A DNA stretch of 64,000 bases from Antarctobacter sediminis (GTDB lineage: Bacteria; Pseudomonadota; Alphaproteobacteria; Rhodobacterales; Rhodobacteraceae), in NCBI RefSeq assembly GCF_019218285.1, contig NZ_JAHUZG010000001.1, positions 868,001 to 932,000 of the forward strand, in the 5' to 3' direction. Positions within the stretch are counted from its first letter, which is position 1. Each line of letters starts with the position of its first letter. The notes under the pieces are model-generated. The model made no database searches, was not told the origin of the DNA, and saw only the letters and a list, made by a program, of their open reading frames with translations. A program made the translations under genes and the position numbers. Shown here piece by piece: positions 1 to 64,000 of this stretch.

Positions 1-81
1 CGGAGGCAGATCGGCGCGGGTCATCGTGCTGCCATCGGGAAGCCTGACCGCGCGCGGACCGTCGATCTTCTTGAGAAACAT
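1..81 (-). CDS. sciP: SciP/DUF1153 family CtrA-inhibitor protein, 5' part only
   Basis: Only the first 27 codons are in the window; the gene continues past the left edge. They read MFLKKIDGPRAVRLPDG then STMTRADLPP, the characteristic N-terminus of DUF1153 proteins. In Caulobacter this family (SciP) binds CtrA and blocks activation of CtrA-dependent promoters; in Rhodobacterales it is a small conserved protein. The ATG at 81 has a GGAG ribosome site about 8 nt upstream. A near-consensus CtrA site lies about 50 bp upstream, so CtrA control is plausible. The family call is confident; function in this organism is inferred. Confidence 0.8.
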   Translation of the reverse strand, partial: MFLKKIDGPRAVRLPDGSTMTRADLPP

Positions 82-129
82 GCTGCCAACTCCAAAAACT
101 GCGTTGGAAGGCATAAAGCCACGCGGCAC

Positions 130-144
130 TTAACGACGACTGAA
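130..144 (-). promoter_or_regulatory. CtrA-like box upstream of sciP
   Basis: The plus strand reads TTAA-N7-TGAA, one mismatch from the CtrA consensus TTAA-N7-TTAA. It lies 48 bp upstream of the sciP start, in the divergent gap shared with mnmA. Only the match is observed; binding is inferred from the known CtrA/SciP circuit. Confidence 0.45.
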
Positions 145-152
145 ACGCCCCC

Positions 153-180
153 TTGAGAGTATTTCGGATTTTCCTATATT
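153..180 (+). promoter_or_regulatory. Sigma70-type promoter for mnmA
   Basis: TTGAGA (153-158), a 16-bp spacer and TATATT (175-180) form a good housekeeping promoter 26 bp upstream of the mnmA ATG at 206. It would give a short leader carrying an AAGGAGA ribosome site. Confidence 0.6.
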
Positions 181-205
181 CCCCGGCATTCCAAGGAGAG
201 ACGTC

Positions 206-1348
206 ATGCCGCTCGACACGCGCCCGCTGAATTCGCTGGGCCTGCCCAAACCGCCGTCCGAAACCCGTGTCGTCGTCGCCATGTCCGGCGGCGTGGACAG
301 TTCCGTGGTGGCCGCCATGCTGAAGGAAGAAGGCTATGATGTGGTCGGCGTGACCCTTCAGCTTTATGACCACGGCGCGGCGCTGGCCAAGAAAGGCGCC
401 TGCTGCGCGGGAATCGACATCCACGATGCGCGCCGCGTGGCGGAATCCATGGGATTCCCGCATTACGTTCTGGACTATGAAAACATCTTCCGCGAGGCGG
501 TGATCGACGAATTCGCCGACAGCTACCTTGGCGGCGCAACGCCGGTGCCCTGTATCCGCTGCAATGAACGCGTCAAGTTCAAGGACCTTCTGGAAACCGC
601 CAAGGATCTGGATGCCGATTGCATGGCCACCGGCCATTACATCCAGCGCAAACAAGGCGCGCATGGCCCCGAGCTGCATTCGGCCGAAGACGCCTCGCGC
701 GACCAAAGCTATTTCCTGTTCTCGACCACACCGGAGCAGTTGGATTTCCTGCGTTTCCCGCTGGGCCACCTGCCCTCCAAGGACGAAACCCGCGCGCTGG
801 CGGCGAAATATGGTCTGAGCGTGGCGATGAAGCCCGACAGTCAGGACATCTGCTTTGTTCCCGACGGCAACTACGCCGCCGTGATCGAAAAGCTGCGCCC
901 CGGCGCTGCCGAACCGGGTGAGATCGTCCATGCGGACGGCCGCGTTCTGGGTGAACACAATGGCGTCATCCATTACACCATCGGCCAGCGGCGCGGCCTT
1001 GGCATCGGTGGCCTGTCCGATCCGCTCTACGTGGTGAAACTGGACGTCGAGAACCGCAAGGTGGTGGTCGGCCCGAAAGAGATGTTGGCCACACGCAAGA
1101 TTCCCGTGCGCGAAATCAACTGGCTGGGTGACGATCCCTTCACCAGCCGCGACGAATGGGAACTGCTGGTCAAGGTCCGCTCAACCCGCCCCCCGCGTGA
1201 GGCCGTCATCCGCCCGATTTCGGACACCGAGGCCGAAATCGAATTGCTGGTGGCCGAAGAGGGCGTCAGCCCGGGGCAGGCCTGCGTTTTCTACGCGCCC
1301 GAGGGCTCACGCATCTTCGGCGGCGGCTGGATCTGGCGCGGATACTGA
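206..1348 (+). CDS. mnmA: tRNA-specific 2-thiouridylase MnmA
   Basis: This cytoplasmic ATP-dependent enzyme puts sulfur on C2 of the wobble uridine (U34) of tRNA-Lys, -Glu and -Gln. The 380-residue protein carries the N-type PP-loop SGGVDSS at residues 27-33. The catalytic cysteine pair is C116 (PVPCIRC) and C216 (SQDICFV), spaced as in E. coli MnmA. The C-terminal half has the usual beta-barrel part. The ATG at 206 follows AAGGAGA by 6 nt. The N-terminus is about 14 residues longer than in E. coli, which is common in alphaproteobacteria. It is a single-gene unit, followed by a strong terminator at 1408-1440 and a convergent phosphatase gene. Confidence 0.97.
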
Positions 1349-1407
1349 CCCGCAAAGCCACCCTCTGCGGGCTTCTGCCCGAAGCCCCTGCCACCGGTTA
1401 ACAATCA

Positions 1408-1440
1408 CCGCGCCCCCATGTCCGGGGCGCGGTTTTCTTT
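1408..1440 (+). terminator. Rho-independent terminator of mnmA
   Basis: A perfect 9-bp stem (CCGCGCCCC at 1408-1416 with GGGGCGCGG at 1424-1432), a 7-nt loop and the tail TTTTCTTT lie about 60 bp after the mnmA stop. Confidence 0.85.
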
Positions 1441-1457
1441 CCAAAGGAAGCTTGGCG

Positions 1458-3032
1458 TCAGGCGCGTTCCGGGTCCAGCGTGACCGACCAAAGCTCGACA
1501 TCCGCGCGATCCATCAGGCGCACTTTCATCTGCTCGGTGGCACCGTCGATATCCACGAGACCAAAGAACTGTAGCCCCATCGACGGCGGCAGGTTCGCGC
1601 CCTGCTCGGCAGTCGGCGCTTTTACGAATTTCACTTCGGGGCCAAAAGTCATGTCCAGACCGTTGGGGCCAAAAGTGCCCGCGTGGATCGGCCCCGAAAC
1701 GAATTCCCAGAACGGTTCAAAGTCCTGAAAAGCCGCCCGGTCGGGCGAATAATGATGCGCCGCCGTGTAATGCACATCGGCGGTCAGCCAGACCGTGTTC
1801 TTGACGCCCGCCGTCTTGATAAAGCGCAGAAGGTCCGCAATTTCCAACTCACGGCCCTTGGCATCGCCGTCGTCACCGTTTGCGATGGCTTCGACACCGG
1901 ATTGCGTGGCCCACTGATCCCAGACAATGACACCGATCGGCATATCCGAGGCGATCACTTTCCAAGTGGCATCGGATTGCGCCAGCTCCCGCTTCAGCCA
2001 GGCCACCTGTTCGGCCCCCAGACCACGGCTGTCCGGCGTCATGTCGGATTGCATACCGTCCGAGTTCGGCCCGCGATAGCTGCGCAGATCCAGAAAGAAC
2101 ACGTCCAGCATGGGACCGTAAGAAATCTTGCGATACACGCGACCGGGTTCCGCGGGCGTATAGCGGATCGGAGCCATCTCGTGAAAGGCCCGCCCCGCCC
2201 GCGCCGCCAGCACATCGACCGATTTTTCGGTATAGCGGTCATCCGCGGTCAGATCCTTGGACGCCGACCAGTTGTTCACAACCTCATGGTCATCCCACTG
2301 GAAAAAGGTCGGCAGTTGCGCATTCATCGCCTGCAAATGCGCGTCCATCATGTTGTATTTCCACTGGCCACGGAACTCGGCAAGCGTCTCTGCCACCTTG
2401 CGCTTTTCCTCGATCAGCGTGGTGTTCTTCCAAATCACCTCGCCATCTTTCTCGACCTCGTCCTTCATCGGACCGTCGGCATAGATCGTGTCGCCGGAAT
2501 GGATGAAGAAATCAGGCTCATGACCGGCCATGGTGGCATAGGTCAGCATCCCCTCGTCATCGATGCCCCAGCCCTGACCAGCGGTATCCCCGGACCATGC
2601 AAAACGCACCGACCGGCGCGATCCGGGCGCCGTACGGAACCGGCCGGTGATCGGCTCGGAAACGGCATTCACATCGTTCAGATCGGCAGCGGTGAACCGG
2701 TAGAAAACCTCCTGATCCGAGACCAGCCCCGTCAACAGGCGCTTGACGGCGAAATCGCTCTCGGGCAGCGCGTTCAGCGGCGCCAGACGGCGCGCATCGG
2801 CAAAGCTCTCCGTGGTCGACACTTCCATCATCACCCGGGACGGGCGATCCGTGCGGGTCCAGATCATGCCGCTGGACAGATCGACATCGCCGGACTGGAC
2901 ACCATGCGTAAACACCGGACGCGCACCCGCGCGCGAAATCGCGGGCATGGCCAGCGAGGCCGCAAATGCAGTGGAACCGGCAAGGAAACCGCGACGGCTG
3001 GGACGCGGCAAGAGGAGACGGGCTTTGGACAT
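1458..3032 (-). CDS. phoD: PhoD-type alkaline phosphatase/phosphodiesterase, Tat-exported
   Basis: This 524-residue protein of the PhoD metallophosphatase family hydrolyses phosphomono- or diesters in the periplasm or outside the cell. The N-terminus has a twin-arginine signal, SRRGFLAG (about residues 12-19), followed by a hydrophobic stretch ending in an Ala-rich cleavage region. The PhoD N-terminal domain follows (THGVQSGDV, SSGMIWTRTD). The metal site includes WSGDTAGQGWG, HSGDTIYADG, WDDHEVVNN and, late in the protein, TADVHYTA. The known family uses Ca2+ and Fe3+. The ATG at 3032 has an AGGTGA-like ribosome site. It is monocistronic, with mnmA converging on its 3' end. No clear Pho box was found upstream. 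Confidence 0.9.
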   Translation of the reverse strand: MSKARLLLPRPSRRGFLAGSTAFAASLAMPAISRAGARPVFTHGVQSGDVDLSSGMIWTRTDRPSRVMMEVSTTESFADARRLAPLNALPESDFAVKRLLTGLVSDQEVFYRFTAADLNDVNAVSEPITGRFRTAPGSRRSVRFAWSGDTAGQGWGIDDEGMLTYATMAGHEPDFFIHSGDTIYADGPMKDEVEKDGEVIWKNTTLIEEKRKVAETLAEFRGQWKYNMMDAHLQAMNAQLPTFFQWDDHEVVNNWSASKDLTADDRYTEKSVDVLAARAGRAFHEMAPIRYTPAEPGRVYRKISYGPMLDVFFLDLRSYRGPNSDGMQSDMTPDSRGLGAEQVAWLKRELAQSDATWKVIASDMPIGVIVWDQWATQSGVEAIANGDDGDAKGRELEIADLLRFIKTAGVKNTVWLTADVHYTAAHHYSPDRAAFQDFEPFWEFVSGPIHAGTFGPNGLDMTFGPEVKFVKAPTAEQGANLPPSMGLQFFGLVDIDGATEQMKVRLMDRADVELWSVTLDPERA

Positions 3033-3160
3033 GGCATGTCACCTGGAAATTGTTGGAAAAAGCCCCGCACGGGGACCCGCCCTAAGTCTCCAGCCGACAC
3101 GACATTGCCGTTGCGATCTTGCGACGTTTCCAAGAAGCCTTTGTAACAGACACCGCCCCA

Positions 3161-3225
3161 CTGTTTCTTCTTGGCGACAATACTCCGGGGAGTCGCAGCA
3201 CCGCTGCGACGGGGCAGCGCCCCGC
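3161..3225 (-). repeat. Structured intergenic repeat, copy A
   Basis: On the minus strand this reads GGGGCGCTGCCCC, then a hairpin (GTCGCAG-cggtg-CTGCGAC, plus positions 3192-3210), then TCCCCGG-AGTATT and AAGAAGAAAC. Copy B at 43723-43781 has the same order of parts but a different, still base-paired hairpin. It sits between the ketoacyl synthase stop and the phosphatase start, in the direction of transcription. Confidence 0.7.
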
Positions 3226-3296
3226 ACCAAGGCGCGGGCCACAGGCCCGGGCCGAGGCAAACCGCGCGCCGCAAGGCGCTCCTTCAGGTCAGAGCC

Positions 3297-4505
3297 TCAG
3301 GCCCGGCCCAGAACCAGAACCGCGTTCAACCCGCCAAAGGCAAAGGCGTTCGACAGAACCACGTCCACCTCAGCCTCGCGCGCCTCGTTGGGCACCACGT
3401 CCAGCGCGCATTCGGGGTCCGGCTCCTCATAGCCGATGGTCGGCGCGATCACCCCGTCCTTCAGCGCCATCAGGCAGGCAAGCAGTTCCACCGCGCCGGT
3501 GCCCCCGATCAGGTGGCCGTGCATCGATTTGGTGGATGAAATCATCAGGTTGTCTGCATGGGTGCCAAAGACATCCGCCACCGCGGCGCATTCAGTCTTG
3601 TCGTTGGCCGCCGTCCCGGTGCCATGCGCATTGATATAGCCGACCCGGTCCCGCGCCACTCCGGCATCCTTCAGCGCCCCCGAGATCGCCCGCGCCGCGC
3701 CCTGTTTGGACGGCATGACAATATCCGCCGCGTCCGAACTCATGGCAAAACCCAGCACTTCACCCAGAATCTCGGCGCCGCGCGCCTTGGCGTGTTCGTA
3801 TTCCTCGAAAACGAAGATCCCCGCACCTTCGCCCTGCACCATGCCGTTGCGGGTGGCGGAAAACGGGCGGCACGCGTCCTTGGACATGACCCGCAACCCT
3901 TCCCATGCCTTGATCCCGCCAAAGCACAACATGGATTCCGAGCCGCCGGTGATCATCGCCGTGCACATGCCGGCACGGATCATCTGGAACGCCTGCCCCA
4001 TCGCGTGGTTGGAACTGGCGCAGGCCGTCGCCACGGTGAACGATGGCCCGCGCAGGTTGAATTCCATCGACACATGGCTTGTGGCCGCATTGTTCATCAG
4101 CTTGGGCACGACGAATGGGTGAACCCGGTTCTTGCCTTCCTCGTAGACGGCCCGGTAATTTTCGTCCTGCGTCGTCAGACCGCCCCCCGAGGTGCCCAGC
4201 ACCACGCCCGACCGATCCGCCAGCTCTCCGCTGAAATCCAGCCCGGATTGTGCCATGGCCTGCCGGGCCGCCAACAGCGTGAACTGCGTGAACCGGTCAT
4301 ACAGGGCCAGTTGCTGCCGGTTAAAGACGCTTTCGGGCTCGAACCCCTTGACCTGGCCGCCGATGCGGATGGCCAGACGTTCGACATCGCGAAACTCCAG
4401 CTCGGAAATCCCGCAACGGCCCTCGCGCATCGCCTCCAGCGTCGTGGGCACGTCCTGACCCAGCGCGTTGATCGTGCCCGCGCCGGTGATGACGACGCGC
4501 TTCAC
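3297..4505 (-). CDS. Beta-ketoacyl-ACP synthase (KAS II/FabF-like) of the lpxD-acp cluster
   Basis: This condensing enzyme elongates acyl chains on acyl carrier protein using malonyl-ACP. The 402-residue thiolase-fold protein has the KAS I/II triad: Cys162 (TACASSNHA), His294 (NAHGTGT) and His331 (KSMHGHLIGG), plus Lys326. It starts at GTG 4505, whose GTGA overlaps the TGA of the acyl carrier protein gene, so the two are translationally coupled. Its neighbours are an ACP and an LpxD-type acyltransferase, so it more likely makes a special acyl chain for lipid A or another envelope lipid than serves as the housekeeping FabF, which usually sits in fabD-fabG-acpP-fabF. The enzyme class is sure; the dedicated role is inferred. 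Confidence 0.9.
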   Translation of the reverse strand: MKRVVITGAGTINALGQDVPTTLEAMREGRCGISELEFRDVERLAIRIGGQVKGFEPESVFNRQQLALYDRFTQFTLLAARQAMAQSGLDFSGELADRSGVVLGTSGGGLTTQDENYRAVYEEGKNRVHPFVVPKLMNNAATSHVSMEFNLRGPSFTVATACASSNHAMGQAFQMIRAGMCTAMITGGSESMLCFGGIKAWEGLRVMSKDACRPFSATRNGMVQGEGAGIFVFEEYEHAKARGAEILGEVLGFAMSSDAADIVMPSKQGAARAISGALKDAGVARDRVGYINAHGTGTAANDKTECAAVADVFGTHADNLMISSTKSMHGHLIGGTGAVELLACLMALKDGVIAPTIGYEEPDPECALDVVPNEAREAEVDVVLSNAFAFGGLNAVLVLGRA

Positions 4506-4762
4506 GATTTCTGCTCGGCAATCAGCTTTTCGATGCCTTCGACGATCTTCGCCACCGAAGAAATGTCGAAATCGGATTCCGACGGATCGTTGGCGTTGAA
4601 GGGAACGGAGATGTCGAAACGTTCCTCGATGGCAAAGATCGCCTCCACCAGTCCCAGCGAGTCGATCCCCAGGTCCTCGGGTGTGCTTTCCATCGTCACG
4701 TCCGAAACATCGAGCATTGCCTGCTCTGCGATGATCTCAACCACCTGTTCCTTGACGGTCAT
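4502..4762 (-). CDS. Acyl carrier protein, second (specialised) type
   Basis: This small acidic carrier holds the growing acyl chain on 4'-phosphopantetheine. From ATG 4762 it has 86 residues, with the attachment site at Ser35 in LGIDSLG. The stretch after it (LVEAIFAIEERFDISVPF) is the usual helix II/III region. An upstream in-frame ATG at 4807 would add 15 residues and overlap the lpxD stop (TAA at 4802-4800). I prefer 4762 because the family normally begins just before the first helix, but its ribosome site (AAAGGGC) is modest, so 4807 is possible. It lies between lpxD-like and KAS genes with overlapping or near-overlapping ends, suggesting one operon and a dedicated partner set. Confidence 0.9.
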   Translation of the reverse strand: MTVKEQVVEIIAEQAMLDVSDVTMESTPEDLGIDSLGLVEAIFAIEERFDISVPFNANDPSESDFDISSVAKIVEGIEKLIAEQKS

Positions 4763-4799
4763 GCCCTTTGCCCCGCGCTTGTCCAGAATTGTCGGACAC

Positions 4800-5891
4800 T
4801 TAGTCATTTCCCATCAGCTTTGAAACCGATTTCTTCAGGTCTGCGACGTCGCGGAACAGCCGTGGCAGGCGACGCAGGCCCTTGTAGGCCTCAACGTGCT
4901 GTTCCATCTTCATCGCCGGATAGCCCAGCATGACCCGGCCGGCCGGCACGTTGGTCAGTACGATGGTGGCCCCGCCAAGGATCGCGCGGTCGCCGATACG
5001 CAGGTTATCGGACACGCCAACCTTGCCGCCCAGCACCACGTTGTCGCCCACAACGGTCGACCCTGCCATGCCGACATGACCGCATAGCAGGCAATCACGC
5101 CCGATCACCACGTTATGGCCAATCTGAACGAGGTTGTCGATTTTGGTGCCATCCCCGATGCGGGTATCGCGGATCGTGCCCCGGTCGATTGTCGACCCGG
5201 CGCCGACCTCGACATCGTCACCGATGGTAACCGACCCAAGGCTGGCGATACGGGCCCAGGACTGGGCGCTGTCATTGCCTTCTTCGCCCAGCGAGGCACG
5301 CGCTTTTTCAACGCCGGACAGTTCCGGCGTGACAAAAGAAAATCCGTCGCCCCCGATGATGGCGCCCGGTTGCCCGATAAAGCGTTGACCGATGACCACC
5401 CCGGCCATGATCCGCACGCCGGAATGCAGGATCGCATCCTCGCCGATCACTGTGTCACGCCCGACATAACACTGGGGCCCGATCACCGAGCCAGCACCGA
5501 TGCGCGCCCCGGCCTCGATCACCGTGAAAGGACCGACGCTGACGCCTTCGCCCAGTTCGGCCGACCCATCCACCGCAGATTGCGGGTGCACGCCAACAGG
5601 ATAGCCTTGCCCCGGATCCATCATGCCCGTCAGGCCGGACATGGCAAAACGTGGCCGTTCCGCCATCAGCGCCGCCTCCAGCCCAAGCGCGCGCCAGTCG
5701 GTGCCGGCAGGCACCAGCGCAGCACGCGCCTGACCTTCGCCCAGAGCGTCGAGGAATTCGGGCTTGGCGGCCAGCGCAAGCTGGTCCGGACCGGCGTCGG
5801 CCGGTTCGGCCAACCCGGTGACGGACAATGAAACAGCGCCCTCGGCAGTCATGCCAAGGGCGCGCGCGATCTCTTCGATGGTGTAAGTCAT
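4800..5891 (-). CDS. lpxD: LpxD-type UDP-3-O-acylglucosamine N-acyltransferase
   Basis: Enzymes of this family transfer a 3-hydroxyacyl chain from ACP to the amine of UDP-3-O-acyl-GlcN in lipid A synthesis. The 363-residue protein has a short N-terminal uridine-binding-type domain, then a long left-handed beta-helix of hexapeptide repeats (about residues 100-320). The catalytic-type histidine is in QIGHNVVIG, and GDGFSFV matches the family's GDGFGFA loop. The start at ATG 5891 follows GGGAGA. The 40 upstream ORF codons are Cys/Pro-rich and unlike the family, so I excluded them. Housekeeping lpxD normally lies with bamA-fabZ-lpxA; here it goes with an ACP and a KAS, so it may be a second copy. 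A hairpin covers its ribosome site (5897-5927). Confidence 0.88.
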
Positions 5892-5896
5892 GGGAT

Positions 5897-5927
5897 CTCC
5901 CGGACTTGGCAAGGCTTTGTCCGGGAG
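5897..5927 (-). promoter_or_regulatory. Hairpin covering the lpxD ribosome-binding site
   Basis: On the minus strand CTCCCGGAC (5927-5919) can pair perfectly over 9 bp with GTCCGGGAG (5905-5897), leaving a 13-nt loop. The 3' arm contains the GGGAG ribosome site of the lpxD ATG at 5891. There is no U-tract, so it is not a normal terminator. It fills the 40-nt gap after the transpeptidase stop and could limit lpxD translation unless opened. Confidence 0.5.
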
Positions 5928-5931
5928 AGGT

Positions 5932-7557
5932 TTAGCTGCGCCCGACGCGCAGGGCCACCCCCTCATTGGACAAGGCCCGCCACAGCAGCTCATCCCGGCC
6001 ATAGACATCATTGCGATAGTTCATCTGGCCTTTCGCCTTGGTAAAGGCGGTGCGGTAGATCAGGTGCACCGGCACCGGCTCTTCCAGCGGGATCCGGGTG
6101 TTTTCACCCGAACGGTGGATCCGTTTGAAATAGGCCTCGGCGTCATCGACCTGTTTGCTGAGCAGTTCGTAAGCGAACTCATGCGGGTCATCCAGACGAA
6201 TACAACCATGGCTGAAGGTCCGCACCTCTCGCTTGAACAGGTGCTGCGACGGCGTGTCGTGCAGATAGATGTTGTACTTGTTCGGAAACAGGAACTTGAC
6301 CGATCCCAGCGCATTGCTCGGCCCCGGACGCTGCCGCATGGTAAAGGGGAAACTGCCTGAATTGGCATAGGCGGCGGCCGTCTCGCGGCTGACGACGCGG
6401 CCGCGGTAGTCGACGATTTCCAGGTGGCCCGCCGCATAGGGATTGGACCGGATGGCGGGCAGGTATTCGCCTCGGATGATCGACTGCGGAATGAACCAAT
6501 ACGGGTTGATGACCACCAGTTCCATCACGTCGGAAAATTCAGGCGTGCGGCGATCGCGTCCCTGCGCCCCGATCACGGAACGGGTTTCAAAGGTCAGCTT
6601 GTCGTCGTCGATGATCTGGGCATGGAAATCCACCAGATTGACAAGGATGTGCCGCTTGCCGCGCCCGTCAGGCAGGTTCAGCCAGCGCTCGCGCTCCATC
6701 GCGACCATGATCGACTTCAGCCGCTCTTCGGGGCCGACGTTGATGGCGCGCAACGTGCCGCTCCCGGCGATACCGTCCGCCTCGATGGCGTGGTCTTCCT
6801 GAAACTCGCGTACCGCGGCCTCCATCTCGGCATCATAGGTCATGCTGAGCGACGGCTTCATGTAGCCCATGGCCGTCAGACGGTTGCGAAGCGCCACAAC
6901 CGCGTTGCCGCTGTTGCCCGGGCGCAAGCTTCCGCCCGGAACGGTCGGCCCCCATCCGCCGTGGTTGATCTTGTGTTCCAACCGCAGCTTTGCCCGCATC
7001 AGGCGGGTATATTCAGGGCTGCTGGGTACAAGGCTAAGAAAGACCGCGCGCGGATCTTCCTGTGTCAGCCGTGTCAGCAGCATATCCGGGTCGCGACGCG
7101 GTAGGTCGCGCTTGATGCCTTCGACGATCTTGCCGGGCTCGAGGATGCCGGATTGCAGATCATTGGCGAACTGGATGAAGGTACGGGTCAGTTCGATCTC
7201 AAGCAATCCGCGTGACCGGCCGTCGGTAGCCTGGCTCAGACGTCGCATCAGCCGTTCGGGGTCATAACGTCCGGAGGGCAGACCGTGGTCATCGGCCAGC
7301 GAAAAGGCCTCCATCAGGGCAAGCCGGCGTGCTCGATCTTCTTCTCCGGCACCGGTCCAGATCGGCGCGAAATCCCGAGCACGGTAGAAAGCGCCGATCC
7401 GGTCGTCATCGGCGATATTCTCGGCGACCGCCTGTTTGTAGGCCGTCACCTTGAGCGTCAGACCATCCTCGGCGGCAAGCGGCAGCGCCGCACCCAGCCA
7501 GAGAGCCCCTGCCGCCACCGCGGCGCGGACGACTGTTCTTGCTTCGCTTCGGTACAT
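5932..7557 (-). CDS. ldtD: Murein L,D-transpeptidase (YcbB/LdtD type)
   Basis: This periplasmic enzyme makes 3-3 cross-links in peptidoglycan or attaches proteins to it. Read from ATG 7557 it has 541 residues: an N-terminal signal/anchor (hydrophobic about 10-29), a helical region, a peptidoglycan-binding domain near 210-275 ([20 protein letters not shown]), and the YkuD catalytic domain with SHGCIRL (catalytic Cys452). The upstream ATG at 7572 is in frame, but AAGGA lies 8 nt before 7557, so I chose the shorter start. It is transcribed toward lpxD with a 40-nt gap. Divergent from it is a DUF882 gene, the same pairing as ycbB-ycbK in E. coli. Confidence 0.92.
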
Positions 7558-7892
7558 GCTCAAATCCTTCATCGACCAACTATCCCCGAAAACACATTGC
7601 CGACAGGGCCATAGACCTGTCTATTCACAAATCCGCCAAGAGTCGACATTCCGGCGCAATGGCCTCGCCGTGACCGAAATGTGTCACACCTGCGCAAACT
7701 GGCCACAGTTTGAGAAGGGTGGGCAAAATCCCGCCAATTCCCCCTTGATCATTATAAATCGTCATAAATCGCCCTTTTTAGGCCACACGATTCGTGTCAT
7801 ATACCTATTGGCATCTGGGGATAGATGGCAGGTGGCGCACAACGATGCGCCCAGAATCAGGTAACACGGCGACCACGGGACAGGCGGTCATC
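7558..7892. other. Divergent regulatory gap between ldtD and the DUF882 gene
   Basis: These 335 bp contain no convincing gene. They are more AT-rich than their surroundings around 7745-7800 and carry a direct repeat, ATAAATCG at 7754-7761 and 7764-7771, with a 10-bp period. That spacing could suit a regulator binding one face of the helix. TTTAGG...TATACC near 7778-7806 is a weak promoter candidate for the rightward gene. Confidence 0.4.
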
Positions 7893-8462
7893 ATGACAGA
7901 GACAAACAGCGGCGGGATGACCCGTCGGGCACTTCTTGGCGCGTTCGCGGCGACAGCGGTTGCAGCGGCTCCGACCTACTCAAACGCAGCTGGCTTTCTG
8001 CGCGGCGCAGGCGACATCCGGCGCATCCGCATGCATTCCGGCCGCACGGGCGAACGGGTCGATATGATCTATTGGATCGAGGGCGAATACCTCGCCGACG
8101 CGATCAAAGAGATCAACTATTTCATGCGCGACTGGCGCAACAACCAGATCAAGTCGATCGACACACGGACGATCGACATCATGGCAGCGGCGCACAACCT
8201 GCTGGATGTGTCTGAACCTTACATGCTGATTTCCGGCTATCGCAGCCCTGCAACCAACGCGATGCTTCGGTCACGCTCTTCCGGCGTTGCCAAGAATTCG
8301 CGTCACCTGGTGGGCCAGGCGGCGGACCTTCGTCTGTCCTCGCGGTCGGTCAGCCAGATGTACAGCGCGGCCAAGGCCTGTAATGCAGGCGGCGTCGGTC
8401 GCTACACCCGGTCCAACTTTGTTCACATGGACTGCGGTCCGGTGCGTTCCTGGGGCAGCTAA
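7893..8462 (+). CDS. DUF882 (YcbK-type, M15-like) peptidoglycan protein, Tat signal
   Basis: A 189-residue exported protein. The N-terminus has a twin-arginine signal (MTRRALLGAF, then an Ala-rich stretch). The rest is the DUF882 domain related to zinc D-Ala-D-Ala peptidases of the M15 family. The metal-binding pattern is visible as SRHLVGQAADLR (H...D) and, near the end, NFVHMDCG. The probable substrate is peptidoglycan, but the activity of this family is not well established. The start could also be ATG 7917, directly at MTRR. It lies divergent from ldtD, as ycbK does beside ycbB in E. coli. A terminator follows at 8506-8537. Confidence 0.85.
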   Translation: MTETNSGGMTRRALLGAFAATAVAAAPTYSNAAGFLRGAGDIRRIRMHSGRTGERVDMIYWIEGEYLADAIKEINYFMRDWRNNQIKSIDTRTIDIMAAAHNLLDVSEPYMLISGYRSPATNAMLRSRSSGVAKNSRHLVGQAADLRLSSRSVSQMYSAAKACNAGGVGRYTRSNFVHMDCGPVRSWGS

Positions 8463-8505
8463 GCCTTTTCTCCCCCAAACCTCCGTTCTCTGTTTCCCCT
8501 ACCAC

Positions 8506-8537
8506 GGGCGTCCCTTCGCGGGGCGCCTTTTGTTTTT
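8506..8537 (+). terminator. Terminator of the DUF882 gene
   Basis: The arms GGCGTCCC (8507-8514) and GGGGCGCC (8520-8527), with one G-U pair and a 5-nt loop, are followed by TTTTGTTTTT. Confidence 0.85.
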
Positions 8538-8601
8538 CGCCGATCCGGCTGTTTGACGGTAGTCAGGTATTCCCTACGCGCCCCGTTCGAACCTGCGATC
8601 T

Positions 8602-8656
8602 GAAAAACAAACGCGCCGCGCCCGGAGAGGTTCCGGGCACGGGCGCATTTTTTTCT
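8602..8656. terminator. Bidirectional terminator between the DUF882 gene and tRNA-Asp
   Basis: A GC-rich hairpin (8612-8646) with arms GCGCC..GCCCGG and CCGGGC..GGCGC is flanked on the right by a plus-strand T-run (8648-8654). On the left are A-rich bases that read as TTTGTTTTT on the minus strand. It can end the leftward tRNA transcript and stop rightward read-through. Confidence 0.75.
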
Positions 8657-8669
8657 TTCGGAGTGAAAG

Positions 8670-8746
8670 TGGCGCGGTTGACGGGGCTCGAACCCGCGAC
8701 CCCCGGCGTGACAGGCCGGTACTCTAACCAACTGAGCTACAACCGC
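8670..8746 (-). tRNA. tRNA-Asp (GTC), copy 2 of a tandem pair
   Basis: On the minus strand the gene begins GCGGTTGTAGCTCAG and folds as a full cloverleaf. The anticodon stem CCGGC/GCCGG encloses the loop CTGTCAC, giving anticodon GTC (aspartate). The T-arm is GCGGG-TTCGAGC-CCCGT, with the outer pair non-standard. The acceptor stem GCGGTTG/CAACCGC is perfect, the discriminator is G, and CCA is encoded. It is identical to the copy at 8783-8859 and probably co-transcribed with it. Confidence 0.97.
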
Positions 8747-8782
8747 GCTTTCGCGTCGGGCCTAGGCGTTTCGGGGCAGTGT

Positions 8783-8859
8783 TGGCGCGGTTGACGGGGC
8801 TCGAACCCGCGACCCCCGGCGTGACAGGCCGGTACTCTAACCAACTGAGCTACAACCGC
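8783..8859 (-). tRNA. tRNA-Asp (GTC), copy 1 of a tandem pair
   Basis: Identical over its 77 nt to the downstream copy, with encoded CCA and anticodon GTC. It is the promoter-proximal gene of the pair; TTGACG-N17-TAGAAC lies about 40 bp upstream. The 36 bp between the two genes have no promoter or terminator of their own. Confidence 0.97.
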
Positions 8860-8899
8860 TTGACTGCCGCCGTGACCGCTTGGCCGTGGCGTGGGGTGC

Positions 8900-8928
8900 G
8901 TTCTATGCTCAGCCCCCTGCCCCGTCAA
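8900..8928 (-). promoter_or_regulatory. Sigma70 promoter of the tRNA-Asp pair
   Basis: The minus strand reads TTGACG (8928-8923), a 17-bp spacer and TAGAAC (8905-8900), about 40 bp before the first tRNA. This is close to the housekeeping consensus and typical of stable-RNA genes. Confidence 0.75.
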
Positions 8929-9105
8929 GCGGTTTCGGACAGGAAAATTGCCCATTTTTTCGATTACCCGAGAGAATCTAAAGTGGCGCATTGGTCACGG
9001 GTTCACCACCGAGTCGCGGGCAAATGTCAATTGCCCTTGCGATTCCACATTCCCGCCGGCTTTTCTTGGCAGGTCTGCACGCCCAAGCCTAGCCAAGGTT
9101 ATATC

Positions 9106-9870
9106 ATGTCTGAATTTTCTCGCCGGGCGTTTCTGTCCGCCGGCACAGCGTCTGTTGCCTTTTTCCGCCCCGACAACCTTTGGGCGGCCCCCGACATCGC
9201 TTTGCCGCAGGATGTTATCAAACAGGATCCGGTCACGGTCACGGCCGTGAACACCTCATCCCCAGTTGTCGCTATGACATTTGATGACGGGCCGCATCCG
9301 ACCCTGACTCCGCTGCTACTTGATATCCTCAAGGCCCGCGATCTGCGCGCCACTTTTTATCTTATTGGTCGTAGAGTGGTAACCTGGCCTGATATTGTCA
9401 AGCGTATTGCCGACGAAGGTCACGAGATCGGCAACCACAGTTGGTCCCACCCCAACCTGGCCGGCCATTCCAACACCAGCGTGCTCAGTCAGATCGACCG
9501 GACCTCAGACGCGATCTTCAAGGTCACAGGCCGACCGCCGGTAACTTTCCGCCCGCCCTACGGCGCTTTTACACAGCGTCAGCGCGTCATGCTGCACAAT
9601 CAGCGCAAATTGCCGACGATTCTCTGGTCGGTGGATCCGCAGGATTGGCGGCGCCCCGGTTCCAGCGTCATCGCCAGCCGCATCCTGTCACACTCGCGCC
9701 CCGGGGCGATCATCCTGACGCATGACATCCAGCACGGCACCGTGCGGGCCATGCCCCGGACACTGGACGGGCTGACGGAACGCGGAATCAAGCTGGGCAC
9801 AATGAGCCAGATGATGGGTTGGCCCCTCTGGCAAAGCCGCAATTTCGTGCGCACCGCTGCAGCCGGCTAA
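9106..9870 (+). CDS. Polysaccharide deacetylase (NodB/CE4 family), exported
   Basis: A 254-residue metal-dependent de-N-acetylase acting on an N-acetylglucosamine polymer such as peptidoglycan or an exopolysaccharide. Motif 1 is TFDDGPHP (Asp60, Asp61), motif 2 is HSWSH (His112, His116) and motif 3 is RPPYGAF. The N-terminus MSEFSRRAFLSAG looks like a Tat-type signal. I chose ATG 9106 because the longer ORF runs into the tRNA genes. Its TAA overlaps by 2-3 bases the stop of the convergent small gene at 9867, so the two transcripts overlap at their ends. Confidence 0.92.
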   Translation: MSEFSRRAFLSAGTASVAFFRPDNLWAAPDIALPQDVIKQDPVTVTAVNTSSPVVAMTFDDGPHPTLTPLLLDILKARDLRATFYLIGRRVVTWPDIVKRIADEGHEIGNHSWSHPNLAGHSNTSVLSQIDRTSDAIFKVTGRPPVTFRPPYGAFTQRQRVMLHNQRKLPTILWSVDPQDWRRPGSSVIASRILSHSRPGAIILTHDIQHGTVRAMPRTLDGLTERGIKLGTMSQMMGWPLWQSRNFVRTAAAG

Positions 9871-10127
9871 ACGGCTGCCCCTTCGGGCTGCATCCGGGCC
9901 GAGATCGACTCGATCTCTGCCGCCAGCAGGATCAGTTGCGTCACCGGAGCGCCCTCGGCGTGGCGGGTCATCACATAGGCCGCATGTTCGACCATGGCCG
10001 CCGCGGTACGCAGCATTTCCGGAACGGCATCACCTTGGGTGCAGTTGCGGACGTCCTCGACCATTCCAAGGAATTTTTCCGTCTCCCGTGAGGTCTGCGG
10101 CATCTGTGTCTGGGCTGGATACATCAT
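9867..10127 (-). CDS. Small conserved-looking protein, unknown function
   Basis: About 86 residues from the MM start at 10127, though the ORF is open to 10187. The product is soluble and mostly helical, with no signal peptide or recognised motif, and I do not recognise the family. Its neighbours are a deacetylase (convergent, stops overlapping) and a pirin gene on the same strand. The ribosome site is poor (GAGCAACAG), so the exact start is unsure. Coding status is supported by the strongly G/C-biased third positions and the lack of a better ORF on the other strand. Confidence 0.55.
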   Translation of the reverse strand: MMYPAQTQMPQTSRETEKFLGMVEDVRNCTQGDAVPEMLRTAAAMVEHAAYVMTRHAEGAPVTQLILLAAEIESISARMQPEGAAV

Positions 10128-10261
10128 CTGTTGCTCGTAAGTAGGCGGGCCAGAGGCACAAGCCCGCCTTGATCCCGGTTTCGACAACTATGACACGAAT
10201 TCTCGTCGTTCATATTGCGAATTACAGGAAATTTTCACGGTATCCTTGCTAAACGATCGGC

Positions 10262-11200
10262 TCATTTCTCCGGGAGCGGGATAAACTCCCTGTCGTCGCC
10301 CGGCGGCAACTGGAAACGTCCCGCTTGCCAGTCACCTTGGCGCCATGCTTCCTTGGCTTCTTCGATCCGCTCACGCGAGGACGCGACGAAGTTCCACCAG
10401 ATATAGCGGTTGCCTTCCAGCGTTTCGCCGCCCAGCAACATGACCCGCGCCCCGGTTTCGCCCGCCTTCAGAGACACCCGGTCACCGGGACGAAAGACCA
10501 TCATCTGACCCGCCTCATAGCGCGTTCCTGCCACCTCGACGGCACCTTCCACGATATAAACACCACGGTCCTCGTGTTCGTCGGGCATGGGAATCGCCGC
10601 GCCCGCTTCGAGGACGGCATCCGCATAGAACATTTCGGATGGTGTCTTGACCGGTGCCCGTTCGCCCCAGCCGTTGCCAAGGATCAGGCGCAACCTCTTG
10701 CCCTCGCCCTCCAACTCGGGGAGCGCGTCCTTGCCAGCGTGAATGAACTCGGCAGGTTTGTCCTCCTGATCCTTTGGCAAGGCGACCCAGGTCTGAATGC
10801 CGAAGAACGGCATCGGTTCGGTCTGGGTCTGGTCGTCCGTGCGTTCGGAATGGGTGATCCCATGTCCGGCCACCATCCAGTTGACTGCGCCCGGTTCGAT
10901 CCATTGATCGGTGCCAAGGCTGTCACGATGGTGCATCCGTCCCCGGTAGAGATAGCTGATCGTGGCAAGACCGATGTGCGGATGCGGGCGCACGTCCAAC
11001 CCGCGCGTTGGCAGGAATTCGGCCGGACCCATCTGGTCGAAAAAGATGAAGGGGCCAACCATCTGTCGGCGCGGGGCCGGCAGGGCCCGGCGGACCTCGA
11101 ACCCGCCCAGATCACGGGCGCGGGGAACGATAACGGTTTCGATACTGTCGACCTCGTCGCCAATGGGGCAATGCGGGTCGATGGCGGGGTTCCAACTCAT
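10262..11200 (-). CDS. Pirin family protein
   Basis: A 312-residue bicupin protein. The N-terminal cupin has the metal ligands of pirins: RPHPHIGLATISYL, RMHHRDS and GHGITHSER. The C-terminal cupin carries the usual pirin region, and the protein ends ...ASSRERIEEAKEAW, typical of bacterial pirins. Known members bind iron; some act as quercetin dioxygenases, others as regulators, so the role here is open. ATG 11200 follows AAAGGAGT, which makes this start much better than the longer ORF start. It appears to be a single gene. Confidence 0.9.
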   Translation of the reverse strand: MSWNPAIDPHCPIGDEVDSIETVIVPRARDLGGFEVRRALPAPRRQMVGPFIFFDQMGPAEFLPTRGLDVRPHPHIGLATISYLYRGRMHHRDSLGTDQWIEPGAVNWMVAGHGITHSERTDDQTQTEPMPFFGIQTWVALPKDQEDKPAEFIHAGKDALPELEGEGKRLRLILGNGWGERAPVKTPSEMFYADAVLEAGAAIPMPDEHEDRGVYIVEGAVEVAGTRYEAGQMMVFRPGDRVSLKAGETGARVMLLGGETLEGNRYIWWNFVASSRERIEEAKEAWRQGDWQAGRFQLPPGDDREFIPLPEK

Positions 11201-11429
11201 GGCGCTGACTCCTTTGCGTTTACCCGAAGTTAGCCCATCATATCGCGCACACAACGCCCCAAAATTCATATACTATGTGCATTTTTGTAAGACCCAGTAA
11301 CGTTCGCACTTCCACCTCTTGCACAAAACTTCAGCACCGGCGACAGTGAGCCATTGTCTCCTCCCTACTGCTCTCCGTCCGGATTGTTGCATTGATAAAA
11401 GCGCTTACCCCCTATTGGCGGCGTCAGAA

Positions 11430-12251
11430 ATGACCGCCAACCCCCAACAAACACTGACGTTCTTCGATGTGCTCGGCGGACGTTTCACACTGACCCCCGA
11501 GGAGCTGGTGGCGCTGATGCGGCACCGGACGACACTGACCTATCTTACCGTGGTCTACGTATTGTTGCTGGTCACGGATTCGCCACGGCTTTGGGGGGCC
11601 GTTCCCGTTCCGATCGTCCTGATCCTGTGGCTGGTGATCATGGTGGTCTTTCACGCCGCGGTCTGGGTCGTGGTGCTGACGATCAAGGCACTACAGGCGC
11701 GGTTCGGCGAGCGGATCTGGCCCGGTCCCGTAATCGTCCTGTGCTCGCTGACACCGGCGGTGGCCGCCGGGCAGGCCATTGCCTATCTGGGATCCGGCGG
11801 CACGGTCTGGTTTCAGTTCATTCCCGATTTCCTGATGTACTGGATCATCGCCGAACTTTTTGGCCTCATCTATTTCCGCTACGTCCGCGCCCATGTGGAC
11901 GGCGCCGCGCCTCCGCCTGCCCCGGCGGCGCAGGAACGCAGTGTCGTCATCGGCGCCGAACCTGTGCCCCTGTCCCGGGTGCGCCACATCGAAGCCCGCG
12001 AGCACCATGTTCACGTGACGCTGGACAACCAGAGCCTGACACAACGCGCCCGACTGGGCGACATCATCGCCCAAACCGGCCCCGATGACGGGTTTCAGCC
12101 GCACCGGTCTTGGTGGGTCTCCGCGGCTTCGGTTGCGAACCTTGTTCAGGTCGGGGCAAAGCATGTCCTGCATCTTGAGGATGGCACCCATGTCCCCGTT
12201 GCCCGGTCGCGGCTGGACGAGGTCAGGTACTGGCTGGACCGCCACCGCTAA
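11430..12251 (+). CDS. Membrane-anchored LytTR DNA-binding regulator
   Basis: A 273-residue protein. The N-terminal part (about residues 25-160) has roughly four membrane segments (TYLTVVYVLLLV, VLILWLVIMVVFHAAV, VIVLCSLTPAVAAG, FLMYWIIAELFGLIYF). A proline/alanine linker follows, then a LytTR domain (about 175-273) with RVRHIEAREHHVHV, FQPHRSWWVS and VPVARSRLDEVRYWL. LytTR domains bind direct repeats in promoters. There is no receiver or kinase domain, so the sensing part would be the membrane section. ATG 11430 is preferred over 11319 because the extra 37 codons look non-coding. It is divergent from pirin and 66 bp upstream of the RimK fusion gene. Confidence 0.8.
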   Translation: MTANPQQTLTFFDVLGGRFTLTPEELVALMRHRTTLTYLTVVYVLLLVTDSPRLWGAVPVPIVLILWLVIMVVFHAAVWVVVLTIKALQARFGERIWPGPVIVLCSLTPAVAAGQAIAYLGSGGTVWFQFIPDFLMYWIIAELFGLIYFRYVRAHVDGAAPPPAPAAQERSVVIGAEPVPLSRVRHIEAREHHVHVTLDNQSLTQRARLGDIIAQTGPDDGFQPHRSWWVSAASVANLVQVGAKHVLHLEDGTHVPVARSRLDEVRYWLDRHR

Positions 12252-12317
12252 GCGACGCGGGTCTTGTTGCTGTCATGCGGCCTTGTTAGGGCTGGAATCG
12301 CTCTGAAGGAGGGCCGC

Positions 12318-13733
12318 ATGGACGACAGTGAGGAAATGAACCCCGACACCATCCGATTTGGCTGGGAGGAATGGGTTGCCTTGCCCGATCTCGGTTTGCC
12401 CGCGTTGCGGGCCAAGGTCGACACCGGCGCGCGCACTTCGGCGCTGCACGCCTTTGACATCGAAACCTTTGGCCCCGCCTCGGCGCCAAAGGTCCGGTTC
12501 ACCGTGCACCCGGTGCCCGGGCGCGAAGATCTGGTGATTCCCTGTTCCGCCCGCATCATTGACCGGCGCACCGTGACCTCGTCGAACGGCGAATCCGAAT
12601 CCCGTTATGTCATCGCTTCGACCATGCGCGTGGGCGAGGAAAGCTGGCGGATCGAACTGACATTGACTGACCGCTCCAATATGGCGTCGCGCATGTTGCT
12701 GGGCCGCGAGGCTCTGAAGGATCATATCACCATCGTGGCCACCGACCGTTTCCAGCAGCCGAAACTCAGTTATGATGTCTATACGACCGCCCGCGTGCGT
12801 CAGGCGGCGCCCAACCGTGCCTTGCGTATCGCGGTCCTCAGCCGCGAGGACAACTACTCGACCCGCCGGTTGGTCGAGGAAGGCGAGGCGCGCGGCCACA
12901 CTGTCGAGGTCATCGATACCACGCGCTGTTATATGGCGATCAACGCGCTTTCCCCCGAGGTGCATTATGATGGCAAGCGACTGCCCCGATATGACGCTGT
13001 GATCCCGCGCATCGGGGCCAGCGTGACATCTTATGGCACCGCCGTCATTCGCCAGTTCGAAACAATCGGCACCTTCTGCGTGAATGGCTCTGAAGGGATC
13101 ACTGCCTCACGCGACAAGTTGCACGCACACCAGTTGATGGCGCGCCACAAGATCGGCATGCCGAACACCGCCTTTGCCGCCTCGCCCAAGGACACGCAAT
13201 CGCTGATGCGGCTGGTGGGCACCGCGCCGCTGATCGTGAAGCTGCTGGAATCGACGCAAGGCAAGGGCGTGGTGCTGGCAGAAACCAAAAAGGCCGCCGA
13301 ATCCGTGATCGACGCCTTCCGGGGGCTCAAGGCAAATTTCCTTGTTCAGGATTTCGTCAAAGAGGCCGCGGGCGAAGATATCCGCTGTCTCATCGTGGGC
13401 GGCAAGGTGGTCGCGGCCATGAAACGGACGGGCGCGGAGGGGGATTTCCGGTCGAACCTGCACCGCGGCGGGCAGGCCACAGTGGTGCGGATCTCGAAGG
13501 AAGAACGCGAAACCGCGCTGCGTGCGGCCAAGGCGTTCCGGTTGAACCTTGCCGGGGTGGATCTTTTGCGGTCCGAAGCCGGGCCCAAGGTGCTGGAGGT
13601 CAATTCCAGCCCCGGTCTTGAAGGGATTGAAACCGCGACCAAAAAGAATGTGGCCGAAAAGCTGTATGAACATATCGAGTCGAAGGTCCGCCCGGTTCCG
13701 GTGCGGTCGCGCCGCAGCATGCCGGACGAATAG
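12318..13733 (+). CDS. rimK: RimB-like protease domain fused to RimK-type glutamate ligase
   Basis: A 471-residue two-domain protein. Residues about 10-150 match the retropepsin-like RimB/COG4067 domain ([24 protein letters not shown]). From about 170 on it is a RimK ATP-grasp enzyme ([20 protein letters not shown]-like [30 protein letters not shown] and [13 protein letters not shown]). RimK adds glutamates to the C-terminus of ribosomal protein S6; RimB is reported to process this tail. In many species they are separate genes; here one chain holds both. ATG 12318 has a perfect AAGGAGG 5 nt upstream. The upstream LytTR gene may be in the same unit. Confidence 0.92.
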
Positions 13734-13906
13734 GCCGCCGATCCGGGCCAAGCTGGACGGCACCGGGCCGGGTTTCTCCCGGCCCAATCGCCCAAACCGG
13801 GCTGACGTCGCGGCCCGCCGTCCGCATGGGCCGGGCCGCGGGTCTTTACCTGACAATCCCGCTCGCCTATATCCCCCTGTGAACAGCGAAGCCCCGAAGG
13901 ATTGAG

Positions 13907-14269
13907 ATGACCGAGCCTACGCCGCAGATGGAAGGCGCCCCCCTGATCGCCCCGTCGAGCACCGATCACCCGCTCTACGACACCGTGGTCGAGGCCTGCC
14001 GGACGGTCTTTGACCCCGAGATCCCGGTCAATATCTACGACCTCGGACTGGTCTACACGATCGAGATCAACGACCAGAGCGAAGTGCGCATCATCATGAC
14101 GCTGACCGCACCGGGCTGCCCGGTGGCGGGCGAAATGCCCGGCTGGGTCGCCGAAGCGGTGGAACCGCTGCCGGGCGTCAAGCAGGTGGACGTCGACCTC
14201 ACATGGGAGCCGCCCTGGGGTATGGAAATGATGTCCGACGAAGCAAGGCTGGAGCTCGGCTTCATGTAA
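13907..14269 (+). CDS. sufT: SufT/MIP18 family (DUF59) Fe-S maturation protein
   Basis: A 120-residue cytoplasmic protein with the DUF59 core: FDPEIPVNIYDLGLVY, then MTLTAPGCPVAGEMP with the conserved cysteine, and VDVDLTWEPPW. This domain helps mature Fe-S proteins; in Rhodobacterales it often follows the suf genes as sufT. Here it stands alone between the RimK fusion and an MFS gene, about 1.35 kb from an A-type carrier. The ATG is preceded by a GATTGAG-type weak ribosome site. Paralogous PaaD is excluded because there are no phenylacetate genes nearby. Confidence 0.88.
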   Translation: MTEPTPQMEGAPLIAPSSTDHPLYDTVVEACRTVFDPEIPVNIYDLGLVYTIEINDQSEVRIIMTLTAPGCPVAGEMPGWVAEAVEPLPGVKQVDVDLTWEPPWGMEMMSDEARLELGFM

Positions 14270-14345
14270 TTTCCGCGCCCGGACAGTTCATCCTGTCACC
14301 GGGCGCCGAAAACAGGTATCGCATGGGCATCTATTGATTGATGCC

Positions 14346-15545
14346 ATGCGAACACCACCCGTTTCCCCTCCCCGCCTGATCACGCTTGTCCTCATGACCG
14401 TGCTGGGCATTGTTTCGGTTAACATGTTCCTGCCTTCGCTGGCGAACATGGCCGAAAGCTTCTCGATCTCCTACGCCACCGCCAGCCTGTCGATCTCGGT
14501 TTTCATGCTGATCACGGCGGGCCTTCAACTGGTGATTGGACCGCTGTCTGACCTCTATGGACGCCGGCCCGTGTTGCTGTGGTCCTTGGCGATTTTCACC
14601 TGTGCGTCGCTGGGGACGGCTCTTGCCCCGGATTTCACCAGTTTCATGGTCTTTCGCCTGGCGCAAACGGCGGTGATCGCGGGCAACGTGCTGTCCCGCG
14701 CCATCGTCCGCGATACCTCGCCCCCACAAGAAGCCACCCGCCGGCTGGCGACCATCGGCATGGCCATCGCGCTTGGCCCGATGGTGGCACCGGTGCTGGG
14801 CGGGATGCTGGACCAGTTTCTTGGCTGGCGCGCCACCTTGTGGAGCTTCACGGCTCTGGGCGCGGCGCTTCTTGGCCTGTGCTGGCTGGACGTGGGTGAA
14901 ACCAACACCAACCGGGGTCGCGGGTTTGCCGCGCATTTCCGGGCCTACCCGGCCCTTCTGACCGACCTGAGGTTCTGGTCCTATACGTTTTCCATCGGTC
15001 TGGGCATCGGCATCTTCTTTGCCTTTCTGGCCGGCACCCCGATCCTTGGCAGCCGCCATTTCGACCTCACCTCCAGCGCCATCGGCGCGCTGATCGGTTT
15101 GCCACCCATCGGTTTTGTCTGCGGATCTTATGTCTCGCGCCGGATCGGAGCCCATGTGGCCCCGGCCCATATGGTGCTGGCGGGGCGGCTTGTCTCGGTG
15201 TTCGGACTGGGAGCGGCCCTGCTCTTGTGGATCTTCGGACCCGGCGCGGCATGGAGCTTTTTTCTGCTGATGCCCGTCATTGGCCTGGCCAATGGGCTTA
15301 GCACGCCTGCGGGCATGTCCGGTGCAATGTCCGTGCGACCAGACCTTTCCGGCAGCGCCGCAGGCCTGTCCGGGGCGGTCATGGTGGGATGTGGCGCGGC
15401 CATGACAACCGTTTCCGGCGCGCTATTGGAGGCCTCTGCCGATCCGATGCGCCTGCTTTGGCTGCTTTGGGGGCTGGCCCTGCTGTCGGTGCTGGCCGCC
15501 CTGCCCGCCCTCCGCCCGGAACGCACGGTCGCGACCCCGCTCTGA
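14346..15545 (+). CDS. MFS exporter, Bcr/CflA drug-resistance type
   Basis: A 399-residue inner-membrane transporter with twelve predicted helices. The Bcr/CflA signature motif A is present (GPLSDLYGRRPVLLWSL) after the second helix, and motif C-like GPMVAPVLGG in the fifth helix marks a proton-driven exporter. Substrates of this group include bicyclomycin, chloramphenicol and sulfonamides, but the actual one cannot be read from sequence. ATG 14346 is preferred over an in-frame TTG at 14334. It is followed 78 bp later by the Fe-S carrier gene, which has its own good ribosome site, so the two are perhaps separate units. Confidence 0.88.
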   Translation: MRTPPVSPPRLITLVLMTVLGIVSVNMFLPSLANMAESFSISYATASLSISVFMLITAGLQLVIGPLSDLYGRRPVLLWSLAIFTCASLGTALAPDFTSFMVFRLAQTAVIAGNVLSRAIVRDTSPPQEATRRLATIGMAIALGPMVAPVLGGMLDQFLGWRATLWSFTALGAALLGLCWLDVGETNTNRGRGFAAHFRAYPALLTDLRFWSYTFSIGLGIGIFFAFLAGTPILGSRHFDLTSSAIGALIGLPPIGFVCGSYVSRRIGAHVAPAHMVLAGRLVSVFGLGAALLLWIFGPGAAWSFFLLMPVIGLANGLSTPAGMSGAMSVRPDLSGSAAGLSGAVMVGCGAAMTTVSGALLEASADPMRLLWLLWGLALLSVLAALPALRPERTVATPL

Positions 15546-15623
15546 GACGTTCACGGATGCTCCACCGCCCCTTGTTCCCGCTTGGCGGATACCTTACCTT
15601 TGCACTCTGAAAAGGAGTGCCAA

Positions 15624-16007
15624 ATGTTCGCCATTCCCGGCAAATCGCCCGTGACCCTCACCCCGTCCGCGGTGCAACAGATCCGCAAACTGATGGACCG
15701 CGACGGCCGCTTCGGCCTCAAGATCGGCGTCAAGAAAGGCGGCTGCGCGGGCATGGAATACACCATGGATTTCGTCGATACCGCCGATAGCAACGACGAG
15801 GTCGTCGAACAGGATGGCGCACGGGTGCTGATCGCGCCCATGGCGCAAATGTTCCTGTTCGGCACGGAAATCGACCACGAAACCTCGCTTCTGGAATCGG
15901 GGTTCAAGTTCCGCAACCCGAACGTGGCAGATGCCTGCGGCTGCGGCGAGTCGATCAAGTTCAAGGATGTCGAGGAACTCAGCGCCGAACGGGACGCCCA
16001 GGCGTGA
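15624..16007 (+). CDS. sufA: A-type Fe-S carrier protein (SufA/IscA/ErpA family)
   Basis: A 127-residue protein that carries Fe-S clusters from a scaffold to target enzymes. The three conserved cysteines are present: Cys41 in KKGGCAGMEY, and Cys105 and Cys107 in ACGCGES. The length is somewhat above the 107-122 usual for the family. ATG 15624 follows AAAGGAGTG. It overlaps the next gene by a GTGA start/stop, so a TfoX-like protein is co-translated. Which paralogue (sufA, iscA or erpA) it is cannot be settled without the suf operon. Confidence 0.93.
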   Translation: MFAIPGKSPVTLTPSAVQQIRKLMDRDGRFGLKIGVKKGGCAGMEYTMDFVDTADSNDEVVEQDGARVLIAPMAQMFLFGTEIDHETSLLESGFKFRNPNVADACGCGESIKFKDVEELSAERDAQA

Positions 16008-16327
16008 GCGTCTCTGCCGAAGAGATCGCCTTTGCGCGCGATCTCTTCTCGGGGCTTGGGGCGATTTCTACCCGCCGCATGATGGGCGGGCTGTGCCTGT
16101 ATCACGAAGGCACGATCTTTGCGATCCTTCACCCCGAAGGCGGGATCTATCTCAAGGGCGCCGGGGCCTTCATCGACCGGCTTGAATCCATGGGTTGCAC
16201 CCGCTGGACCTATACCCGCAAGACCGGCCAAAGCGCCGCCATGCCCTATTGGACCCTTCCCGGCAGCGCGCTTGACGATCCCGAAGAGGCCGTCGACCTG
16301 GCGCGTGAGGCTTTGCGCCACCTTTGA
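16004..16327 (+). CDS. TfoX N-terminal domain protein
   Basis: A 107-residue protein made only of the TfoX/Sxy N-terminal domain (RDLFSGLGAISTRRMMGGLCLYHEG, YLKG, YWTLPG and a final helix EEAVDLAREAL). In gamma-proteobacteria full-length TfoX/Sxy induces competence; single-domain versions in alphaproteobacteria have no established job. It starts at GTG 16004, sharing GTGA with the stop of the Fe-S carrier gene, so translation is coupled. No obvious terminator follows, and the next gene is convergent. Confidence 0.85.
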   Translation: MSVSAEEIAFARDLFSGLGAISTRRMMGGLCLYHEGTIFAILHPEGGIYLKGAGAFIDRLESMGCTRWTYTRKTGQSAAMPYWTLPGSALDDPEEAVDLAREALRHL

Positions 16328-16405
16328 ACCCAAACCTGACGCACCGGTGGGCAGGGCGAAGCGCGGGCCTGTCAGGACATGCAAGAGCGCCGGCCCCGTC
16401 CCGCC

Positions 16406-17299
16406 TCAGCCGGTTTTCAGGTGGACGTAGGTTTCATTGAACCGCTTTTGCAGGTGCTCGCCCGCTGTCACCACCCGACCGGACCCGATGGGCGCGACGT
16501 TGGTGTCGTAGTCGGGGTTAAAGAACAGTGGCACGGAAATCCGTTCTTCCGCCGATCCCCGCACGCGGTGCAACGTTGCCTTGACCCGCCCGCCGGTCCA
16601 GATCTCCAGCATCTCGCCAAAATTGATAATGAACTCTCCGGGATCTGCCCGCACCGGCACCCAGTTGTCCTCTGGCGTCAGCACCTCCAGCCCCGGCACC
16701 CCATCCGTGCCCAAAAGAGTCAGACAGCCGTAATCCGTATGCGCGGCAATGCCAAAATCCTTTTCTCCGGCCCAGTCGGGACGCGGCGGATAGTAATTGC
16801 CCCGCAACAGGGCCATGGGCCGCGCAAATTTGTCATCGAAGAACCGGGGATCCTCGCCAATCGCCTCGGCGATGCCGCGCAGGATGTCCGTCGCGACCTC
16901 CATGGCGTCCCGGTAGTAGGCTTCGATCACCTGCCGAAATCCCTCAGGCCGGTCGGGCCACAGGTTCTCGGCATAAACCGAAAGCCCGCTGTCCGGGACC
17001 GCAAAGCCGCAATCAAAGACTTGTTTGTAGTCGGGGTTCGCCTCTGGATCGACCTGTTCGCTCTGCGGAGCGCCCCAGCCCCGGTTCGATCCCGTGGCCG
17101 CCATATCCACCCGGCGTTTCACGGTTTCCGGCAGATCGAAAAAGGCCCGGTAAGCGGCCAGCACGAACCGCATCCGCGCCGGTGTGATCGCCGTGCCATA
17201 GACCGTCAAAAAGCCGCTTTCCATCGCGCCCGCACGCAGTGCGGCGAGCGTTTCCGGCGCGCGGGCCGCGATTTTCCGGGCATCCAGTCTGGGGATCAT
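16406..17299 (-). CDS. 2OG-Fe(II) oxygenase, isopenicillin N synthase-like
   Basis: A 297-residue non-heme iron oxygenase. The double-stranded beta-helix shows the iron ligands as H-x-D in AAHTDYGCLTLL and a distal His in KATLHRVRG. The 2-oxoglutarate-binding R-x-S is RISVPLFF. The N-terminal DIOX_N region (IPRLDA, AGAMESGFLTVYGTAI) is also present. Bacterial members act on varied small molecules; the substrate here is unknown. ATG 17299 has AAGGAGA at good spacing, so the longer ORF is not used. It is divergent from tpiA, with only about 110 bp between them. Confidence 0.9.
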   Translation of the reverse strand: MIPRLDARKIAARAPETLAALRAGAMESGFLTVYGTAITPARMRFVLAAYRAFFDLPETVKRRVDMAATGSNRGWGAPQSEQVDPEANPDYKQVFDCGFAVPDSGLSVYAENLWPDRPEGFRQVIEAYYRDAMEVATDILRGIAEAIGEDPRFFDDKFARPMALLRGNYYPPRPDWAGEKDFGIAAHTDYGCLTLLGTDGVPGLEVLTPEDNWVPVRADPGEFIINFGEMLEIWTGGRVKATLHRVRGSAEERISVPLFFNPDYDTNVAPIGSGRVVTAGEHLQKRFNETYVHLKTG

Positions 17300-17409
17300 C
17301 CGCTGTCTCCTTTTGCCATCCCGATTGTCATGACGTCGCGCGCATCGCAAGCGGGCTTGACGCCGCGGTGCCCCCGGTGACACTGACCCCATAAAAATGG
17401 GAGACGCGC

Positions 17410-18162
17410 ATGCGACGCAAACTGGCCGCGGGCAACTGGAAAATGAACGGAACACGGGCCGCGCTGGCCGAACTGGCCGCCATGGCCGGGGCGGCAGAGG
17501 GCGCAGCCGAGGTGCTGATCTGCCCGCCTGCCCCCTTGATCGGCTCCGCGGCCGAGGCCGCCAAGGGCATCGCCATCGGCGGACAGGATTGCCACGCCGC
17601 GCCCTCGGGCGCGCATACCGGCGATGTCTCTGCGCCGATGCTGGCCGATGCGGGTGCCAGCTATGTCATTCTCGGGCATTCCGAACGCCGCGCCGATCAC
17701 GGCGAGGATGACGCGCTGATCCGCGAAAAAGCCCGCGCGGCGTGGGATTCCAACCTGACCGCCGTGGTCTGTGTCGGCGAAACGCTGGACCAGCGCGAGG
17801 CGCATAACACGCTGGACATCATCGGCGGCCAATTGGCCGGGTCCATTCCCGACGGGGCCACCGCGCACCGTCTGGTTGTGGCCTATGAACCGGTCTGGGC
17901 CATCGGCACCGGCAAGGTCCCGACGATGGACCAGATTGCCGAGGTGCATGACTTCATCCGCGCGCGGCTGGAACGCCGTTTTGGCGCGGGTGTCGGACGG
18001 TCGACCCGGCTGCTGTATGGCGGATCGGTCAAACCCTCGAACGCGGCCGAGATCTTTGCCGTTCCCAATGTGGACGGTGCGTTGGTCGGAGGGGCCAGCC
18101 TCAAGGCCGCGGATTTTGTCCCGATCATCGACGCGCTGAACGCCGCCCCCATGGAGGCATGA
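17410..18162 (+). CDS. tpiA: Triose-phosphate isomerase
   Basis: Interconverts dihydroxyacetone phosphate and glyceraldehyde 3-phosphate in central carbon metabolism. The 250-residue TIM barrel has all catalytic parts: AGNWKMNG (Asn9, Lys11), ILGHSERR (electrophilic His), [12 protein letters not shown] (base Glu plus the flexible lid) and YGGSVKP with GGASLK for phosphate binding. The length is normal. It is a lone gene, ending in a strong bidirectional terminator at 18198-18225 shared with the convergent TRAP genes. Confidence 0.97.
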
Positions 18163-18197
18163 CGCGCAGGCGATTTGGCTTCTCTCCTTCCGAAACG

Positions 18198-18225
18198 AAA
18201 AAGGGCCGGTTTCCCGGCCCTTTTT
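18198..18225. terminator. Bidirectional terminator between tpiA and dctM
   Basis: The stem AAAAAGGGCCGG (18198-18209) with CCGGCCCTTTTT (18214-18225) and loop TTTC works on both strands, between two convergent genes. Confidence 0.92.
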
Positions 18226-18226
18226 C

Positions 18227-19660
18227 TTATTGTCCAGCGCGCGCTTCGCAGAAGGCGGCCTCGAGCTGGTTGGTGGGCGGTGCCCCCTCGCAGTTGATCT
18301 GCGGCCCCATCACGGCATCCGGCAACACCGTCGAGATGACCGGGATGTAAGTCACCATGATCAGGAAGACAAAGAGCACGGCAAGGAAGGGCAGCGCCGC
18401 CTTGACGACCCGCATCATCGGCATCCCCGCCACACCGGAGGTCACGAAGAGGTTCAGACCGACGGGCGGCGTGATCATGCCGATTTCCATGTTCACCACC
18501 ATGATGATGCCAAGGTGGATCGGGTCGATGCCCAGCTCCAGCGCGATCGGAAAGACCAGCGGCGCCACGATCACCAGCAGGCCCGAAGGCTCCATGAACT
18601 GGCCGCCAATCAGCAGGATCACGTTGACGATGATCAGGAAGGTGATCGGGCCAAAGCCAGCGTCCAGCATCGCAGAAGCGATCTGTTGCGGGATCTGCTC
18701 ATCGGTCAGCACATGCTTGAGGATCAACGCGTTGGCGATGATGAACATCAACGTGACCGTCAGCTTGCCTGCCTCGAACAGCGTGTCCTTGGTGTCGCGG
18801 TGGAAAAAGGCGGTGATCAGGGCGATGGGTTTGCGGATCAGCGGGATATTCGGTCCGCCGTCCTTGCTCGCCAGCGGCCCCATGTCACGATAGACGAAAC
18901 AGGCGATGATGAAGGCATAGACCGCCGCCACCGCTGCCGCTTCGGTCGGGGTAAAGATACCGCCGTAGATGCCGCCAAGGATGATGACGATCAGCAGAAG
19001 GCCCCAAAGCGCCTCTCCGCCGGCTTCGGCCACTTCGCCCCAGCCTTTCCATTCGCCCTTGGGCAGGTCACGCATGATGGCGATGACAAGGATCGTGGCC
19101 ATCAGCATGGTGCCCGCCATGAGGCCCGGGATGACGCCGGCCAGGAACATCCGCCCCACCGACACATCCGTGGCAGAGGCATAGACGACCATGACGATGG
19201 AAGGCGGGATCAGGATGCCAAGCGTGCCCGCGTTGGCGATGACGCCCGCCGCGAAGTCCTTGGAATAACCCACCTGCCGCATGCCCGCGATCACGATCGA
19301 GCCGATGGCCACCACGGTCGCTGGCGACGATCCGGAAAGCGCCGCGAACAACATGCAGGCAAAGACGCCCGCAATGGCCAGACCGCCCGGCAGATGCCCG
19401 ACACAGGCGATGGAAAAGCGGATGATCCGCTGCGCCACGCCGCCTGTCGACATGAAGGACGAGGCAAGGATGAAGAAAGGGATCGCCAGCAGCGTGTAGT
19501 GCCCCGCCATCGCCTGGAAAAAGCTCTGCGCCACCGAAGACAGCGAGGTATCCGACAGGACCAGCAGGAAGACGATTGAAGAAAAGCCAAGCGAGACCGC
19601 GATCGGCACGCCGATCAGCATCAGGCCAATCACCATGGCAAAGAGAATGACAACGTCCAT
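18227..19660 (-). CDS. dctM: TRAP transporter large permease DctM
   Basis: The 477-residue large membrane subunit of a tripartite ATP-independent periplasmic transporter, which uses the sodium/proton gradient to take in an organic acid. It has many membrane helices of the DctM superfamily; the region GSSPATVVAIGSIVIAGMRQVGYS and the TPPVGLNLFVTSGV motif are typical. A 70-80-residue central loop insert (about 240-300, YRDMGPLASKDGG...) and a polar C-terminal tail are longer than in standard DctM. It starts 4 nt after the dctQ stop, with AAGGA inside dctQ, so translation is coupled. It forms dctPQM with the two genes upstream. Confidence 0.95.
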   Translation of the reverse strand: MDVVILFAMVIGLMLIGVPIAVSLGFSSIVFLLVLSDTSLSSVAQSFFQAMAGHYTLLAIPFFILASSFMSTGGVAQRIIRFSIACVGHLPGGLAIAGVFACMLFAALSGSSPATVVAIGSIVIAGMRQVGYSKDFAAGVIANAGTLGILIPPSIVMVVYASATDVSVGRMFLAGVIPGLMAGTMLMATILVIAIMRDLPKGEWKGWGEVAEAGGEALWGLLLIVIILGGIYGGIFTPTEAAAVAAVYAFIIACFVYRDMGPLASKDGGPNIPLIRKPIALITAFFHRDTKDTLFEAGKLTVTLMFIIANALILKHVLTDEQIPQQIASAMLDAGFGPITFLIIVNVILLIGGQFMEPSGLLVIVAPLVFPIALELGIDPIHLGIIMVVNMEIGMITPPVGLNLFVTSGVAGMPMMRVVKAALPFLAVLFVFLIMVTYIPVISTVLPDAVMGPQINCEGAPPTNQLEAAFCEARAGQ

Positions 19661-19664
19661 CGGC

Positions 19665-20399
19665 TCAGTCCTTGTTCAGATGGGCGACTTCGTCGACCGC
19701 GTCTTCGGCTTCGTGGCTGACGATCAGCGTCTCGTCATTTCCGCGCCAGATCCGCACAGTGGCCTGCACAAAGCGGACCAGCAGCAGCAGTGCGCCGAAG
19801 GGCAGGATGAAATAGGGAATGAAACGCGGGATCTTTTCATAGGCTTCGCCGTCATTGATCCAGGGTTCGATGAACCGCAGCCATTCCGGGATCGGGATGT
19901 CGTTGACTTCGTACCAGCTTCGGAAGGAAGTGCGCTTCATCTCTTCGAAGCCGGTCGGGAACCAACGACCCGTCGTCTGCGGCAGGTTGGCGAAATTGGC
20001 CCAGTAATCCCAGGCGCCTTTCAGCAAGAGAAAGGCATAGGCCACGCAGACCAGCGCCGCGATGATCGTCAACGCCTTGCGGACCGGGCTGGATACCACG
20101 TTGATCACCGCGTCGACGCCAAGATTGGCGGTTTTCTTGACCGCATAGCTGATCCCGAACAACACCAGCCAGGCAAAGAGGAACGAAGTTGCCTCCAGCC
20201 CCCAGATCAGGCCGCCGGGCAGGTCCACGCCCAGCACGCCTTCCAACCAGCGCCCGAACTGGCTGTTCACGCCATAGCGCAGGACCACGTTGATGAAGGT
20301 GATGATCGTCATGGCGCCCAGAAGCAGCGCGATCACCGTTTCTTCCAGATCGTCGATGAAACGTCCGAACATCCCGTTCGGTGGGTTATGTGATGACAT
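19665..20399 (-). CDS. dctQ: TRAP transporter small permease DctQ
   Basis: The 244-residue small membrane subunit. Typical DctQ proteins have about 160-200 residues and four helices; here the helices are about 22-42, 70-90, 105-127 and 205-225. Between the third and fourth lies an extra soluble segment of about 70 residues (NFANLPQTTGRW to EKIPRFIPY). ATG 20399 follows AGGAGGGGGACC, making it certain over the longer ORF. A strong terminator-like hairpin lies just upstream (20430-20466), so less transcript should reach dctQM than dctP. Confidence 0.93.
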   Translation of the reverse strand: MSSHNPPNGMFGRFIDDLEETVIALLLGAMTIITFINVVLRYGVNSQFGRWLEGVLGVDLPGGLIWGLEATSFLFAWLVLFGISYAVKKTANLGVDAVINVVSSPVRKALTIIAALVCVAYAFLLLKGAWDYWANFANLPQTTGRWFPTGFEEMKRTSFRSWYEVNDIPIPEWLRFIEPWINDGEAYEKIPRFIPYFILPFGALLLLVRFVQATVRIWRGNDETLIVSHEAEDAVDEVAHLNKD

Positions 20400-20429
20400 G
20401 GTCCCCCTCCTTGCCCCGCATTCGGGTAC

Positions 20430-20466
20430 AAAAAACCCGGCCCCCATAGGATCACAGGGGCCGGGC
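20430..20466 (-). terminator. Attenuator-type terminator between dctP and dctQ
   Basis: On the minus strand CCCGGCCCC (20465-20457) pairs perfectly with GGGGCCGGG (20444-20436), followed by TTTTTT. It lies inside the dctPQM operon, just before the dctQ ribosome site. It probably ends most transcripts after dctP, so that binding protein exceeds permease. Confidence 0.88.
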
Positions 20467-20483
20467 AGTTCGCTTTTCAGCGT

Positions 20484-21491
20484 TTACATGCTGCTGTTGA
20501 TAGCCTGTGCAGCATCGATGTTATCCTGGCCGACGTCCTTGACGAACTCTTCCCAGACCGGCTTCATCGCGGCCACCCATGCGGCACGCTGTTCGGCGGT
20601 CAGTTCGCGGACCACGCCACCGGCCGCGATCACGGCCTGCTTGGCTTCCTGGTTCACACGATAGCTTTCACCGTTCCGGGTTGCGGTGACTTCGGCGATG
20701 ATGGTGCCCAGCTGGTCACGCACGTCTTCCGGCAGACCTTCCCACCAGTCCACGTTGGTCACGACAAGGTAGTCGATCACACCATGGTTGGTTTCGGTAA
20801 TGCCGTCCTGAACTTCAAAGAACTTCTGGCCATAGATGTTGGACCATGTGTTTTCCTGACCGTCCACAACGCCGGTTTGCAGCGCGCCGTAAACTTCGGA
20901 AAAGGCCATCGGCTGCGGCGAACCACCCAGAGCCGCCATCTGTGCCTTGAGCACTTCCGAGTTCTGCACGCGGAATTTAAGCCCGTTTGCATCGCCCGGA
21001 TCAAGCAGCGGCTTGTTGGCCGACATCTGCTTCATGCCGTTGTGCCAGAAAGCAAGGCCCAGCAGGCCGCGGCGGGTCATGGATTCCTTCATCTTCTGGC
21101 CGGTGTCGGAGGCCTGGAAAGCATCAACCGCGTTGATGTCCTTGAACATGAACGGCAGGTCGAAGATGCGGAACTGCTTGGTGAACTGCTCGAACTTCGA
21201 CAGCGAGGGCGCGGCCAGCTGGACGTCGCCTTGCAGCATCGCTTCCAGAACCTGGTCGTCGTTATACAGCGTCGAATTCGGGAAAACCTCCATGCAGGCC
21301 TTGCCGTCCATCTCGGCGTTCACACGCTCGGCCAGCAGGCTGGCGGCGATGCCCTTGGGGTGGCGGTCGGTGTTGGTGACGTGGCTGAACTTGATGACGA
21401 TCTCGCCATCGTCGCAAGCCGCCTGGGCGGTGGTCGCGGCGCCGGTCATCACCACGGCGGCCGCGGCCGCGCTCATCAGGAACTTCTTCAT
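20484..21491 (-). CDS. dctP: TRAP transporter solute-binding protein DctP
   Basis: The 335-residue periplasmic binding protein. It has a signal peptide of about 24 residues (MKKFLMSAAAAAVVMTG...AQAA). The mature part begins CDDGEIVIKFSHVTNTDRHPKG, the usual DctP-type start. The conserved ligand-carboxylate arginine is in GLKFRVQNSEV, and EVYGALQTGVVDGQENTW is the family hallmark. The ligand is expected to be a carboxylate such as a C4-dicarboxylate, but related proteins bind many acids. ATG 21491 follows GGGAGGATACCC. Two palindromes about 200-240 bp upstream may be DctD sites. Confidence 0.95.
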   Translation of the reverse strand: MKKFLMSAAAAAVVMTGAATTAQAACDDGEIVIKFSHVTNTDRHPKGIAASLLAERVNAEMDGKACMEVFPNSTLYNDDQVLEAMLQGDVQLAAPSLSKFEQFTKQFRIFDLPFMFKDINAVDAFQASDTGQKMKESMTRRGLLGLAFWHNGMKQMSANKPLLDPGDANGLKFRVQNSEVLKAQMAALGGSPQPMAFSEVYGALQTGVVDGQENTWSNIYGQKFFEVQDGITETNHGVIDYLVVTNVDWWEGLPEDVRDQLGTIIAEVTATRNGESYRVNQEAKQAVIAAGGVVRELTAEQRAAWVAAMKPVWEEFVKDVGQDNIDAAQAINSSM

Positions 21492-21683
21492 GGGTATCCT
21501 CCCAGATACATACTTGTTTTCGCGGCGCCCCTCCTCGGGTGCCGGATGCGGAAAGAAAGCCGTGACGTTCGAATCGGATCAAGCGCGCAAAAGAGACAAG
21601 GCGCGGAATCAGCTTTTTTCTTTTACTTTATGGGTCTTAATCGCGATCACTGCCATTTTCCGTCCACGCCGGCGATCGGGACG

Positions 21684-21732
21684 GTGCGATTCTCCGCACA
21701 GCCGTTTCCGCTGACAGTGCGGAAATCCGCAC
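21684..21732 (-). promoter_or_regulatory. Two tandem palindromes, candidate DctD-binding sites upstream of dctP
   Basis: GTGCG-attctc-CGCAC (21684-21699) and GTGCGGA-AA-TCCGCAC (21717-21732) have their centres 33 bp apart, about three helical turns. They lie 190-240 bp upstream of the dctP start, the place of upstream activator sites in NtrC-family control. They are adjacent to the dctD-like gene's 3' end. No -24/-12 promoter was found downstream. Confidence 0.6.
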
Positions 21733-21790
21733 AGTTTCGTGGTTGGCTGCGAATCCCCTCGCGCAAAGGTGAACAGCTCGATTCGCCGGT

Positions 21791-23020
21791 TCAGACGCGA
21801 AAGGTTTCTGGCTTCAGTCCGTATTTCGCCAGCTTGTCGTAAAAGGTCTTGCGCGGCAGTTTCAGCGCCTCGGCGGCCACGCGGGCTTGCCCTTCCGCTT
21901 TGCGCAGCGCCTCGATCAAGAGCGAGCGTTCAACCTGCGCCATCCGTTCGGCCAGCCCAAGAGTCCCTTCGGGGGCTGCCACGTCGCCCAGCCCCAGCAC
22001 GAAACGCATGGCCGCGCTCATCAATGCGCGGGCATTGCCCGGCCAATCCTGCGCCATGAGCCCTGAGATCACCTCTTCGGTGATCTCAGGCGGGGTCAGC
22101 CCGGATTGTTCGGCCGCCTGCGCTACGTAATGCCGGAACAGCACCGGAATATCCTCCGGTCGCTCTGCCAAGGCCGGAATCCGCACTTGGCACACTTCCA
22201 GCCGGTAATAGAGATCGGTCAGCATTTCGCCACGTTCGGTCGCCGCAGCCAGATCCTGCGTGCTGCCGCCGATCAGCACCGCGCCGCCCTGTTCCATCAG
22301 GTCGATCAGCGCCAGTTGCGTGTCGAGGCTCAGTGCCCCGATCCCGTCAAGAAACAGCGACCCACCCGCGCAACCATGCCAGAGGCTTTGCAGTTCTTCC
22401 CGGCCCAATCCAGCAGCAGCGCGTTTCTGCAACGGCCCTTTGGCGCGAGGCGAGGCAAGGTGGATCACCTCGGCAATCTTGGGAATCCCGGTGCCCGGCG
22501 CGCCTGTGACCAAGGCTTCGGTCCCTGCGCGGGCGGCGACCCGAACCCGCGCCCGGAGCCGTTCTGCGGCAGGCGAAATCCCAAAGATCAACCGCGCCGC
22601 CGGGTCTCCGGCTTCCAGTTGCTGTTTCAAACGCCGGTTTTCCAATACAAGCCCGCGCGTCTTCAGCGCACGTGCCACCACAGCGGTGAAATCGGCGGGA
22701 CTGCATGGTTTTTCCAGAAAGTCGAACGCCCCTTGCGACATGGCCCGCACGGCCATGGGGATGTCGCCCTCACCGGTCAGCAGGATCACCGGCAATTCCG
22801 GGTCCTGCTGGCGGGCATAGTCCAGCAGGTGAAATCCATCGCGCCCCGGCATCCGGATGTCGGACACGATCACCCCGTCGAAATTGGGCCGGATGTGATC
22901 CTTTGCCTCGACAAAGGACCCGGCGGTCAGCGCGTCGAAATCCGCAAGGTCAAGCGATTGCCCCAATGCCTCGCGAACCGCCGCATCGTCATCCACCAAA
23001 AGGACCCGCGTCACATCCAT
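21791..23020 (-). CDS. dctD: DctD-like response regulator with a degenerate AAA+ domain
   Basis: 409 residues: receiver domain (Asp10, Asp11, phospho-Asp54 in VSDIRMPG, Lys104), an AAA+ domain, and a Fis-type helix-turn-helix (about 370-405, ARVAAEALKLPRKTFYDKL). In family members the AAA+ ring remodels sigma54 polymerase. Here Walker A reads GAPGTGIP (179 is Ile, not Lys), Walker B reads LFLDGIG (Gly replaces Glu), and the GAFTGA loop is absent. The gap between Walker A and B is about 18 residues shorter than in E. coli NtrC. It probably cannot hydrolyse ATP or contact sigma54. ATG 23020 follows GGAGG. It lies 73 bp after its kinase gene and next to dctP. Confidence 0.9.
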   Translation of the reverse strand: MDVTRVLLVDDDAAVREALGQSLDLADFDALTAGSFVEAKDHIRPNFDGVIVSDIRMPGRDGFHLLDYARQQDPELPVILLTGEGDIPMAVRAMSQGAFDFLEKPCSPADFTAVVARALKTRGLVLENRRLKQQLEAGDPAARLIFGISPAAERLRARVRVAARAGTEALVTGAPGTGIPKIAEVIHLASPRAKGPLQKRAAAGLGREELQSLWHGCAGGSLFLDGIGALSLDTQLALIDLMEQGGAVLIGGSTQDLAAATERGEMLTDLYYRLEVCQVRIPALAERPEDIPVLFRHYVAQAAEQSGLTPPEITEEVISGLMAQDWPGNARALMSAAMRFVLGLGDVAAPEGTLGLAERMAQVERSLLIEALRKAEGQARVAAEALKLPRKTFYDKLAKYGLKPETFRV

Positions 23021-23093
23021 TCGCTACCTCCAAAGGGACGGTGGGTGGGGCGCCGTTCCGGCCAGAGGCCGGGACCAGCGTCACCCATCGTCC

Positions 23094-24836
23094 TCACGCG
23101 GCAAGTTCCGCACGCCAGTAATCCAGTTCAACCGAGAACAGCGCCCCGGTTTCCGTATTCGTCCCCCGGATCCGTCCGCCAAAACTCTGCACCAGACCGT
23201 AGGAAATCGACAGGCCCAGCCCCATGCCATCACCCACCTGCTTTGTCGAATAAAACGGTTCAAAGACCTTTTCGGGGTCCGCAATCCCGGGCCCGCTGTC
23301 CTGAACCTGCACCACAAGACGGTCCTGCCGCAGGATCGAGATTTCGATCTCGCGCTGATCCTGCCCGGCCATCGCGTCCGCCGCGTTGTTGATGAGATTG
23401 ACAAAGACCTGCCCCAACCGCACCTCGCCCCCCGTGACCCAGACCGGATCGGGCCATAGTGCCGTGTCCCAGCGCAGAGTGACGCCATCTGCGGCAAGCC
23501 GTGCCTCGGTCAGTTCCACCGCCGAATTCAGCACCGCCACCACGTCGACCTTGCCCATGGGTTCGGCTTCGTTGCGGGCAAAGGCGCGCAGGTTCTTGAT
23601 GATCCGCGCCGCCCGCGACGCCAGCCCGGCGATCCGGTCAAGATTGGCCGCCGCCTTGTCTGTTCGCCCCTTGTCCAGAAACGCCGCGCCGTTTTCGGCA
23701 AACTGGCGAATGGCCATCAACGGCTGGTTCAACTCGTGGCTGATCCCGGCGGACATCTGGCCCAGGGCACTCAGCTTGCCCGCCTCAACCAGATCGGCCT
23801 GCGCCTGACGCAACGCGGCTTCGGCTTCTTCCCGCTCGGTCACCTCGTGCCGCAGGGCTGTATTGGCCTCTTCCAAGGCCCGCGTCCGGGCCTTGACCCG
23901 CCCTTCCAGCCGGGCGTTTGCCTGCGCCAGAGCCCGCCGCCGCACCGTGGCCAGAAACAAGAGCGACCCGAAGAAGAGGCACAGGACCCCCACGACGGCT
24001 GTCTGCAACCATGCAAGGCGGCGGGCCGGGGCCACGTCCACCAAGGCCTCGCCGGTCATGCCGATGACCGGAAGCGGCTGTTCAAGGTGCAGGGCCGCGC
24101 GCGGCACGTAGGGGCTCAGCCCCTGCCGCCACAGTTCGAACCCGCCCACATGGCGGATCTTCAGCGGTGCGCGGGTGCCGTCCGGTCCGATCAGGGTTTC
24201 GTTATTGCGTTGCCAGAACAGCAATTCTGACCGGTTGGTGACAAAGATCTGGTTCAGCGCATCGGTGAAAAAGACCGACGGTCGCGAACCGCTCCATTCC
24301 CGTTCCAGCGCCTCGACATCGGCGACCAGCACCAGCACGCCGCGCACCTTGCCATCCGGGCCAAAGGCCGGTGCCGCATGGAAATAGGCACGGCGCGCCT
24401 CGCCCCGGCTGATCCCGCGATCCGCACCAAGCGCCCCGTTCACCGCTCGCAGGAACCACCGTTGCGAGGTCAGGTCGATCCGCACGTCCTCGTGCGACGA
24501 GGCCAACACCCGCCCCTCACGATCCGCATAAAGCGCGGTCAGCGCCCCGGTTCGGTCGACGTTGCGCAGAAGCATCGCATCCGCCGCCTCGCGCGCACCG
24601 CCGGTATGCAGCGACTCGATCACCGGATGATCCGCCAGAACCACCGCCAGCGAACGGTAACGCTGCAACCCTGTCACCAGTCGGTCCGCCGCCAAAGCAA
24701 GATCGGACCGGCCTCGCGCCTCGACCTGCCGCAGCGCCTCGGCAAAGCTGGTCGTCCAGACGATCCAGCCCAGCCCCGCGACCGCGGCCAGGTACAGCCC
24801 GACAATCGGGGCACGAGAGGATGGCTTTTCACTCAT
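23094..24836 (-). CDS. dctB: DctB-like sensor histidine kinase
   Basis: A 580-residue inner-membrane kinase. One membrane helix at about 10-30 and another near 277-297 enclose a periplasmic double-PAS (dCache-like) sensor, as in rhizobial DctB. A coiled coil (300-350) leads to the H-box GISHELNQPL (phospho-His367), then the N-box NLINNAADAM and the glycine boxes DSGPGI and GMGLGLSISYGL. It should phosphorylate the adjacent DctD-like regulator in response to external dicarboxylate or a related acid. The catalytic residues look intact, unlike those of its partner's AAA+ domain. It is divergent from the P450 gene, 57 bp away. Confidence 0.93.
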   Translation of the reverse strand: MSEKPSSRAPIVGLYLAAVAGLGWIVWTTSFAEALRQVEARGRSDLALAADRLVTGLQRYRSLAVVLADHPVIESLHTGGAREAADAMLLRNVDRTGALTALYADREGRVLASSHEDVRIDLTSQRWFLRAVNGALGADRGISRGEARRAYFHAAPAFGPDGKVRGVLVLVADVEALEREWSGSRPSVFFTDALNQIFVTNRSELLFWQRNNETLIGPDGTRAPLKIRHVGGFELWRQGLSPYVPRAALHLEQPLPVIGMTGEALVDVAPARRLAWLQTAVVGVLCLFFGSLLFLATVRRRALAQANARLEGRVKARTRALEEANTALRHEVTEREEAEAALRQAQADLVEAGKLSALGQMSAGISHELNQPLMAIRQFAENGAAFLDKGRTDKAAANLDRIAGLASRAARIIKNLRAFARNEAEPMGKVDVVAVLNSAVELTEARLAADGVTLRWDTALWPDPVWVTGGEVRLGQVFVNLINNAADAMAGQDQREIEISILRQDRLVVQVQDSGPGIADPEKVFEPFYSTKQVGDGMGLGLSISYGLVQSFGGRIRGTNTETGALFSVELDYWRAELAA

Positions 24837-24893
24837 GACGCGTGATCATAGCCGCCCCTTGCCACCACTGCCAAGACGGGCAAGCATCGCGCC

Positions 24894-26066
24894 ATGCAGC
24901 GTTTTTCCCAAGATCCGACCGCACCGGGATTCGTTCAGAACCCTTACCCTTTTTATGAACGCCTGCGCGCGGCGGGTGATTTGGCATGGTGGGAGGACTA
25001 TGGCCTGCCCTGTGCCGTGTCGCACCGCGCGGTCAGCGCGCTGTTGCGGGATCGCCGTTTCGGGCGCGAGGTGCCGCCGGAACTGGCCCCGGAGATCCCG
25101 GCACACCTTGCGCCCTTCTACGCGGTTGAGTCGCATTCCATGCTGGAACTGGAACCGCCCCGCCACACGCGCCTGCGCGGACTGGTTCTGAGGGCCTTCA
25201 CCTCGCGACGGATCAAAGCGCTTGGGCCAGAGATCGCGAACCTGACGCATGACCTGATCGACCATTTGCCCGCGGGCGAAACCGACCTTCTGACGGGTCT
25301 CTGCCAGCCTTTGCCGGTGATCGTGATTTGCCGCCTGCTGGGCGTTCCCGAAGGCCACGCCGACCAGTTGCTGGCATGGTCCAACGCCATGGTCGCCATG
25401 TATCAGGCCCGTCGCAACCACGCCATCGAAGAGGCCGCCGCCCGCGCGGCGCAGGAATTCGCGGACTACCTTGCGCGCTACATCGACAGTCGCCGCAAGA
25501 CGCCCGCCGACGACCTCATCACGCATCTGATTGCCGCCGAGGAAGAGGGGCAGAAACTGTCGACTGACGAGTTGATCACCACCTGCATCCTTCTGTTGAA
25601 TGCCGGGCATGAGGCCACGGTTCACACGATGGGAAATGGCATCAAGACCCTGCTGGAAACCGGCCAGAGGGTCAGCGCCGACAGTGCGGACCGCGCGGTC
25701 GAGGAAATCCTGCGACACGACCCGCCGCTGCATATGTTCACGCGCTATGCCTATGAAGAGATGGAGCTTTTCGGGCACCGTTTTCGGCGTGGCGATCAGG
25801 TGGCCCTGCTGTTGGCGGCGGCGAACCGCGACCCCGAGGTCTGGGCCGATCCCGCGCGGTTCGATCCGGCCCGTCCGATTGCCGCCAACACCAGTTTCGG
25901 CGCGGGGCTGCATTTTTGCGTCGGCGCGCCATTGGCACGGCTGGAATTGCAGATCGCGTTGCCGATCCTGTTCGAACGACTCCCCAACCTCCGCCTGAAA
26001 CAGTCGCCACATTACGCCAATCTCTACCACTTTCACGGGCTGGAGGCGCTCCGCGTGGGCTACTGA
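24894..26066 (+). CDS. Cytochrome P450
   Basis: A 390-residue soluble class I P450 monooxygenase. The heme-binding motif is FGAGLHFCVG with proximal Cys342. The I-helix is LLNAGHEAT (237-242), with His-Glu where many have an acidic/Thr pair plus the usual Thr242. The K-helix ExxR is EEILR. No ferredoxin or ferredoxin reductase gene adjoins it; the fpr at 31.4 kb might supply electrons. The substrate is unknown. The start at ATG 24894 has a poor ribosome site (AAGCA region), but the N-terminus fits bacterial P450s. The 57-bp gap to dctB must hold both promoters. Confidence 0.92.
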   Translation: MQRFSQDPTAPGFVQNPYPFYERLRAAGDLAWWEDYGLPCAVSHRAVSALLRDRRFGREVPPELAPEIPAHLAPFYAVESHSMLELEPPRHTRLRGLVLRAFTSRRIKALGPEIANLTHDLIDHLPAGETDLLTGLCQPLPVIVICRLLGVPEGHADQLLAWSNAMVAMYQARRNHAIEEAAARAAQEFADYLARYIDSRRKTPADDLITHLIAAEEEGQKLSTDELITTCILLLNAGHEATVHTMGNGIKTLLETGQRVSADSADRAVEEILRHDPPLHMFTRYAYEEMELFGHRFRRGDQVALLLAAANRDPEVWADPARFDPARPIAANTSFGAGLHFCVGAPLARLELQIALPILFERLPNLRLKQSPHYANLYHFHGLEALRVGY

Positions 26067-26132
26067 TCCCGGCCCGCCTTGCGTGGCGGAACGGGGTGGG
26101 CGGGTGGGCGTTTCGCCACGCAAGGCGCGGCG

Positions 26133-26588
26133 CTACAACGGCAGCTCGGTGGTCGCCTTGATCTCTTCCATCGACAAAAGCGCAGTAACGTTGTGCACCT
26201 TCACCTCTGAAATCAGCGCCTGATAAAACACGTCATAGGCGCGGGCGTTCCTGACCCGGACCTTCAGGATGTAATCGATGTCCCCGGCCAGCCTGTGTGC
26301 CTCTTGCACCTCGGGCCGGTCGCGCAGGGCTTTCAGGAACTTCGCCTGCCAGTCGGCCTCATGTTCCGATGTCCGGATCAGCACGAAAAACGTCGCCTCG
26401 AACCCCAGCTTCTCGGCATCCAGAACGACGGTCTGCTGGCCAAGAACACCGCCCTCGCGCAGCTTGCGAATCCGGTTCCAGACCGGCGTCTTGGATGACC
26501 CCACCTTGCGCGCGATTTCGTCCAGCGACTGGCCTGCATCCCGTTGCAGTTCCGCAAGGATTTTCCGATCCGTGTCGTCGATTTTCAC
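26133..26588 (-). CDS. Lrp/AsnC family regulator next to the sulfur operon
   Basis: A 151-residue DNA-binding protein: N-terminal helix-turn-helix (KIDDTDRKILAELQRDAG...SLDEIARKVGSSKTPVWNRIRKL) and a C-terminal RAM/ligand domain. I start it at GTG 26588 because AAGGAGA lies 9 nt upstream and homologues begin MKIDD; the ATG at 26621 has no such site. It is divergent from cysG-cysI-cysH, and a dyad (AGAAC-N4-GTTCT) lies in the gap, so it probably regulates assimilatory sulfate reduction and itself. This gene order is common in alphaproteobacteria, which supports the inference. Confidence 0.92.
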   Translation of the reverse strand: MKIDDTDRKILAELQRDAGQSLDEIARKVGSSKTPVWNRIRKLREGGVLGQQTVVLDAEKLGFEATFFVLIRTSEHEADWQAKFLKALRDRPEVQEAHRLAGDIDYILKVRVRNARAYDVFYQALISEVKVHNVTALLSMEEIKATTELPL

Positions 26589-26642
26589 CTTCGTTCTCCT
26601 TTGCGGTGCAGCGTGGAACATCTCTCCTCACTGGCTCCAAGA

Positions 26643-26661
26643 TTAGAACATACGTTCTTAA
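26643..26661. promoter_or_regulatory. Candidate Lrp operator between the regulator and cysG
   Basis: AGAAC-ATAC-GTTCT (26645-26658) has perfect 5-bp arms and flanking TT/AA. It is 55 bp upstream of the regulator start and about 70 bp upstream of cysG, placed to control both directions. Confidence 0.5.
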
Positions 26662-26730
26662 TTTTCCAGCCCCATAGGCAATAGGCGGGATAATTTCCTA
26701 TTATTAGGGTCAGACGCAAGGAGCTTCGAC

Positions 26731-28188
26731 GTGCAGCACTTTCCGATCTTTCTCGATCTCGCGGATCAGCGGGTGGTCCTGTCCGGCGGCGGTGCCGCCG
26801 CGCTGGCGAAACTGCGCCTGCTGATGAAGACCGAGGCCCGCATCACGGTCTTCGCGCCCGCGCCCGACAGCCAGATCATCGCATGGGCCGCCACCGGCGC
26901 GCTGACGCTGGAACCCCGCGCCCTGGCCAAGGGCGACGTTCTGGGCACGGCGCTGTTCTATGCCGCCGATGAGGATGCCACGGAGGATGCCCGCACCGCT
27001 GGCATCGCCCGCGCCGAAGGTGCGCTGGTCAACGTGGTGGACAATCTTCAGGACAGCCAGTTCATCACCCCCGCCATCGTCGACCGCGACCCGGTGACCG
27101 TGGCCATCGGCACCGAGGGTGCGGCCCCGGTGCTGGCTCGTGCCATCAAGGCCGATCTGGAAGAACGCCTGCCCGCCACGCTGGGCACGCTGGCCCGCAT
27201 CGGCAAGGGTTTTCGCAAGATGGTCGAGTCCCTGCCCTTTGGCCGCGCCCGCCGCGATTTCTGGCAGGACTATTACTTCAATGCCGGGCCGCGTGCCATT
27301 ACCCATGGAACCGAGGCTGTCGATCAGGCGCTGGACGACCTGCTGGCGCGGCACATGGCGCGGCGCGAACGGCCCGGGCACATCTCGTTTGTCGGTGCCG
27401 GTCCCGGCGATCCGGATCTGCTGACGCTCAAGGCGCGCAAGGCACTGGACGCAGCGGATGTGGTGATCCACGACCGTTTGGTGCCGCAGGCGATCCTTGA
27501 ACTCGCCCGCCGCGAGGCCACGATGGTCGATGTCGGCAAGACCGGCTTTGGCCCTTCGGCCAAACAGGAAGACATCAACGCGCTGATCGTCCAGCATGGA
27601 CTGGAGGGCGCGCAGGTCGTGCGCCTCAAGGGCGGCGATTGTACCGTCTTCGGCCGTCTGGACGAGGAACTGGACGCCGTGCTGGAGGCAGGTCTGTCCT
27701 ATGACGTGGTGCCGGGCATCACCGCTGCCTCGGCCGCCGTCGCAGGCATCGGCCAATCGCTGACCAAGCGCGGCCGCAATGCCAGCGCCCGCATCCTGAC
27801 CGGCCATGACATGCAGGGTTTCGCCGATCACGACTGGCGCAGCCTGGCCCGCCCCGGCGAGGTCGCCGCCATCTACATGGCCAAACGCGCCGCGCATTTC
27901 CTACAAGGCCGGCTGCTGATGCATGGCGCCACCCCCGACACCCCCGTGACCGTGGTTGAAAATGCCTCGCGCCCCGATCAGCGGGTGCTGGGCACGACAC
28001 TCGACCGCCTTTCCACCGACCTCGGCGAGGCCGGTTTCGACGGCCCTGCCCTCATGCTTTTCGGTCTCGCCCCGCGCGACGGCCTGCCCGTGACAACTTT
28101 CGACCAGGAGGCTTACCCATGGCCCGCAGCTTCACACCAAAAGTCATCACCGCAAACGCCCTCCTCGCTGGCGATGTCGTCTACCTGA
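26731..28188 (+). CDS. cysG: Siroheme synthase CysG (multifunctional)
   Basis: 485 residues joining the N-terminal precorrin-2 dehydrogenase/ferrochelatase part (about 1-205, VVLSGGGAAALAKLRLL) and the C-terminal uroporphyrinogen-III methyltransferase (about 215-460: FVGAGPGDPDLLTLKA, VRLKGGDCTVFGR, VVPGITAASAA). It makes siroheme for the sulfite reductase downstream. It starts at GTG 26731 with AAGGAG upstream. The reading frame continues about 23 codons past the family end and overlaps the next gene by 70 bp. That tail is Ser/Pro/Gln-rich and may be translated by default. Confidence 0.95.
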   Translation: MQHFPIFLDLADQRVVLSGGGAAALAKLRLLMKTEARITVFAPAPDSQIIAWAATGALTLEPRALAKGDVLGTALFYAADEDATEDARTAGIARAEGALVNVVDNLQDSQFITPAIVDRDPVTVAIGTEGAAPVLARAIKADLEERLPATLGTLARIGKGFRKMVESLPFGRARRDFWQDYYFNAGPRAITHGTEAVDQALDDLLARHMARRERPGHISFVGAGPGDPDLLTLKARKALDAADVVIHDRLVPQAILELARREATMVDVGKTGFGPSAKQEDINALIVQHGLEGAQVVRLKGGDCTVFGRLDEELDAVLEAGLSYDVVPGITAASAAVAGIGQSLTKRGRNASARILTGHDMQGFADHDWRSLARPGEVAAIYMAKRAAHFLQGRLLMHGATPDTPVTVVENASRPDQRVLGTTLDRLSTDLGEAGFDGPALMLFGLAPRDGLPVTTFDQEAYPWPAASHQKSSPQTPSSLAMSST

Positions 28189-28430
28189 CGGACGACGACC
28201 GGTGGAGCCCGGATCTGCGCGAGGCCGAGCTTTTGACCGACGAGGCCCACGCACAGGTGCGCCTGGTCGAGGCCAGCGCCCGGCACTCCGAGGTGGTCGG
28301 CGTCTATCTCGCCGACATGAAACCCGGCGCAGACGGGCCTGAGCCCACGCATTTCCGCGAGGCGTTCCGCCGCACGGGCCCGTCCAACTATCTGCACGGC
28401 AAACAGGAAATCAACGCACCCCGGACTTGA
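28119..28430 (+). CDS. DUF2849 protein of the sulfite reductase operon
   Basis: A 103-residue protein of a family regularly found between cysG and cysI in alphaproteobacteria. Its biochemical role is unknown; it is thought to assist sulfite reduction. It begins MARSFTPKVITANALLAGDVVYLT, matching the family start, after a strong AGGAGG. It overlaps the end of cysG by 70 bp in another frame. The last codons and the TGA stop lie inside a palindromic repeat (28419-28437), so the natural C-terminus may have been altered by that element. Confidence 0.88.
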   Translation: MARSFTPKVITANALLAGDVVYLTDDDRWSPDLREAELLTDEAHAQVRLVEASARHSEVVGVYLADMKPGADGPEPTHFREAFRRTGPSNYLHGKQEINAPRT

Positions 28431-28471
28431 TCCGGGGTCTCGGACCAGAGGTCCCGGGTCAAGCCCGGGAC
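28419..28471. repeat. Two palindromic elements between DUF2849 and cysI
   Basis: CCCCGGA-cttga-TCCGGGG (28419-28437) and GTCCCGGG-tcaag-CCCGGGAC (28451-28471) are two related hairpins 13 bp apart. Both are built on the core CCCGGA/G with loop CTTGA or TCAAG. Neither has a T-tract. They resemble short palindromic repeats scattered in alphaproteobacterial genomes; copy number was not tested. Confidence 0.65.
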
Positions 28472-28488
28472 GCGCAGGAGACGCATCA

Positions 28489-30159
28489 ATGTACCACTAC
28501 AATGACTTCGACGCCGCCTTTGTGGCCGAGCGCAACCGCCAGTTCCGCGCCCAGGTGGAACGCCGCATCGCAGGCAACCTGACCGAGGACGAATTCAAGC
28601 CGCTGCGCCTGATGAACGGCCTTTACCTGCAACTGCACGCCTACATGCTGCGCGTCGCCATCCCCTATGGCACGCTCAACAGCGCCCAGATGCGTCAGCT
28701 GGCCTATATCGCTGAACGCTGGGACAAGGGCTATGGCCATTTCACCACCCGCCAGAACATCCAGTACAACTGGCCGAAACTGCAAGACGTTCCGGACATG
28801 CTGGACGCGCTGGCCGAGGTGCAGATGCATGCCATCCAGACCAGCGGCAACACCATCCGCAACGTGACCGCCGACCATTTCGCAGGCGCCGCCGCGGATG
28901 AGATCGCCGACCCGCGCCCGGTCGCGGAACTGTTGCGCCAGTGGTCCACCGACCACCCGGAATTCCAGTTCCTGCCGCGCAAGTTCAAGATCGCCGTGAC
29001 CGGTTCGCCCAATGACCGTGCCGTGACCGCCGCCCATGACCTTGCCATCCGCATCGTCGAGAAGGACGGGGAAATCGGCTATGCCGTGCTGATCGGCGGC
29101 GGCCTTGGCCGGACGCCCATGATCGGCAAGATCGTCAACGAATTTGTCCGCCAAGAAGACCTGCTGCCCTATGTCGAGGCCGTCGTTTCGGTCTGGAACC
29201 TGCTGGGCCGTCGCGACAACAAGTACAAGGCACGCATCAAGATCACTGTGCATGAACATGGCATCGACGAGATCCGCCGCCTGGTCGAAGCGCGCTTTGC
29301 CGAAACCAAGGCCGCTTTCAACGGTGCGGACCTTGCCCTGTTCGACACGATCAAATCCCATTTCGCGGCCCCGTCGTTCGCGAAACGCCCGCTTTCGGCC
29401 TTTGAACGCGCTTACAACAGCGACCCGGTCTTCCGCTCCTGGGCGGATACCAACCTGTCGGAACACGCTGCGCCCGGCTATGCCATCGCGCAGATCAGCC
29501 TCAAGGCGCATGGCGAAACCCCCGGTGACGCCAGCGCGGAACAGATGCGGGTCATGGCGGACATCGCGCAGGAATTCGGCCACGACGAACTGCGCATCAG
29601 CCATGAGCAGAACGTGATCCTGCCGCATGTCCACAAGGACGACCTGCCGGAAATCCATGCCCGGCTGAAAGCACACGGTCTGGCCACGGCCAACATCGGC
29701 AAAATCAGCGATATCATCGCCTGCCCCGGCATGGACTACTGCGCGTTGGCCACGGCCCGTTCGATCCCGATCGCACAGGAAATCGCCACCCGTTTTGACG
29801 CGTTGAAAAACGAGCATGAGATCGGCGACCTCAAGATCAAGATCTCGGGCTGCATCAATGCCTGCGGCCACCACCACGTTGGCCATATCGGCATCCTCGG
29901 GCTGGATCGCGCGGGCGTCGAGAACTATCAGATCACGCTGGGCGGCGATCACACGGAAACCGCCGCGCTTGGCGAACGCACCGGCCCAGGCTTCCCGGCC
30001 GAGGAAATCGTGCCCGCGATCGAACGCATCGTCGACGCCTACCTGGCGAACCGCGAAGGTGCCGAAGAGAGCTTTCTTCAGGCCTATCGCCGCCTTGGCA
30101 TGGCCCCGTTCAAGGAGGCGCTTTATGGTCCGCAAGAGCGCAAGGCCAATGCCGCGTGA
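28489..30159 (+). CDS. cysI: Assimilatory sulfite reductase hemoprotein CysI
   Basis: The 556-residue siroheme/[4Fe-4S] enzyme that reduces sulfite to sulfide in six electrons. The cluster/siroheme cysteines are C412 and C418 (ACPGMDYC) with C455 and C459 (SGCINACGHHH). Both ferredoxin-like half-domains and the siroheme-contacting TTRQNIQ and SHEQN regions are present. With no flavoprotein CysJ gene nearby, electrons probably come from ferredoxin, reduced by the FNR encoded 1.3 kb downstream. The ATG follows GCAGGAGACGCATCA. Its end overlaps cysH by 11 bp. Confidence 0.96.
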   Translation: MYHYNDFDAAFVAERNRQFRAQVERRIAGNLTEDEFKPLRLMNGLYLQLHAYMLRVAIPYGTLNSAQMRQLAYIAERWDKGYGHFTTRQNIQYNWPKLQDVPDMLDALAEVQMHAIQTSGNTIRNVTADHFAGAAADEIADPRPVAELLRQWSTDHPEFQFLPRKFKIAVTGSPNDRAVTAAHDLAIRIVEKDGEIGYAVLIGGGLGRTPMIGKIVNEFVRQEDLLPYVEAVVSVWNLLGRRDNKYKARIKITVHEHGIDEIRRLVEARFAETKAAFNGADLALFDTIKSHFAAPSFAKRPLSAFERAYNSDPVFRSWADTNLSEHAAPGYAIAQISLKAHGETPGDASAEQMRVMADIAQEFGHDELRISHEQNVILPHVHKDDLPEIHARLKAHGLATANIGKISDIIACPGMDYCALATARSIPIAQEIATRFDALKNEHEIGDLKIKISGCINACGHHHVGHIGILGLDRAGVENYQITLGGDHTETAALGERTGPGFPAEEIVPAIERIVDAYLANREGAEESFLQAYRRLGMAPFKEALYGPQERKANAA

Positions 30160-30907
30160 TCTGAGCCAGGCCGACCTGCGCGCCCGCGTTGACACGCTCA
30201 ACGCGCGCTACCGGCACCACAGCGCGACCTCGGTCCTTGAGGGCGCGCTGAAGGATCCGGAGGCCGGAGAGCTGGCGATGGTGTCGTCTTTCGGGGCGGA
30301 ATCCGTGGCGCTCCTGCACCTTGTGGCGATGGTCGACCGCAAGACGCCGGTGCTGTTCATCGACACGCGCCTGCTGTTTGCCGAGACGCTGACCTACCAA
30401 CAGGAGGTGGCCGAGCGGCTGCGGCTGGAAAACCTGCGGATCGTCAAGACCGACCGCGCAGTATTGGAGCAGCGCGACCCCTACGGCGCGCTGCGCCTGT
30501 CGGACACCGATGCTTGCTGCGCCCTGCGCAAGACCGAACCGCTGAATGCCGCGCTGGACGGGTTCGACGGCTGGATCACCGGGCGCAAGCGGTATCAGTC
30601 CGGCACCCGCGCCGCGCTGGAATTCTTCGAACTCGAAGAAGGCACCGGCCGGATCAAGCTGAACCCGCTGGCGCATTGGACGCCAGAGGACGTCCGCGCC
30701 TACATGGAGGAAAACCGCCTGCCCAAGCATCCGCTGGTGGCGCAGGGCTATCCTTCGATCGGCTGCATGCCCTGCACCACCAAGGTGGCGCCGGGCGAGG
30801 ATCCCCGCTCGGGCCGTTGGCGTGGGCAGGACAAGGAAGAATGCGGCATCCATTTCGTGAATGGCCGCGCCGTCAGAGGCGGCGAGACACAAGGAGAAAA
30901 GGCATGA
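30149..30907 (+). CDS. cysH: Adenylylsulfate (APS) reductase CysH
   Basis: A 252-residue enzyme that reduces adenylylsulfate to sulfite with thioredoxin. The [4Fe-4S] cysteines Cys123-Cys124 (DACCALRK) and Cys206/Cys209 (GCMPC) mark the APS-using bacterial type rather than the cluster-free PAPS reductase. The catalytic Cys232 is in ECGIHF. The P-loop-like SSFGAESVALLHL is normal. ATG 30149 lies inside the cysI end (11-bp overlap), with AAGG upstream; the longer overlapping ORF is out-of-frame read-through of cysI. It ends in ATGA, shared with DUF934. Confidence 0.95.
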   Translation: MPRDLSQADLRARVDTLNARYRHHSATSVLEGALKDPEAGELAMVSSFGAESVALLHLVAMVDRKTPVLFIDTRLLFAETLTYQQEVAERLRLENLRIVKTDRAVLEQRDPYGALRLSDTDACCALRKTEPLNAALDGFDGWITGRKRYQSGTRAALEFFELEEGTGRIKLNPLAHWTPEDVRAYMEENRLPKHPLVAQGYPSIGCMPCTTKVAPGEDPRSGRWRGQDKEECGIHFVNGRAVRGGETQGEKA

Positions 30908-31293
30908 GCATCATCGTGCGCGACGACGGTTTTCACGCCGAGGACTGGAACGGCGATTTCAACGGCCCGGCGGCTCAGGACCTGCCGTCCGATACCGACC
31001 CGGCCAGCCTGGCCTTCGATGACGATACGGGCATGATCCGCATCGACTTTCCCAGCTTTGCCGATGGCCGCGGCTTTACCCTTGCGCGGCTTTTGCGCCT
31101 GCGCGGCTACACCGGCCGGTTGCGGGCCAAGGGTCACGTGATCTCGGATCAATACGCCATGGCGCGCCGCGCCGGTTTCGACGAGGTCGAGATCGACGAG
31201 GCGCTGGCCGAACGCCAGCCCGAGGGTGAATGGGTCTTTCGCGCCGACTGGAAGGCGCATGACTATCAGGCCCGGATGCGCGGCACCGCCTGA
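30904..31293 (+). CDS. DUF934 protein of the sulfate assimilation operon
   Basis: A 129-residue protein with the DUF934 hallmarks FPSFADGRGFTLARLLRLRGYTG, LRAKGHVISDQ and RRAGFDEVE. The family almost always lies beside cysI/cysH and is described only as an oxidoreductase-associated protein of sulfite reduction. ATGA overlaps the cysH stop, so it is translationally coupled and the fifth gene of the operon. There is no signal peptide or membrane segment. Confidence 0.9.
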   Translation: MSIIVRDDGFHAEDWNGDFNGPAAQDLPSDTDPASLAFDDDTGMIRIDFPSFADGRGFTLARLLRLRGYTGRLRAKGHVISDQYAMARRAGFDEVEIDEALAERQPEGEWVFRADWKAHDYQARMRGTA

Positions 31294-31362
31294 GCGCAAC
31301 GGTCCCCGGTTTGGCGTCTCACCGTTCCCCTCCCGGCGGTGCGGCGCCAAATCGCGTTTTTG

Positions 31363-31376
31363 CTGACACAGATCAA
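31363..31376 (+). promoter_or_regulatory. Possible FnrL box upstream of fpr
   Basis: CTGAC-ACAG-ATCAA differs at one position from the FNR/FnrL pattern TTGAY-N4-RTCAA. It lies 44 bp upstream of the fpr start. Single-site matches of this kind occur by chance, so this is tentative. Confidence 0.3.
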
Positions 31377-31419
31377 AGCTAGATATGAGGTGCCGGTTTA
31401 GACAGCCGGCAAGATCGAC

Positions 31420-32286
31420 ATGACAGAGATGACCCCCGTGACCGACGCCACCGCAGCCGAACCCGCCCGCGCCCCGCGCACACTTGCCGTGCCCGACGCC
31501 CAGACCGTGACCGAAGTAAAGCATTACACCGACCGGCTGTTTTCCTTCCGCTGCTCGCGTCCCGCCACCATGCGCTTTCGCTCGGGCGAATTCGTGATGA
31601 TCGGCCTGATGGGCGACCCGGACCCAAAGACCGGCAAGCAGAAGCCGCTGCTGCGTGCCTATTCCATCGCCTCGCCCTCTTGGGACGAAGAACTGGAGTT
31701 CTACTCGATCAAGGTGCAGGACGGCCCGCTGACGTCCAAGCTGCAACACATCAAGCCCGGCGACCAGATCATCCTGCGCCCAAAGCCCGTCGGCACGCTG
31801 GTGCATGACGCGCTGTTGCCCGGCAAGCGGATCTGGTTCTTTGCCACCGGCACCGGCTTTGCGCCGTTCTCCTCGCTGCTGCGCGAACCGCAGACCTACG
31901 AGGATTACGATGAGATCATCATCACGCACACCTGCCGCGAAGCGGGTGAGCTGACCTATGGCCGCGAGATCATCGAGTCGCTCAAGACCGACGAGTTGCT
32001 GGCCGAAGTGATCGGCGAAGGCTTCTGGAAGAAGATCAAGTATTACCCAACCACCACCCGCGAAGAGAGCGACAAGATGGGCCGGATTACCGACCTTATG
32101 CGCTCGGGTGAGGCATTTGCAGACCTGGGTGTTCAGCCTCTCAACCCGGAAACCGACCGGGCGATGATCTGCGGCAACCTCGCCTTCAACCTCGAACTGA
32201 AAGAGATGCTTGAGGAATACGGCCTCGAAGAAGGCGCGAACTCGGATCCCAAGCATTACGTGGTCGAAAAGGCCTTCCTCGACTGA
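31420..32286 (+). CDS. fpr: Ferredoxin-NADP+ reductase
   Basis: A 288-residue FAD enzyme that exchanges electrons between NADPH and ferredoxin or flavodoxin. The FAD site is LLRAYSIASPSW, the NADP site begins FFATGTGFAPFSSLLR, and the C-terminus ends in YVVEKAFLD, as in the bacterial (plastid-unlike) subclass. The N-terminus is about 25 residues longer and Ala/Thr-rich. It probably feeds the ferredoxin-dependent sulfite reductase encoded just upstream. The ribosome site (GGCAAGATC) is weak. A bidirectional terminator follows at 32310-32337. Confidence 0.95.
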   Translation: MTEMTPVTDATAAEPARAPRTLAVPDAQTVTEVKHYTDRLFSFRCSRPATMRFRSGEFVMIGLMGDPDPKTGKQKPLLRAYSIASPSWDEELEFYSIKVQDGPLTSKLQHIKPGDQIILRPKPVGTLVHDALLPGKRIWFFATGTGFAPFSSLLREPQTYEDYDEIIITHTCREAGELTYGREIIESLKTDELLAEVIGEGFWKKIKYYPTTTREESDKMGRITDLMRSGEAFADLGVQPLNPETDRAMICGNLAFNLELKEMLEEYGLEEGANSDPKHYVVEKAFLD

Positions 32287-32309
32287 GGAAAGCGACGAGG
32301 GACAAGGAG

Positions 32310-32337
32310 AAAGGGCCACCCGATCGGGTGGCCCTTT
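32310..32337. terminator. Bidirectional terminator after fpr
   Basis: AAAGGGCCACCC (32310-32321) and GGGTGGCCCTTT (32326-32337) form a perfect 12-bp stem with loop GATC, between two convergent genes. Confidence 0.88.
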
Positions 32338-32360
32338 GCTTTGCAAGCCCTGTGCGGCGC

Positions 32361-33335
32361 TTATTCGGCGTCCAAGCCCAGCAGCGACTTGACCTGATCC
32401 AGCGCGGCCTGCGTCACTTCGGGGCTTTCGCGCACGGCATCCAAAGCCGCCTTGGCCGCAGTCTTGGCCAGCGCGTTCAGCTCGGAGGTCTCGATGTAGT
32501 CGGCCACCTTGTCATAGTCAAAGCCGTCCACGGTCAGCAGGTCCTGAATGGTCGGCTCTGCGGTGTCCGCCGCAGGCTCTGCCGTTTCGACAGGCTCCGC
32601 CGCCGGATCGGCTGCGGGCTCGGCGGTTTCCACAGGCTCGACAACCGGGTCAGCCGCGGCAGGTTCAGCCGCTTCGACCGGCTCGACAACCGGATCAACC
32701 GCGGCAGGCTCAGCCGCTTCGACCGGCTCGACAACCGGATCGGCTGTGGCAGGCTCAGCCGCTTCGACCGGCTCGACAACCGGATCGGCGGATGCCGAAG
32801 GCTCAAGAACCGGATCGGTCGCGGCGGGGTCTGTCGCGTCCGCCCCGGCCAAAGCGGTATCGACTGCATCAGCCGCATCCTTGGCCGTGTCGATGGTCGT
32901 ATCGACCGCGTCCTTGGCTGCGTCCAGCGTGCTGTCCACGGCCCCGGCAAGCGCGTCACCAACCTTGGCCTTGCCTTCGGCCACGTCTTTGGCCGCGTCG
33001 GCCAAAGCGGTTTCCGCCGCGTCCACGGTCTTTTCCGCTGCATCCTTGGCCACGTCGACAGTTGTATCGACGGCGTCCTTTGCCGTGTCGACCACAACGT
33101 CGGCGGCATCCTTCGCGGCATCCGCCGTCACCTCTGCCGCGTCCTTGGCCACATCCACCGTGGCCTCGGCGGCGTCTTTGGCCGCTTCCTTTGCCTTCTC
33201 AGCCGCCTCGGCTGCGGCGATTTCGGCAGCACGGGCCGCCTCGGCCGCCGCTTCCTTGGCCTGTTTGTCCGAATACCACCAATAGCCGCCCGCCGCGACA
33301 GCCACCGCCGCGATAACGAAGATCAGGTTTCTCAT
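32361..33335 (-). CDS. Membrane-anchored repeat protein with LEA-like helix and acidic Pro/Val/Glu repeats
   Basis: 324 residues from ATG 33335 (GGAGG upstream). There is one N-terminal membrane segment (about 4-20, then WWYSDKQ). Next is a long amphipathic 11-residue-periodic helix (about 25-165) built from AKDAAE-VDVAKDAAE-type units like LEA or apolipoprotein helices. Four to five tandem copies of a 15-residue acidic unit (DPVVEPVEAAEPA-xx) follow, and a folded C-terminal part of about 70 residues (PTIQDLLTVDGFDYDKVADYIE). No enzyme motif is visible. It could be an envelope spacer or a membrane-binding stress protein. I do not recognise a named family; coding status is clear. Confidence 0.85.
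   Translation of the reverse strand: MRNLIFVIAAVAVAAGGYWWYSDKQAKEAAAEAARAAEIAAAEAAEKAKEAAKDAAEATVDVAKDAAEVTADAAKDAADVVVDTAKDAVDTTVDVAKDAAEKTVDAAETALADAAKDVAEGKAKVGDALAGAVDSTLDAAKDAVDTTIDTAKDAADAVDTALAGADATDPAATDPVLEPSASADPVVEPVEAAEPATADPVVEPVEAAEPAAVDPVVEPVEAAEPAAADPVVEPVETAEPAADPAAEPVETAEPAADTAEPTIQDLLTVDGFDYDKVADYIETSELNALAKTAAKAALDAVRESPEVTQAALDQVKSLLGLDAE
32576..32800. repeat. 45-bp in-frame tandem repeat
   Basis: The block GCTTCGACCGGCTCGACAAC recurs exactly at 32671, 32716 and 32761, with degenerate copies before it. The period is 45 bp, encoding the 15-residue acidic repeats of the gene on the minus strand. The copy number is likely to vary between strains. Confidence 0.85.
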
Positions 33336-33526
33336 GGGAACCTCCAACGCATTCCGCCCCGCGCGCAGCTGCGCAGGGCCCCTGAAGGGGGTGTGCGCCT
33401 CTCAACCACAGCCTGCAAGGGGGAAACATGTCGATCCAGCGACACAGGCGTGGAATTGCCGCTTGAAAGCGCACCGACCCAAGTTTACCTTGGCGACCTG
33501 ATAAAAATCGCAAATGGAGCATTACA

Positions 33527-34072
<546 letters not shown>

Positions 34073-34081
34073 CGTTTGCAG

Positions 34082-34109
34082 GCCCGCCCCTCCGGCGGGC
34101 TTTTGCTTT
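34082..34109 (+). terminator. Terminator of infC
   Basis: GCCCGCC (34082-34088) and GGCGGGC (34094-34100) with a 5-nt loop, then TTTTGCTTT. Confidence 0.85.
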
Positions 34110-34364
34110 CCCCGACAGCGTTGAACGGAATGACCCGCTGGACCCTGTCCAGGCCGGGAGGCTTGGCTTGGCTAAAAGGGCGCTGTTTCTGGCCCTGCGG
34201 GTGCAAGCGTGCCCGTCGCATCAGGGCTGATTCCCGCAAGCTGCGCCCTGCTGCCGCCAAAAGCCGCAACACAGGTAAACCGGCACGTCAAAGTTGCGTG
34301 TGACCGGTATGCGGCCCACCGCCTACCGCGCCCGCGTTCATGGATCAGATGATGCCGTAGCCGT

Positions 34365-35357
34365 TCAGGCTTCGCGCAAGCGCCCGCGTGCCGGGATCTC
34401 TTTGAGCAGGCCGCCCACTCCCATGCCCGCAATGTCACCGGACGTCATGGGCACACCACAGAGCAGCCGTTCCAGCACCCAATCGGCACCGTTCAGCGCC
34501 GGGGATCGCGCGCAGCCCGGCAGACCGATCACCGGCCTGTCCTGAAGCGCACCAAAGAACAGCAGGTTGCCCGGATCGACCGGCATCCCGAAATGGGTCA
34601 CGGTTCCTCCGGCGGCGCGCACCGCCTCGGGGGCCACGTCATGCAGGTCAGAGGTGGCCGATCCCGTCAGGATCAAAACCGCGTCCGCATTGGTGGCCGA
34701 GATCGCCTCGGCCAGCGGCGCGACGCGATGCGGCACGACCTGCAAAGGACCCAGCGAAACGCCCAGACGGTCCAACCGCTCGCCAGTTACGGCGTGCCCC
34801 TTTTCCCCGCTTTCGCCCGTATCGACCGCGGTCTGGATCAACTGCGCCGTCTTGCAGGTGACGGTGCGCAGACGCAGCGCCGACTGGCCTGCGAGGCAGG
34901 CCGCCTCCAGCGCCGCTTCGGGCACCGCGTAAGAGATGATCTTGACCGTTGCCACCATGCCGCCCGTGGCGACCCGCTGCCACTCCGGCACCGTGGCCAC
35001 GGTGATCATCGGGTGCAGCGCGTTCAGCGCGTGGATGCGGGGGGCCAGCACCTCGACCACACCGGGCGCTTCGGCGTGCAGGTTCACGCGCCCGGTCGAC
35101 GCCTTGCCGATGCGCAGCCCCGCCCGTTCCGGATCGGGCACCAACGCCTTGGCCAACCGGGCGGCGGCCATGTCCTCGCCAAGGTCGCCGGGCTCCAGCC
35201 GCGCGACGATCACCTCGTCCATGCCAGTGGCACGCAGGGCATCCAGATCCTCGGCGCAAAGCACGCGACCCTTGCGCAACCGCCCACGTTCCAGCGCAAC
35301 AGAATGGGCCAGCACCGCGCCTTGTGCCTGATCCAGCGGGACGGGGCCGAATTTCAT
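34365..35357 (-). CDS. MoeA/MogA-like molybdopterin-binding protein
   Basis: A 330-residue protein with a MoeA-type N-terminus (PLDQAQGAVLAHS, RGRVLCAEDLDALRATG) and a molybdopterin-binding domain near the C-terminus (DAVLILTGSATSDLHDVAPEAVRAAGG, GMPVDPGNLLFFG). It is smaller than true MoeA. ATG 35357 shares ATGA with the stop of the XdhC-like gene, so the two are co-translated. That pairing points to late cofactor handling for a molybdenum hydroxylase of the xanthine/CO-dehydrogenase family. The enzyme itself is not in the window. Confidence 0.87.
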   Translation of the reverse strand: MKFGPVPLDQAQGAVLAHSVALERGRLRKGRVLCAEDLDALRATGMDEVIVARLEPGDLGEDMAAARLAKALVPDPERAGLRIGKASTGRVNLHAEAPGVVEVLAPRIHALNALHPMITVATVPEWQRVATGGMVATVKIISYAVPEAALEAACLAGQSALRLRTVTCKTAQLIQTAVDTGESGEKGHAVTGERLDRLGVSLGPLQVVPHRVAPLAEAISATNADAVLILTGSATSDLHDVAPEAVRAAGGTVTHFGMPVDPGNLLFFGALQDRPVIGLPGCARSPALNGADWVLERLLCGVPMTSGDIAGMGVGGLLKEIPARGRLREA

Positions 35358-36328
35358 GCCGCGCTGCCCTTGCGCAGCACCTGCGTCATCTCGGCGATGA
35401 TCGACACGGCGATCTCGGCCGGGCTGGCCGCGCCGATGTCCAACCCGATGGGTCCGTGGATACGTGCGATTTCCGCCTCGGTGAACCCGGATTCTGTCAG
35501 CCGTGTCACGCGTTTGGCATGTGTTCGGGTCGACCCCAGCGCACCGATGTAGAAACACCCCGAACGCAGGGCCTTTTCGATGGCCGGATCGTCCAGTTTC
35601 GGGTCATGGGTCAGCAGCACCAGCGCCGTGCGCGTGTCCAGCCCCAGAGTTTCGACCGCGTCGTCAGGCCAGTCATGCAGCAATCTGGTGTCCGGGAACC
35701 GCGCCGGCGACGCAAATGTTTCGCGCGGGTCGATCACCGCCGGATCATAGCCCGCGATCCGCGCCATGGGCAGCAGCGCCTGCGCGATATGCACGGCCCC
35801 CACCACGACCAGCCGTAGTGGCGGATTGTGGATGCCCACGAATACCCGGCTGTCCGGTTCGAACCCGGAGCGATCCATGCGGAACCGTTCGACAAACCCG
35901 GTGCGATCCAGCCAGCGGTCGCTGCGGTCCAGATCTACCACATAGGCCACCGGCTCGCGTGCGGCGCGGGCCTTGACCAGATCCTCCAACAGCAGTTCCG
36001 GCAGCACGCGGCCCACCGGCTCGACCAGCACGCGGATGGTTCCGCCACAGGCAAGCCCCACCGCAAAGGCATCGTCATCCGATACGCCGAATTCCAGTTC
36101 GCGCAGGTCACCGGCCTCCAGCGCGTCCATCGCCTCGACGATCACCGCGCCCTCGACGCAGCCGCCCGAAACCGATCCTTCGATCTCACCGTTTCCGGAA
36201 ATCGCCAGCTGGCTGCCAACGCGACGCGGCGCCGATCCCCAGGTTTCCACAACCGTCGCCAGAACAGCGCCTTGGCCCGCACGGTGCCATTCCAGCGCCT
36301 TCTCGGGAATCGCGTCCGCAATATCCAT
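35354..36328 (-). CDS. XdhC/CoxI family molybdenum-cofactor insertion factor
   Basis: A 324-residue protein. The XdhC_CoxI N-terminal domain is seen as VLATVVETWGSAPRRVGSQLAI and GSVSGGCVEGAVI; the C-terminal Rossmann domain as LRLVVVGAVHIAQALLPMA and GALGSTRTHAKR. Members sulfurate and insert the Mo cofactor into xanthine dehydrogenase-like enzymes. In the Rossmann motif the usual GAGHIA is GAVHIA, a small change. ATG 36328 is chosen because GGTGAGG lies 6 nt before it; a GTG at 36340 would overlap that site. Its 3' end overlaps the MoeA-like gene by ATGA. Confidence 0.9.
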   Translation of the reverse strand: MDIADAIPEKALEWHRAGQGAVLATVVETWGSAPRRVGSQLAISGNGEIEGSVSGGCVEGAVIVEAMDALEAGDLRELEFGVSDDDAFAVGLACGGTIRVLVEPVGRVLPELLLEDLVKARAAREPVAYVVDLDRSDRWLDRTGFVERFRMDRSGFEPDSRVFVGIHNPPLRLVVVGAVHIAQALLPMARIAGYDPAVIDPRETFASPARFPDTRLLHDWPDDAVETLGLDTRTALVLLTHDPKLDDPAIEKALRSGCFYIGALGSTRTHAKRVTRLTESGFTEAEIARIHGPIGLDIGAASPAEIAVSIIAEMTQVLRKGSAA

Positions 36329-36403
36329 GATATGCCTCACCCATCAGTCTGCCATCTGTGTAGCATGTAGGGACCGGGTGTCGCCCCCTTCAATGGTCGC
36401 GGG

Positions 36404-37570
36404 TCAGGCCGTCACGTCATGGGCATAGAGCCAGTCGAACTGCCGCATCATGGCACCAGGCGCCATGCGCCCCACCACGCCCAGCCCAAGATGCGCCACT
36501 CCGCGAACCAGCGGGTTGCGCAGGTGGTACTTCCACGCGTTGCCGTTGGCGGCCGTGATCACCTTTTGCACCCGGTCGCGGCGGCGCGCCTGATAGTTGG
36601 CCAACCCGTGATCCAAAGTTTGCGCCGAGGCCAATGCATCGGACAGCACCCAGGCATCCTCCAGCGCCATGTTCGCCCCCTGCGCAAGGAAGGGTAGCGT
36701 CGGATGCGCCGCATCGCCCAGCAAGGCCACGCCCGGACCGTGCCACTGTGCGGCGACCGGATGACGAAACAGCCCCCAAAGGCCCGGTGTCTCGACAGCG
36801 GCCAGCAAACCCGGCACGACCCCGCCAAAACCCGCAAAGGCTTGTCGCAGGTTGGTGGCGTCGTCGCGGTGGCTCCAACTTTCTTCGACCCAGCCGCGGC
36901 GTTCTTCGACGGCGACAAGGTTGACCATATCGCCGCCACGCAAGGGGTAGCTGACCATATGGCGGCCCGGCCCCATGTGGACCCGCGCCTCGGCCGGATG
37001 GCCGACCGTGTTCGGCACCACCGCTCGCCATGCCACCTGCCCGGTGAAGAATGGTTCGGCCCGGCCATTCAGTGTTGGCCGCAAGACGGAATGCAAACCA
37101 TCCGCGCCAATCACCAGATCAGCCGAAGTCGCATCGCCATTGCAAAGCGCGATCTGAGGAACCGCGCCCGGAGTGATCTCGCGCACTTTCTGCAACAGGC
37201 GCACCCGGATGCCCTGAGCCCGCGCGCGAGCTGCCAAAAGATCGACCAGATCGGCGCGGTGTACGAAACGATAGCTTTGGTCGGCAGGGAGCCGGGTCAG
37301 ATCCAGCCGCAGCACCTCTGCCCCGCCGCTGGCCCGCAGCGACACCGCCTGCCCTGCGACCGAAATGCTGCGAAAGCCATCGCCCAGCCCCAGCGCCTCG
37401 ATCACCCGCAGACCGTTCGGGCTGATCTGGATGCCGGCGCCGACCTCGCGGATCGCCTCGGCCTGTTCGAGTATGCGCACCTCCGCGCCGCGGGCGCGCA
37501 GCGCCAGCGCCGCCGACAACCCGCCGATCCCGGCGCCGATGATGGTGATCCTGAGCCCAGACAATTCCAT
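36404..37570 (-). CDS. FAD-dependent monooxygenase (salicylate hydroxylase/UbiH-like)
   Basis: A 388-residue group A flavin hydroxylase. The FAD-binding GxGxxG is IIGAGIGGLSAALAL (about residues 10-25); the second FAD/NADPH motif DG is VIGADGLHS, and the third is GPGVALLGDAAHPTLPF. It resembles the salicylate and 3-hydroxybenzoate hydroxylase group; the substrate cannot be told. It has about the same layout as the enzyme at 51895 but is clearly a different sequence. ATG 37570 follows AAGGGGG. It lies between dksA (terminator in the gap) and xdhC, probably transcribed on its own. Confidence 0.88.
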   Translation of the reverse strand: MELSGLRITIIGAGIGGLSAALALRARGAEVRILEQAEAIREVGAGIQISPNGLRVIEALGLGDGFRSISVAGQAVSLRASGGAEVLRLDLTRLPADQSYRFVHRADLVDLLAARARAQGIRVRLLQKVREITPGAVPQIALCNGDATSADLVIGADGLHSVLRPTLNGRAEPFFTGQVAWRAVVPNTVGHPAEARVHMGPGRHMVSYPLRGGDMVNLVAVEERRGWVEESWSHRDDATNLRQAFAGFGGVVPGLLAAVETPGLWGLFRHPVAAQWHGPGVALLGDAAHPTLPFLAQGANMALEDAWVLSDALASAQTLDHGLANYQARRRDRVQKVITAANGNAWKYHLRNPLVRGVAHLGLGVVGRMAPGAMMRQFDWLYAHDVTA

Positions 37571-37589
37571 GACGCCCCCTTGGCAAAGG

Positions 37590-37623
37590 AAAAACGCCGA
37601 GGCAAGGCCCCGGCGTTTTTTCT
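37590..37623. terminator. Bidirectional-looking terminator between dksA and the monooxygenase gene
   Basis: AAAAACGCCGAGGC pairs with GCCCCGGCGTTTTT (one mismatch), loop AAG. On the minus strand it lies just after dksA and ends in a T-run. Confidence 0.82.
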
Positions 37624-37654
37624 TGCTGCGTTCACCTGATTGAGAACCCGCGGT

Positions 37655-38077
37655 TCAGTCGTCGCGGTGGACTTTTTCGCGGCGCTCGTGGCGTTCCTGC
37701 GCCTCAAGGCTCATGGTGGCGATCGGACGGGCGTCCAGCCGTTTCAGGCTGATCGGCTCGCCGGTCACTTCGCAGTATCCGTATTCGCCCTCGTCGATAC
37801 GGCGCAGCGCCTGATCGATCTTGTTGACCAGCTTGCGCTGGCGATCACGCGTGCGAAGTTCGATGGCCCGGTCGGTCTCCTCGCTGGCGCGGTCGGTCAC
37901 ATCGGGGATATTCCGCGTGCCTTCCTGCAGCGTCTCGATCGTGTCGCGGCTGTCGGACAAAAGCTCGGCCTTCCAGGCCAGCAGCTTGCGACGAAAATAC
38001 TCTGTCTGCCGTTCGTTCATGAACGGTTCGTCTTCGGCCGGACGGTAGTCATCGGGCAGAAAGGTCTCTGGCTTCAT
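37655..38077 (-). CDS. dksA: RNA polymerase-binding transcription factor DksA
   Basis: A 140-residue secondary-channel factor that works with ppGpp to control rRNA and amino-acid genes. It has the coiled-coil part (RQTEYFRRKLLAWKAELLSDSRDTIETLQ) with acidic tip residues DVTDRASEE, and the globular part ending ERHERREKVHRDD. The zinc finger has only one cysteine (YGYCEVTGEPI...RPIAT), where the E. coli protein has four, so zinc is probably not bound; this is the usual Rhodobacterales form. I chose ATG 38077 (AGGGAG upstream), matching family starts; ATG 38110 with GAGGAA is a possible 11-residue extension. Confidence 0.95.
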   Translation of the reverse strand: MKPETFLPDDYRPAEDEPFMNERQTEYFRRKLLAWKAELLSDSRDTIETLQEGTRNIPDVTDRASEETDRAIELRTRDRQRKLVNKIDQALRRIDEGEYGYCEVTGEPISLKRLDARPIATMSLEAQERHERREKVHRDD

Positions 38078-38378
38078 ATCCGCTCCCTCATCAACGCCAA
38101 TACCCGCCATGTTGAAATTCCTCAGATATCTGGCACCCCTGCGAGGAGGCATTAAACCAAGCCGCGACCGTTGTCACGTCACATTAGTGCCTTTGCCCGG
38201 GGGAATTACGGCAACGCCGGGGCGGTTTCGTGACCTGCCGCACCCCTGCCGGGCGCCCCTTGTTGCAACCCCTTCTGCTGCCAAGCTTGTTGGCGCAATC
38301 AGCCGCTGCCCGGTGCTTGCAAATGCGCGCGGCCCCCTCTACCCCTCGGACGATGGGTCGCAAGGAAAGGGTTGCTGA
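38078..38378. other. Gap between divergent dksA and the moxR-type gene
   Basis: About 300 bp with no convincing gene. It should hold the dksA promoter on the minus strand and that of the ATPase on the plus strand. I see no clear -35/-10 pair, no terminator and no RNA fold I recognise. Confidence 0.4.
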
Positions 38379-39221
38379 ATGCGCTTCGAAGGCACCGAGG
38401 ATTACGTCGCCACAGACGATCTGACCATGGCGGTCAACGCGGCCGTGACGCTGGAACGCCCGCTGCTGGTCAAGGGCGAACCGGGCACCGGCAAGACCGA
38501 ACTGGCCCGACAGGTGGCGAACGCCCTGAACCTGCCGATGCTGGAATGGGCGGTGAAATCCACCACCAAGGCGCAACAGGGTCTGTATGAATACGATGCC
38601 GTCAGCCGGTTGCGCGACAGCCAGCTGGGCGATGAGCGCGTCAACGACGTGGCCAACTATATCCGCAAGGGCAAGCTGTGGCAGGCCTTCGAAGCCGATG
38701 GCAAGGTTGTGCTGCTGATCGACGAGATCGACAAGGCCGACATCGAATTCCCGAACGACCTGCTTCAGGAACTCGACAAGATGGAGTTCCACGTCTACGA
38801 GACCGGCGAGACCGTCCGGGCGAAACATCGCCCCATCGTCATCATCACCTCGAACAATGAAAAGGAATTGCCGGACGCCTTCCTGCGCCGCTGTTTCTTT
38901 CACTACATCAAGTTCCCCGACACCGAGACCCTGCGCAAGATCGTCGAGGTGCATCACCCCGGCATCAAGCCCGCGCTGCTGACCACCGCGCTGACCCAGT
39001 TCTACGAATTGCGCGAACAGCCGGGGCTGAAGAAAAAGCCCTCCACCTCCGAGGTGCTGGACTGGCTCAAGCTGCTTCTGGCCGAGGATCTGGATGCCGA
39101 GGATCTGAAACGCGACGGTGCCAGCGCGCTGCCGAAACTGCATGGCGCGCTGCTGAAAAACGAACAGGATGTGCATCTGTTCGAACGGCTGGCCTTTATG
39201 GCGCGGCGCGGCGGGCGCTGA
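38379..39221 (+). CDS. MoxR-type AAA+ ATPase (CoxD-like)
   Basis: A 280-residue AAA+ chaperone-like ATPase. Walker A is GEPGTGKTE (Lys39), Walker B is VVLLIDEIDKAD, sensor 1 is ITSNN, and an arginine pair lies in FLRRCFF. MoxR proteins work with VWA-domain partners to activate enzymes, often by metal insertion; CoxD/CoxE do this for CO dehydrogenase. The VWA partner here is probably the gene at 43853, 4.6 kb away on the same strand. In most Rhodobacterales I would expect them adjacent. The start ATG 38379 has a GGAAAGGG ribosome site. Confidence 0.92.
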   Translation: MRFEGTEDYVATDDLTMAVNAAVTLERPLLVKGEPGTGKTELARQVANALNLPMLEWAVKSTTKAQQGLYEYDAVSRLRDSQLGDERVNDVANYIRKGKLWQAFEADGKVVLLIDEIDKADIEFPNDLLQELDKMEFHVYETGETVRAKHRPIVIITSNNEKELPDAFLRRCFFHYIKFPDTETLRKIVEVHHPGIKPALLTTALTQFYELREQPGLKKKPSTSEVLDWLKLLLAEDLDAEDLKRDGASALPKLHGALLKNEQDVHLFERLAFMARRGGR

Positions 39222-39315
39222 GTGGAAAAGTCGCGGCCTCTGGTTGCGACTTGATCCCGATCATTTCCGTCAGGCATAGACTATGGCCTAGTCATCCGCG
39301 AAAATCGGAGTCGCC

Positions 39316-40464
39316 ATGTTCTTTCGCCTGACCGGTCTTGCCGCCCTTGGCCTTGGTGCCGCCGTCTTTGTCATCGCGGCCACCGCGGGTGATCCGCCCG
39401 CACCCGCCAGCAAGGCCGCCTTGGGCGAGCTGCTGTTCCATGACACGAACCTGTCGGCCAACCGAACGCAATCCTGCGCCACCTGCCACGATCCCGGTTT
39501 TGCCTTTGCCGATCCGCGCGGCATGGCCTCGCCCGGGGACAATGGCGTGTCGCTGGGGGATCGGAACGCGCCTACGGCGATGTATGCCGCGCTGTCGCCC
39601 GCCTTTCACCGCACCGAGGACGGCAAGTGGAAAGGCGGGCAGTTCCTTGATGGCCGCGCCGCGACACTGGCCGATCAGGCCGGGGGGCCACCGCTGAACC
39701 CGATCGAGATGGGCATGCCCGACAAGCCTGCGGTTGTCGCGCGCCTGCGCGAAAACCCGGTGTACCAGACCGCCTTTCCACAGCTTTTCGGGGCCGCTGT
39801 CTGGGAGGATGCCGATACCGCCTATGCGGCCATGACGCAGGCCATCGCCGCCTTCGAGGAAACCAAGATCTTCGCGCCATTCGATTCCAAATACGACCGA
39901 TTCCTGCGCGGCGAGGCAGAACTGACCCGCGAAGAAGAGCTGGGCCGGCTTCTGTTCTTTTCCGAGCAATTCACCAACTGCAACCTCTGCCACCAGATCG
40001 GCCGCAGCCAGATGGACCCGCGCGAAACCTTTACTGATTACCTGTTCCACAACATCGGCGTGCCGGAAAACACCGCCCTGCGGGCACAGAACGGCGTCGC
40101 CCCGGGCACGGTGGACCACGGGCTGCTGGCCAATCCGCAGGTCGATGACGCGACCGAACGCGGCAAGTTCCGCACGCCCACGCTGCGCAACGTGGCCGTG
40201 ACCGGCCCTTATATGCACAACGGCGTCTTCGAAGACCTGCGCACGGTGATCCTGTTCTACAACCGCTACAACTCGCTGTCGCCGGCCCGTCAGATCAACC
40301 CTGAAACCGGCGCGCTGTTCGGCCTGCCGCAGGTGCCTGACACCTTGGCCGCCAAGGAACTGACACACGGCCCCGCGCTGGACGATGAACGCATCGACGC
40401 ACTGCTGGCCTTTCTCAGGACACTGACTGATGCCCGCTACGAACATCTCCTGCCCGGGGACTGA
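39316..40464 (+). CDS. Di-heme cytochrome c peroxidase/MauG family protein
   Basis: A 382-residue exported c-type cytochrome. The N-terminal signal is hydrophobic (about 5-24). The two heme-attachment sites are CATCH (54-58) and CNLCH (222-226). Other family features are FHDTNLS, GRAATLADQA, NPIEMGM, GKFRTPTLRNVAVTGPYMHNG with a heme ligand Met/His, and FYNRYN. Activities in the family range from H2O2 reduction to MauG-type protein oxidation; no amine dehydrogenase genes are near, so peroxidase is the simpler guess. It stands 94 bp after the MoxR gene. Confidence 0.92.
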   Translation: MFFRLTGLAALGLGAAVFVIAATAGDPPAPASKAALGELLFHDTNLSANRTQSCATCHDPGFAFADPRGMASPGDNGVSLGDRNAPTAMYAALSPAFHRTEDGKWKGGQFLDGRAATLADQAGGPPLNPIEMGMPDKPAVVARLRENPVYQTAFPQLFGAAVWEDADTAYAAMTQAIAAFEETKIFAPFDSKYDRFLRGEAELTREEELGRLLFFSEQFTNCNLCHQIGRSQMDPRETFTDYLFHNIGVPENTALRAQNGVAPGTVDHGLLANPQVDDATERGKFRTPTLRNVAVTGPYMHNGVFEDLRTVILFYNRYNSLSPARQINPETGALFGLPQVPDTLAAKELTHGPALDDERIDALLAFLRTLTDARYEHLLPGD

Positions 40465-40522
40465 GCGGCTTGCCTCTGGCCGCGCGGCGTGATCTGTGCA
40501 GGCCACAGCCGCGGACGGATCC

Positions 40523-41425
40523 ATGCTTCACATTCTCACCCATGACATTCTGCCCGTGTTCTCGATGCTGGCACTGGGCTTTCTGCTGGGCCGGACCGGC
40601 ACGATCAGCAAAACCGAAGCAGCCGCAATCAACCGCGTGGCCTTTCTGATCCTGCAACCGGCGCTGATCTTTCCGCTGATCGCCGCGCTGGACTGGCCCA
40701 CCTTTCGGGTGGCCCCGCTGGCCGGATACGCAGCTTCGCAGGTGGCGCTGTTCCTGCTGGCGCTGGCAGTCTGCCGACTGGTGTTTCGGCGGGACATGGT
40801 CGAGGCCTGGCTGCTGTCCATGGCGACCGTTTTTGTGAACACGCTCCTTTATGTCTGGCCGATCAGCTTTCTGATCTATGGTGAGGCCGCCGCCCTGCCC
40901 GTCACCGCCATCGTGGCCTGGGATTCCGCGATCACCTTTGCCTTTTTCATCGTCAGCACCGACCTGATGGCCAATCGCGGCGCTGGGTTTGGCCCGGCGT
41001 TCAAGCGGATAGCGACCAACCCGGTACTGATCGCGATCGCCTGCGGAATGCTGTTCAACCTCGCCGCGCTGGACGTGCCCGCCCCCCTGCTGACCGCGAT
41101 GGATTTTGCAGGCGCCGGGGCGGCACCGCTGACGCTATTTGCGCTTGGCGTGATCCTGTCGGGCCAGTCCCTGACACCGTCACCGGTGATCGCCACGGTT
41201 GCCGCGCTAAAGCTGTTGGCTTTTCCCGCTCTGGTTGCCACGGCTGTCTGGGCCGTCGCCCCGCCCGAGACCTGGCAGACCCTGTTTACACTGACCGCCG
41301 CAGGCCCGTCGGGTGCGATGGCCTTTGCGCTGGCGCTGCTTTACGGCGTCCGCACCGATGCCATTGCCCCGGTCATCATCTGGACCAGCCTGTTGTCGCT
41401 GATTTCGCTGGCCTGGCTGGCCTGA
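40523..41425 (+). CDS. AEC-family (auxin efflux carrier-like) transporter
   Basis: A 300-residue inner-membrane protein with about ten hydrophobic helices in two halves. It starts MLHILTHDILPVFSMLALGFLLGR, the typical AEC/MleN-like N-terminus. The second half has LTLFALGVILSG and AGPSGAMAFALALLYG, usual for the family. Bacterial members carry malonate, malate or similar acids. ATG 40523 is preferred; a GTG at 40496 would add 9 polar residues. It is followed by a palindrome-rich gap (41426-41691). Confidence 0.87.
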   Translation: MLHILTHDILPVFSMLALGFLLGRTGTISKTEAAAINRVAFLILQPALIFPLIAALDWPTFRVAPLAGYAASQVALFLLALAVCRLVFRRDMVEAWLLSMATVFVNTLLYVWPISFLIYGEAAALPVTAIVAWDSAITFAFFIVSTDLMANRGAGFGPAFKRIATNPVLIAIACGMLFNLAALDVPAPLLTAMDFAGAGAAPLTLFALGVILSGQSLTPSPVIATVAALKLLAFPALVATAVWAVAPPETWQTLFTLTAAGPSGAMAFALALLYGVRTDAIAPVIIWTSLLSLISLAWLA

Positions 41426-41514
41426 CTGGCCGCAATCCTGCCGCCATTGGCCCCCGAAGCGAACCGGCAACAGGCCGGATCGTGGCAAAAAGGGCTCACC
41501 CCGAGACCTGTTAA

Positions 41515-41661
41515 CCTTTTGAAAAGGATAGTCTCAGGCAGCATTTTCCCGAAATCGGGAAAAAATTATCCACAGGCGGGCATCGCGCTAGGCAGCTTTC
41601 CAGCTTTTGCCCTATAGTGACCCCACAGAGGACAGAAAACCAAGGGATGTTGACAACATCC
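41515..41661. promoter_or_regulatory. Palindrome-rich intergenic region with a DnaA-box sequence
   Basis: Three perfect inverted repeats lie within 150 bp: CCTTTT-G-AAAAGG (41515-41527), TTTTCCCGA-AA-TCGGGAAAA (41544-41563) and GGATGTTG-A-CAACATCC (41645-41661). TTATCCACA, the consensus DnaA box, is at 41566-41574, directly after an A-run. The last palindrome covers the ATG at 41647, an alternative start of the next gene. The function is not known. Confidence 0.6.
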
Positions 41662-41691
41662 ACACGGACAACAAGCAGGCAGGCTTCGATA

Positions 41692-42147
41692 GTGTCCCAG
41701 AAAACGGCTCTCACGGTGCGCCCTTTGCGTGCCGCGGACGAACCGGCGTGGCGTGAGCTTTGGACGGCCTATCTGGCCTTCTACGAAAGCTCGGTCGACG
41801 AACCGGTCTACGCGTCCACCTTCGCACGCCTTCTTGGCGACGATCCCCGTGATTTCAATGCTTTGATCGCCGAACTGGATGGCAGACCGGTCGGGTTGAC
41901 CCATTACCTGTTTCACCGCCACGCATGGAAGATCGAAGAGGTCTGTTACCTGCAAGACCTCTATGCCCTCCCCGAAGTCCGCGGACAGGGCATCGGGCGC
42001 GCGCTTATCGAGGCTGTCTATGCCCGGGCCGACGCGCATGGCGCGGCCTCTGTCTATTGGCTGACCCAAGAGTTCAACAGCACCGCGCGCCAGCTTTATG
42101 ATCGGATCGGCAGCGTCACGCCCTTTATCAAGTACCAGAGGGCATGA
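41692..42147 (+). CDS. GNAT-family N-acetyltransferase
   Basis: A 151-residue acetyl-CoA-dependent acetyltransferase. It begins LTVRPLRAADEPAWRELW and has the acetyl-CoA-binding motif LPEVRGQGIGRALIEAVYARA, followed by YWLTQEFNSTARQLYDRIG, as in the group of small-amine acetyltransferases. I start at GTG 41692, just before the conserved part; ATG 41647 (within a perfect palindrome) and GTG 41617 are in-frame alternatives. The stop overlaps the next start in ATGA, so it is coupled to the DUF2927 lipoprotein gene. Confidence 0.85.
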   Translation: MSQKTALTVRPLRAADEPAWRELWTAYLAFYESSVDEPVYASTFARLLGDDPRDFNALIAELDGRPVGLTHYLFHRHAWKIEEVCYLQDLYALPEVRGQGIGRALIEAVYARADAHGAASVYWLTQEFNSTARQLYDRIGSVTPFIKYQRA

Positions 42148-43535
42148 TGCGCAGATCCCGCCGCCTGTTCCTGCCTCTCTGCCTGTTGCTGGGCGCCTGT
42201 ATGCCCGCAACGCCCAACGACAGCGCCGCCACCCGCGCCGCGTCGATCAACAGTTCCAGCACTCTGCCACCGATGAAGAGCTTTGCCGTCCCGCGCCCGC
42301 AGGCGCCCGTGGCCTCGAACATCGACATTGCGCGCGATTTCCTCGACCTTTCCTTTGCCCTTGAATCCGGTCGCCCCCTCAAGACCTTTACCCGGTTCGA
42401 TACCCCCATCACCGTGCGCGTCACCGGCGCGCCGCCGTCGTCGCTGGCGCCGGACCTGCGCCGCCTGTTGCACCGGTTGCGCAGCGAGGCCGGGATCGAC
42501 ATTGCCCTGACCGGCGCACCGGACGCAAATATCACCGTAGAGGCCGTCAGCCGGGCCGAGATCCGCGCTGCCCTGCCGCAGGCCGCCTGTTTCGTGGTGC
42601 CCAATGTTTCCTCGCTTGAGGAATATCGCGGCAAACGACGGTCCCGCGCGGTCAGCTGGTCCACCCTGACCAAGCGCGAACGGCTTGCGATCTTCCTGCC
42701 CAATGATGCCAGCCCGCAAGAGGTGCGCGATTGTCTGCACGAGGAACTGGCGCAGGCCATCGGTCCTCTGAACGATCTCTACCGGCTGCCCGACAGCGTG
42801 TTCAACGACGACAACGTGCACACTGTCCTGACCGGCTATGACATGCTGATACTGCGCGCCTATTACGACCCGGCGCTGCGCACCGGCATGAGCCGCCGAG
42901 ACGTGGCCGACCGACTTCCCGGCATCCTTGCCCGGATCAATCCGCGGGGTCAGGCCGTACCGGCGCGGCGGCTGGCGCGGACCCCGCGTGTCTGGATCGA
43001 CGCGGTGCAGACCGCGCTTGGCCCCGGCGCGAACCCCGCACAGCGCCGTGCCGCCGCTGTCGAGGCGCTCAAGGTCGCGTCGGCCATGGGGTGGACCGAC
43101 CACCGCCGCGCCTTTTCGCATTACGCCATGGGGCGCCTGTTGCAGGCCACCGATCCGCAGGCGGCGCAGGATCATTTTGTTCTGGCGCAGCGCTATTTCG
43201 GCTATCGTCCGGACACCGCCCTGCACCGGGCCTATGTCGCTTCGCAACTGGCCGCCTACGCCATTGCCTCGGGCAATCCGCAAGAGGCGCTGGCCCTGAT
43301 CGGCCCGCATCTGGACACTGCCGCCCGTCACGAAAACGCAGCCCTTCTGGCGACGTTGTTGATGTTGCGGGCCGAAGCGCTGGACCTGTCCGGACGCGCC
43401 ACCGAGGGACGAAATGTCCGAGTGGACTCGCTGGGCTGGGCGCGATACGGGTTCGGCTCGGATTGGGCGGTCCGCGCGAAACTGCGCGAGATCGGCACGC
43501 TCAATCCCGCGAGGCAGGGACAGGGAACGCTATGA
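42144..43535 (+). CDS. DUF2927 lipoprotein
   Basis: A 463-residue exported lipoprotein: signal MMRRSRRLFLPLCLLLGAC with a lipobox LLGAC (Cys19 lipidated), then a Ser/Pro-rich linker and the DUF2927 domain. An HEELAQ motif in CLHEELAQAIGPLNDL looks like a zinc-peptidase HExxx site, and the C-terminal 150 residues are helical-repeat (TPR-like: AMGRLLQATDPQAAQDHF, ALALIGPHLDTAARHEN). No activity is proven for this family. ATGA overlap on both sides places it in a three-gene unit with the GNAT gene and a small membrane protein. Confidence 0.85.
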   Translation: MMRRSRRLFLPLCLLLGACMPATPNDSAATRAASINSSSTLPPMKSFAVPRPQAPVASNIDIARDFLDLSFALESGRPLKTFTRFDTPITVRVTGAPPSSLAPDLRRLLHRLRSEAGIDIALTGAPDANITVEAVSRAEIRAALPQAACFVVPNVSSLEEYRGKRRSRAVSWSTLTKRERLAIFLPNDASPQEVRDCLHEELAQAIGPLNDLYRLPDSVFNDDNVHTVLTGYDMLILRAYYDPALRTGMSRRDVADRLPGILARINPRGQAVPARRLARTPRVWIDAVQTALGPGANPAQRRAAAVEALKVASAMGWTDHRRAFSHYAMGRLLQATDPQAAQDHFVLAQRYFGYRPDTALHRAYVASQLAAYAIASGNPQEALALIGPHLDTAARHENAALLATLLMLRAEALDLSGRATEGRNVRVDSLGWARYGFGSDWAVRAKLREIGTLNPARQGQGTL

Positions 43536-43699
43536 TCGTGATCCTCGGGGCGCTTTTGGGCGCCATCATCGGTGGAACAACCGCGAAACGCCGCAAGGGC
43601 AACTGGGCGGATATTGCACAATACACGGTGATCTATGCGATCGCCTTTGGCCTGCTGGGGCTGCTCGTGACCATCGCGTTGGAAAAAACGCTGACCTGA
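43532..43699 (+). CDS. Small two-helix membrane protein
   Basis: A 55-residue protein whose ATG overlaps the DUF2927 stop (ATGA). It has two hydrophobic stretches, MIVILGALLGAIIGGTTA and TVIYAIAFGLLGLLVTIAL, joined by a basic polar loop KRRKGNW. There is no recognised family. Coupled translation and coherent membrane topology support a real gene; it may be an accessory subunit or apolipoprotein-like partner of the lipoprotein. The longer ORF that contains it is out of frame with DUF2927 and is not used. Confidence 0.75.
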   Translation: MIVILGALLGAIIGGTTAKRRKGNWADIAQYTVIYAIAFGLLGLLVTIALEKTLT

Positions 43700-43722
43700 G
43701 CGGGAATTGGCGCGGGGATCAC

Positions 43723-43781
43723 GGGGGGCGCTGCCCCCGTCCCTGCGGGACTCCCCCGGGATATTTGCTGACAGAAGAAAC
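43723..43781 (+). repeat. Structured intergenic repeat, copy B
   Basis: GGGGGCGCTGCCCCC, then the hairpin GTCCC-tgc-GGGAC (43739-43751), then TCCCCCGG-GATATTT and AGAAGAAAC. The layout is the same as copy A at 3161-3225 (minus strand), but the central hairpin has changed on both arms and still pairs. It lies after the small membrane-protein gene and before the VWA gene. Confidence 0.72.
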
Positions 43782-43852
43782 CTGAAGCGCGGCGTTTTCC
43801 GGCGGCGATCAGGCCCTTTCGCTTGTGGGGTGAATCAGGCTAGCGTCGCGCC

Positions 43853-45034
43853 ATGTTCGTACCCTTTTTCGAGACTCTGCGAAAATCCGGCGTGCCGGTG
43901 ACCCTGCGCGAATACCTGACCTTTCTCGAAGGTCTGCGCGCGGGGCTGGCGACCTATGATGTCGAGGCTTTCTATTTCCTGGCGCGCAGCGCGATGGTCA
44001 AGGACGAGCGTCATCTTGACCGCTTTGATCGTGCCTTTGCGACGGCCTTCAGGGGACTGGAGGCCATCAGCGCCGAGGAGGTCTTTGAGGCCATCAAATT
44101 GCCGGCGGACTGGCTGCGCAAACAGGCCGAGAAGCATCTGAGCGAGGAAGAGCGCGCCCGGATCGAGGCGCTTGGCGGGTTCGACAAGCTGATGGAGACC
44201 CTGAAAGAGCGTCTGAAAGAGCAGCAGGGCCGTCATCAGGGTGGCAACAAGTGGATCGGCACCGCTGGGACCTCGCCTTTTGGCGCATATGGGTACAACC
44301 CCGAAGGCGTGCGCATCGGACAGGACGAGTCGCGCCACCAGCGGGCGGTCAAGGTCTGGGACAAGCGCGAGTTCCGCAATCTGGATGACACGGTGGAACT
44401 GGGCACGCGCAACATCAAGGTGGCGCTGAAGCGGCTGCGGCGTTGGGTGCGGCAGGGCGCGCAGGAAGAGCTGGACCTCAATGGCACGATCCGGGCCACT
44501 GCCGAACACGGGTATCTGGACGTCGTCACCCGCCCGGAACGACACAACGCGGTCAAGGTTTTGCTGTTCCTCGACGTAGGCGGATCCATGGACCCATTTG
44601 TGAAAGTGGTTGAAGAACTGTTCTCGGCCGCGCGCTCGGAGTTCAAACATCTCGAGCATTATTATTTCCACAACTGCCTTTATGAGGGTGTCTGGCGCGA
44701 CAATGCCCGGCGGTGGGATGCGCAGACGCCCACCTGGGAGGTGCTGAACACCTACGGGCCGGATTACAAATGCATCTTTGTCGGCGATGCCTCGATGTCG
44801 CCTTACGAGATTGCCTACCCGGGGGGCGCCAACGAGCACTGGAATGCCGAGGCCGGGCAGGTCTGGCTGCAACGCACGCGTGAGCAATGGCACGATCATC
44901 TCTGGATCAATCCGGTTCCGGAAAAGCACTGGCAGTACACCCAGTCGATCCAGATGGTCCGCGAAATATTCGAGGACCGGATGGTGCCGATGACGCTGGA
45001 CGGGATCGACCGGGGCATGCGTCTGCTGGGCTAG
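43853..45034 (+). CDS. VWA-domain protein (CoxE-like), partner of the MoxR ATPase
   Basis: A 393-residue cytoplasmic protein. The N-terminal helical part (PVTLREYLTFLEGLRAGL, FYFLARSAMVKDERHLDRFDRAF) is typical of MoxR-associated VWA proteins. The VWA domain begins VKVLLFLDVGGSMDPF; the metal-adhesion site reads DVGGS instead of DxSxS, so one ligand is changed. The C-terminus has WINPVPEKHWQYTQSI, common in the group. It should act with the ATPase at 38379. The ATG is preceded by a weak ribosome site, and the end is convergent with the Sel1 gene. Confidence 0.9.
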   Translation: MFVPFFETLRKSGVPVTLREYLTFLEGLRAGLATYDVEAFYFLARSAMVKDERHLDRFDRAFATAFRGLEAISAEEVFEAIKLPADWLRKQAEKHLSEEERARIEALGGFDKLMETLKERLKEQQGRHQGGNKWIGTAGTSPFGAYGYNPEGVRIGQDESRHQRAVKVWDKREFRNLDDTVELGTRNIKVALKRLRRWVRQGAQEELDLNGTIRATAEHGYLDVVTRPERHNAVKVLLFLDVGGSMDPFVKVVEELFSAARSEFKHLEHYYFHNCLYEGVWRDNARRWDAQTPTWEVLNTYGPDYKCIFVGDASMSPYEIAYPGGANEHWNAEAGQVWLQRTREQWHDHLWINPVPEKHWQYTQSIQMVREIFEDRMVPMTLDGIDRGMRLLG

Positions 45035-45092
45035 GCGGTCGCGCTGCGCAAGCCTCGGCCCCGGGACTTGCGACGTGCGCAGGGTACGGAAA

Positions 45093-46166
45093 TTACTGGC
45101 GGGCCAACCCTTGGGCGGCGCGCAGGGTGCCCGGGCCAACCTTGGCATCCAGCGCACCATTGTACAGGCCGCGCTCCTGTAGCATGCGCTGGAAGGCCAG
45201 CGCAGTGTCGCGATCCCATGCCACGGCGCGGCCGCCGACCTCTCCGCGGATATCATTGACCGAGACCTTGCCGGTTTCCAAAGCCTGCACATACAGCGAG
45301 GCCGCCTGTTCCGGGTCGTAGTCCACGCCTTCGCCGCGTTCGTAAAGGAAGCCAAGCGCGTTGATCGCGGCCGGGTCGCCGCCCTGTGCGGAACGGCGGA
45401 TCAGGGCCGCTCGTTGCACCGGATCGGTCACGGGGCCGTCTTCGGAGTAGAGCTGCTTCAGCGCACGCGCCGCATCCTCATTGCCCTGAGCCGAAGCGCG
45501 TTCCAGCATCTCTGCGGCCTTGACCGCATCCGGCAGGCCGAGTTCCTCGGCAAGGCTGCGGGGCATGTTGCTGGTGGGGTTCAAATAGATAGCCGCAAGG
45601 CGCAGTTGCGCGAAATGGTAGCCACCGTTGGCGGATTGCTCCAGCAGGCTGATCATCTGGCGGAAATCGCGGGAGGTGCCGCGACCAAGCTGGAACATGA
45701 TCGCCAAGGTCGCTTTGGCCGGCAGGTCGCCGGCATCGGCGGCAGCGCGATATTCGGCCACGGCGCGGCCAAGGTCTTCTTGAACGTCGCCGGTTCCGAA
45801 ATTGTAATAATCCCCGACCTTGGTGCGTGCGGCGGCAATGCCCGCCTCGGCGGCAAGTTCGAAGGTTTCCAAGGCCAGCGCGTGTTCGCCATCGGACTGC
45901 ATCAGGACGGCCACATGGAACAGCGCCTGCGGATCAGGCGAGGCCCCGATCACTGCCCGCTCACAGGCCGCCCGGGCCGAGCGCAGGGCGCGGAAGTAGT
46001 CGCTGACCGCCTGTTTGCTGACCGGGGCCTCTGCGGTGACCGGCCCGGCCAGTTCGTGGCAGAGCGCAGCAGCGGCATCTGCCCCGGCCGCGCCTGCGGG
46101 CGCGCCAAGCGGCAGAAGGAAAGAGGCCAGAATCACTTTTGCGGTATTGCGTGTCGAACGGGTCAT
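45093..46166 (-). CDS. Exported Sel1-repeat protein with peptidoglycan-binding-like C-terminus
   Basis: 357 residues. A cleavable signal (about 1-27, ILASFLLPLGAPAGAAG) is followed by Sel1/TPR-like repeats (ALETFELAAEAGIAAARTKVGDYYNFGTG, AVAEYRAAADAGDLPAKATLAIMFQLG, ALIRRSAQGGDPAAINALGFLYERGEG). The C-terminal 60 residues (FQRMLQERGLYNGALDAKVGPGTLRAAQGLARQ) look like a peptidoglycan-binding domain. Such proteins scaffold periplasmic complexes. ATG 46166 follows AAAGGAA at about 9 nt. It is divergent from the gene at 46473, with about 300 bp between. Confidence 0.88.
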   Translation of the reverse strand: MTRSTRNTAKVILASFLLPLGAPAGAAGADAAAALCHELAGPVTAEAPVSKQAVSDYFRALRSARAACERAVIGASPDPQALFHVAVLMQSDGEHALALETFELAAEAGIAAARTKVGDYYNFGTGDVQEDLGRAVAEYRAAADAGDLPAKATLAIMFQLGRGTSRDFRQMISLLEQSANGGYHFAQLRLAAIYLNPTSNMPRSLAEELGLPDAVKAAEMLERASAQGNEDAARALKQLYSEDGPVTDPVQRAALIRRSAQGGDPAAINALGFLYERGEGVDYDPEQAASLYVQALETGKVSVNDIRGEVGGRAVAWDRDTALAFQRMLQERGLYNGALDAKVGPGTLRAAQGLARQ

Positions 46167-46472
46167 TCGCGCGTTCCTTTCAACTTTTAAGCGTTTTCTC
46201 CACAAATGACCGGCGGGCTGTTGCCCGGATGCCAGCCTCTGCGGATTTCCGCCACCGGTTGCCGAAGCAAATTGACTTAAAACCAGAGTTACCTTTTCAT
46301 TCCAACTGGATGAGATCAAACCCTATCGACGGACAAATCGGTGCATGACCCGCTTTGCGGCCTTGCAGTCACAGGATGGCTGTGAGTCTCTCCGGCGGCT
46401 TCCCGCGCATGACGGGGGTGGCTGTGCGCATCGTCATTGTTCGCTTAACGCTTCAAGACTAGGAGGCAGCGC
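46167..46472. other. Divergent gap upstream of the anchored protein gene
   Basis: About 305 bp without a gene. The only structure seen is a dyad TCACAG-GATGG-CTGTGA (46369-46385) about 90 bp upstream of the rightward start; its half-sites resemble CRP-type sites. Otherwise nothing recognisable. Confidence 0.4.
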
Positions 46473-47984
46473 ATGATGCAGGCACATTCCTCCGAACTCG
46501 AAATCTCCGATGACCGCAAGAGCTGGATTTCCAGACTTGAAGCGGCGGCGCGACGCCCGCGAAACGTGGCTATCGCGCTTGGCTTTGCTGCGGCCAACGC
46601 GGCGGCGGCCATTGCGGTTCTTGTTGTCTCGTCCGACGATGGCACAGGGGTCACGGCCCGCCCGGCGACGCCCGTCATCGTCAGCCAGCTGGCACCGGTG
46701 GCGGCAGCCCCGCACCGGATCGTGGTGGACGATGTTGTCCGCCGCCTGCCCCGTGCGCAAACATGGCATCCTCCGCATCAACTGCCGGAACAGCGTGCCC
46801 ATGCCGCCGCGCCCGACATGATGCGCAGCGCGCCGCTGGGTCTTGCCCTTCCGGGGGCCGACAAGCTGCCTGCGCCCGATGTCGCCGCCGTTCCGCCGGC
46901 GCTTGCCGCATTGCCGCGCGATGTCACGCCCGAACCTGACGAGGAAGTTCTGAAATCCTCGCTTTTGCCGCGGCAGGCTTCGCTTGGCGGCATCCGCCCG
47001 CAGGCCCGTCCGCAGCTGGACCTGCCGAAAGAGCCCGACACCATTCAGGTTGCGGTTTCGCTGCGTCCGCAATTGCGCCCCGAGGGTTTGAAGGTGCCTG
47101 AACTTCCGCAAGTGGCCGATGCGCCCAAAGCCGATGCGCCCGATGTCACGCTGGCCTCCTTGCCGCGCACGATTGAACGCCCGGTCGCCGGTGCGGCCTG
47201 CAATTCGCGCCTGACACGCGCCATGCCCAACCGCCGGGGATCGGCACAGGCCGGATCTTCGGTCATGTCCGGCCTGATGCGCGTCAGCGGCACCGAGCGT
47301 GACCGGCTTGTCGCGCGCGAGATCATGGGCGGCAACATGCCGTCTTTCTTGCAGGATCTTGTCCCTGTTCAAGTCACGGGCCGCGCCCGCGACGGATCGC
47401 GGGTTCAGATCACTTTTTGCGCGACACCTGACTATCTTGCCGTGGGCAGCGACCGTGATTTCGTCCGTGTTCCGATGGGCCTGCCCGCCGCGATGCAGAT
47501 CGCCGGACGGTTTGACATGATGCTGCCAACCCGCCACATGGTTGACCTGATCTATCGGGCCGCCGACAAACGTGTTGCACCGCAGCCAATGACACCGGGC
47601 CCGCAAATGTCCTCGACCGATTACCTCGTGCGTCACAACCGCACCGTCGAAGGACAGGTCAAGGGCGCGTCGGTCGCGGGCCACCTGATTTCCGGCCACA
47701 AGAAGGATCTCGTGATCACCAACCGGCTGAACAGCAATCGTGGCCGCGTGGCGATCTATGGCTGGCACCGTACCAATGGCCGCGCCATCCAACCGCTTAG
47801 CACGGTTCACGGTGCAACCTATGCCGACTACAGCCACGGTGTCCGCCTGATCAGCCAGACCGCATATCTGAACGGTCGCCCGGTGCGCCTTGCCGATCTC
47901 ATGGCCGATCCGGACTATGCCGGCCTGCTGAGCGACGAGGGTCCGATCCGGGCCGCGCAATTGCGGGTGGCCAGCGCGAACTGA
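46473..47984 (+). CDS. Inner-membrane-anchored protein of unknown function
   Basis: 503 residues. A short cytoplasmic start (MMQAHSSELEISDDRKSWISRLEAAARRP) leads to one membrane helix (about 31-52), then a 150-residue Pro/Ala/Val-rich periplasmic linker and a C-terminal domain (about 240-503). The domain has striking conserved-looking pieces: PTRHMVDLIYRAADKRVAPQPM, SGHKKDLVITNRL, RVAIYGWHRTNGRAIQPLSTVHG and YADYSHGVRLISQ. I have seen this domain type only in uncharacterised proteins; the His/Tyr/Asp-rich HG..YADYSHG site suggests an enzyme. AGGAGG precedes ATG 46473. The terminator at 48014 follows. Confidence 0.85.
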   Translation: MMQAHSSELEISDDRKSWISRLEAAARRPRNVAIALGFAAANAAAAIAVLVVSSDDGTGVTARPATPVIVSQLAPVAAAPHRIVVDDVVRRLPRAQTWHPPHQLPEQRAHAAAPDMMRSAPLGLALPGADKLPAPDVAAVPPALAALPRDVTPEPDEEVLKSSLLPRQASLGGIRPQARPQLDLPKEPDTIQVAVSLRPQLRPEGLKVPELPQVADAPKADAPDVTLASLPRTIERPVAGAACNSRLTRAMPNRRGSAQAGSSVMSGLMRVSGTERDRLVAREIMGGNMPSFLQDLVPVQVTGRARDGSRVQITFCATPDYLAVGSDRDFVRVPMGLPAAMQIAGRFDMMLPTRHMVDLIYRAADKRVAPQPMTPGPQMSSTDYLVRHNRTVEGQVKGASVAGHLISGHKKDLVITNRLNSNRGRVAIYGWHRTNGRAIQPLSTVHGATYADYSHGVRLISQTAYLNGRPVRLADLMADPDYAGLLSDEGPIRAAQLRVASAN

Positions 47985-48013
47985 TCCCCTGCCCAAACGC
48001 AGAGATCACAACG

Positions 48014-48047
48014 AAAAACGCCGCCAGAGTTGCTCTGGCGGCGTTTT
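48014..48047. terminator. Bidirectional terminator at 48.0 kb
   Basis: AAAAACGCCGCCAGAG (48014-48029) with CTCTGGCGGCGTTTT (48033-48047), loop TTG: a very stable stem between convergent genes. Confidence 0.93.
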
Positions 48048-48067
48048 CATGTCGACATCCTCTTGGG

Positions 48068-49060
48068 TCAGTTCACGTCTTTGAAGCACCGGAACCCGAG
48101 GTGATAGTTGTGATGGCTGCCCTGCGCCAACACCCGGGAACCATGCCAATACGGCGCGCGCCACCGGCTCCAGTGTGTATGCGCCCGGACGGTATCCCAG
48201 ATGAACCAGCTGCCCTTCATCTCGGTCACGCCCAGCTTCTTGCTGCCGCGGCTGGCCATCTGGTCTGCGGCCAGCGGCAGGTTCATATGCTCGGCCGCGT
48301 TGCCGTCAATGTCATAGACGCCCAAGGGACTCTTGCAGTTGGGAAAGCTGCCCGCCGGGTAGGTGTTCGATCCGCAGCCGGTAAAGCTCCCGCCGTTGCA
48401 ACTGCCGGATTTGAAGCTGCCGGTGGCGCAGACACCGCTCTTCCATGTCGGACCGATGCTGTAGCGTGCGCTGGACTGGTACTTGCGGTTATGTGCCGCG
48501 CGGGCGGCCTGAACGCTCATGCCAAAGAAATAATCCGGAGGCGTCAGCGCCCCGTGTGAGGCCCCTTCCCATTCATGCGCGTCACCGATCCGCTTGCCTT
48601 CGGCCCAGCACAGCTCCGCCGCCTCGCGGGCGCGGACCCATGTCACCGGATAGGCGAGCGGAACGTTCGGCCATTCGAACATATCCGCACAGACCTTGGC
48701 ATCCTCGGGTCTTTGCGTCGCCGGATCATAAAGCGGGGCCATGTATTTCTCGCCACAGATCTTTTCGAACTGCTTGTTGCGATAGAATTCAAGCGCCGGG
48801 GCGGGCAGGCGCGCCTGCGCCTGTTCTGGTGTCAGAGGGTGCCGGGTGATCGACGGGTTGCCCTGACCGATCCAGCGCGACCCGGCAAAGATCTTGCGGA
48901 TGCGGTTGATCTCGGCGTCGGTGACGCCTCGGGCCGCCTGCATCTGGCGGAACATGGCCTCATTGTTCTGTTGCAGGGTCTGTGCGGCCACGTCGGACAC
49001 GCCCAGTATCCCGGCCAGCAGGGCCGACAGCCCTACTCCCAGCAGTTTCCGCCTGTACAT
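48068..49060 (-). CDS. Exported FGE/SUMF1-like (sulfatase-modifying-factor fold) protein
   Basis: 330 residues from ATG 49060, which has GGAGG 7 nt upstream. Signal peptide about 1-26. The FGE-sulfatase fold is recognised by YPVTWVRAREAAELCWAEGKRIGDAHEWEGA, GVYDIDGNAAEHMNL and the C-terminal HHNYHLGFRCF. A Cys/Gly/Ser-rich stretch in between (GVCATGSFKSGSCNGGSFTGCGSN) is unusual. The catalytic Cys pair of true FGE cannot be assigned with confidence, so a binding or non-FGly role is just as likely. It follows the NAGPA-like gene by 11 nt and forms one operon with it. Confidence 0.82.
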   Translation of the reverse strand: MYRRKLLGVGLSALLAGILGVSDVAAQTLQQNNEAMFRQMQAARGVTDAEINRIRKIFAGSRWIGQGNPSITRHPLTPEQAQARLPAPALEFYRNKQFEKICGEKYMAPLYDPATQRPEDAKVCADMFEWPNVPLAYPVTWVRAREAAELCWAEGKRIGDAHEWEGASHGALTPPDYFFGMSVQAARAAHNRKYQSSARYSIGPTWKSGVCATGSFKSGSCNGGSFTGCGSNTYPAGSFPNCKSPLGVYDIDGNAAEHMNLPLAADQMASRGSKKLGVTEMKGSWFIWDTVRAHTHWSRWRAPYWHGSRVLAQGSHHNYHLGFRCFKDVN

Positions 49061-49071
49061 CGGTCGCCTCC

Positions 49072-50823
49072 TCACTTGCGCAGCAGGTACATGAAGTCAC
49101 GATTGTCCGAGAAGCCAACGAACCGAGGGATCGGCGTGCCATCGCGGCGACGGCTGTCGATCGAGGCCATGCCCCCCACGAGGTGATGCGGGACCACGTC
49201 GCCGTTTTCATGGGTATAGACCGCCGCGTAGGTGTGCTCTTGCGAGTTCATGTCCAGAAGCATCGCGTATTCACAGCCATAGGCTTGGAATGTGCGGGCC
49301 ATGGCCGACGGCGTGGCGGTGGAAAAATAGGCGTAGATCAGGAAATCGCGCCCACCGGCGGTTTTCATGCAGGCGCCTCCGCGCAGGGTGCGCAGCTTGG
49401 CATCCGCATCGCCGGACCAGTTGCCGCCCATCCAGCTGCGCACCTGGCTGCCGGGGACGCCTTCGCCGGTGGCCGGATCGGGTTCCACCAGCGGCACACC
49501 GTTCTGGCGGGCAAAGCGGATCCGCGGCAGCAGCTTGTTGTCCTCTTCGGTCCATGCCCGCATGTCGATGGTGCCATCGTCCAGAACAAGGATCGTCGCC
49601 AGATCGGGCTGAAGCTTGGAAAAGACCACGCCCTCGCTGATGAACCCATAGTGGTGGCCGTAATTGGTATAGGCTTTCTCGGTCAGGCGCCACGCACCGT
49701 GGCTGCGCTTGAACCCGGCGGCAAAGGTGCCCACCACGCGGTCGGTCTTGGACGGGCTCAACATGCCCGACCGTACCAGCGGCGCAACATCGTCGATGCC
49801 ATCCGGACCGGGAATGCGATAGTTGCGCCCCGCACCCGAGGGACGCGGCGACCATTCCACCCGCGGGTGATCCGTGCCCAGTTCGTACCCCAGTTCGAAT
49901 TGTTCAAGGTCAAAAGCGATCATGTAGACATCAGCGCCGCGTTCCACACCATCCAGCGCATGGGTCTCTCCGGGACGGCTGAGGATCTCACGCGAGATCA
50001 TGCCCGGTTTCATGGCGCTGGCGTAGACGCCGGGCACATCCTTGATCGCGTACCAGCTTCCCGCCTCGACGCGGCCGTTGTCGGCCCCCTCCAGATCAAA
50101 GTTGAAGCTGGCGCGGAACACAGGTGCCGAATCCAGCTTGGCCTTGCCAAGCGCCTTGACCGTCTCCCCTGCGTCCGCACCCTCGATCACCGGGCCGGAG
50201 TTCATGAAGGCATCTTCATAGAAAGAGCCCTTGATCATGTTCACGATGCTTTCGCCGAACACCACGTTGTCACGCAGGAATTCGGCCACCGCCTCACGGT
50301 TGGTCGAGTTGCCTTTGACCCGGTTGCGCAGGAACACACGCTCTTCGCAGATCGGCGCAAAAGGCAAACCGCGATACTGCGCCTCATCCAGTTCGGGGCG
50401 GCGGCCCGCCCAAGGGGTACAGCGGTTTTCGCCCGCTTCGCTGGTCAATACCAGCGCCGGTTCATCGCCACCGGCAAGCGCCATCACGGTATGTTCAGGG
50501 TCCGACAGTTCAAGGTGGAACTGCCGGGTGGTGGACCAGAACCCCTCCGAACTGACGGTCAGCACGTACCACGAATTCACCCCCGGGTTCAGCGAGACCA
50601 GTTCATAGCTGGTGCCGTCGGCCCCCTGAGCAAATTCGGTGGTCCGGAACGGTTGCAGTTCAAAGATGGTCTTGGTGCGATCCGCCTCGTATTGCTCCAT
50701 CTGAAGCGCGCGGGTCTGCGGATCCAGAACGGCCCCGGCATCGGCCAGCGCGGCAGAAGCCTGAAACGAAACGGCTGCAAGCGCCGTCATCGCGGTCGTC
50801 ATGAGAAAGCTCTTGGGTCGCAC
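49072..50823 (-). CDS. Exported protein resembling phosphodiester glycosidases (NAGPA-like)
   Basis: 583 residues from GTG 50823 (GAGAGG upstream), with a signal peptide of about 27 residues (...AAVSFQASAALA). No standard motif dominates. The second half (AGFKRSHGAWRLTEKAYTNYGHHYGFISEG, ATILVLDDGTIDMRAW, RGGACMKTAGGRDFLIYAYFSTATPSAMARTFQAYGCEYAMLLDMNS) has the order of elements of the NAGPA fold, which removes GlcNAc-phosphodiester or related groups. This is a weak-to-moderate match by eye. It is the first gene of a two-gene unit with the FGE-like protein. Confidence 0.8.
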   Translation of the reverse strand: MRPKSFLMTTAMTALAAVSFQASAALADAGAVLDPQTRALQMEQYEADRTKTIFELQPFRTTEFAQGADGTSYELVSLNPGVNSWYVLTVSSEGFWSTTRQFHLELSDPEHTVMALAGGDEPALVLTSEAGENRCTPWAGRRPELDEAQYRGLPFAPICEERVFLRNRVKGNSTNREAVAEFLRDNVVFGESIVNMIKGSFYEDAFMNSGPVIEGADAGETVKALGKAKLDSAPVFRASFNFDLEGADNGRVEAGSWYAIKDVPGVYASAMKPGMISREILSRPGETHALDGVERGADVYMIAFDLEQFELGYELGTDHPRVEWSPRPSGAGRNYRIPGPDGIDDVAPLVRSGMLSPSKTDRVVGTFAAGFKRSHGAWRLTEKAYTNYGHHYGFISEGVVFSKLQPDLATILVLDDGTIDMRAWTEEDNKLLPRIRFARQNGVPLVEPDPATGEGVPGSQVRSWMGGNWSGDADAKLRTLRGGACMKTAGGRDFLIYAYFSTATPSAMARTFQAYGCEYAMLLDMNSQEHTYAAVYTHENGDVVPHHLVGGMASIDSRRRDGTPIPRFVGFSDNRDFMYLLRK

Positions 50824-51160
50824 GATTTTCCTCTCGCGTTGTCCCGGGAAAGCGGCTGGCGCCTTCGAAGGAAAAAGAATTCGTCACCGGCCCCGCGTGG
50901 CTGGAAAAAATTCCGGCAGCGCCGCGCGTGATCGGACAGTCAAAGTTACAAATGACAAGGTTGACTGTGGGAAAGCAACCCCCGCGGCACAGCTCGCGCG
51001 GATGTTATGCACAGCCGCCACAGGGGCAGGACGGCATGTCGCCAATCCCGGGCATCCGCCCGGATTGTCAGCATCTTTGCGACGGACCAGGCCGCCGGGA
51101 CGCCCGAAAAGGCGAGCCCGGCCAGTACCGCTCGCGTTTAACGCGAATATCGCTCTTTGT
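50824..51160. other. Gap between the NAGPA-like gene and the FAH-family gene
   Basis: About 335 bp without a convincing gene. On the minus strand it is downstream of the FAH-family stop and upstream of the NAGPA-like start. It contains a perfect 13-bp palindrome CGCGTT-T-AACGCG at 51133-51145, only 15 bp after the FAH-family stop, without a T-run. No clear terminator or promoter was seen. Confidence 0.4.
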
Positions 51161-51862
51161 TCATTCGATGCGGTCGAGAATTTCAGTCTCGATTTCGCCA
51201 AGGCCGTCGATCCCGCCGGTTATGACATCGCCCGGCTCGACCGCGCCGACACCCGCGGGTGTTCCGGTCATGATGATGTCTCCGGCCTCCAGCGCGATGG
51301 AATGCGACAGGATCGAAACATGTTCGCGCACAGACCAGATCAGCTCGGACAGATCAGCGTCCTGCCGGACCTCGCCGTTAACCGCCAGCCAGATACGCCC
51401 CCGGTCCAGCGCGGGCACCCGCGCCAGCGGCGTGATCGGGTTCAGCGGTGCCGAACGGTCAAAGGCCTTGCCGAAATCCCACGGACGCCCCTTGTCGCGC
51501 GCCTCCAGTTGCAGGTCGCGGCGGGTCAGGTCGATCCCCACCCCGGCGCCCCAGAGGTGATCCATCACCTCGTCCTGCGCGATGTTTCGGCCCGACTTGC
51601 CGATGTAGACCACCAGCTCGATCTCGTAGTGGAAATTCGCCGTGCCCGGCGGATAGGGCACCGGCACGCCGCTTTCCACCACCGCATCGGCGGGCTTGGT
51701 GAAAAAGAACGGCGGATCGCGATCAGGATCCTTGCCCATCTCACGCGCATGGGCGGCATAGTTGCGCCCGACGCAAAAGATGCGGCGCACCGGAAAGCGC
51801 GCGTGGCTGTCTCGCACGGCGACAGAGGCCTGCGGATGGGGCGGAAACACGTAGTCGGTCAT
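51161..51862 (-). CDS. Fumarylacetoacetate hydrolase family protein
   Basis: 233 residues of the FAH/HpcE catalytic fold. Seen: RIFCVGRNYAAHAREMG, the metal-binding FHYEIELVVYIGKSGRNI, GIDLTRRDLQLEARDKGRPWDFGKAFD and the end LEAGDIIMTGTPAGVGAVEPGD. Members hydrolyse or decarboxylate C-C bonds of acylpyruvates (gentisate and homogentisate pathways). The gene upstream is a flavin hydroxylase, so together they fit a ring-cleavage route such as gentisate breakdown, although no ring-cleaving dioxygenase is in view. ATG 51862 has AAAGGA 10 nt before it. It starts 32 nt after the monooxygenase stop. Confidence 0.92.
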   Translation of the reverse strand: MTDYVFPPHPQASVAVRDSHARFPVRRIFCVGRNYAAHAREMGKDPDRDPPFFFTKPADAVVESGVPVPYPPGTANFHYEIELVVYIGKSGRNIAQDEVMDHLWGAGVGIDLTRRDLQLEARDKGRPWDFGKAFDRSAPLNPITPLARVPALDRGRIWLAVNGEVRQDADLSELIWSVREHVSILSHSIALEAGDIIMTGTPAGVGAVEPGDVITGGIDGLGEIETEILDRIE

Positions 51863-51894
51863 CGGGGCATGTCCTTTCGGGCGGGCCTGCGCCT

Positions 51895-53082
51895 TTAACT
51901 CAGCGGCACAGTCAGCGGATCGTAGTTGTAAAGCCACTTGGCCCGGTCGGCTGCGGGATCCTTGGCGGCAAAGGCGTCACGGAACTCTTGGTGCGTGTCG
52001 AAATGGAACAGCCTGGCGTGTTCGGTGGATTCATCGACGATGCGCGCAGTACGGTCGAGGCGCGCCGCCTCGTAGGCCCTGAGCGCGCCGGGCAGCGTTT
52101 CGATCTCGTCCAGCGCGCGGCACAGCACGGCGCCGTCCTCGATCGCCATGACCGCGCCCTGCGCCATGTAGGGCAGCGTGGGATGTGCGCTGTCGCCCAG
52201 CAGCGTCACCCGGTCGGTGGACCAGAAAGGCAGCCGCGGCCGGTTGTTCAGCGCCCAGCAGAAACAGGCATCGCGGTCGGCGGCATCAATCATGGTCTGC
52301 ACGTCGGGATGGAAGCCCTCAAAATCCTTCTTGAGGTCCTCCCAGGGCGCCTTGACGGTCCAGCCCTCCTGCGTCCAGTCGGGCTTTTCCACGCAACCGA
52401 CGAAATTCAGCAGCCGGCCCTGATTGACCCAGTAAACCACCATATGCTTGCCCGGCCCCATCCAGTTGATGAACACCTTGTCCATGAACTGCGCCGGCAG
52501 GCGGTCGGCGGGCACCATGACGCGCCATGCGACATTGCCGGTGAAATTCGCCGGTTCCGCGCCGTGCATCTGGGCGCGCACGACGGATTTGATCCCGTCC
52601 GCGCCGATCAGCACATCGCCCCGCTGGCTTGGGCCATCGGCGAAATGCAGCGTCACGCCCTCGGCGTCCTCCTCGTAGGCGGTGGCCGAGGCATTGAGCG
52701 TGATTGCCCCGGGATCGAGTTCCCGCACGCGGGCCTCCAGCACCCGGTGAATATCGGGGCGATAGACGTGGTAATAGGGCGCGCCGAACTTCTCTTCATG
52801 CGCCTTGCCCAGCGGGATCGTGGCGACGACCTCGGCGGTGTCATGCAGGCGCAGCTCGGTACGCTTGGGATGCACGGCCAGCTCGGCCAGAGCCTCCAGA
52901 ACGCCGATGTGGCGCAGGACCTTGGTGGCATTGGCACTGACCTGAATACCCGCGCCGACCTCGCCCAGTTCGGGGGCCTGCTCAAAGATCCGCACCTCAT
53001 GGCCCGCCTGCAACAGGCAGGCCGCCGCAGTCAGGCCACCCAGACCGGCGCCGGCGATGAGGATTTTCTTTTTCGGTGTCAC
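51895..53082 (-). CDS. FAD-dependent aromatic monooxygenase (3-hydroxybenzoate 6-hydroxylase-like)
   Basis: 395 residues from GTG 53082. Seen: ILIAGAGLGGLTAAACLLQAG for FAD, VLIGADGIKSVVR (DG motif), VTLLGDSAHPTLPYMAQG (GD motif), and NVAWRVMVPADRLP as in the 3-hydroxybenzoate/salicylate hydroxylase group. GGAGG lies 5 nt before the GTG, which is why I prefer it to the ATG at 53094. The likely product is a dihydroxy aromatic such as gentisate, passed to downstream steps with the FAH-family enzyme. A copy of the ATTGT-NN-AACA motif overlaps the region just upstream (53096-53108). Confidence 0.9.
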   Translation of the reverse strand: MTPKKKILIAGAGLGGLTAAACLLQAGHEVRIFEQAPELGEVGAGIQVSANATKVLRHIGVLEALAELAVHPKRTELRLHDTAEVVATIPLGKAHEEKFGAPYYHVYRPDIHRVLEARVRELDPGAITLNASATAYEEDAEGVTLHFADGPSQRGDVLIGADGIKSVVRAQMHGAEPANFTGNVAWRVMVPADRLPAQFMDKVFINWMGPGKHMVVYWVNQGRLLNFVGCVEKPDWTQEGWTVKAPWEDLKKDFEGFHPDVQTMIDAADRDACFCWALNNRPRLPFWSTDRVTLLGDSAHPTLPYMAQGAVMAIEDGAVLCRALDEIETLPGALRAYEAARLDRTARIVDESTEHARLFHFDTHQEFRDAFAAKDPAADRAKWLYNYDPLTVPLS

Positions 53083-53095
53083 GGGAGCCTCCATA

Positions 53096-53108
53096 ATTGT
53101 TGTACAAT
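53096..53108 (-). promoter_or_regulatory. Candidate GntR operator 1 (before the monooxygenase gene)
   Basis: The minus strand reads ATTGT-AC-AACA-AT. The core TTGTACAA is a perfect palindrome. It lies 14 bp before the GTG start, where a bound repressor would block expression. Confidence 0.55.
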
Positions 53109-53264
53109 ACTTGTCGAAGGCGGAAGGTTCGGTCAAATCCCGGTGGCATAAATTGCTTTTGCCAGAAAGGCTTGCAGAAAGGTTCCGTTACCGCCCGACA
53201 TTGGGCAAAGTGGTACAGCCCCGGTGGCCAACACCGGGGCAAGAAAACCGACAGACAGAGGAGG

Positions 53265-54851
53265 TCAGGGCGTGGCCGACTCTCGGTTCCAGACCCCGAA
53301 CCAGATCCCATCCGCGCCGTCCTGCTCATCCAGCAAGGCCATCAATCCTGCATCCGACAGGGTCGTGGCGCGCTTTAGACCCAAGGCCCAGGTAAGCAGA
53401 TGTCCACGCAGCTCCTCGACGACGCCATCGGGCGGTGTTGCGCCGAGGTCGTTCAACTCTTGCGGATCGGCCACGAGATCGAACAGCATCGGACGGAATG
53501 GCGGCGCGAACATCGCCTTCCAGCGCCCGGTGCGCACCATGTACAGACGACTGGCGCGCAGCCCGAGGTCCAGTTCCGCGCCCGCCGGTTTTTGAATGAA
53601 ATCATACTCGCTGAACACGGCCCGGCGCCATTGGTCCGGTGCCCGCCCATGCAGAAACGGCAACAGCGAGCGCCCCTCGAACACATGCGCCGCAGGTGTC
53701 CCGCCCGCCCATTCGACAAAGCTCGGCGCAAGGTCGATGGCCTCGACCAACGCATCACATACGGTGCCGCGCGTCCCGTCCGCCTCGGGCGAGGGATCGA
53801 CGACGATCAGCGGCACCTTGGCCGAAGGATCGTGGAACAGATCCTTTTCCCCAAGCCAGTGATCCCCAAGATAATCACCATGGTCCGAACAAAAGACGAT
53901 CATCGTCTGGTCCAGCTTGCCCGCGTTCCGCAGATAGGCCACCAACCGACCCACTTCATCGTCGATCTGCCTGATCAGACCCATGTAGGTGGCAATCGCC
54001 TCGGGCCGGGCCCGATCATCGGAATAGCAAAGCGATTCCTTGTGCCGCATAAAGGCCGCATAGACCGGGTGCGGATCGGCACGCTCGGCATCTGAGCGCA
54101 CGGGCAGCAGGATATCCGCCGCGCCGAACATGTCGTGATAGGGCGGCGGCGCAATCAGCGGCCAGTGCGGCTTGATAAAGGAACAGTGCAGCAACCACGG
54201 ATCATCGCCCGCCTGCTCGATGAACTCGATGCTGCGGTCGACGATATAGGGCGTTTCGCCCTCTTCCGGCCGGATGGCGGCAGGCTGCGTGGCGTTTTCA
54301 AGAAACCAGCCAGACCGGATCTCTCCCTTCGGGCCGCGCCCGCTGTTGGCATTGTCGTGCCACGGATTGTCCGACCCATAGCCGCGTTCCGCAAGAAAGC
54401 GGTTGTAGGGCTGGTCGGGCTTGGGCGTCGGATACAGCCCGTCATGGCGATCCCAGACGTCAAAGCCGCATTCCGACACCCGCGCGCCGATCACGCTGTT
54501 GGGGTCAATGCCCAGCCGCTGCATCCCCTCTACATCGGCCCGCATATGCGTCTTGCCACACAGAACCGCCTGCATCCCAAGCGGACGCAAGTGATCGCCC
54601 AGCGTCCGCTCTCCGACATTGAGTGGGAAATCATTGCCCAGCGACCCATGGGTCGAGGGATAGCGCCCGGTGTAATAACTCATCCGCGACGGACCGCAGA
54701 TCGGCGATTGAACATAGGCATTGGTGAACCGCACGCCACGCGCGGCCAGCGCGTCGATATTCGGGGTCTGCAAAGTCGGGTGACCGGCGCAGGACAGGTA
54801 ATCGAACCGCAACTGGTCACACATGATCCACAGGATATTGCGACGGGTCAT
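53265..54851 (-). CDS. Sulfatase (formylglycine type), cytoplasmic
   Basis: 528 residues of the alkaline phosphatase/sulfatase superfamily. The active-site motif is CGPSR at Cys52 (SPICGPSRMSYYTGRYP), the C-x-P-S-R form converted to formylglycine. Metal ligands are visible in NILWIMCDQLRFD and CSDHGDYLGDH. There is no signal peptide, so it should work in the cytoplasm on an imported sulfate ester or related phosphonate/phosphate ester. An FGE would be needed; the exported FGE-like protein at 48068 is an unlikely partner. Its ATG overlaps the upstream gene's stop (ATGA), coupling it to the AssT-family gene. Confidence 0.93.
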   Translation of the reverse strand: MTRRNILWIMCDQLRFDYLSCAGHPTLQTPNIDALAARGVRFTNAYVQSPICGPSRMSYYTGRYPSTHGSLGNDFPLNVGERTLGDHLRPLGMQAVLCGKTHMRADVEGMQRLGIDPNSVIGARVSECGFDVWDRHDGLYPTPKPDQPYNRFLAERGYGSDNPWHDNANSGRGPKGEIRSGWFLENATQPAAIRPEEGETPYIVDRSIEFIEQAGDDPWLLHCSFIKPHWPLIAPPPYHDMFGAADILLPVRSDAERADPHPVYAAFMRHKESLCYSDDRARPEAIATYMGLIRQIDDEVGRLVAYLRNAGKLDQTMIVFCSDHGDYLGDHWLGEKDLFHDPSAKVPLIVVDPSPEADGTRGTVCDALVEAIDLAPSFVEWAGGTPAAHVFEGRSLLPFLHGRAPDQWRRAVFSEYDFIQKPAGAELDLGLRASRLYMVRTGRWKAMFAPPFRPMLFDLVADPQELNDLGATPPDGVVEELRGHLLTWALGLKRATTLSDAGLMALLDEQDGADGIWFGVWNRESATP

Positions 54852-56524
54852 ACCACGCCCCCTGCATGTAACTCATTGCCCGGCAATTCACGCACCCCGC
54901 TGTCGGGCGCATAAAGAGAAGGCGTACGGAGTCCGCCAAAAACCTCCCACTGCATGATCTCATGCGGGTCTTCGATCACCACGTCGAACAGGATTTCCGG
55001 TTCGTCCGTCCGGGTATACTCAAGGATCCGCGCGCTCGAGGCAAAATCATCCGGGTGACGGATCGCCGGGTTGTTTTCGTCATAGCTCATGTCGTCGCGG
55101 TCCGGCATGCAGATCGAGTGGATGACCAGCATGGTATCGCTTTCCTCCAGCCGGTGCGCGTCCCCCATGGCCCAGGTGCGCTCTTTCACGGCACTGTCGT
55201 CGCGGGCAGAGGTCCAGACCTCGCGCACAGTCATCGCCTCTTCGTCGACAAGGTATTCGACCCCCCGGCTAAAGGTCTCGTGCGGGGCTTTTGGCGGGGT
55301 GAAGGGCCGCGCCCCAAGGATGCCGTTGTCGAACATGACAATGGTGCCATCAGAGGTCACCCGCGGGTTATGCCCGTGCCAGGGCCAGCGGAACCCCTCC
55401 CCCTGCGGCGTCAGCAGCTTGGCCTGCAATTCCGGCGACCAGTCGCTGTGATCGCCAAGGATCCATTTGATCTGCCCGCTTTTGCGGTCGATCTTGAACA
55501 GCGCATCCTGAAGCCGCAGCGAGACGATCACGCTGTCGTCGCGCTCGTCATAGCAAACGCCGTTGCCGTGGGTCCAATCGCCGTGCTCGGGAAAACCACG
55601 CACATGCCAATAGGCTTCAAGTGCGTTGTAACCGATGCGGTTGATGTCGAGATGGTCAAAGGCGTCCCAACTCCAGACGATCTCTCCTTCGCGGGTGAAC
55701 TCAAGAATCCTGTCGCCGACGATCCACTTGTCGGCGCGCGGCGCGTCGGGGTCGAACTCTGACGTGTACCAATCCTTTGCCAGCCGCGCATTGCCGGACA
55801 AGGCAAGGAAATTGCCGTTGGGCATCTGGTGGGGCTGGTGATGCAGGGTCTGCACCGGGATCGGAATCGCCCCGGGCGCCGGTCCCGCGGGCCGGTCACG
55901 GGCGAACCATTGCGCCTGTACGCGCCCCAGCATGTCGATCTCGGACGAATGCGAGTCCGCATTGTGATAAAACAGGTTGCCCGATTGCAGACGCTGAATG
56001 CCCGCCACGCGGCGCGGCAACTGATGGCGCCAGCAGACGCGGCCCTGTGCATCCAGCGCGATTAGCATGGACCAGTCCAGCATGAAGGACCGTTGACGGT
56101 CGGTCAGGTCGCGCGGCCGCCCGATGGCACGACGACGCACGGCCAGAATGGTATATCCGGGAGCCATGCGAGCCGGATCAGAGGCGCGCACCTCGATCGG
56201 CGGAAAATCCCGCTTGTCCACCGGCAGGGGTTCAGGATCAAAAACCAGCGGTTCGGGATGGGTCACGGCGCGCCCCTTTGCGTCGATCACCTGCACGGTG
56301 ATGGTCGCGGGCGCATCCGCACGCAAGCCCAGAACCGGAAACCCTTCAGCAAAGGCGCCGGGATCGGAAAAGACCAACGTCCGCGCCTCTGATCCCTGCT
56401 CGACCAGCAGCCGCACCTCGGCATGGCCCGACGCCCGCAGCAAGACCACCGCCACCTGCGCCGTGGCGGCAGAGGTCGCGGGAGTGATGACCGGATTTTC
56501 CAGAAATGCGATTGCGTCTGCCAC
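54848..56524 (-). CDS. Arylsulfotransferase (ASST) family protein, no signal peptide
   Basis: 558 residues. The beta-propeller of ASST enzymes is recognised by YTILAVRRRAIG, LPRRVAGIQRLQSGNLFYHNAD, HHQPHQMPNGNFLALSGNARLAKDW, DWTHGNGVCYDERDDSVIVSLRLQDALFKIDRKSGQIKWILGDHSDW and WHGHNPRVTSDGTIVMFDNG. Family members move sulfate between phenols through a His intermediate. E. coli AssT is periplasmic; this one begins MADAIAFLENPVITP with no export signal. It is the first gene of a unit with the sulfatase. An operator-like motif (56554-56565) lies 30 bp upstream. Confidence 0.88.
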   Translation of the reverse strand: MADAIAFLENPVITPATSAATAQVAVVLLRASGHAEVRLLVEQGSEARTLVFSDPGAFAEGFPVLGLRADAPATITVQVIDAKGRAVTHPEPLVFDPEPLPVDKRDFPPIEVRASDPARMAPGYTILAVRRRAIGRPRDLTDRQRSFMLDWSMLIALDAQGRVCWRHQLPRRVAGIQRLQSGNLFYHNADSHSSEIDMLGRVQAQWFARDRPAGPAPGAIPIPVQTLHHQPHQMPNGNFLALSGNARLAKDWYTSEFDPDAPRADKWIVGDRILEFTREGEIVWSWDAFDHLDINRIGYNALEAYWHVRGFPEHGDWTHGNGVCYDERDDSVIVSLRLQDALFKIDRKSGQIKWILGDHSDWSPELQAKLLTPQGEGFRWPWHGHNPRVTSDGTIVMFDNGILGARPFTPPKAPHETFSRGVEYLVDEEAMTVREVWTSARDDSAVKERTWAMGDAHRLEESDTMLVIHSICMPDRDDMSYDENNPAIRHPDDFASSARILEYTRTDEPEILFDVVIEDPHEIMQWEVFGGLRTPSLYAPDSGVRELPGNELHAGGVV

Positions 56525-56553
56525 CTTGGGGTCTCCTTTGACTCCTCACCCTA

Positions 56554-56565
56554 TTGTTCAACAGT
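56554..56565 (+). promoter_or_regulatory. Candidate GntR operator 2 (before the AssT-family gene)
   Basis: ATTGT-TC-AACA-G, 30 bp upstream of the leftward AssT-family start. Confidence 0.55.
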
Positions 56566-56598
56566 CTGAGCGAAAACCTCTGACACGGCAATGGGTGA

Positions 56599-56614
56599 GT
56601 TCTTGCGCAAGAAC
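56599..56614. promoter_or_regulatory. 16-bp perfect palindrome in the divergent control region
   Basis: GTTCTTGC-GCAAGAAC is a perfect palindrome, overlapped on its right by a second dyad AAGAA-CGCA-TTCTT (56609-56622). It lies between the AssT-family and TAXI-TRAP starts and differs from the ATTGT-NN-AACA motif, so it may serve another regulator. Confidence 0.45.
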
Positions 56615-56685
56615 GCATTCTTATTTTTGTTATAAGACCAACCAATCCTCTATAAAGTTGACACAAGCCCTCTGCGCCAACAAGA

Positions 56686-56697
56686 ATTGTAGAACAT
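56686..56697 (+). promoter_or_regulatory. Candidate GntR operator 3 (before the TAXI-TRAP genes)
   Basis: ATTGT-AG-AACA-T, 53 bp upstream of the rightward binding-protein start and downstream of a TTGACA-like hexamer (56658-56663). Confidence 0.5.
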
Positions 56698-56749
56698 AAA
56701 CACAACTGCACGCCCCGTGTGCGGACCCAAAATAAGCGGAGGTCACCTC

Positions 56750-57745
56750 ATGTTGAAACAGATTGCAACGGCCGCATTTCTTGGCGCGCTGACGATTGGC
56801 GCAGCTTCGGCGGAAACGGTGCGGGCGCATACAACCGCCGCCGGATCAGCCCCGAACACGGTCATCAAGCTGCTGTCGCGCTATGCCGGAGAGGCGGGGG
56901 TAACGGTACAGGTTGCCGAAGGTCAGGTCATGACCCGGTCCATGTTCGTCGTCGCCGCCGGCAAAGCCGAGGTGATGTCTGCCATCGTCGGCCAATATGC
57001 CCGCCTCCAAGACGGCACCGGCCCGTTCAAGGATATGTCGCAACAGGCGCAAGAGGCCTCGACCCACCTGCGGTCGGTCATGTCCTTCCCCGTGGGCGCC
57101 CTGCACGCGCTGACATGGGAGGGCAACGGCATCACCAGCTTTGCCGACGTGGCGGGCAAGCGTGTCTACACCGGCCCCGGGGGCGGCGGCGCATCGGTCG
57201 ACAACGAAGAAATGATCGAACTGCTGACCGGACTGAAGGCAGGAAAAGACTACGAGGCTTCACGGATGCCGTGGCGCGAAGGCATGCAGGCGATGCGCGA
57301 CGGACAGGTGGACGTGATGTTCCGCGTCGCCCCCATCGGCTCGGCCATCATCCAGGAATTCGGCCTGTCGAAAAAGATCCGCTTTCTTGGCTTCACCGAT
57401 GAGGACCTCAAGGACGCGCATTTCGCCGAACATATGGACGTGCCCGGCCGCGTGGCGCTCAAGCTGGAGCCCGGCACCTACGAGGGGCAGGTCAACACCG
57501 ACCCGGTCGGCATTGGCGCATTTCTGGGGGCCATCGCGCTCAGCGACAAGGTCAGCGATGACACGGCCTACAAACTGACCAAGGCCTTTTGGGAGAACTT
57601 CGATGCGATCCGCGACTCGGCGATCTTTTTGAAGTCGGTCGATCCGCAGGCCCCGTTTGAAGGCCTGAACATCCCGCTGCACCCGGGCGCCATCCGCTAC
57701 TACGAAGAGGCCGGCATCGCCATTCCGGACGCCCTGCGCCCGTAA
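56750..57745 (+). CDS. TAXI-type TRAP transporter solute-binding protein
   Basis: 331 residues of the TAXI (NMT1-like) binding-protein family. A signal peptide of about 21 residues (MLKQIATAAFLGALTIGAASA) precedes the mature protein. Typical TAXI elements are AAGSAPNTVIKLLSRYAGEAG, GKRVYTGPGGGGASVDNEEMIELLTG and RVAPIGSAIIQEFG. It is distinct from the DctP family at 20.5 kb. It delivers an organic acid to the fused permease 86 bp downstream. ATG 56750 follows GGAGGTCACC, an excellent ribosome site. Confidence 0.93.
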   Translation: MLKQIATAAFLGALTIGAASAETVRAHTTAAGSAPNTVIKLLSRYAGEAGVTVQVAEGQVMTRSMFVVAAGKAEVMSAIVGQYARLQDGTGPFKDMSQQAQEASTHLRSVMSFPVGALHALTWEGNGITSFADVAGKRVYTGPGGGGASVDNEEMIELLTGLKAGKDYEASRMPWREGMQAMRDGQVDVMFRVAPIGSAIIQEFGLSKKIRFLGFTDEDLKDAHFAEHMDVPGRVALKLEPGTYEGQVNTDPVGIGAFLGAIALSDKVSDDTAYKLTKAFWENFDAIRDSAIFLKSVDPQAPFEGLNIPLHPGAIRYYEEAGIAIPDALRP

Positions 57746-57831
57746 ACACCGCCTGCCACACTCCGCGCGCATCGCCGCGCGGAGCCCCTCCCCCTGTAGC
57801 GCCCGACCGCCCGGTCCGGCAGGAGCTCCCC

Positions 57832-59775
57832 ATGTCCGAACGCCCCGCATTTTATGGCCGGATGACCACGGCCGGCCTTGTGGTCGGCTTTGCCATCGCC
57901 ACCGCCGGGATCCTGAATGCCTTTCCCAGCCTATTCGGCCTGCCCACCCCCGGCCCCTATCCGCCGATCATCCTGCGCCCGGCGATCTTTTTCGCCTGCG
58001 TGCTGATCTTTGTCCTGACGAAACCCTGGGCCGCCGAACTGGAACCCAGGCTGGGCACCACCGGCCGCGCCATCGGCGCCGCGGCGGATCTGGCTGTTCT
58101 GGCGATGATGGCGCTGGCCTGCTGGCGGTTCTACGAAGTCATGTCCATCCTCGACCAGACGCTGTATTTCTTCAGCACTGGCGACGCATGGATTGCCACG
58201 GGCGCCGCGCTGTCCATCGTCTACCTGTGCTGGCGCGCATGGGGCGCACCGCTGGCCATTGTCGCGCTGACGCTGCTGATCTTTTTCTTCACCAGTGACC
58301 ACTGGCCCGGCTTTCTGAACCGCGTTCCGCCGGATTTCACCGAAGGCGCCAGCACGACACTTTGGTTCGGCCTTGCTTCGGGCATCCTCGGCTCGATCAC
58401 GGCAACGATGATCCTGACAGTTTTTGTGTTCATCGTTTTCGGCCAGATGCTGGAAGGCACAGGCGCGGGCATGTCGCTGATCCGCGTGGCCTTTCGCCTG
58501 ACCCGCCACCTCAAGGGCGGTCCGGCCCATGCGGCCATCGTATCATCGGGCCTGTTCGGCACCATGTCGGGCAACGCTGTGGCCAACGTGGTGGGGACCG
58601 GCGTTCTGACCATCCCGATGATGAAAAAGAACGGCTTTCCACCGCATTTCGCCGGCGCGGTCGAGGCCACTTCTTCCAGCGCCGGGCAGATCATGCCGCC
58701 GGTCATGGGCGCCGCCGCGCTGGTGCTGGCGGATTTCGTGGGTGAGACCTATCTGACCGTGATCACCGCCGCGCTGATCCCCGCCCTGCTCTATTACCTC
58801 AGCCTGTTCAGCGCCGTCGTCTTCGAGGCACGCAAGCTGAACATCGGACGGTCGCCCGAACTGTCGAAAGAGATGGAGATGGAGCGGCAGGACATCCTGA
58901 ACCTCGCCATGGTCTTTGTGCCGGTCTTCGTCATGATCCTGTGCCTAAAGCTCGGCATGTCGGCCGCGGGCGGCGGGATCTTTGCCCTGCTGTCCAACGC
59001 GATCCTCAGCTTTATTAATCCCGAAATCCGCAAAGAGCCGATGAAGCTGGTCAAATCCTTCGCCTCGGGCGGCGTGGCCTTTGCCCATATGATGATGGCG
59101 GTTGGCGTGATCGGCATCGTGGTCAGCGTGCTGGGCGCAACCGGACTGCCAACGGATTTCGCCAATATGGTCAGCCGGATCGCGGACGGCGCGTTGTTCT
59201 GGACGCTTCTTGCAGCCATGGCGGCGGCGTTGGTTCTGGGCATGGGAATGCCCACCCTGCCCGCCTACCTGACCATCGCACTGATCCTTGGGCCCACCCT
59301 GCGCCAGTTCGGGCTGAGCGATCTCTCGCTGCATCTTTTCGTGCTGTACTACGGGGTTGCCTCGTCGATCACGCCGCCGGTGGCGATCACGGCCTATGCC
59401 GCGGCGGCGATTGCCAAATCCCCACCGCTCAAGACCTCGATCTATGCCTATCGCGTCGGATTGGTGAAATTCATCGTGCCTTTCGTCTTTGTCTACAACC
59501 CGGTTTTGCTGCTGGTGGACGAAGGCGGCTTTGACACCACAGAGTTGATCACCGTCTTGTTCCGCACAGTTCTGGCGATCTTTCTGCTGTCATCCTCGCT
59601 GGCCGGGTTTGACCGGATGCGCCTGCACCCCGCCGAAATCGCACTGCGCGTGGCCACGGCGCTGGGATGCCTCTGGACGGTGCCGATGATCCACTGGGGC
59701 GCGACGGCGATCGGGCTGGCGATTTTCGCAATCCACTGGATGCGCGCACGTCAGCCAGAGGCCGAAAACGCCTGA
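57832..59775 (+). CDS. TRAP transporter fused permease (DctQM), TAXI system
   Basis: 647 residues joining the small (DctQ) and large (DctM) membrane subunits in one chain, usual for TAXI systems. The first four or so helices (to about 155) are the DctQ part. The remainder has the DctM signatures SSGLFGTMSGNAVANVVGTG, VEATSSSAGQIMPPVMGAAA, GMGMPTLPAYLTIALI and YYGVASSITPPVAITAYAAAAIA. It takes up the substrate presented by the TAXI protein. AGGAGCTCCCC precedes the ATG. It converges on the GntR gene with only 10 bp between stops. Confidence 0.94.
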   Translation: MSERPAFYGRMTTAGLVVGFAIATAGILNAFPSLFGLPTPGPYPPIILRPAIFFACVLIFVLTKPWAAELEPRLGTTGRAIGAAADLAVLAMMALACWRFYEVMSILDQTLYFFSTGDAWIATGAALSIVYLCWRAWGAPLAIVALTLLIFFFTSDHWPGFLNRVPPDFTEGASTTLWFGLASGILGSITATMILTVFVFIVFGQMLEGTGAGMSLIRVAFRLTRHLKGGPAHAAIVSSGLFGTMSGNAVANVVGTGVLTIPMMKKNGFPPHFAGAVEATSSSAGQIMPPVMGAAALVLADFVGETYLTVITAALIPALLYYLSLFSAVVFEARKLNIGRSPELSKEMEMERQDILNLAMVFVPVFVMILCLKLGMSAAGGGIFALLSNAILSFINPEIRKEPMKLVKSFASGGVAFAHMMMAVGVIGIVVSVLGATGLPTDFANMVSRIADGALFWTLLAAMAAALVLGMGMPTLPAYLTIALILGPTLRQFGLSDLSLHLFVLYYGVASSITPPVAITAYAAAAIAKSPPLKTSIYAYRVGLVKFIVPFVFVYNPVLLLVDEGGFDTTELITVLFRTVLAIFLLSSSLAGFDRMRLHPAEIALRVATALGCLWTVPMIHWGATAIGLAIFAIHWMRARQPEAENA

Positions 59776-59785
59776 CAAGCACAGC

Positions 59786-60457
59786 TCAGGCGTCGCCCTG
59801 CGGCGCCTGAGCCTGACGTAGAAGCTGGCGATATTCCTGCCGCACCGTTTCGATATGCGTCTGCATCAAAAGGCTGGTCAGCCGCGCATCGCGCAACTCC
59901 AGCGCCTCGATGATCTTGCGGTGATAGTCGATGGAAACGTCGGAATTGGTCGACCGCCCGAACTTGATGAACATGGCCACCGGCACCTCGACGAGGTTCT
60001 CGACGATATCGTACAGCCGCGGATTGCCGTTGCAGCGGTGGATCGCGGTGTGAAAGCGGGTGTTGTGCTCGAAGTAGACACTGTCGTCATGCGCCGTGCC
60101 GCCGAAATAATCCGCTTCCAACGCAGACTGAATCGCCTTGATCTCGGCCAGCCGTTCGTCGGTCATACGTTCGGCCGCAAGCCCGGCGCTGTAGCTTTCG
60201 ATCATCGCCTGCACGTCGAACATCTGTTCCAGCGTGGCGGCATCTATGTCGATCACATGCGAGCGCTTGTTCTCGCCGATTTCGATCAACCCCTCGCTGA
60301 CCAGTTGGCGCATGGCCTGCCGGATCGGCGTACGGCTGACCCCATAGGCAGCGGCCAGCTGCTCTTCGCGCAAGGCATCGCCGGGGCGGAACTCCCCCTT
60401 GAGGATCGCGGTTTTCAAAAGCGTGTAGGCCTGGGCGTGGGCGGTGACGTCACTCAT
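59786..60457 (-). CDS. GntR-family (FCD/FadR-type) transcription regulator
   Basis: 223 residues: winged helix at about 12-70 (LREEQLAAAYGVSRTPIRQAMRQLVSEGLIEI) and an FCD ligand domain (about 75-210) with metal/acid-binding residues (DVQAMIESYSAGLAAERM, FHTAIHRCNGNPRLYDIVENL). FCD regulators bind carboxylic acids and release TTGT/ACA-type palindromes. It lies between the transport and dehydrogenase genes and is the only regulator in the cluster, so it is the likely reader of the ATTGT-NN-AACA sites. Nearest ribosome site is AAGGACA, some 13 nt from ATG 60457, so the start is not certain. Confidence 0.92.
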   Translation of the reverse strand: MSDVTAHAQAYTLLKTAILKGEFRPGDALREEQLAAAYGVSRTPIRQAMRQLVSEGLIEIGENKRSHVIDIDAATLEQMFDVQAMIESYSAGLAAERMTDERLAEIKAIQSALEADYFGGTAHDDSVYFEHNTRFHTAIHRCNGNPRLYDIVENLVEVPVAMFIKFGRSTNSDVSIDYHRKIIEALELRDARLTSLLMQTHIETVRQEYRQLLRQAQAPQGDA

Positions 60458-60487
60458 GGGCGCTATTCTTGTCCTTGGGGCTGTTCA

Positions 60488-60955
60488 TCAGTGGGCGTCA
60501 GGCAAGCGTGACGGGATCCGCCCGCCGGCCTTCAGGATTTCTATGATATTGCCAAAGGGATCGCGACAGTAAATCGCCCGCGCACCGCCCGGAACCTGTG
60601 TCAGAACCCCGTCCCGACGGCCTCCCGCCTCGAGAATCGCCTCGACAACCGCCTCTGGCGTGTCGGTTTCGATACCGATGTGACGCAACCCCCTGTCAGC
60701 AGCGGTTCGCGCCGAAGGGTCCGCATCCGAAGCCGGTGCGCTGTACTCAAACAGTTCCAACAGGCCGCAAGGCCCTTCCATCATCGCTGTCCTGGCAGAT
60801 GTACCGCTCAGGCCGGTGATCCCCTCGAACAACGGCGAAGGCGCGGCCCACCCGCCCTCGAACAAGTCATGAAATCGCAGCGCCCGCGCATAGAAACGCC
60901 GGGCAGCATCCAGATCCGGGACCACAAGCCCGATGTGATGAAAGCGCATAAGCAT
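60488..60955 (-). CDS. VOC/glyoxalase family protein
   Basis: 155 residues of the vicinal-oxygen-chelate fold: MRFHHIGLVVPDLDAARRFYARAL at the start, GLRHIGIETDTPEAVVEAILEAGGRR in the middle, and YCRDPFGNIIEILKAGG at the end, with His/Glu metal ligands in the usual places. Functions range from glyoxalase to ring-cleaving dioxygenase or epimerase. In this cluster it may act on an aromatic or acyl intermediate. Start at 60955, or 60949 (MRFHH); neither has a strong ribosome site. It is read in the same direction as gntR and 30 bp from it. Confidence 0.88.
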   Translation of the reverse strand: MLMRFHHIGLVVPDLDAARRFYARALRFHDLFEGGWAAPSPLFEGITGLSGTSARTAMMEGPCGLLELFEYSAPASDADPSARTAADRGLRHIGIETDTPEAVVEAILEAGGRRDGVLTQVPGGARAIYCRDPFGNIIEILKAGGRIPSRLPDAH

Positions 60956-61046
60956 GACTAACTGTAGACCAAAAGTACCCAGAACTGGAAGCGGAAAAGG
61001 TTGACCGCCTCATTTTTGCTCGTCATTCATAGTTTCAGCTTTCAAA

Positions 61047-61058
61047 ATTGTTCAACAA
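61047..61058 (+). promoter_or_regulatory. Candidate GntR operator 4 (before the dehydrogenase genes)
   Basis: ATTGT-TC-AACA-A, 12 bp before the GTG start of the E2 gene; TTGTT-C-AACAA is a perfect 5-bp-arm palindrome. The strongest of the four copies. Confidence 0.6.
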
Positions 61059-61069
61059 AAGAGGCCGCC

Positions 61070-62476
61070 GTGGGTATCCGATATCTCGAGGTTCCGAAAT
61101 GGGGACTGTCCATGGAAGAAGGGACAGTCGTGGCCTGGCTGATCGCGCCGGGCGCTGCATTCTCCGAAGGGGACGAGATCTGCGAGATCGAGACCTCGAA
61201 AATCACCAATGTGGTCGAAGCGCCGTTTGACGGTGTATTGCGCAAGGTGCTGGCCGAACCGGGAGAGACCCTGCCGGTCGGCGCGCCGATCGCGATTTCC
61301 GCCAGTGAGGACGTATGCGACGCCGAGATCGAGGCCGCAGGCGGCGCACCTTCCACGCCCCAGGTTGAAACACCCGCCGCCGCCGAAGCCGCGCCTCCCT
61401 CCGCCGCACCGGCACCGCAAACCGCCAGCAAGACCCCGACCTCATCGACGATCCCCGAACCGCTGAAGGGCGTCACATCAGCGGACGTGGTCGCGACCCC
61501 TTCGGCCCGCGCGCTGGCGCAGCAGCATGGAATCGATCTGGGCAAGGTGCCGGCCACCGGGCGCGGCAACCGCGTTTCGGTTTCGGACATCCTGACCGCT
61601 GTCGAGACGGCAGGCGGCCAGATGACGGCGGACATCGCCGAAGTCGCCGCACTGCGCGCCTCTCCGCTGGCCCGTCGAGTCGCCGGACAGAAAGGCATCG
61701 ATCTTGGGCAGGTCACGCCCAGCGGTGCCAAGGGCAAGATCCTGCTTGCCGATGTCGAACAGGCGGCGCAGCCCGCCCCGGCCCCGGCCCCACAAGCCGC
61801 CTATCGCGACATTCCGATGACCGGGATGCGCAAGACCATCGCCGAACGGCTGACAGCCTCGGCGCGCGACATCCCTCATTTCCGGTTGAGTTCGGACATC
61901 CGGCTGGACGCGCTGCTGGCGCTGCGCAAACAGCTCAACGAAAGCGCGCCGAAAAAGATCAGCGTGACCGACATGCTGGTCAAGGCGGCCTCAAAGGCCT
62001 TGATCGCCGTGCCTGGCTGCAACGTGCAGGTTCTGGACGGCGCGATCCGCCAGTTCGATCAGACCGACATTTGCCTTGCGGTGGCGCTGGACGGCGGCCT
62101 TTTGACCCCGAAGGTCAGCGGCGTGGACAGCTTGTCGCTGTCGGCGGTCGCACAGGAAACCGCCGCGCTGATCGAGGCGGCGCGCGCAGGCACCCTGCAA
62201 CCGGATCAGTTCACCGGCGGCACTTTCACGATCTCGAACCTCGGGATGTATGGCGTCGACCAGTTCGACGCGATCATCAACCCGCCGCAAGGCGCGATCC
62301 TTGCCGTGGGCGCAGGCCGCACCGAAGGCCACGGCTATCGTCACGGCGACGGCCCGGCCACGGTGATGACTGTCACCCTGTCCTGCGATCACCGCGCCAT
62401 CGACGGCGCGCTTGGCGCGCAATGGCTGCAAGCCTTCCGCGCCGCCGTCGAAACCCCCATGCAAATCCTGCTCTGA
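61070..62476 (+). CDS. 2-Oxoacid/acetoin dehydrogenase E2 (lipoyl acyltransferase) with two E3/E1-binding domains
   Basis: 468 residues from GTG 61070 (AGAGG upstream). In order: a lipoyl domain (about 1-78, lipoyl Lys44 in IETSKITN), an Ala/Pro linker, a peripheral subunit-binding domain (142-176, ATPSARALAQQHGIDLGKV), a second similar domain (197-231, ASPLARRVAGQKGIDLGQV), another linker, and the acyltransferase core with HRAIDG (His441, Asp445). Two binding domains are unusual; most E2 have one. It holds E1 and E3 and transfers the acyl group to CoA. E1 genes follow at once; E3 is not yet seen. Confidence 0.93.
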   Translation: MGIRYLEVPKWGLSMEEGTVVAWLIAPGAAFSEGDEICEIETSKITNVVEAPFDGVLRKVLAEPGETLPVGAPIAISASEDVCDAEIEAAGGAPSTPQVETPAAAEAAPPSAAPAPQTASKTPTSSTIPEPLKGVTSADVVATPSARALAQQHGIDLGKVPATGRGNRVSVSDILTAVETAGGQMTADIAEVAALRASPLARRVAGQKGIDLGQVTPSGAKGKILLADVEQAAQPAPAPAPQAAYRDIPMTGMRKTIAERLTASARDIPHFRLSSDIRLDALLALRKQLNESAPKKISVTDMLVKAASKALIAVPGCNVQVLDGAIRQFDQTDICLAVALDGGLLTPKVSGVDSLSLSAVAQETAALIEAARAGTLQPDQFTGGTFTISNLGMYGVDQFDAIINPPQGAILAVGAGRTEGHGYRHGDGPATVMTVTLSCDHRAIDGALGAQWLQAFRAAVETPMQILL

Positions 62477-62492
62477 CCCGCGGAGACCCCCG

Positions 62493-63485
62493 ATGGCCAA
62501 GACCCCCAAAACAGAGACCCCGCTGCCCGGCGCAAACACCCTTGTCACCGCCTATCGCAAGATGCGCGAGATCCGCGATTTCGAAACCCGGATTTCCAAG
62601 GAATTCGCCGCTGGCACGGTGCCCGGCATGACCCACCTTTACATCGGCCAAGAGGCCGTCGCGGTGGGCGTGTGCAGTCACCTCGACGATAACGACAACA
62701 TTGCTTCTACCCACCGTGGCCACGGACACTGCATCGCCAAGGGCTGTGACCTGACCGGCATGGCGCTGGAACTGTTCCGCAAGGAGGGCGGGCTGTGCAA
62801 GGGCAAAGGCGGGTCGATGCATATCGCCGATGTGTCCAAGGGGATGCTGGGCGCCAATGCCATCGTCGGCGGCGCGGCCCCTCTGGCGCTTGGCGCTGCG
62901 CTGGCGGCCAAGACGCGCGGCAACGGCGCGGTGGCGGTGGCCTTTGCCGGGGACGGCGCCACCAATCAGGGCACCACCTTCGAGGCAATGAACATGGCCG
63001 TGGTGCTGAAACTGCCGCTGATCTTTGCCGTTGAAAACAATGGCTACGGCGAACATACAACGCTGGAATACGCTGTCGGCGCGGATCTGACAGAACGCAC
63101 GCAGGGCTTTGGCATTCCTTCGGTCAAGGTGGACGGCACCGATTTCTTTGCCGTGCATGCCGCCATGGCCGAAGCGGTGGAACGCGGACGACGTGGCGGC
63201 GGCCCCTCGGCGATCGAGGCAGTGGCACAGCGCTGGCACGGCCATTTCGAAGGCGACGCCCAGGCCTATCGCGACAAGGCCGAGATCGCCGCGCTGCGCG
63301 AAACCGCCGACCCTCTCAAGAAATTCCGCGAGCGCGTGCTGGCCGAAAACCTCCTGACCGCCGAGACGCTGGACCAGATCGACGAGGATGTCGCCACGGC
63401 GGTGGATGCCGCCGTCGAGACCGCGCTTGCCGCTCCGCAACCGGCGCTCTCTGAGCTCCTGACCGACGTCTACGTCAGTTACTGA
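62493..63485 (+). CDS. Thiamin-diphosphate dehydrogenase E1 alpha subunit (PDH/acetoin type)
   Basis: 330 residues. The TPP-binding motif runs from GDGATNQG to FAVENN, about 30 residues as expected. MTHLYIGQEAVAVGVCSHL and the lid THRGHGHCIAKG, GKGGSMHIAD are the typical loops of the PDH-E1-alpha/AcoA family. Together with E1 beta it decarboxylates a 2-oxoacid or cleaves acetoin and passes the acyl group to the lipoyl arm. The order E2-E1alpha-E1beta is less usual than alpha-beta-E2. It begins 16 nt after the E2 stop with CGGAG upstream. Confidence 0.94.
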   Translation: MAKTPKTETPLPGANTLVTAYRKMREIRDFETRISKEFAAGTVPGMTHLYIGQEAVAVGVCSHLDDNDNIASTHRGHGHCIAKGCDLTGMALELFRKEGGLCKGKGGSMHIADVSKGMLGANAIVGGAAPLALGAALAAKTRGNGAVAVAFAGDGATNQGTTFEAMNMAVVLKLPLIFAVENNGYGEHTTLEYAVGADLTERTQGFGIPSVKVDGTDFFAVHAAMAEAVERGRRGGGPSAIEAVAQRWHGHFEGDAQAYRDKAEIAALRETADPLKKFRERVLAENLLTAETLDQIDEDVATAVDAAVETALAAPQPALSELLTDVYVSY

Positions 63486-63512
63486 CCCGAAATTCCGAGG
63501 AAGGACAGAGAC

Positions 63513-64000
63513 ATGGCCATCCGCAGCTTCCGCGAAGCGATCAACGACGCCCTGCGTTACGAACTGACCCACGACCCCGACGTGATCCTGCTAGGCGAGG
63601 ATATTGGCGGCGGTGGCGGCGGGGTCGAAGGCTCTCATGGGTCGTCCGGCGGGATGCTGGGCGTGACCAAGGGGCTGCTTTATGAATTCGGCCCCGAACG
63701 TGTCATCGACACGCCGATTTCCGAAAGCGCCATCATGGGCGCCGCCGCCGGGGCCGCGCTGACCGGGATGCGCCCGGTGGCCGAATTGATGTTCATGGAT
63801 TTTTTCGGCGTCTGCTTTGACCAGATCTACAATCAGGCCGCCAAATTCCGATACATGTTCGGCGGCACCACGCGCACGCCGATGGTTGTGCGCGGCATGG
63901 TCGGTGCGGGGTTCGGTTCGGCCGCACAGCACAGTCAGGCGCTCTGGCCCATTTTCAGCCACATCCCCGGCCTGAAAGTGATCCTGCCGTCCAACCCCTA
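63513..64000 (+). CDS. Thiamin-diphosphate dehydrogenase E1 beta subunit, 5' part
   Basis: The first 162 codons are in the window; the gene runs past the right edge. It begins MAIRSFREAINDALRYELTHDPDVILLGEDIG, then VIDTPISESAIMGAAAGAALTGMRPVAELMFMDF and YNQAAKFRYMFGG, all standard for the PDH/AcoB beta family. A glycine-rich insert GGGGGGVEGSHGSSGGMLG replaces the usual short loop, as in acetoin/2-oxoacid E1 beta. GAGGAAGGACAG precedes the ATG. It completes the E1 dimer with the alpha subunit 28 bp upstream. Confidence 0.94.
   Translation, partial: MAIRSFREAINDALRYELTHDPDVILLGEDIGGGGGGVEGSHGSSGGMLGVTKGLLYEFGPERVIDTPISESAIMGAAAGAALTGMRPVAELMFMDFFGVCFDQIYNQAAKFRYMFGGTTRTPMVVRGMVGAGFGSAAQHSQALWPIFSHIPGLKVILPSNP

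Follow-up and report, generated by a model that had tools for sequence, protein, structure and literature searches.

A putative FCD-type GntR regulon joining arylsulfotransferase, monooxygenase and dehydrogenase genes in Antarctobacter sediminis

The stretch of 64,000 nucleotides of the Antarctobacter sediminis genome analyzed here (the window) brings together genes for arylsulfate metabolism, ring hydroxylation, transport and an acetoin-type dehydrogenase, raising the question of whether these otherwise loose neighbors answer to a single GntR-type regulator encoded among them. Judging from sequence comparisons, the genes of this cluster are very probably under the joint control of the GntR protein, which would turn loosely associated genes into one testable regulon reaching past the window.

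Genes and candidate operators of the cluster

The features on which the analysis is built are as follows.

51161..51865, minus: FAH-family hydrolase, sharing 56-57% identity with the FAH proteins of the G887 and G880 clusters
51895..53094, minus: FAD monooxygenase, best NCBIfam model 3-hydroxybenzoate 6-monooxygenase
53096..53108, no strand: candidate operator 1, ATTGTTGTACAAT, immediately ahead of the monooxygenase-FAH operon
53265..54851, minus: type I sulfatase (PF00884)
54848..56524, minus: AssT-like arylsulfotransferase (PF05935)
56553..56565, no strand: candidate operator 2, ATTGTTCAACAGT, for the minus-strand AssT-sulfatase operon, with 29 bp between it and the AssT start codon downstream
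56686..56698, no strand: candidate operator 3, ATTGTAGAACATA, before the TAXI-TRAP operon
56750..57745, plus: TAXI solute-binding protein of a TRAP transporter (profile match)
57832..59775, plus: fused TRAP permease (profile match)
59786..60457, minus: FCD-type GntR regulator, 223 aa (PF00392, PF07729; recognition helix SRTPIRQAMRQL)
60488..60955, minus: VOC/glyoxalase-fold protein, likely in one operon with the GntR gene
61047..61059, no strand: candidate operator 4, ATTGTTCAACAAA, between the divergently oriented VOC-GntR (minus) and E2-E1 (plus) units
61070..62476, plus: E2 of a 2-oxoacid/acetoin-type dehydrogenase (profile match)
62493..63485, plus: E1 alpha of that dehydrogenase complex (profile match)
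from 63513, extending past the window: E1 beta of that complex

The monooxygenase scored 293 of the 459 bits set as the cut-off of its best model, and its true start may be the GTG at 53082; no NCBIfam model reached its cut-off for the FAH-family hydrolase at 51161..51865. Type I sulfatases carry a C-x-P-S-R formylglycine motif, and the sulfatase translation reads CGPSR at this pattern. Operator 3 overlaps by two bases the -10 element of a promoter-like site (TTGACA-18-AAGAAT, 56658-56687); promoter-like sites showed no excess over shuffled sequence (2 versus 1.9). Operator 4 lies where it would probably provide autoregulation together with control of E2-E1. Beyond the end of the window the motif also precedes an aminotransferase/aldehyde-dehydrogenase divergon and a TctC gene, candidate sites there including 67289 and 72652 in window coordinates.

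Form and placement of the motif

The initial annotation had named four copies of a motif at these places, and this was borne out: ATTGTNNAACA matched the window four times (53098-53108 on the minus strand and 56553-56563, 56686-56696 and 61047-61057 on the plus strand) against 0.15 expected, and none of 100 shuffles reached four. The form in which the motif had been written, TTGTWSAACA, did not hold up as well as the sites themselves. It is one-sided, and it gave six matches (five places) in the window, the extra place at 40253 lying in a long coding-like frame. Genome-wide it gave 46 matches at 42 places, 38 of them beyond the named sites, versus 24 matches for the backwards control. We therefore abandoned TTGTWSAACA as a motif definition because of these 42 places and because most of its 30 classed hits are coding. 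The sites are better described by a palindromic core, TGT-WSW-ACA (TGTWSWACA), with A/T flanks, the full operator being ATTGT-WSW-ACAAT-like; the flanks were chosen in part on the L121, L130, L131 and L133 loci.

Matches across the genome were numerous. ATTGTNNAACA occurred 22 times versus 2 for the backwards control, and the symmetric TTGTWSWACAW gave 21 hits (15 places) without exceeding the 26 hits of its control. Bare counts of WTGTWSWACAW lay close to those of the backwards control in most genomes, with 21 versus 15 in our genome, 34 versus 31 in G881, 20 versus 20 in G885 and 26 versus 22 in G886. Among hits classed for the looser forms (30 of 46 for TTGTWSAACA and 22 of 22 for ATTGTNNAACA, with a few codon scores indecisive), those elsewhere in the genome were frequent and mostly within coding sequence. 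Given so many matches, the bare motif is not rare, and its exceptional feature is its place: 4 of the 15 TTGTWSWACAW places lie in the cluster upstream of genes, and the remaining 11 all lie in coding sequence (Fisher 7e-4; 9 assigned by codon score and 2 by inspecting the frame). Thus, equal matches to the loose pattern do abound elsewhere, and the full palindrome stands out by position.

Several other candidate sites were discarded. Those at 40253, C1:955381 and C1:956435 (the last two at 87 kb and beyond in window coordinates) represent FYN codons in coding frames. Two proposed extra targets proved to be a gene start (MFYK; C2:310683) and a position within a 263-aa frame (C2:716330). A 13-mer search allowing three mismatches was uninformative, with 9 found and 8.1 expected.

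All 25 candidate sites contain TGT-WSW-ACA but were themselves picked by that core, and independent support comes from a de novo palindrome scan. TGT-N3-ACA ranked first of 960 palindromes in the non-coding DNA of our own cluster (8 versus 0.48 expected, p 4.9e-8), in that of G880, G887, G886, G885 and G881 pooled (19 versus 4.02, p 5.6e-8) and in that of G880 and G887 alone (12 versus 2.81, p 3.9e-5), all p values being uncorrected for 960 tests. Genes on our own contig were masked by hand-set coordinates, as this DNA is GC-rich and automatic frames came out antisense; for the remaining genomes, we removed 19 frames manually (G880, 4; G887, 4; G886, 7; G885, 2; G881, 2) and the first 45 bases of each frame were counted as non-coding. 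Masking four more genes by hand-set coordinates left the ranking unchanged. The frequency of genome-wide matches in coding sequence would fit an origin by chance, with A/T-rich promoter DNA yielding such words, but the dinucleotide-preserving shuffles, the palindrome scan and the clusters of other genomes described below make this explanation extremely improbable.

The regulator and its relatives in other genomes

The annotated FCD-type GntR gene at 59786 was confirmed by matches to PF00392 for the N-terminal winged helix (68.6 bits, cut-off 27) and to PF07729 for the C-terminal FCD domain (79.2 bits, cut-off 24.3). All seven regulators of its subfamily carry RQA in the recognition helix, versus REA or RDA in the 17 next-best relatives, and a core occurs within 1.5 kb of four of the seven versus none of the 17 (Fisher 0.003). 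Since no core was found within 1.5 kb of the G880, G881 and G886 regulators, its absence near the 17 other relatives is weak evidence; the core nearest to the G880 regulator is about 12 kb away on the same contig. We suggest the recognition-helix residue Gln47, versus Glu/Asp in the other relatives, as a single-residue correlate of operator choice.

Close orthologs of the regulator were absent from 148 other genomes of the family at E<=1e-20 (best 36% identity, with at most 19 candidates scored per genome) and from five congeners at 1e-40. Conservation near a related regulator, which the initial annotation had led us to look for, is thus present, but the genomes that show it are few and distant, with about 40% identity, and two of them, G886 and G881, are near relatives. 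As a single query, the GntR protein found no relative in the genome contig collection and only matches below 60% identity in plasmids (best 36% among the matches listed), and at E<=1e-50, the 293 genomes searched from the G887 order yielded G887 itself only. With AssT as query, 389 other genomes of our genome's order (E<=1e-60) and viral contigs gave no relative, and plasmids gave only distant ones.

One genome collection contained 34 AssT loci, of which, in the locus DNA read, 29 encode at least one further relative of the cluster proteins and 13 the aminotransferase. Rows for E1 alpha are not usable in these comparisons, its query having been one base out of frame. Cores read as non-coding occurred in three of three loci with a GntR gene versus none of 13 with a LysR gene (Fisher 0.0018); the sites at L130 9795 and both sites in each of L131 and L133 lie within frames called by script and are taken as upstream, judging by the point at which homology begins. 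In Poisson comparisons of stretches chosen as holding GntR and AssT (18 of 56 kb were read for G885 and about 28 of 32 kb for G886; the value for our own cluster is circular), G880 contig C15 bears 4 of its genome's 18 WTGTWSWACAW places versus 0.27 expected. In G887, contig C36 bears 6 of 22 (0.32 expected), and three of these six surround a second GntR copy. Both contigs were found after the motif was set. Contig C15 also bears genes for GntR, AssT, sulfatase, monooxygenase, ring cleavage, FAH and E2-E1. Among the 10 of 34 loci whose genomes were searched for GntR, chosen with motif hits in view, two of the three with a core and no GntR gene in the locus DNA read (L110, L127 and L131) have one elsewhere in the genome, and none of the four without a core (L103, L108, L113 and L132) has a member of the subfamily in its genome. 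The genome of L110 lacked a GntR match, and its core, called intergenic, is also covered by a 105-aa short frame. The same motif is found beside the same kind of predicted regulator in distant bacteria, which upholds the earlier proposal of a probable GntR regulon.

These loci also bear on whether another protein binds the motif, either the LysR protein whose gene (C1:946156-947079) stands at the far end of the cluster or a paralogous FCD protein (C1:1434770, 33% identical). Thirteen of the 34 AssT loci carry relatives of this LysR (40-49%), so that it belongs to this gene set. However, none of those 13 loci has a core in non-coding DNA, the motif shape is of the GntR type, and L121, L127, L130, L131 and L133 have cores without a match to the cluster LysR in the locus DNA read, and we consider another binding protein improbable.

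Predicted control and pathway

From the computed sites, their place before genes and their recurrence with the regulator, we infer binding, repression and an effector. It is highly likely that the GntR protein (59786-60457) binds WTGTWSWACAW before the four window operons, namely monooxygenase-FAH, AssT-sulfatase, TAXI-TRAP and the VOC-GntR/E2-E1 divergon, and before at least one and probably two targets beyond (aminotransferase/aldehyde dehydrogenase and, probably, TctC). It would most likely repress these targets, along with its own gene, until an intermediate of the pathway occupies the FCD domain. The regulated genes look like a set for taking up a sulfated aromatic, removing its sulfate, oxidizing the side chain, hydroxylating the ring and continuing by the gentisate route.

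Gentisate-type ring-cleavage genes in the clusters of relatives suggest that the substrate class is likely a sulfated aromatic degraded through gentisate. Neither gentisate dioxygenase nor maleylpyruvate isomerase is encoded in the cluster of the window. Contig C5 of our genome carries a dioxygenase homologue (32% to the L133 enzyme), beside isomerase-like and FAH-like genes as judged by eye and with no TGTWSWACA core; dioxygenase, isomerase and FAH are linked in G887 and G880. The L133 dioxygenase scored 269 of 442 bits, and the L133 isomerase, with 263.5 bits, exceeded the cut-off of 171 set for the maleylacetoacetate isomerase model but not that of a maleylpyruvate one.

The operators could also be real with the shared regulator serving at least two separate substrates, for example, one handled by desulfation and AssT, the other being 3-hydroxybenzoate. 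The LysR-bearing AssT loci, whose flanks of at most 10 kb gave no match to the monooxygenase or FAH, indicate that an AssT/aminotransferase/E2-E1 module and a gentisate module can part, but both modules occur in motif-bearing clusters in three genomes (our own, G880 and G887), leaving separate substrates rather unlikely. We tentatively propose an undescribed route as one possible reading: a sulfated, perhaps amino- or ester-bearing, aromatic would enter the cell, lose its sulfate through AssT and sulfatase, be trimmed by aldehyde dehydrogenases, aminotransferase and acetoin-type dehydrogenase, and be mineralized through gentisate. In this reading, the FCD GntR with its helix Gln would have taken its operator along as the pathway moved between Alpha- and Gammaproteobacteria. 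If true, the regulon points to a route for sulfated aromatics.

Relation to known systems

The AssT-like protein shares with the solved arylsulfate sulfotransferase AssT (3elq) the residues at four aligned active-site positions: H319, N321, R337 and H385 align with H356, N358, R374 and H436, which we take to be the catalytic residues, and all are conserved. Unlike that enzyme, the window protein lacks a signal peptide (by eye) and sits in a catabolic cluster. With the gentisate pathway of 3-hydroxybenzoate, the window shares monooxygenase and FAH, and it differs in that the dioxygenase homologue of the genome lies outside the cluster, on contig C5. The named models closest to the regulator by sequence are phnR_burk of NCBIfam (TIGR03338, 101.3 bits) and the PDB 7xp0 regulator (73.5 bits), and a score far under the NCBIfam cut-off of 271.5 bits places it outside PhnR. 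No paper in the literature searched was recognized as being about this cluster.

According to the main text of Suvorova et al. 2015 (PMC4494728), FadR-subfamily sites follow GT-N3-AC with TKGT/ACMA boxes, and FCD operators are A/T-rich GT-N2/3-AC palindromes. The candidate sites, TGT-WSW-ACA with A/T flanks, match this usual FCD/FadR-type operator, in agreement with the initial reading of an imperfect palindrome as in FCD-type GntR regulators. The window regulon would share with the regulons reconstructed in that study the domain make-up, the palindrome with three nucleotides between GT and AC and a site in the regulator divergon, and it would differ in its targets, as that main text mentions no gentisate, sulfatase, sulfotransferase or aromatic. 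As far as we searched, this regulon is ordinary in kind and new in content.

Candidate operators in and beyond the window

The initial annotation had read four copies of a 12-bp motif before four operons as a probable regulon of the FCD-type GntR protein encoded at 59786-60457. The exact form of that motif, ATTGTNNAACA, matches the window four times (0.15 expected from 100 shuffles), once before each operon:

53096-53108: operator 1, before the monooxygenase-FAH (hydrolase family) operon
56553-56565: operator 2, before the arylsulfotransferase (AssT)-sulfatase operon
56686-56698: operator 3, before the TAXI-TRAP uptake operon
61047-61059: operator 4, before the E2-E1 operon

Alignment of the sites gave a palindrome, ATTGT-WSW-ACAAT, with the core TGTWSWACA; the AACA of the annotated motif is a single-strand view of WACA. 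The looser annotated form, TTGTWSAACA, finds the four operators and a fifth place at 40253-40262, which we rejected as an operator since it lies inside a coding-like frame, as LFYN codons of a frame resembling a di-haem cytochrome c peroxidase by eye.

Across the 5.12-Mb genome, in which the window is contig C1:868001-932000, TTGTWSAACA has 46 matches (24 for the reversed pattern as a backwards control), ATTGTNNAACA has 22 (control, 2), and the symmetric TTGTWSWACAW has 21 at 15 places (control, 26). Because of these counts relative to their controls, bare counts do not carry the regulon claim. The evidence is instead the position of the sites: 4 of the 15 TTGTWSWACAW places are in the cluster, all upstream of genes, and the other 11 are all coding (Fisher 7e-4; coding status by a codon-score classifier, with two places judged from frame reading).

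With dinucleotide shuffles as the background, we also ranked 960 palindromes (64 half-sites by 15 gaps) by their counts in non-coding DNA. TGT-N3-ACA ranked first in the cluster (8 versus 0.48 expected, uncorrected p 4.9e-8), in five other regulator-bearing genomes (19 versus 4.02, uncorrected p 5.6e-8), and in two of these, G880 and G887, alone (12 versus 2.81, uncorrected p 3.9e-5). Second in the other genomes was TGT-N0-ACA, part of TGTACAACA. By its sites, the candidate regulon extends past the window:

C1:935289 (window frame 67289): AATGTAGAACAAAA, between a class IV aminotransferase gene (-) and an aldehyde dehydrogenase (ALDH) gene (+)
about C1:940578-940661 (L053 12578-12661): TGTTCCACA, TGTACGACA and TGTAGTACA, three TGT-N3-ACA words before a TctC gene

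Among the three words upstream of TctC, only TGTAGTACA fits the core exactly. Two of the three form an inverted pair, TTTTGTACGACAGTTT ... AAACTGTAGTACAAAA.

The regulator and its relatives

In the protein encoded at 59786-60457, a GntR and an FCD domain both score above Pfam cut-offs. Its gene adjoins one for a glyoxalase-fold (VOC) protein, and operator 4 occupies the gap between these two genes and the divergently oriented E2-E1 operon. The arrangement fits the published account of FadR-subfamily GntR regulons (PMC4494728), in which operators are palindromes with TKGT/ACMA boxes and a site can lie in a divergon with the regulator gene. Searches with the GntR protein found nothing above 36% identity among the best candidates (up to 19 per genome) in 148 other genomes of the family (E<=1e-20) and no match in 5 congeners (E<=1e-40). 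AssT was a better probe, finding 34 loci, most from records titled alphaproteobacterial MAGs, at 44-56% identity (L135, 31%). Of the 34, 29 carry one or more additional relatives of the cluster proteins, including aminotransferase IV (13 loci), VOC, iron ADH, ALDH, E1 beta, E2, and Tct or TAXI-TRAP. A GntR relative (39-40% identical) occurs in L121, L130 and L133, and a LysR related to that at the far end of our cluster (L054 156-1079) in 13 of the 34. The cluster may thus answer to two regulators.

A GntR profile search of 11 genomes, our own and those of 10 AssT loci, placed the subfamily (E below 1e-75) in six: our own, G880 (L127), G881 (L131), G885 (L121), G886 (L130) and G887 (L133, with two copies). 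Four of these six match by construction, having themselves contributed rows to the profile. A single match at 1.4e-35 came from G882 (L132), and G879 (L110), G883 (L113), G884 (L103) and G888 (L108) had none at 1e-30.

Across AssT loci, motif occurrence follows the GntR regulator in these sequences. Cores were read as non-coding in L121 (two, before a GntR-AssT pair), L130 (three) and L133 (two), and also in L131 (two) and L127 (one); the L130 site at 9795 and both sites in L131 and L133 fall inside frames according to the frame picker and were read as upstream since homology begins downstream. None of the 13 LysR loci has a non-coding core, and two have one within a long frame. Among 16 loci with neither regulator seen, L110, whose genome is without a GntR match, has a core called intergenic. 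An L124 core called intergenic by script was rejected, as it lies within a TctC-like frame common to L122 and L126.

Site clustering and specificity

Genome-wide counts of WTGTWSWACAW against the backwards control were 21 versus 15 in our genome, 18 versus 12 (G880), 34 versus 31 (G881), 20 versus 20 (G885), 26 versus 22 (G886) and 22 versus 8 (G887), and in subfamily-negative genomes 10 versus 15 (G879), 25 versus 19 (G882), 7 versus 7 (G883), 15 versus 13 (G884) and 15 versus 9 (G888). Clusters found after the motif was fixed hold 4 of 18 places on G880 contig C15 (0.27 expected, P 1.8e-4) and 6 of 22 on G887 contig C36 (0.32 expected, P 1.2e-6), three of the six surrounding the second GntR copy. 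The corresponding sites of G886 (3 of 26 places, 0.25 expected, P 2e-3) and G885 (2 of 20, one coding) had in part guided the definition of the motif. The G880 and G887 contigs encode a monooxygenase (55% and 53%), FAH (57% and 56%), and E2 and E1 beta (76% and 77%), with gentisate-dioxygenase-like and isomerase genes, ALDHs, an aminotransferase, sulfatases and AssT.

A membrane protein of 1056-1075 aa, with a spermidine-synthase-like part by eye, recurs in these clusters beside TonB receptors (L130 3855-7082; G880 C15:13917-17141; G887 C36:32847-36017). The G880 cluster also encodes a tannase/feruloyl-esterase-like protein by eye (C15:23286-25004), a hint of an aromatic-acid ester.

A core lies within 1.5 kb of four of the seven subfamily regulators (our own, both of G887, and that of G885) and of none in G880, G881 or G886. 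No core is that close to the 17 next-best profile matches, drawn from 385 genomes of the class at E 1e-42 to 1e-52 (0.36 expected). The contrast of 4/7 with 0/17 gives Fisher 0.003; the seven are not independent, since G881 is a near relative of G886 and G887 contributes two copies. Among 29 weaker FCD loci, three cores were counted (0.78 expected). All seven subfamily members have SRTPxRQA in the recognition helix, where all 17 others have SRTPxREA or RDA.

Proposed pathway and regulation

The genes suggest uptake by TAXI-TRAP and Tct, sulfate transfer or removal by AssT (active-site residues conserved) and sulfatase, and aldehyde and alcohol oxidation, hydroxylation and an FAH step. The best models for the hydroxylase and the ALDH past the window are 3-hydroxybenzoate 6-monooxygenase and phenylacetaldehyde dehydrogenase, both below cut-off. 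The window's cluster has no ring-cleaving enzyme. Contig C5 of the same genome (L172, about 145.4-149.4 kb) encodes a dioxygenase 32% identical to that of L133, beside an isomerase-like gene and an FAH paralogue by eye, a separate gentisate-type group without a TGTWSWACA core. Gentisate is the likely ring-cleavage substrate, and only likely because the L133 dioxygenase scores below cut-off for its best model, gentisate 1,2-dioxygenase (269 of 442 bits), and the L133 isomerase passes the maleylacetoacetate isomerase model.

We infer that GntR acts as a repressor at the candidate operators, from which a pathway metabolite would release it. Operators 1 and 4 adjoin the ribosome-binding region, and operator 3 shares two bases with the -10 of a promoter-like site, TTGACA-18-AAGAAT, which is weak support because two such sites were found versus 1.9 expected. 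Among the papers listed by literature searches, none was seen to describe the regulon's gene content. Sequence comparison, in the position of sites and their recurrence with the regulator, gives good support to a local FCD-GntR regulon that would be ordinary in kind.
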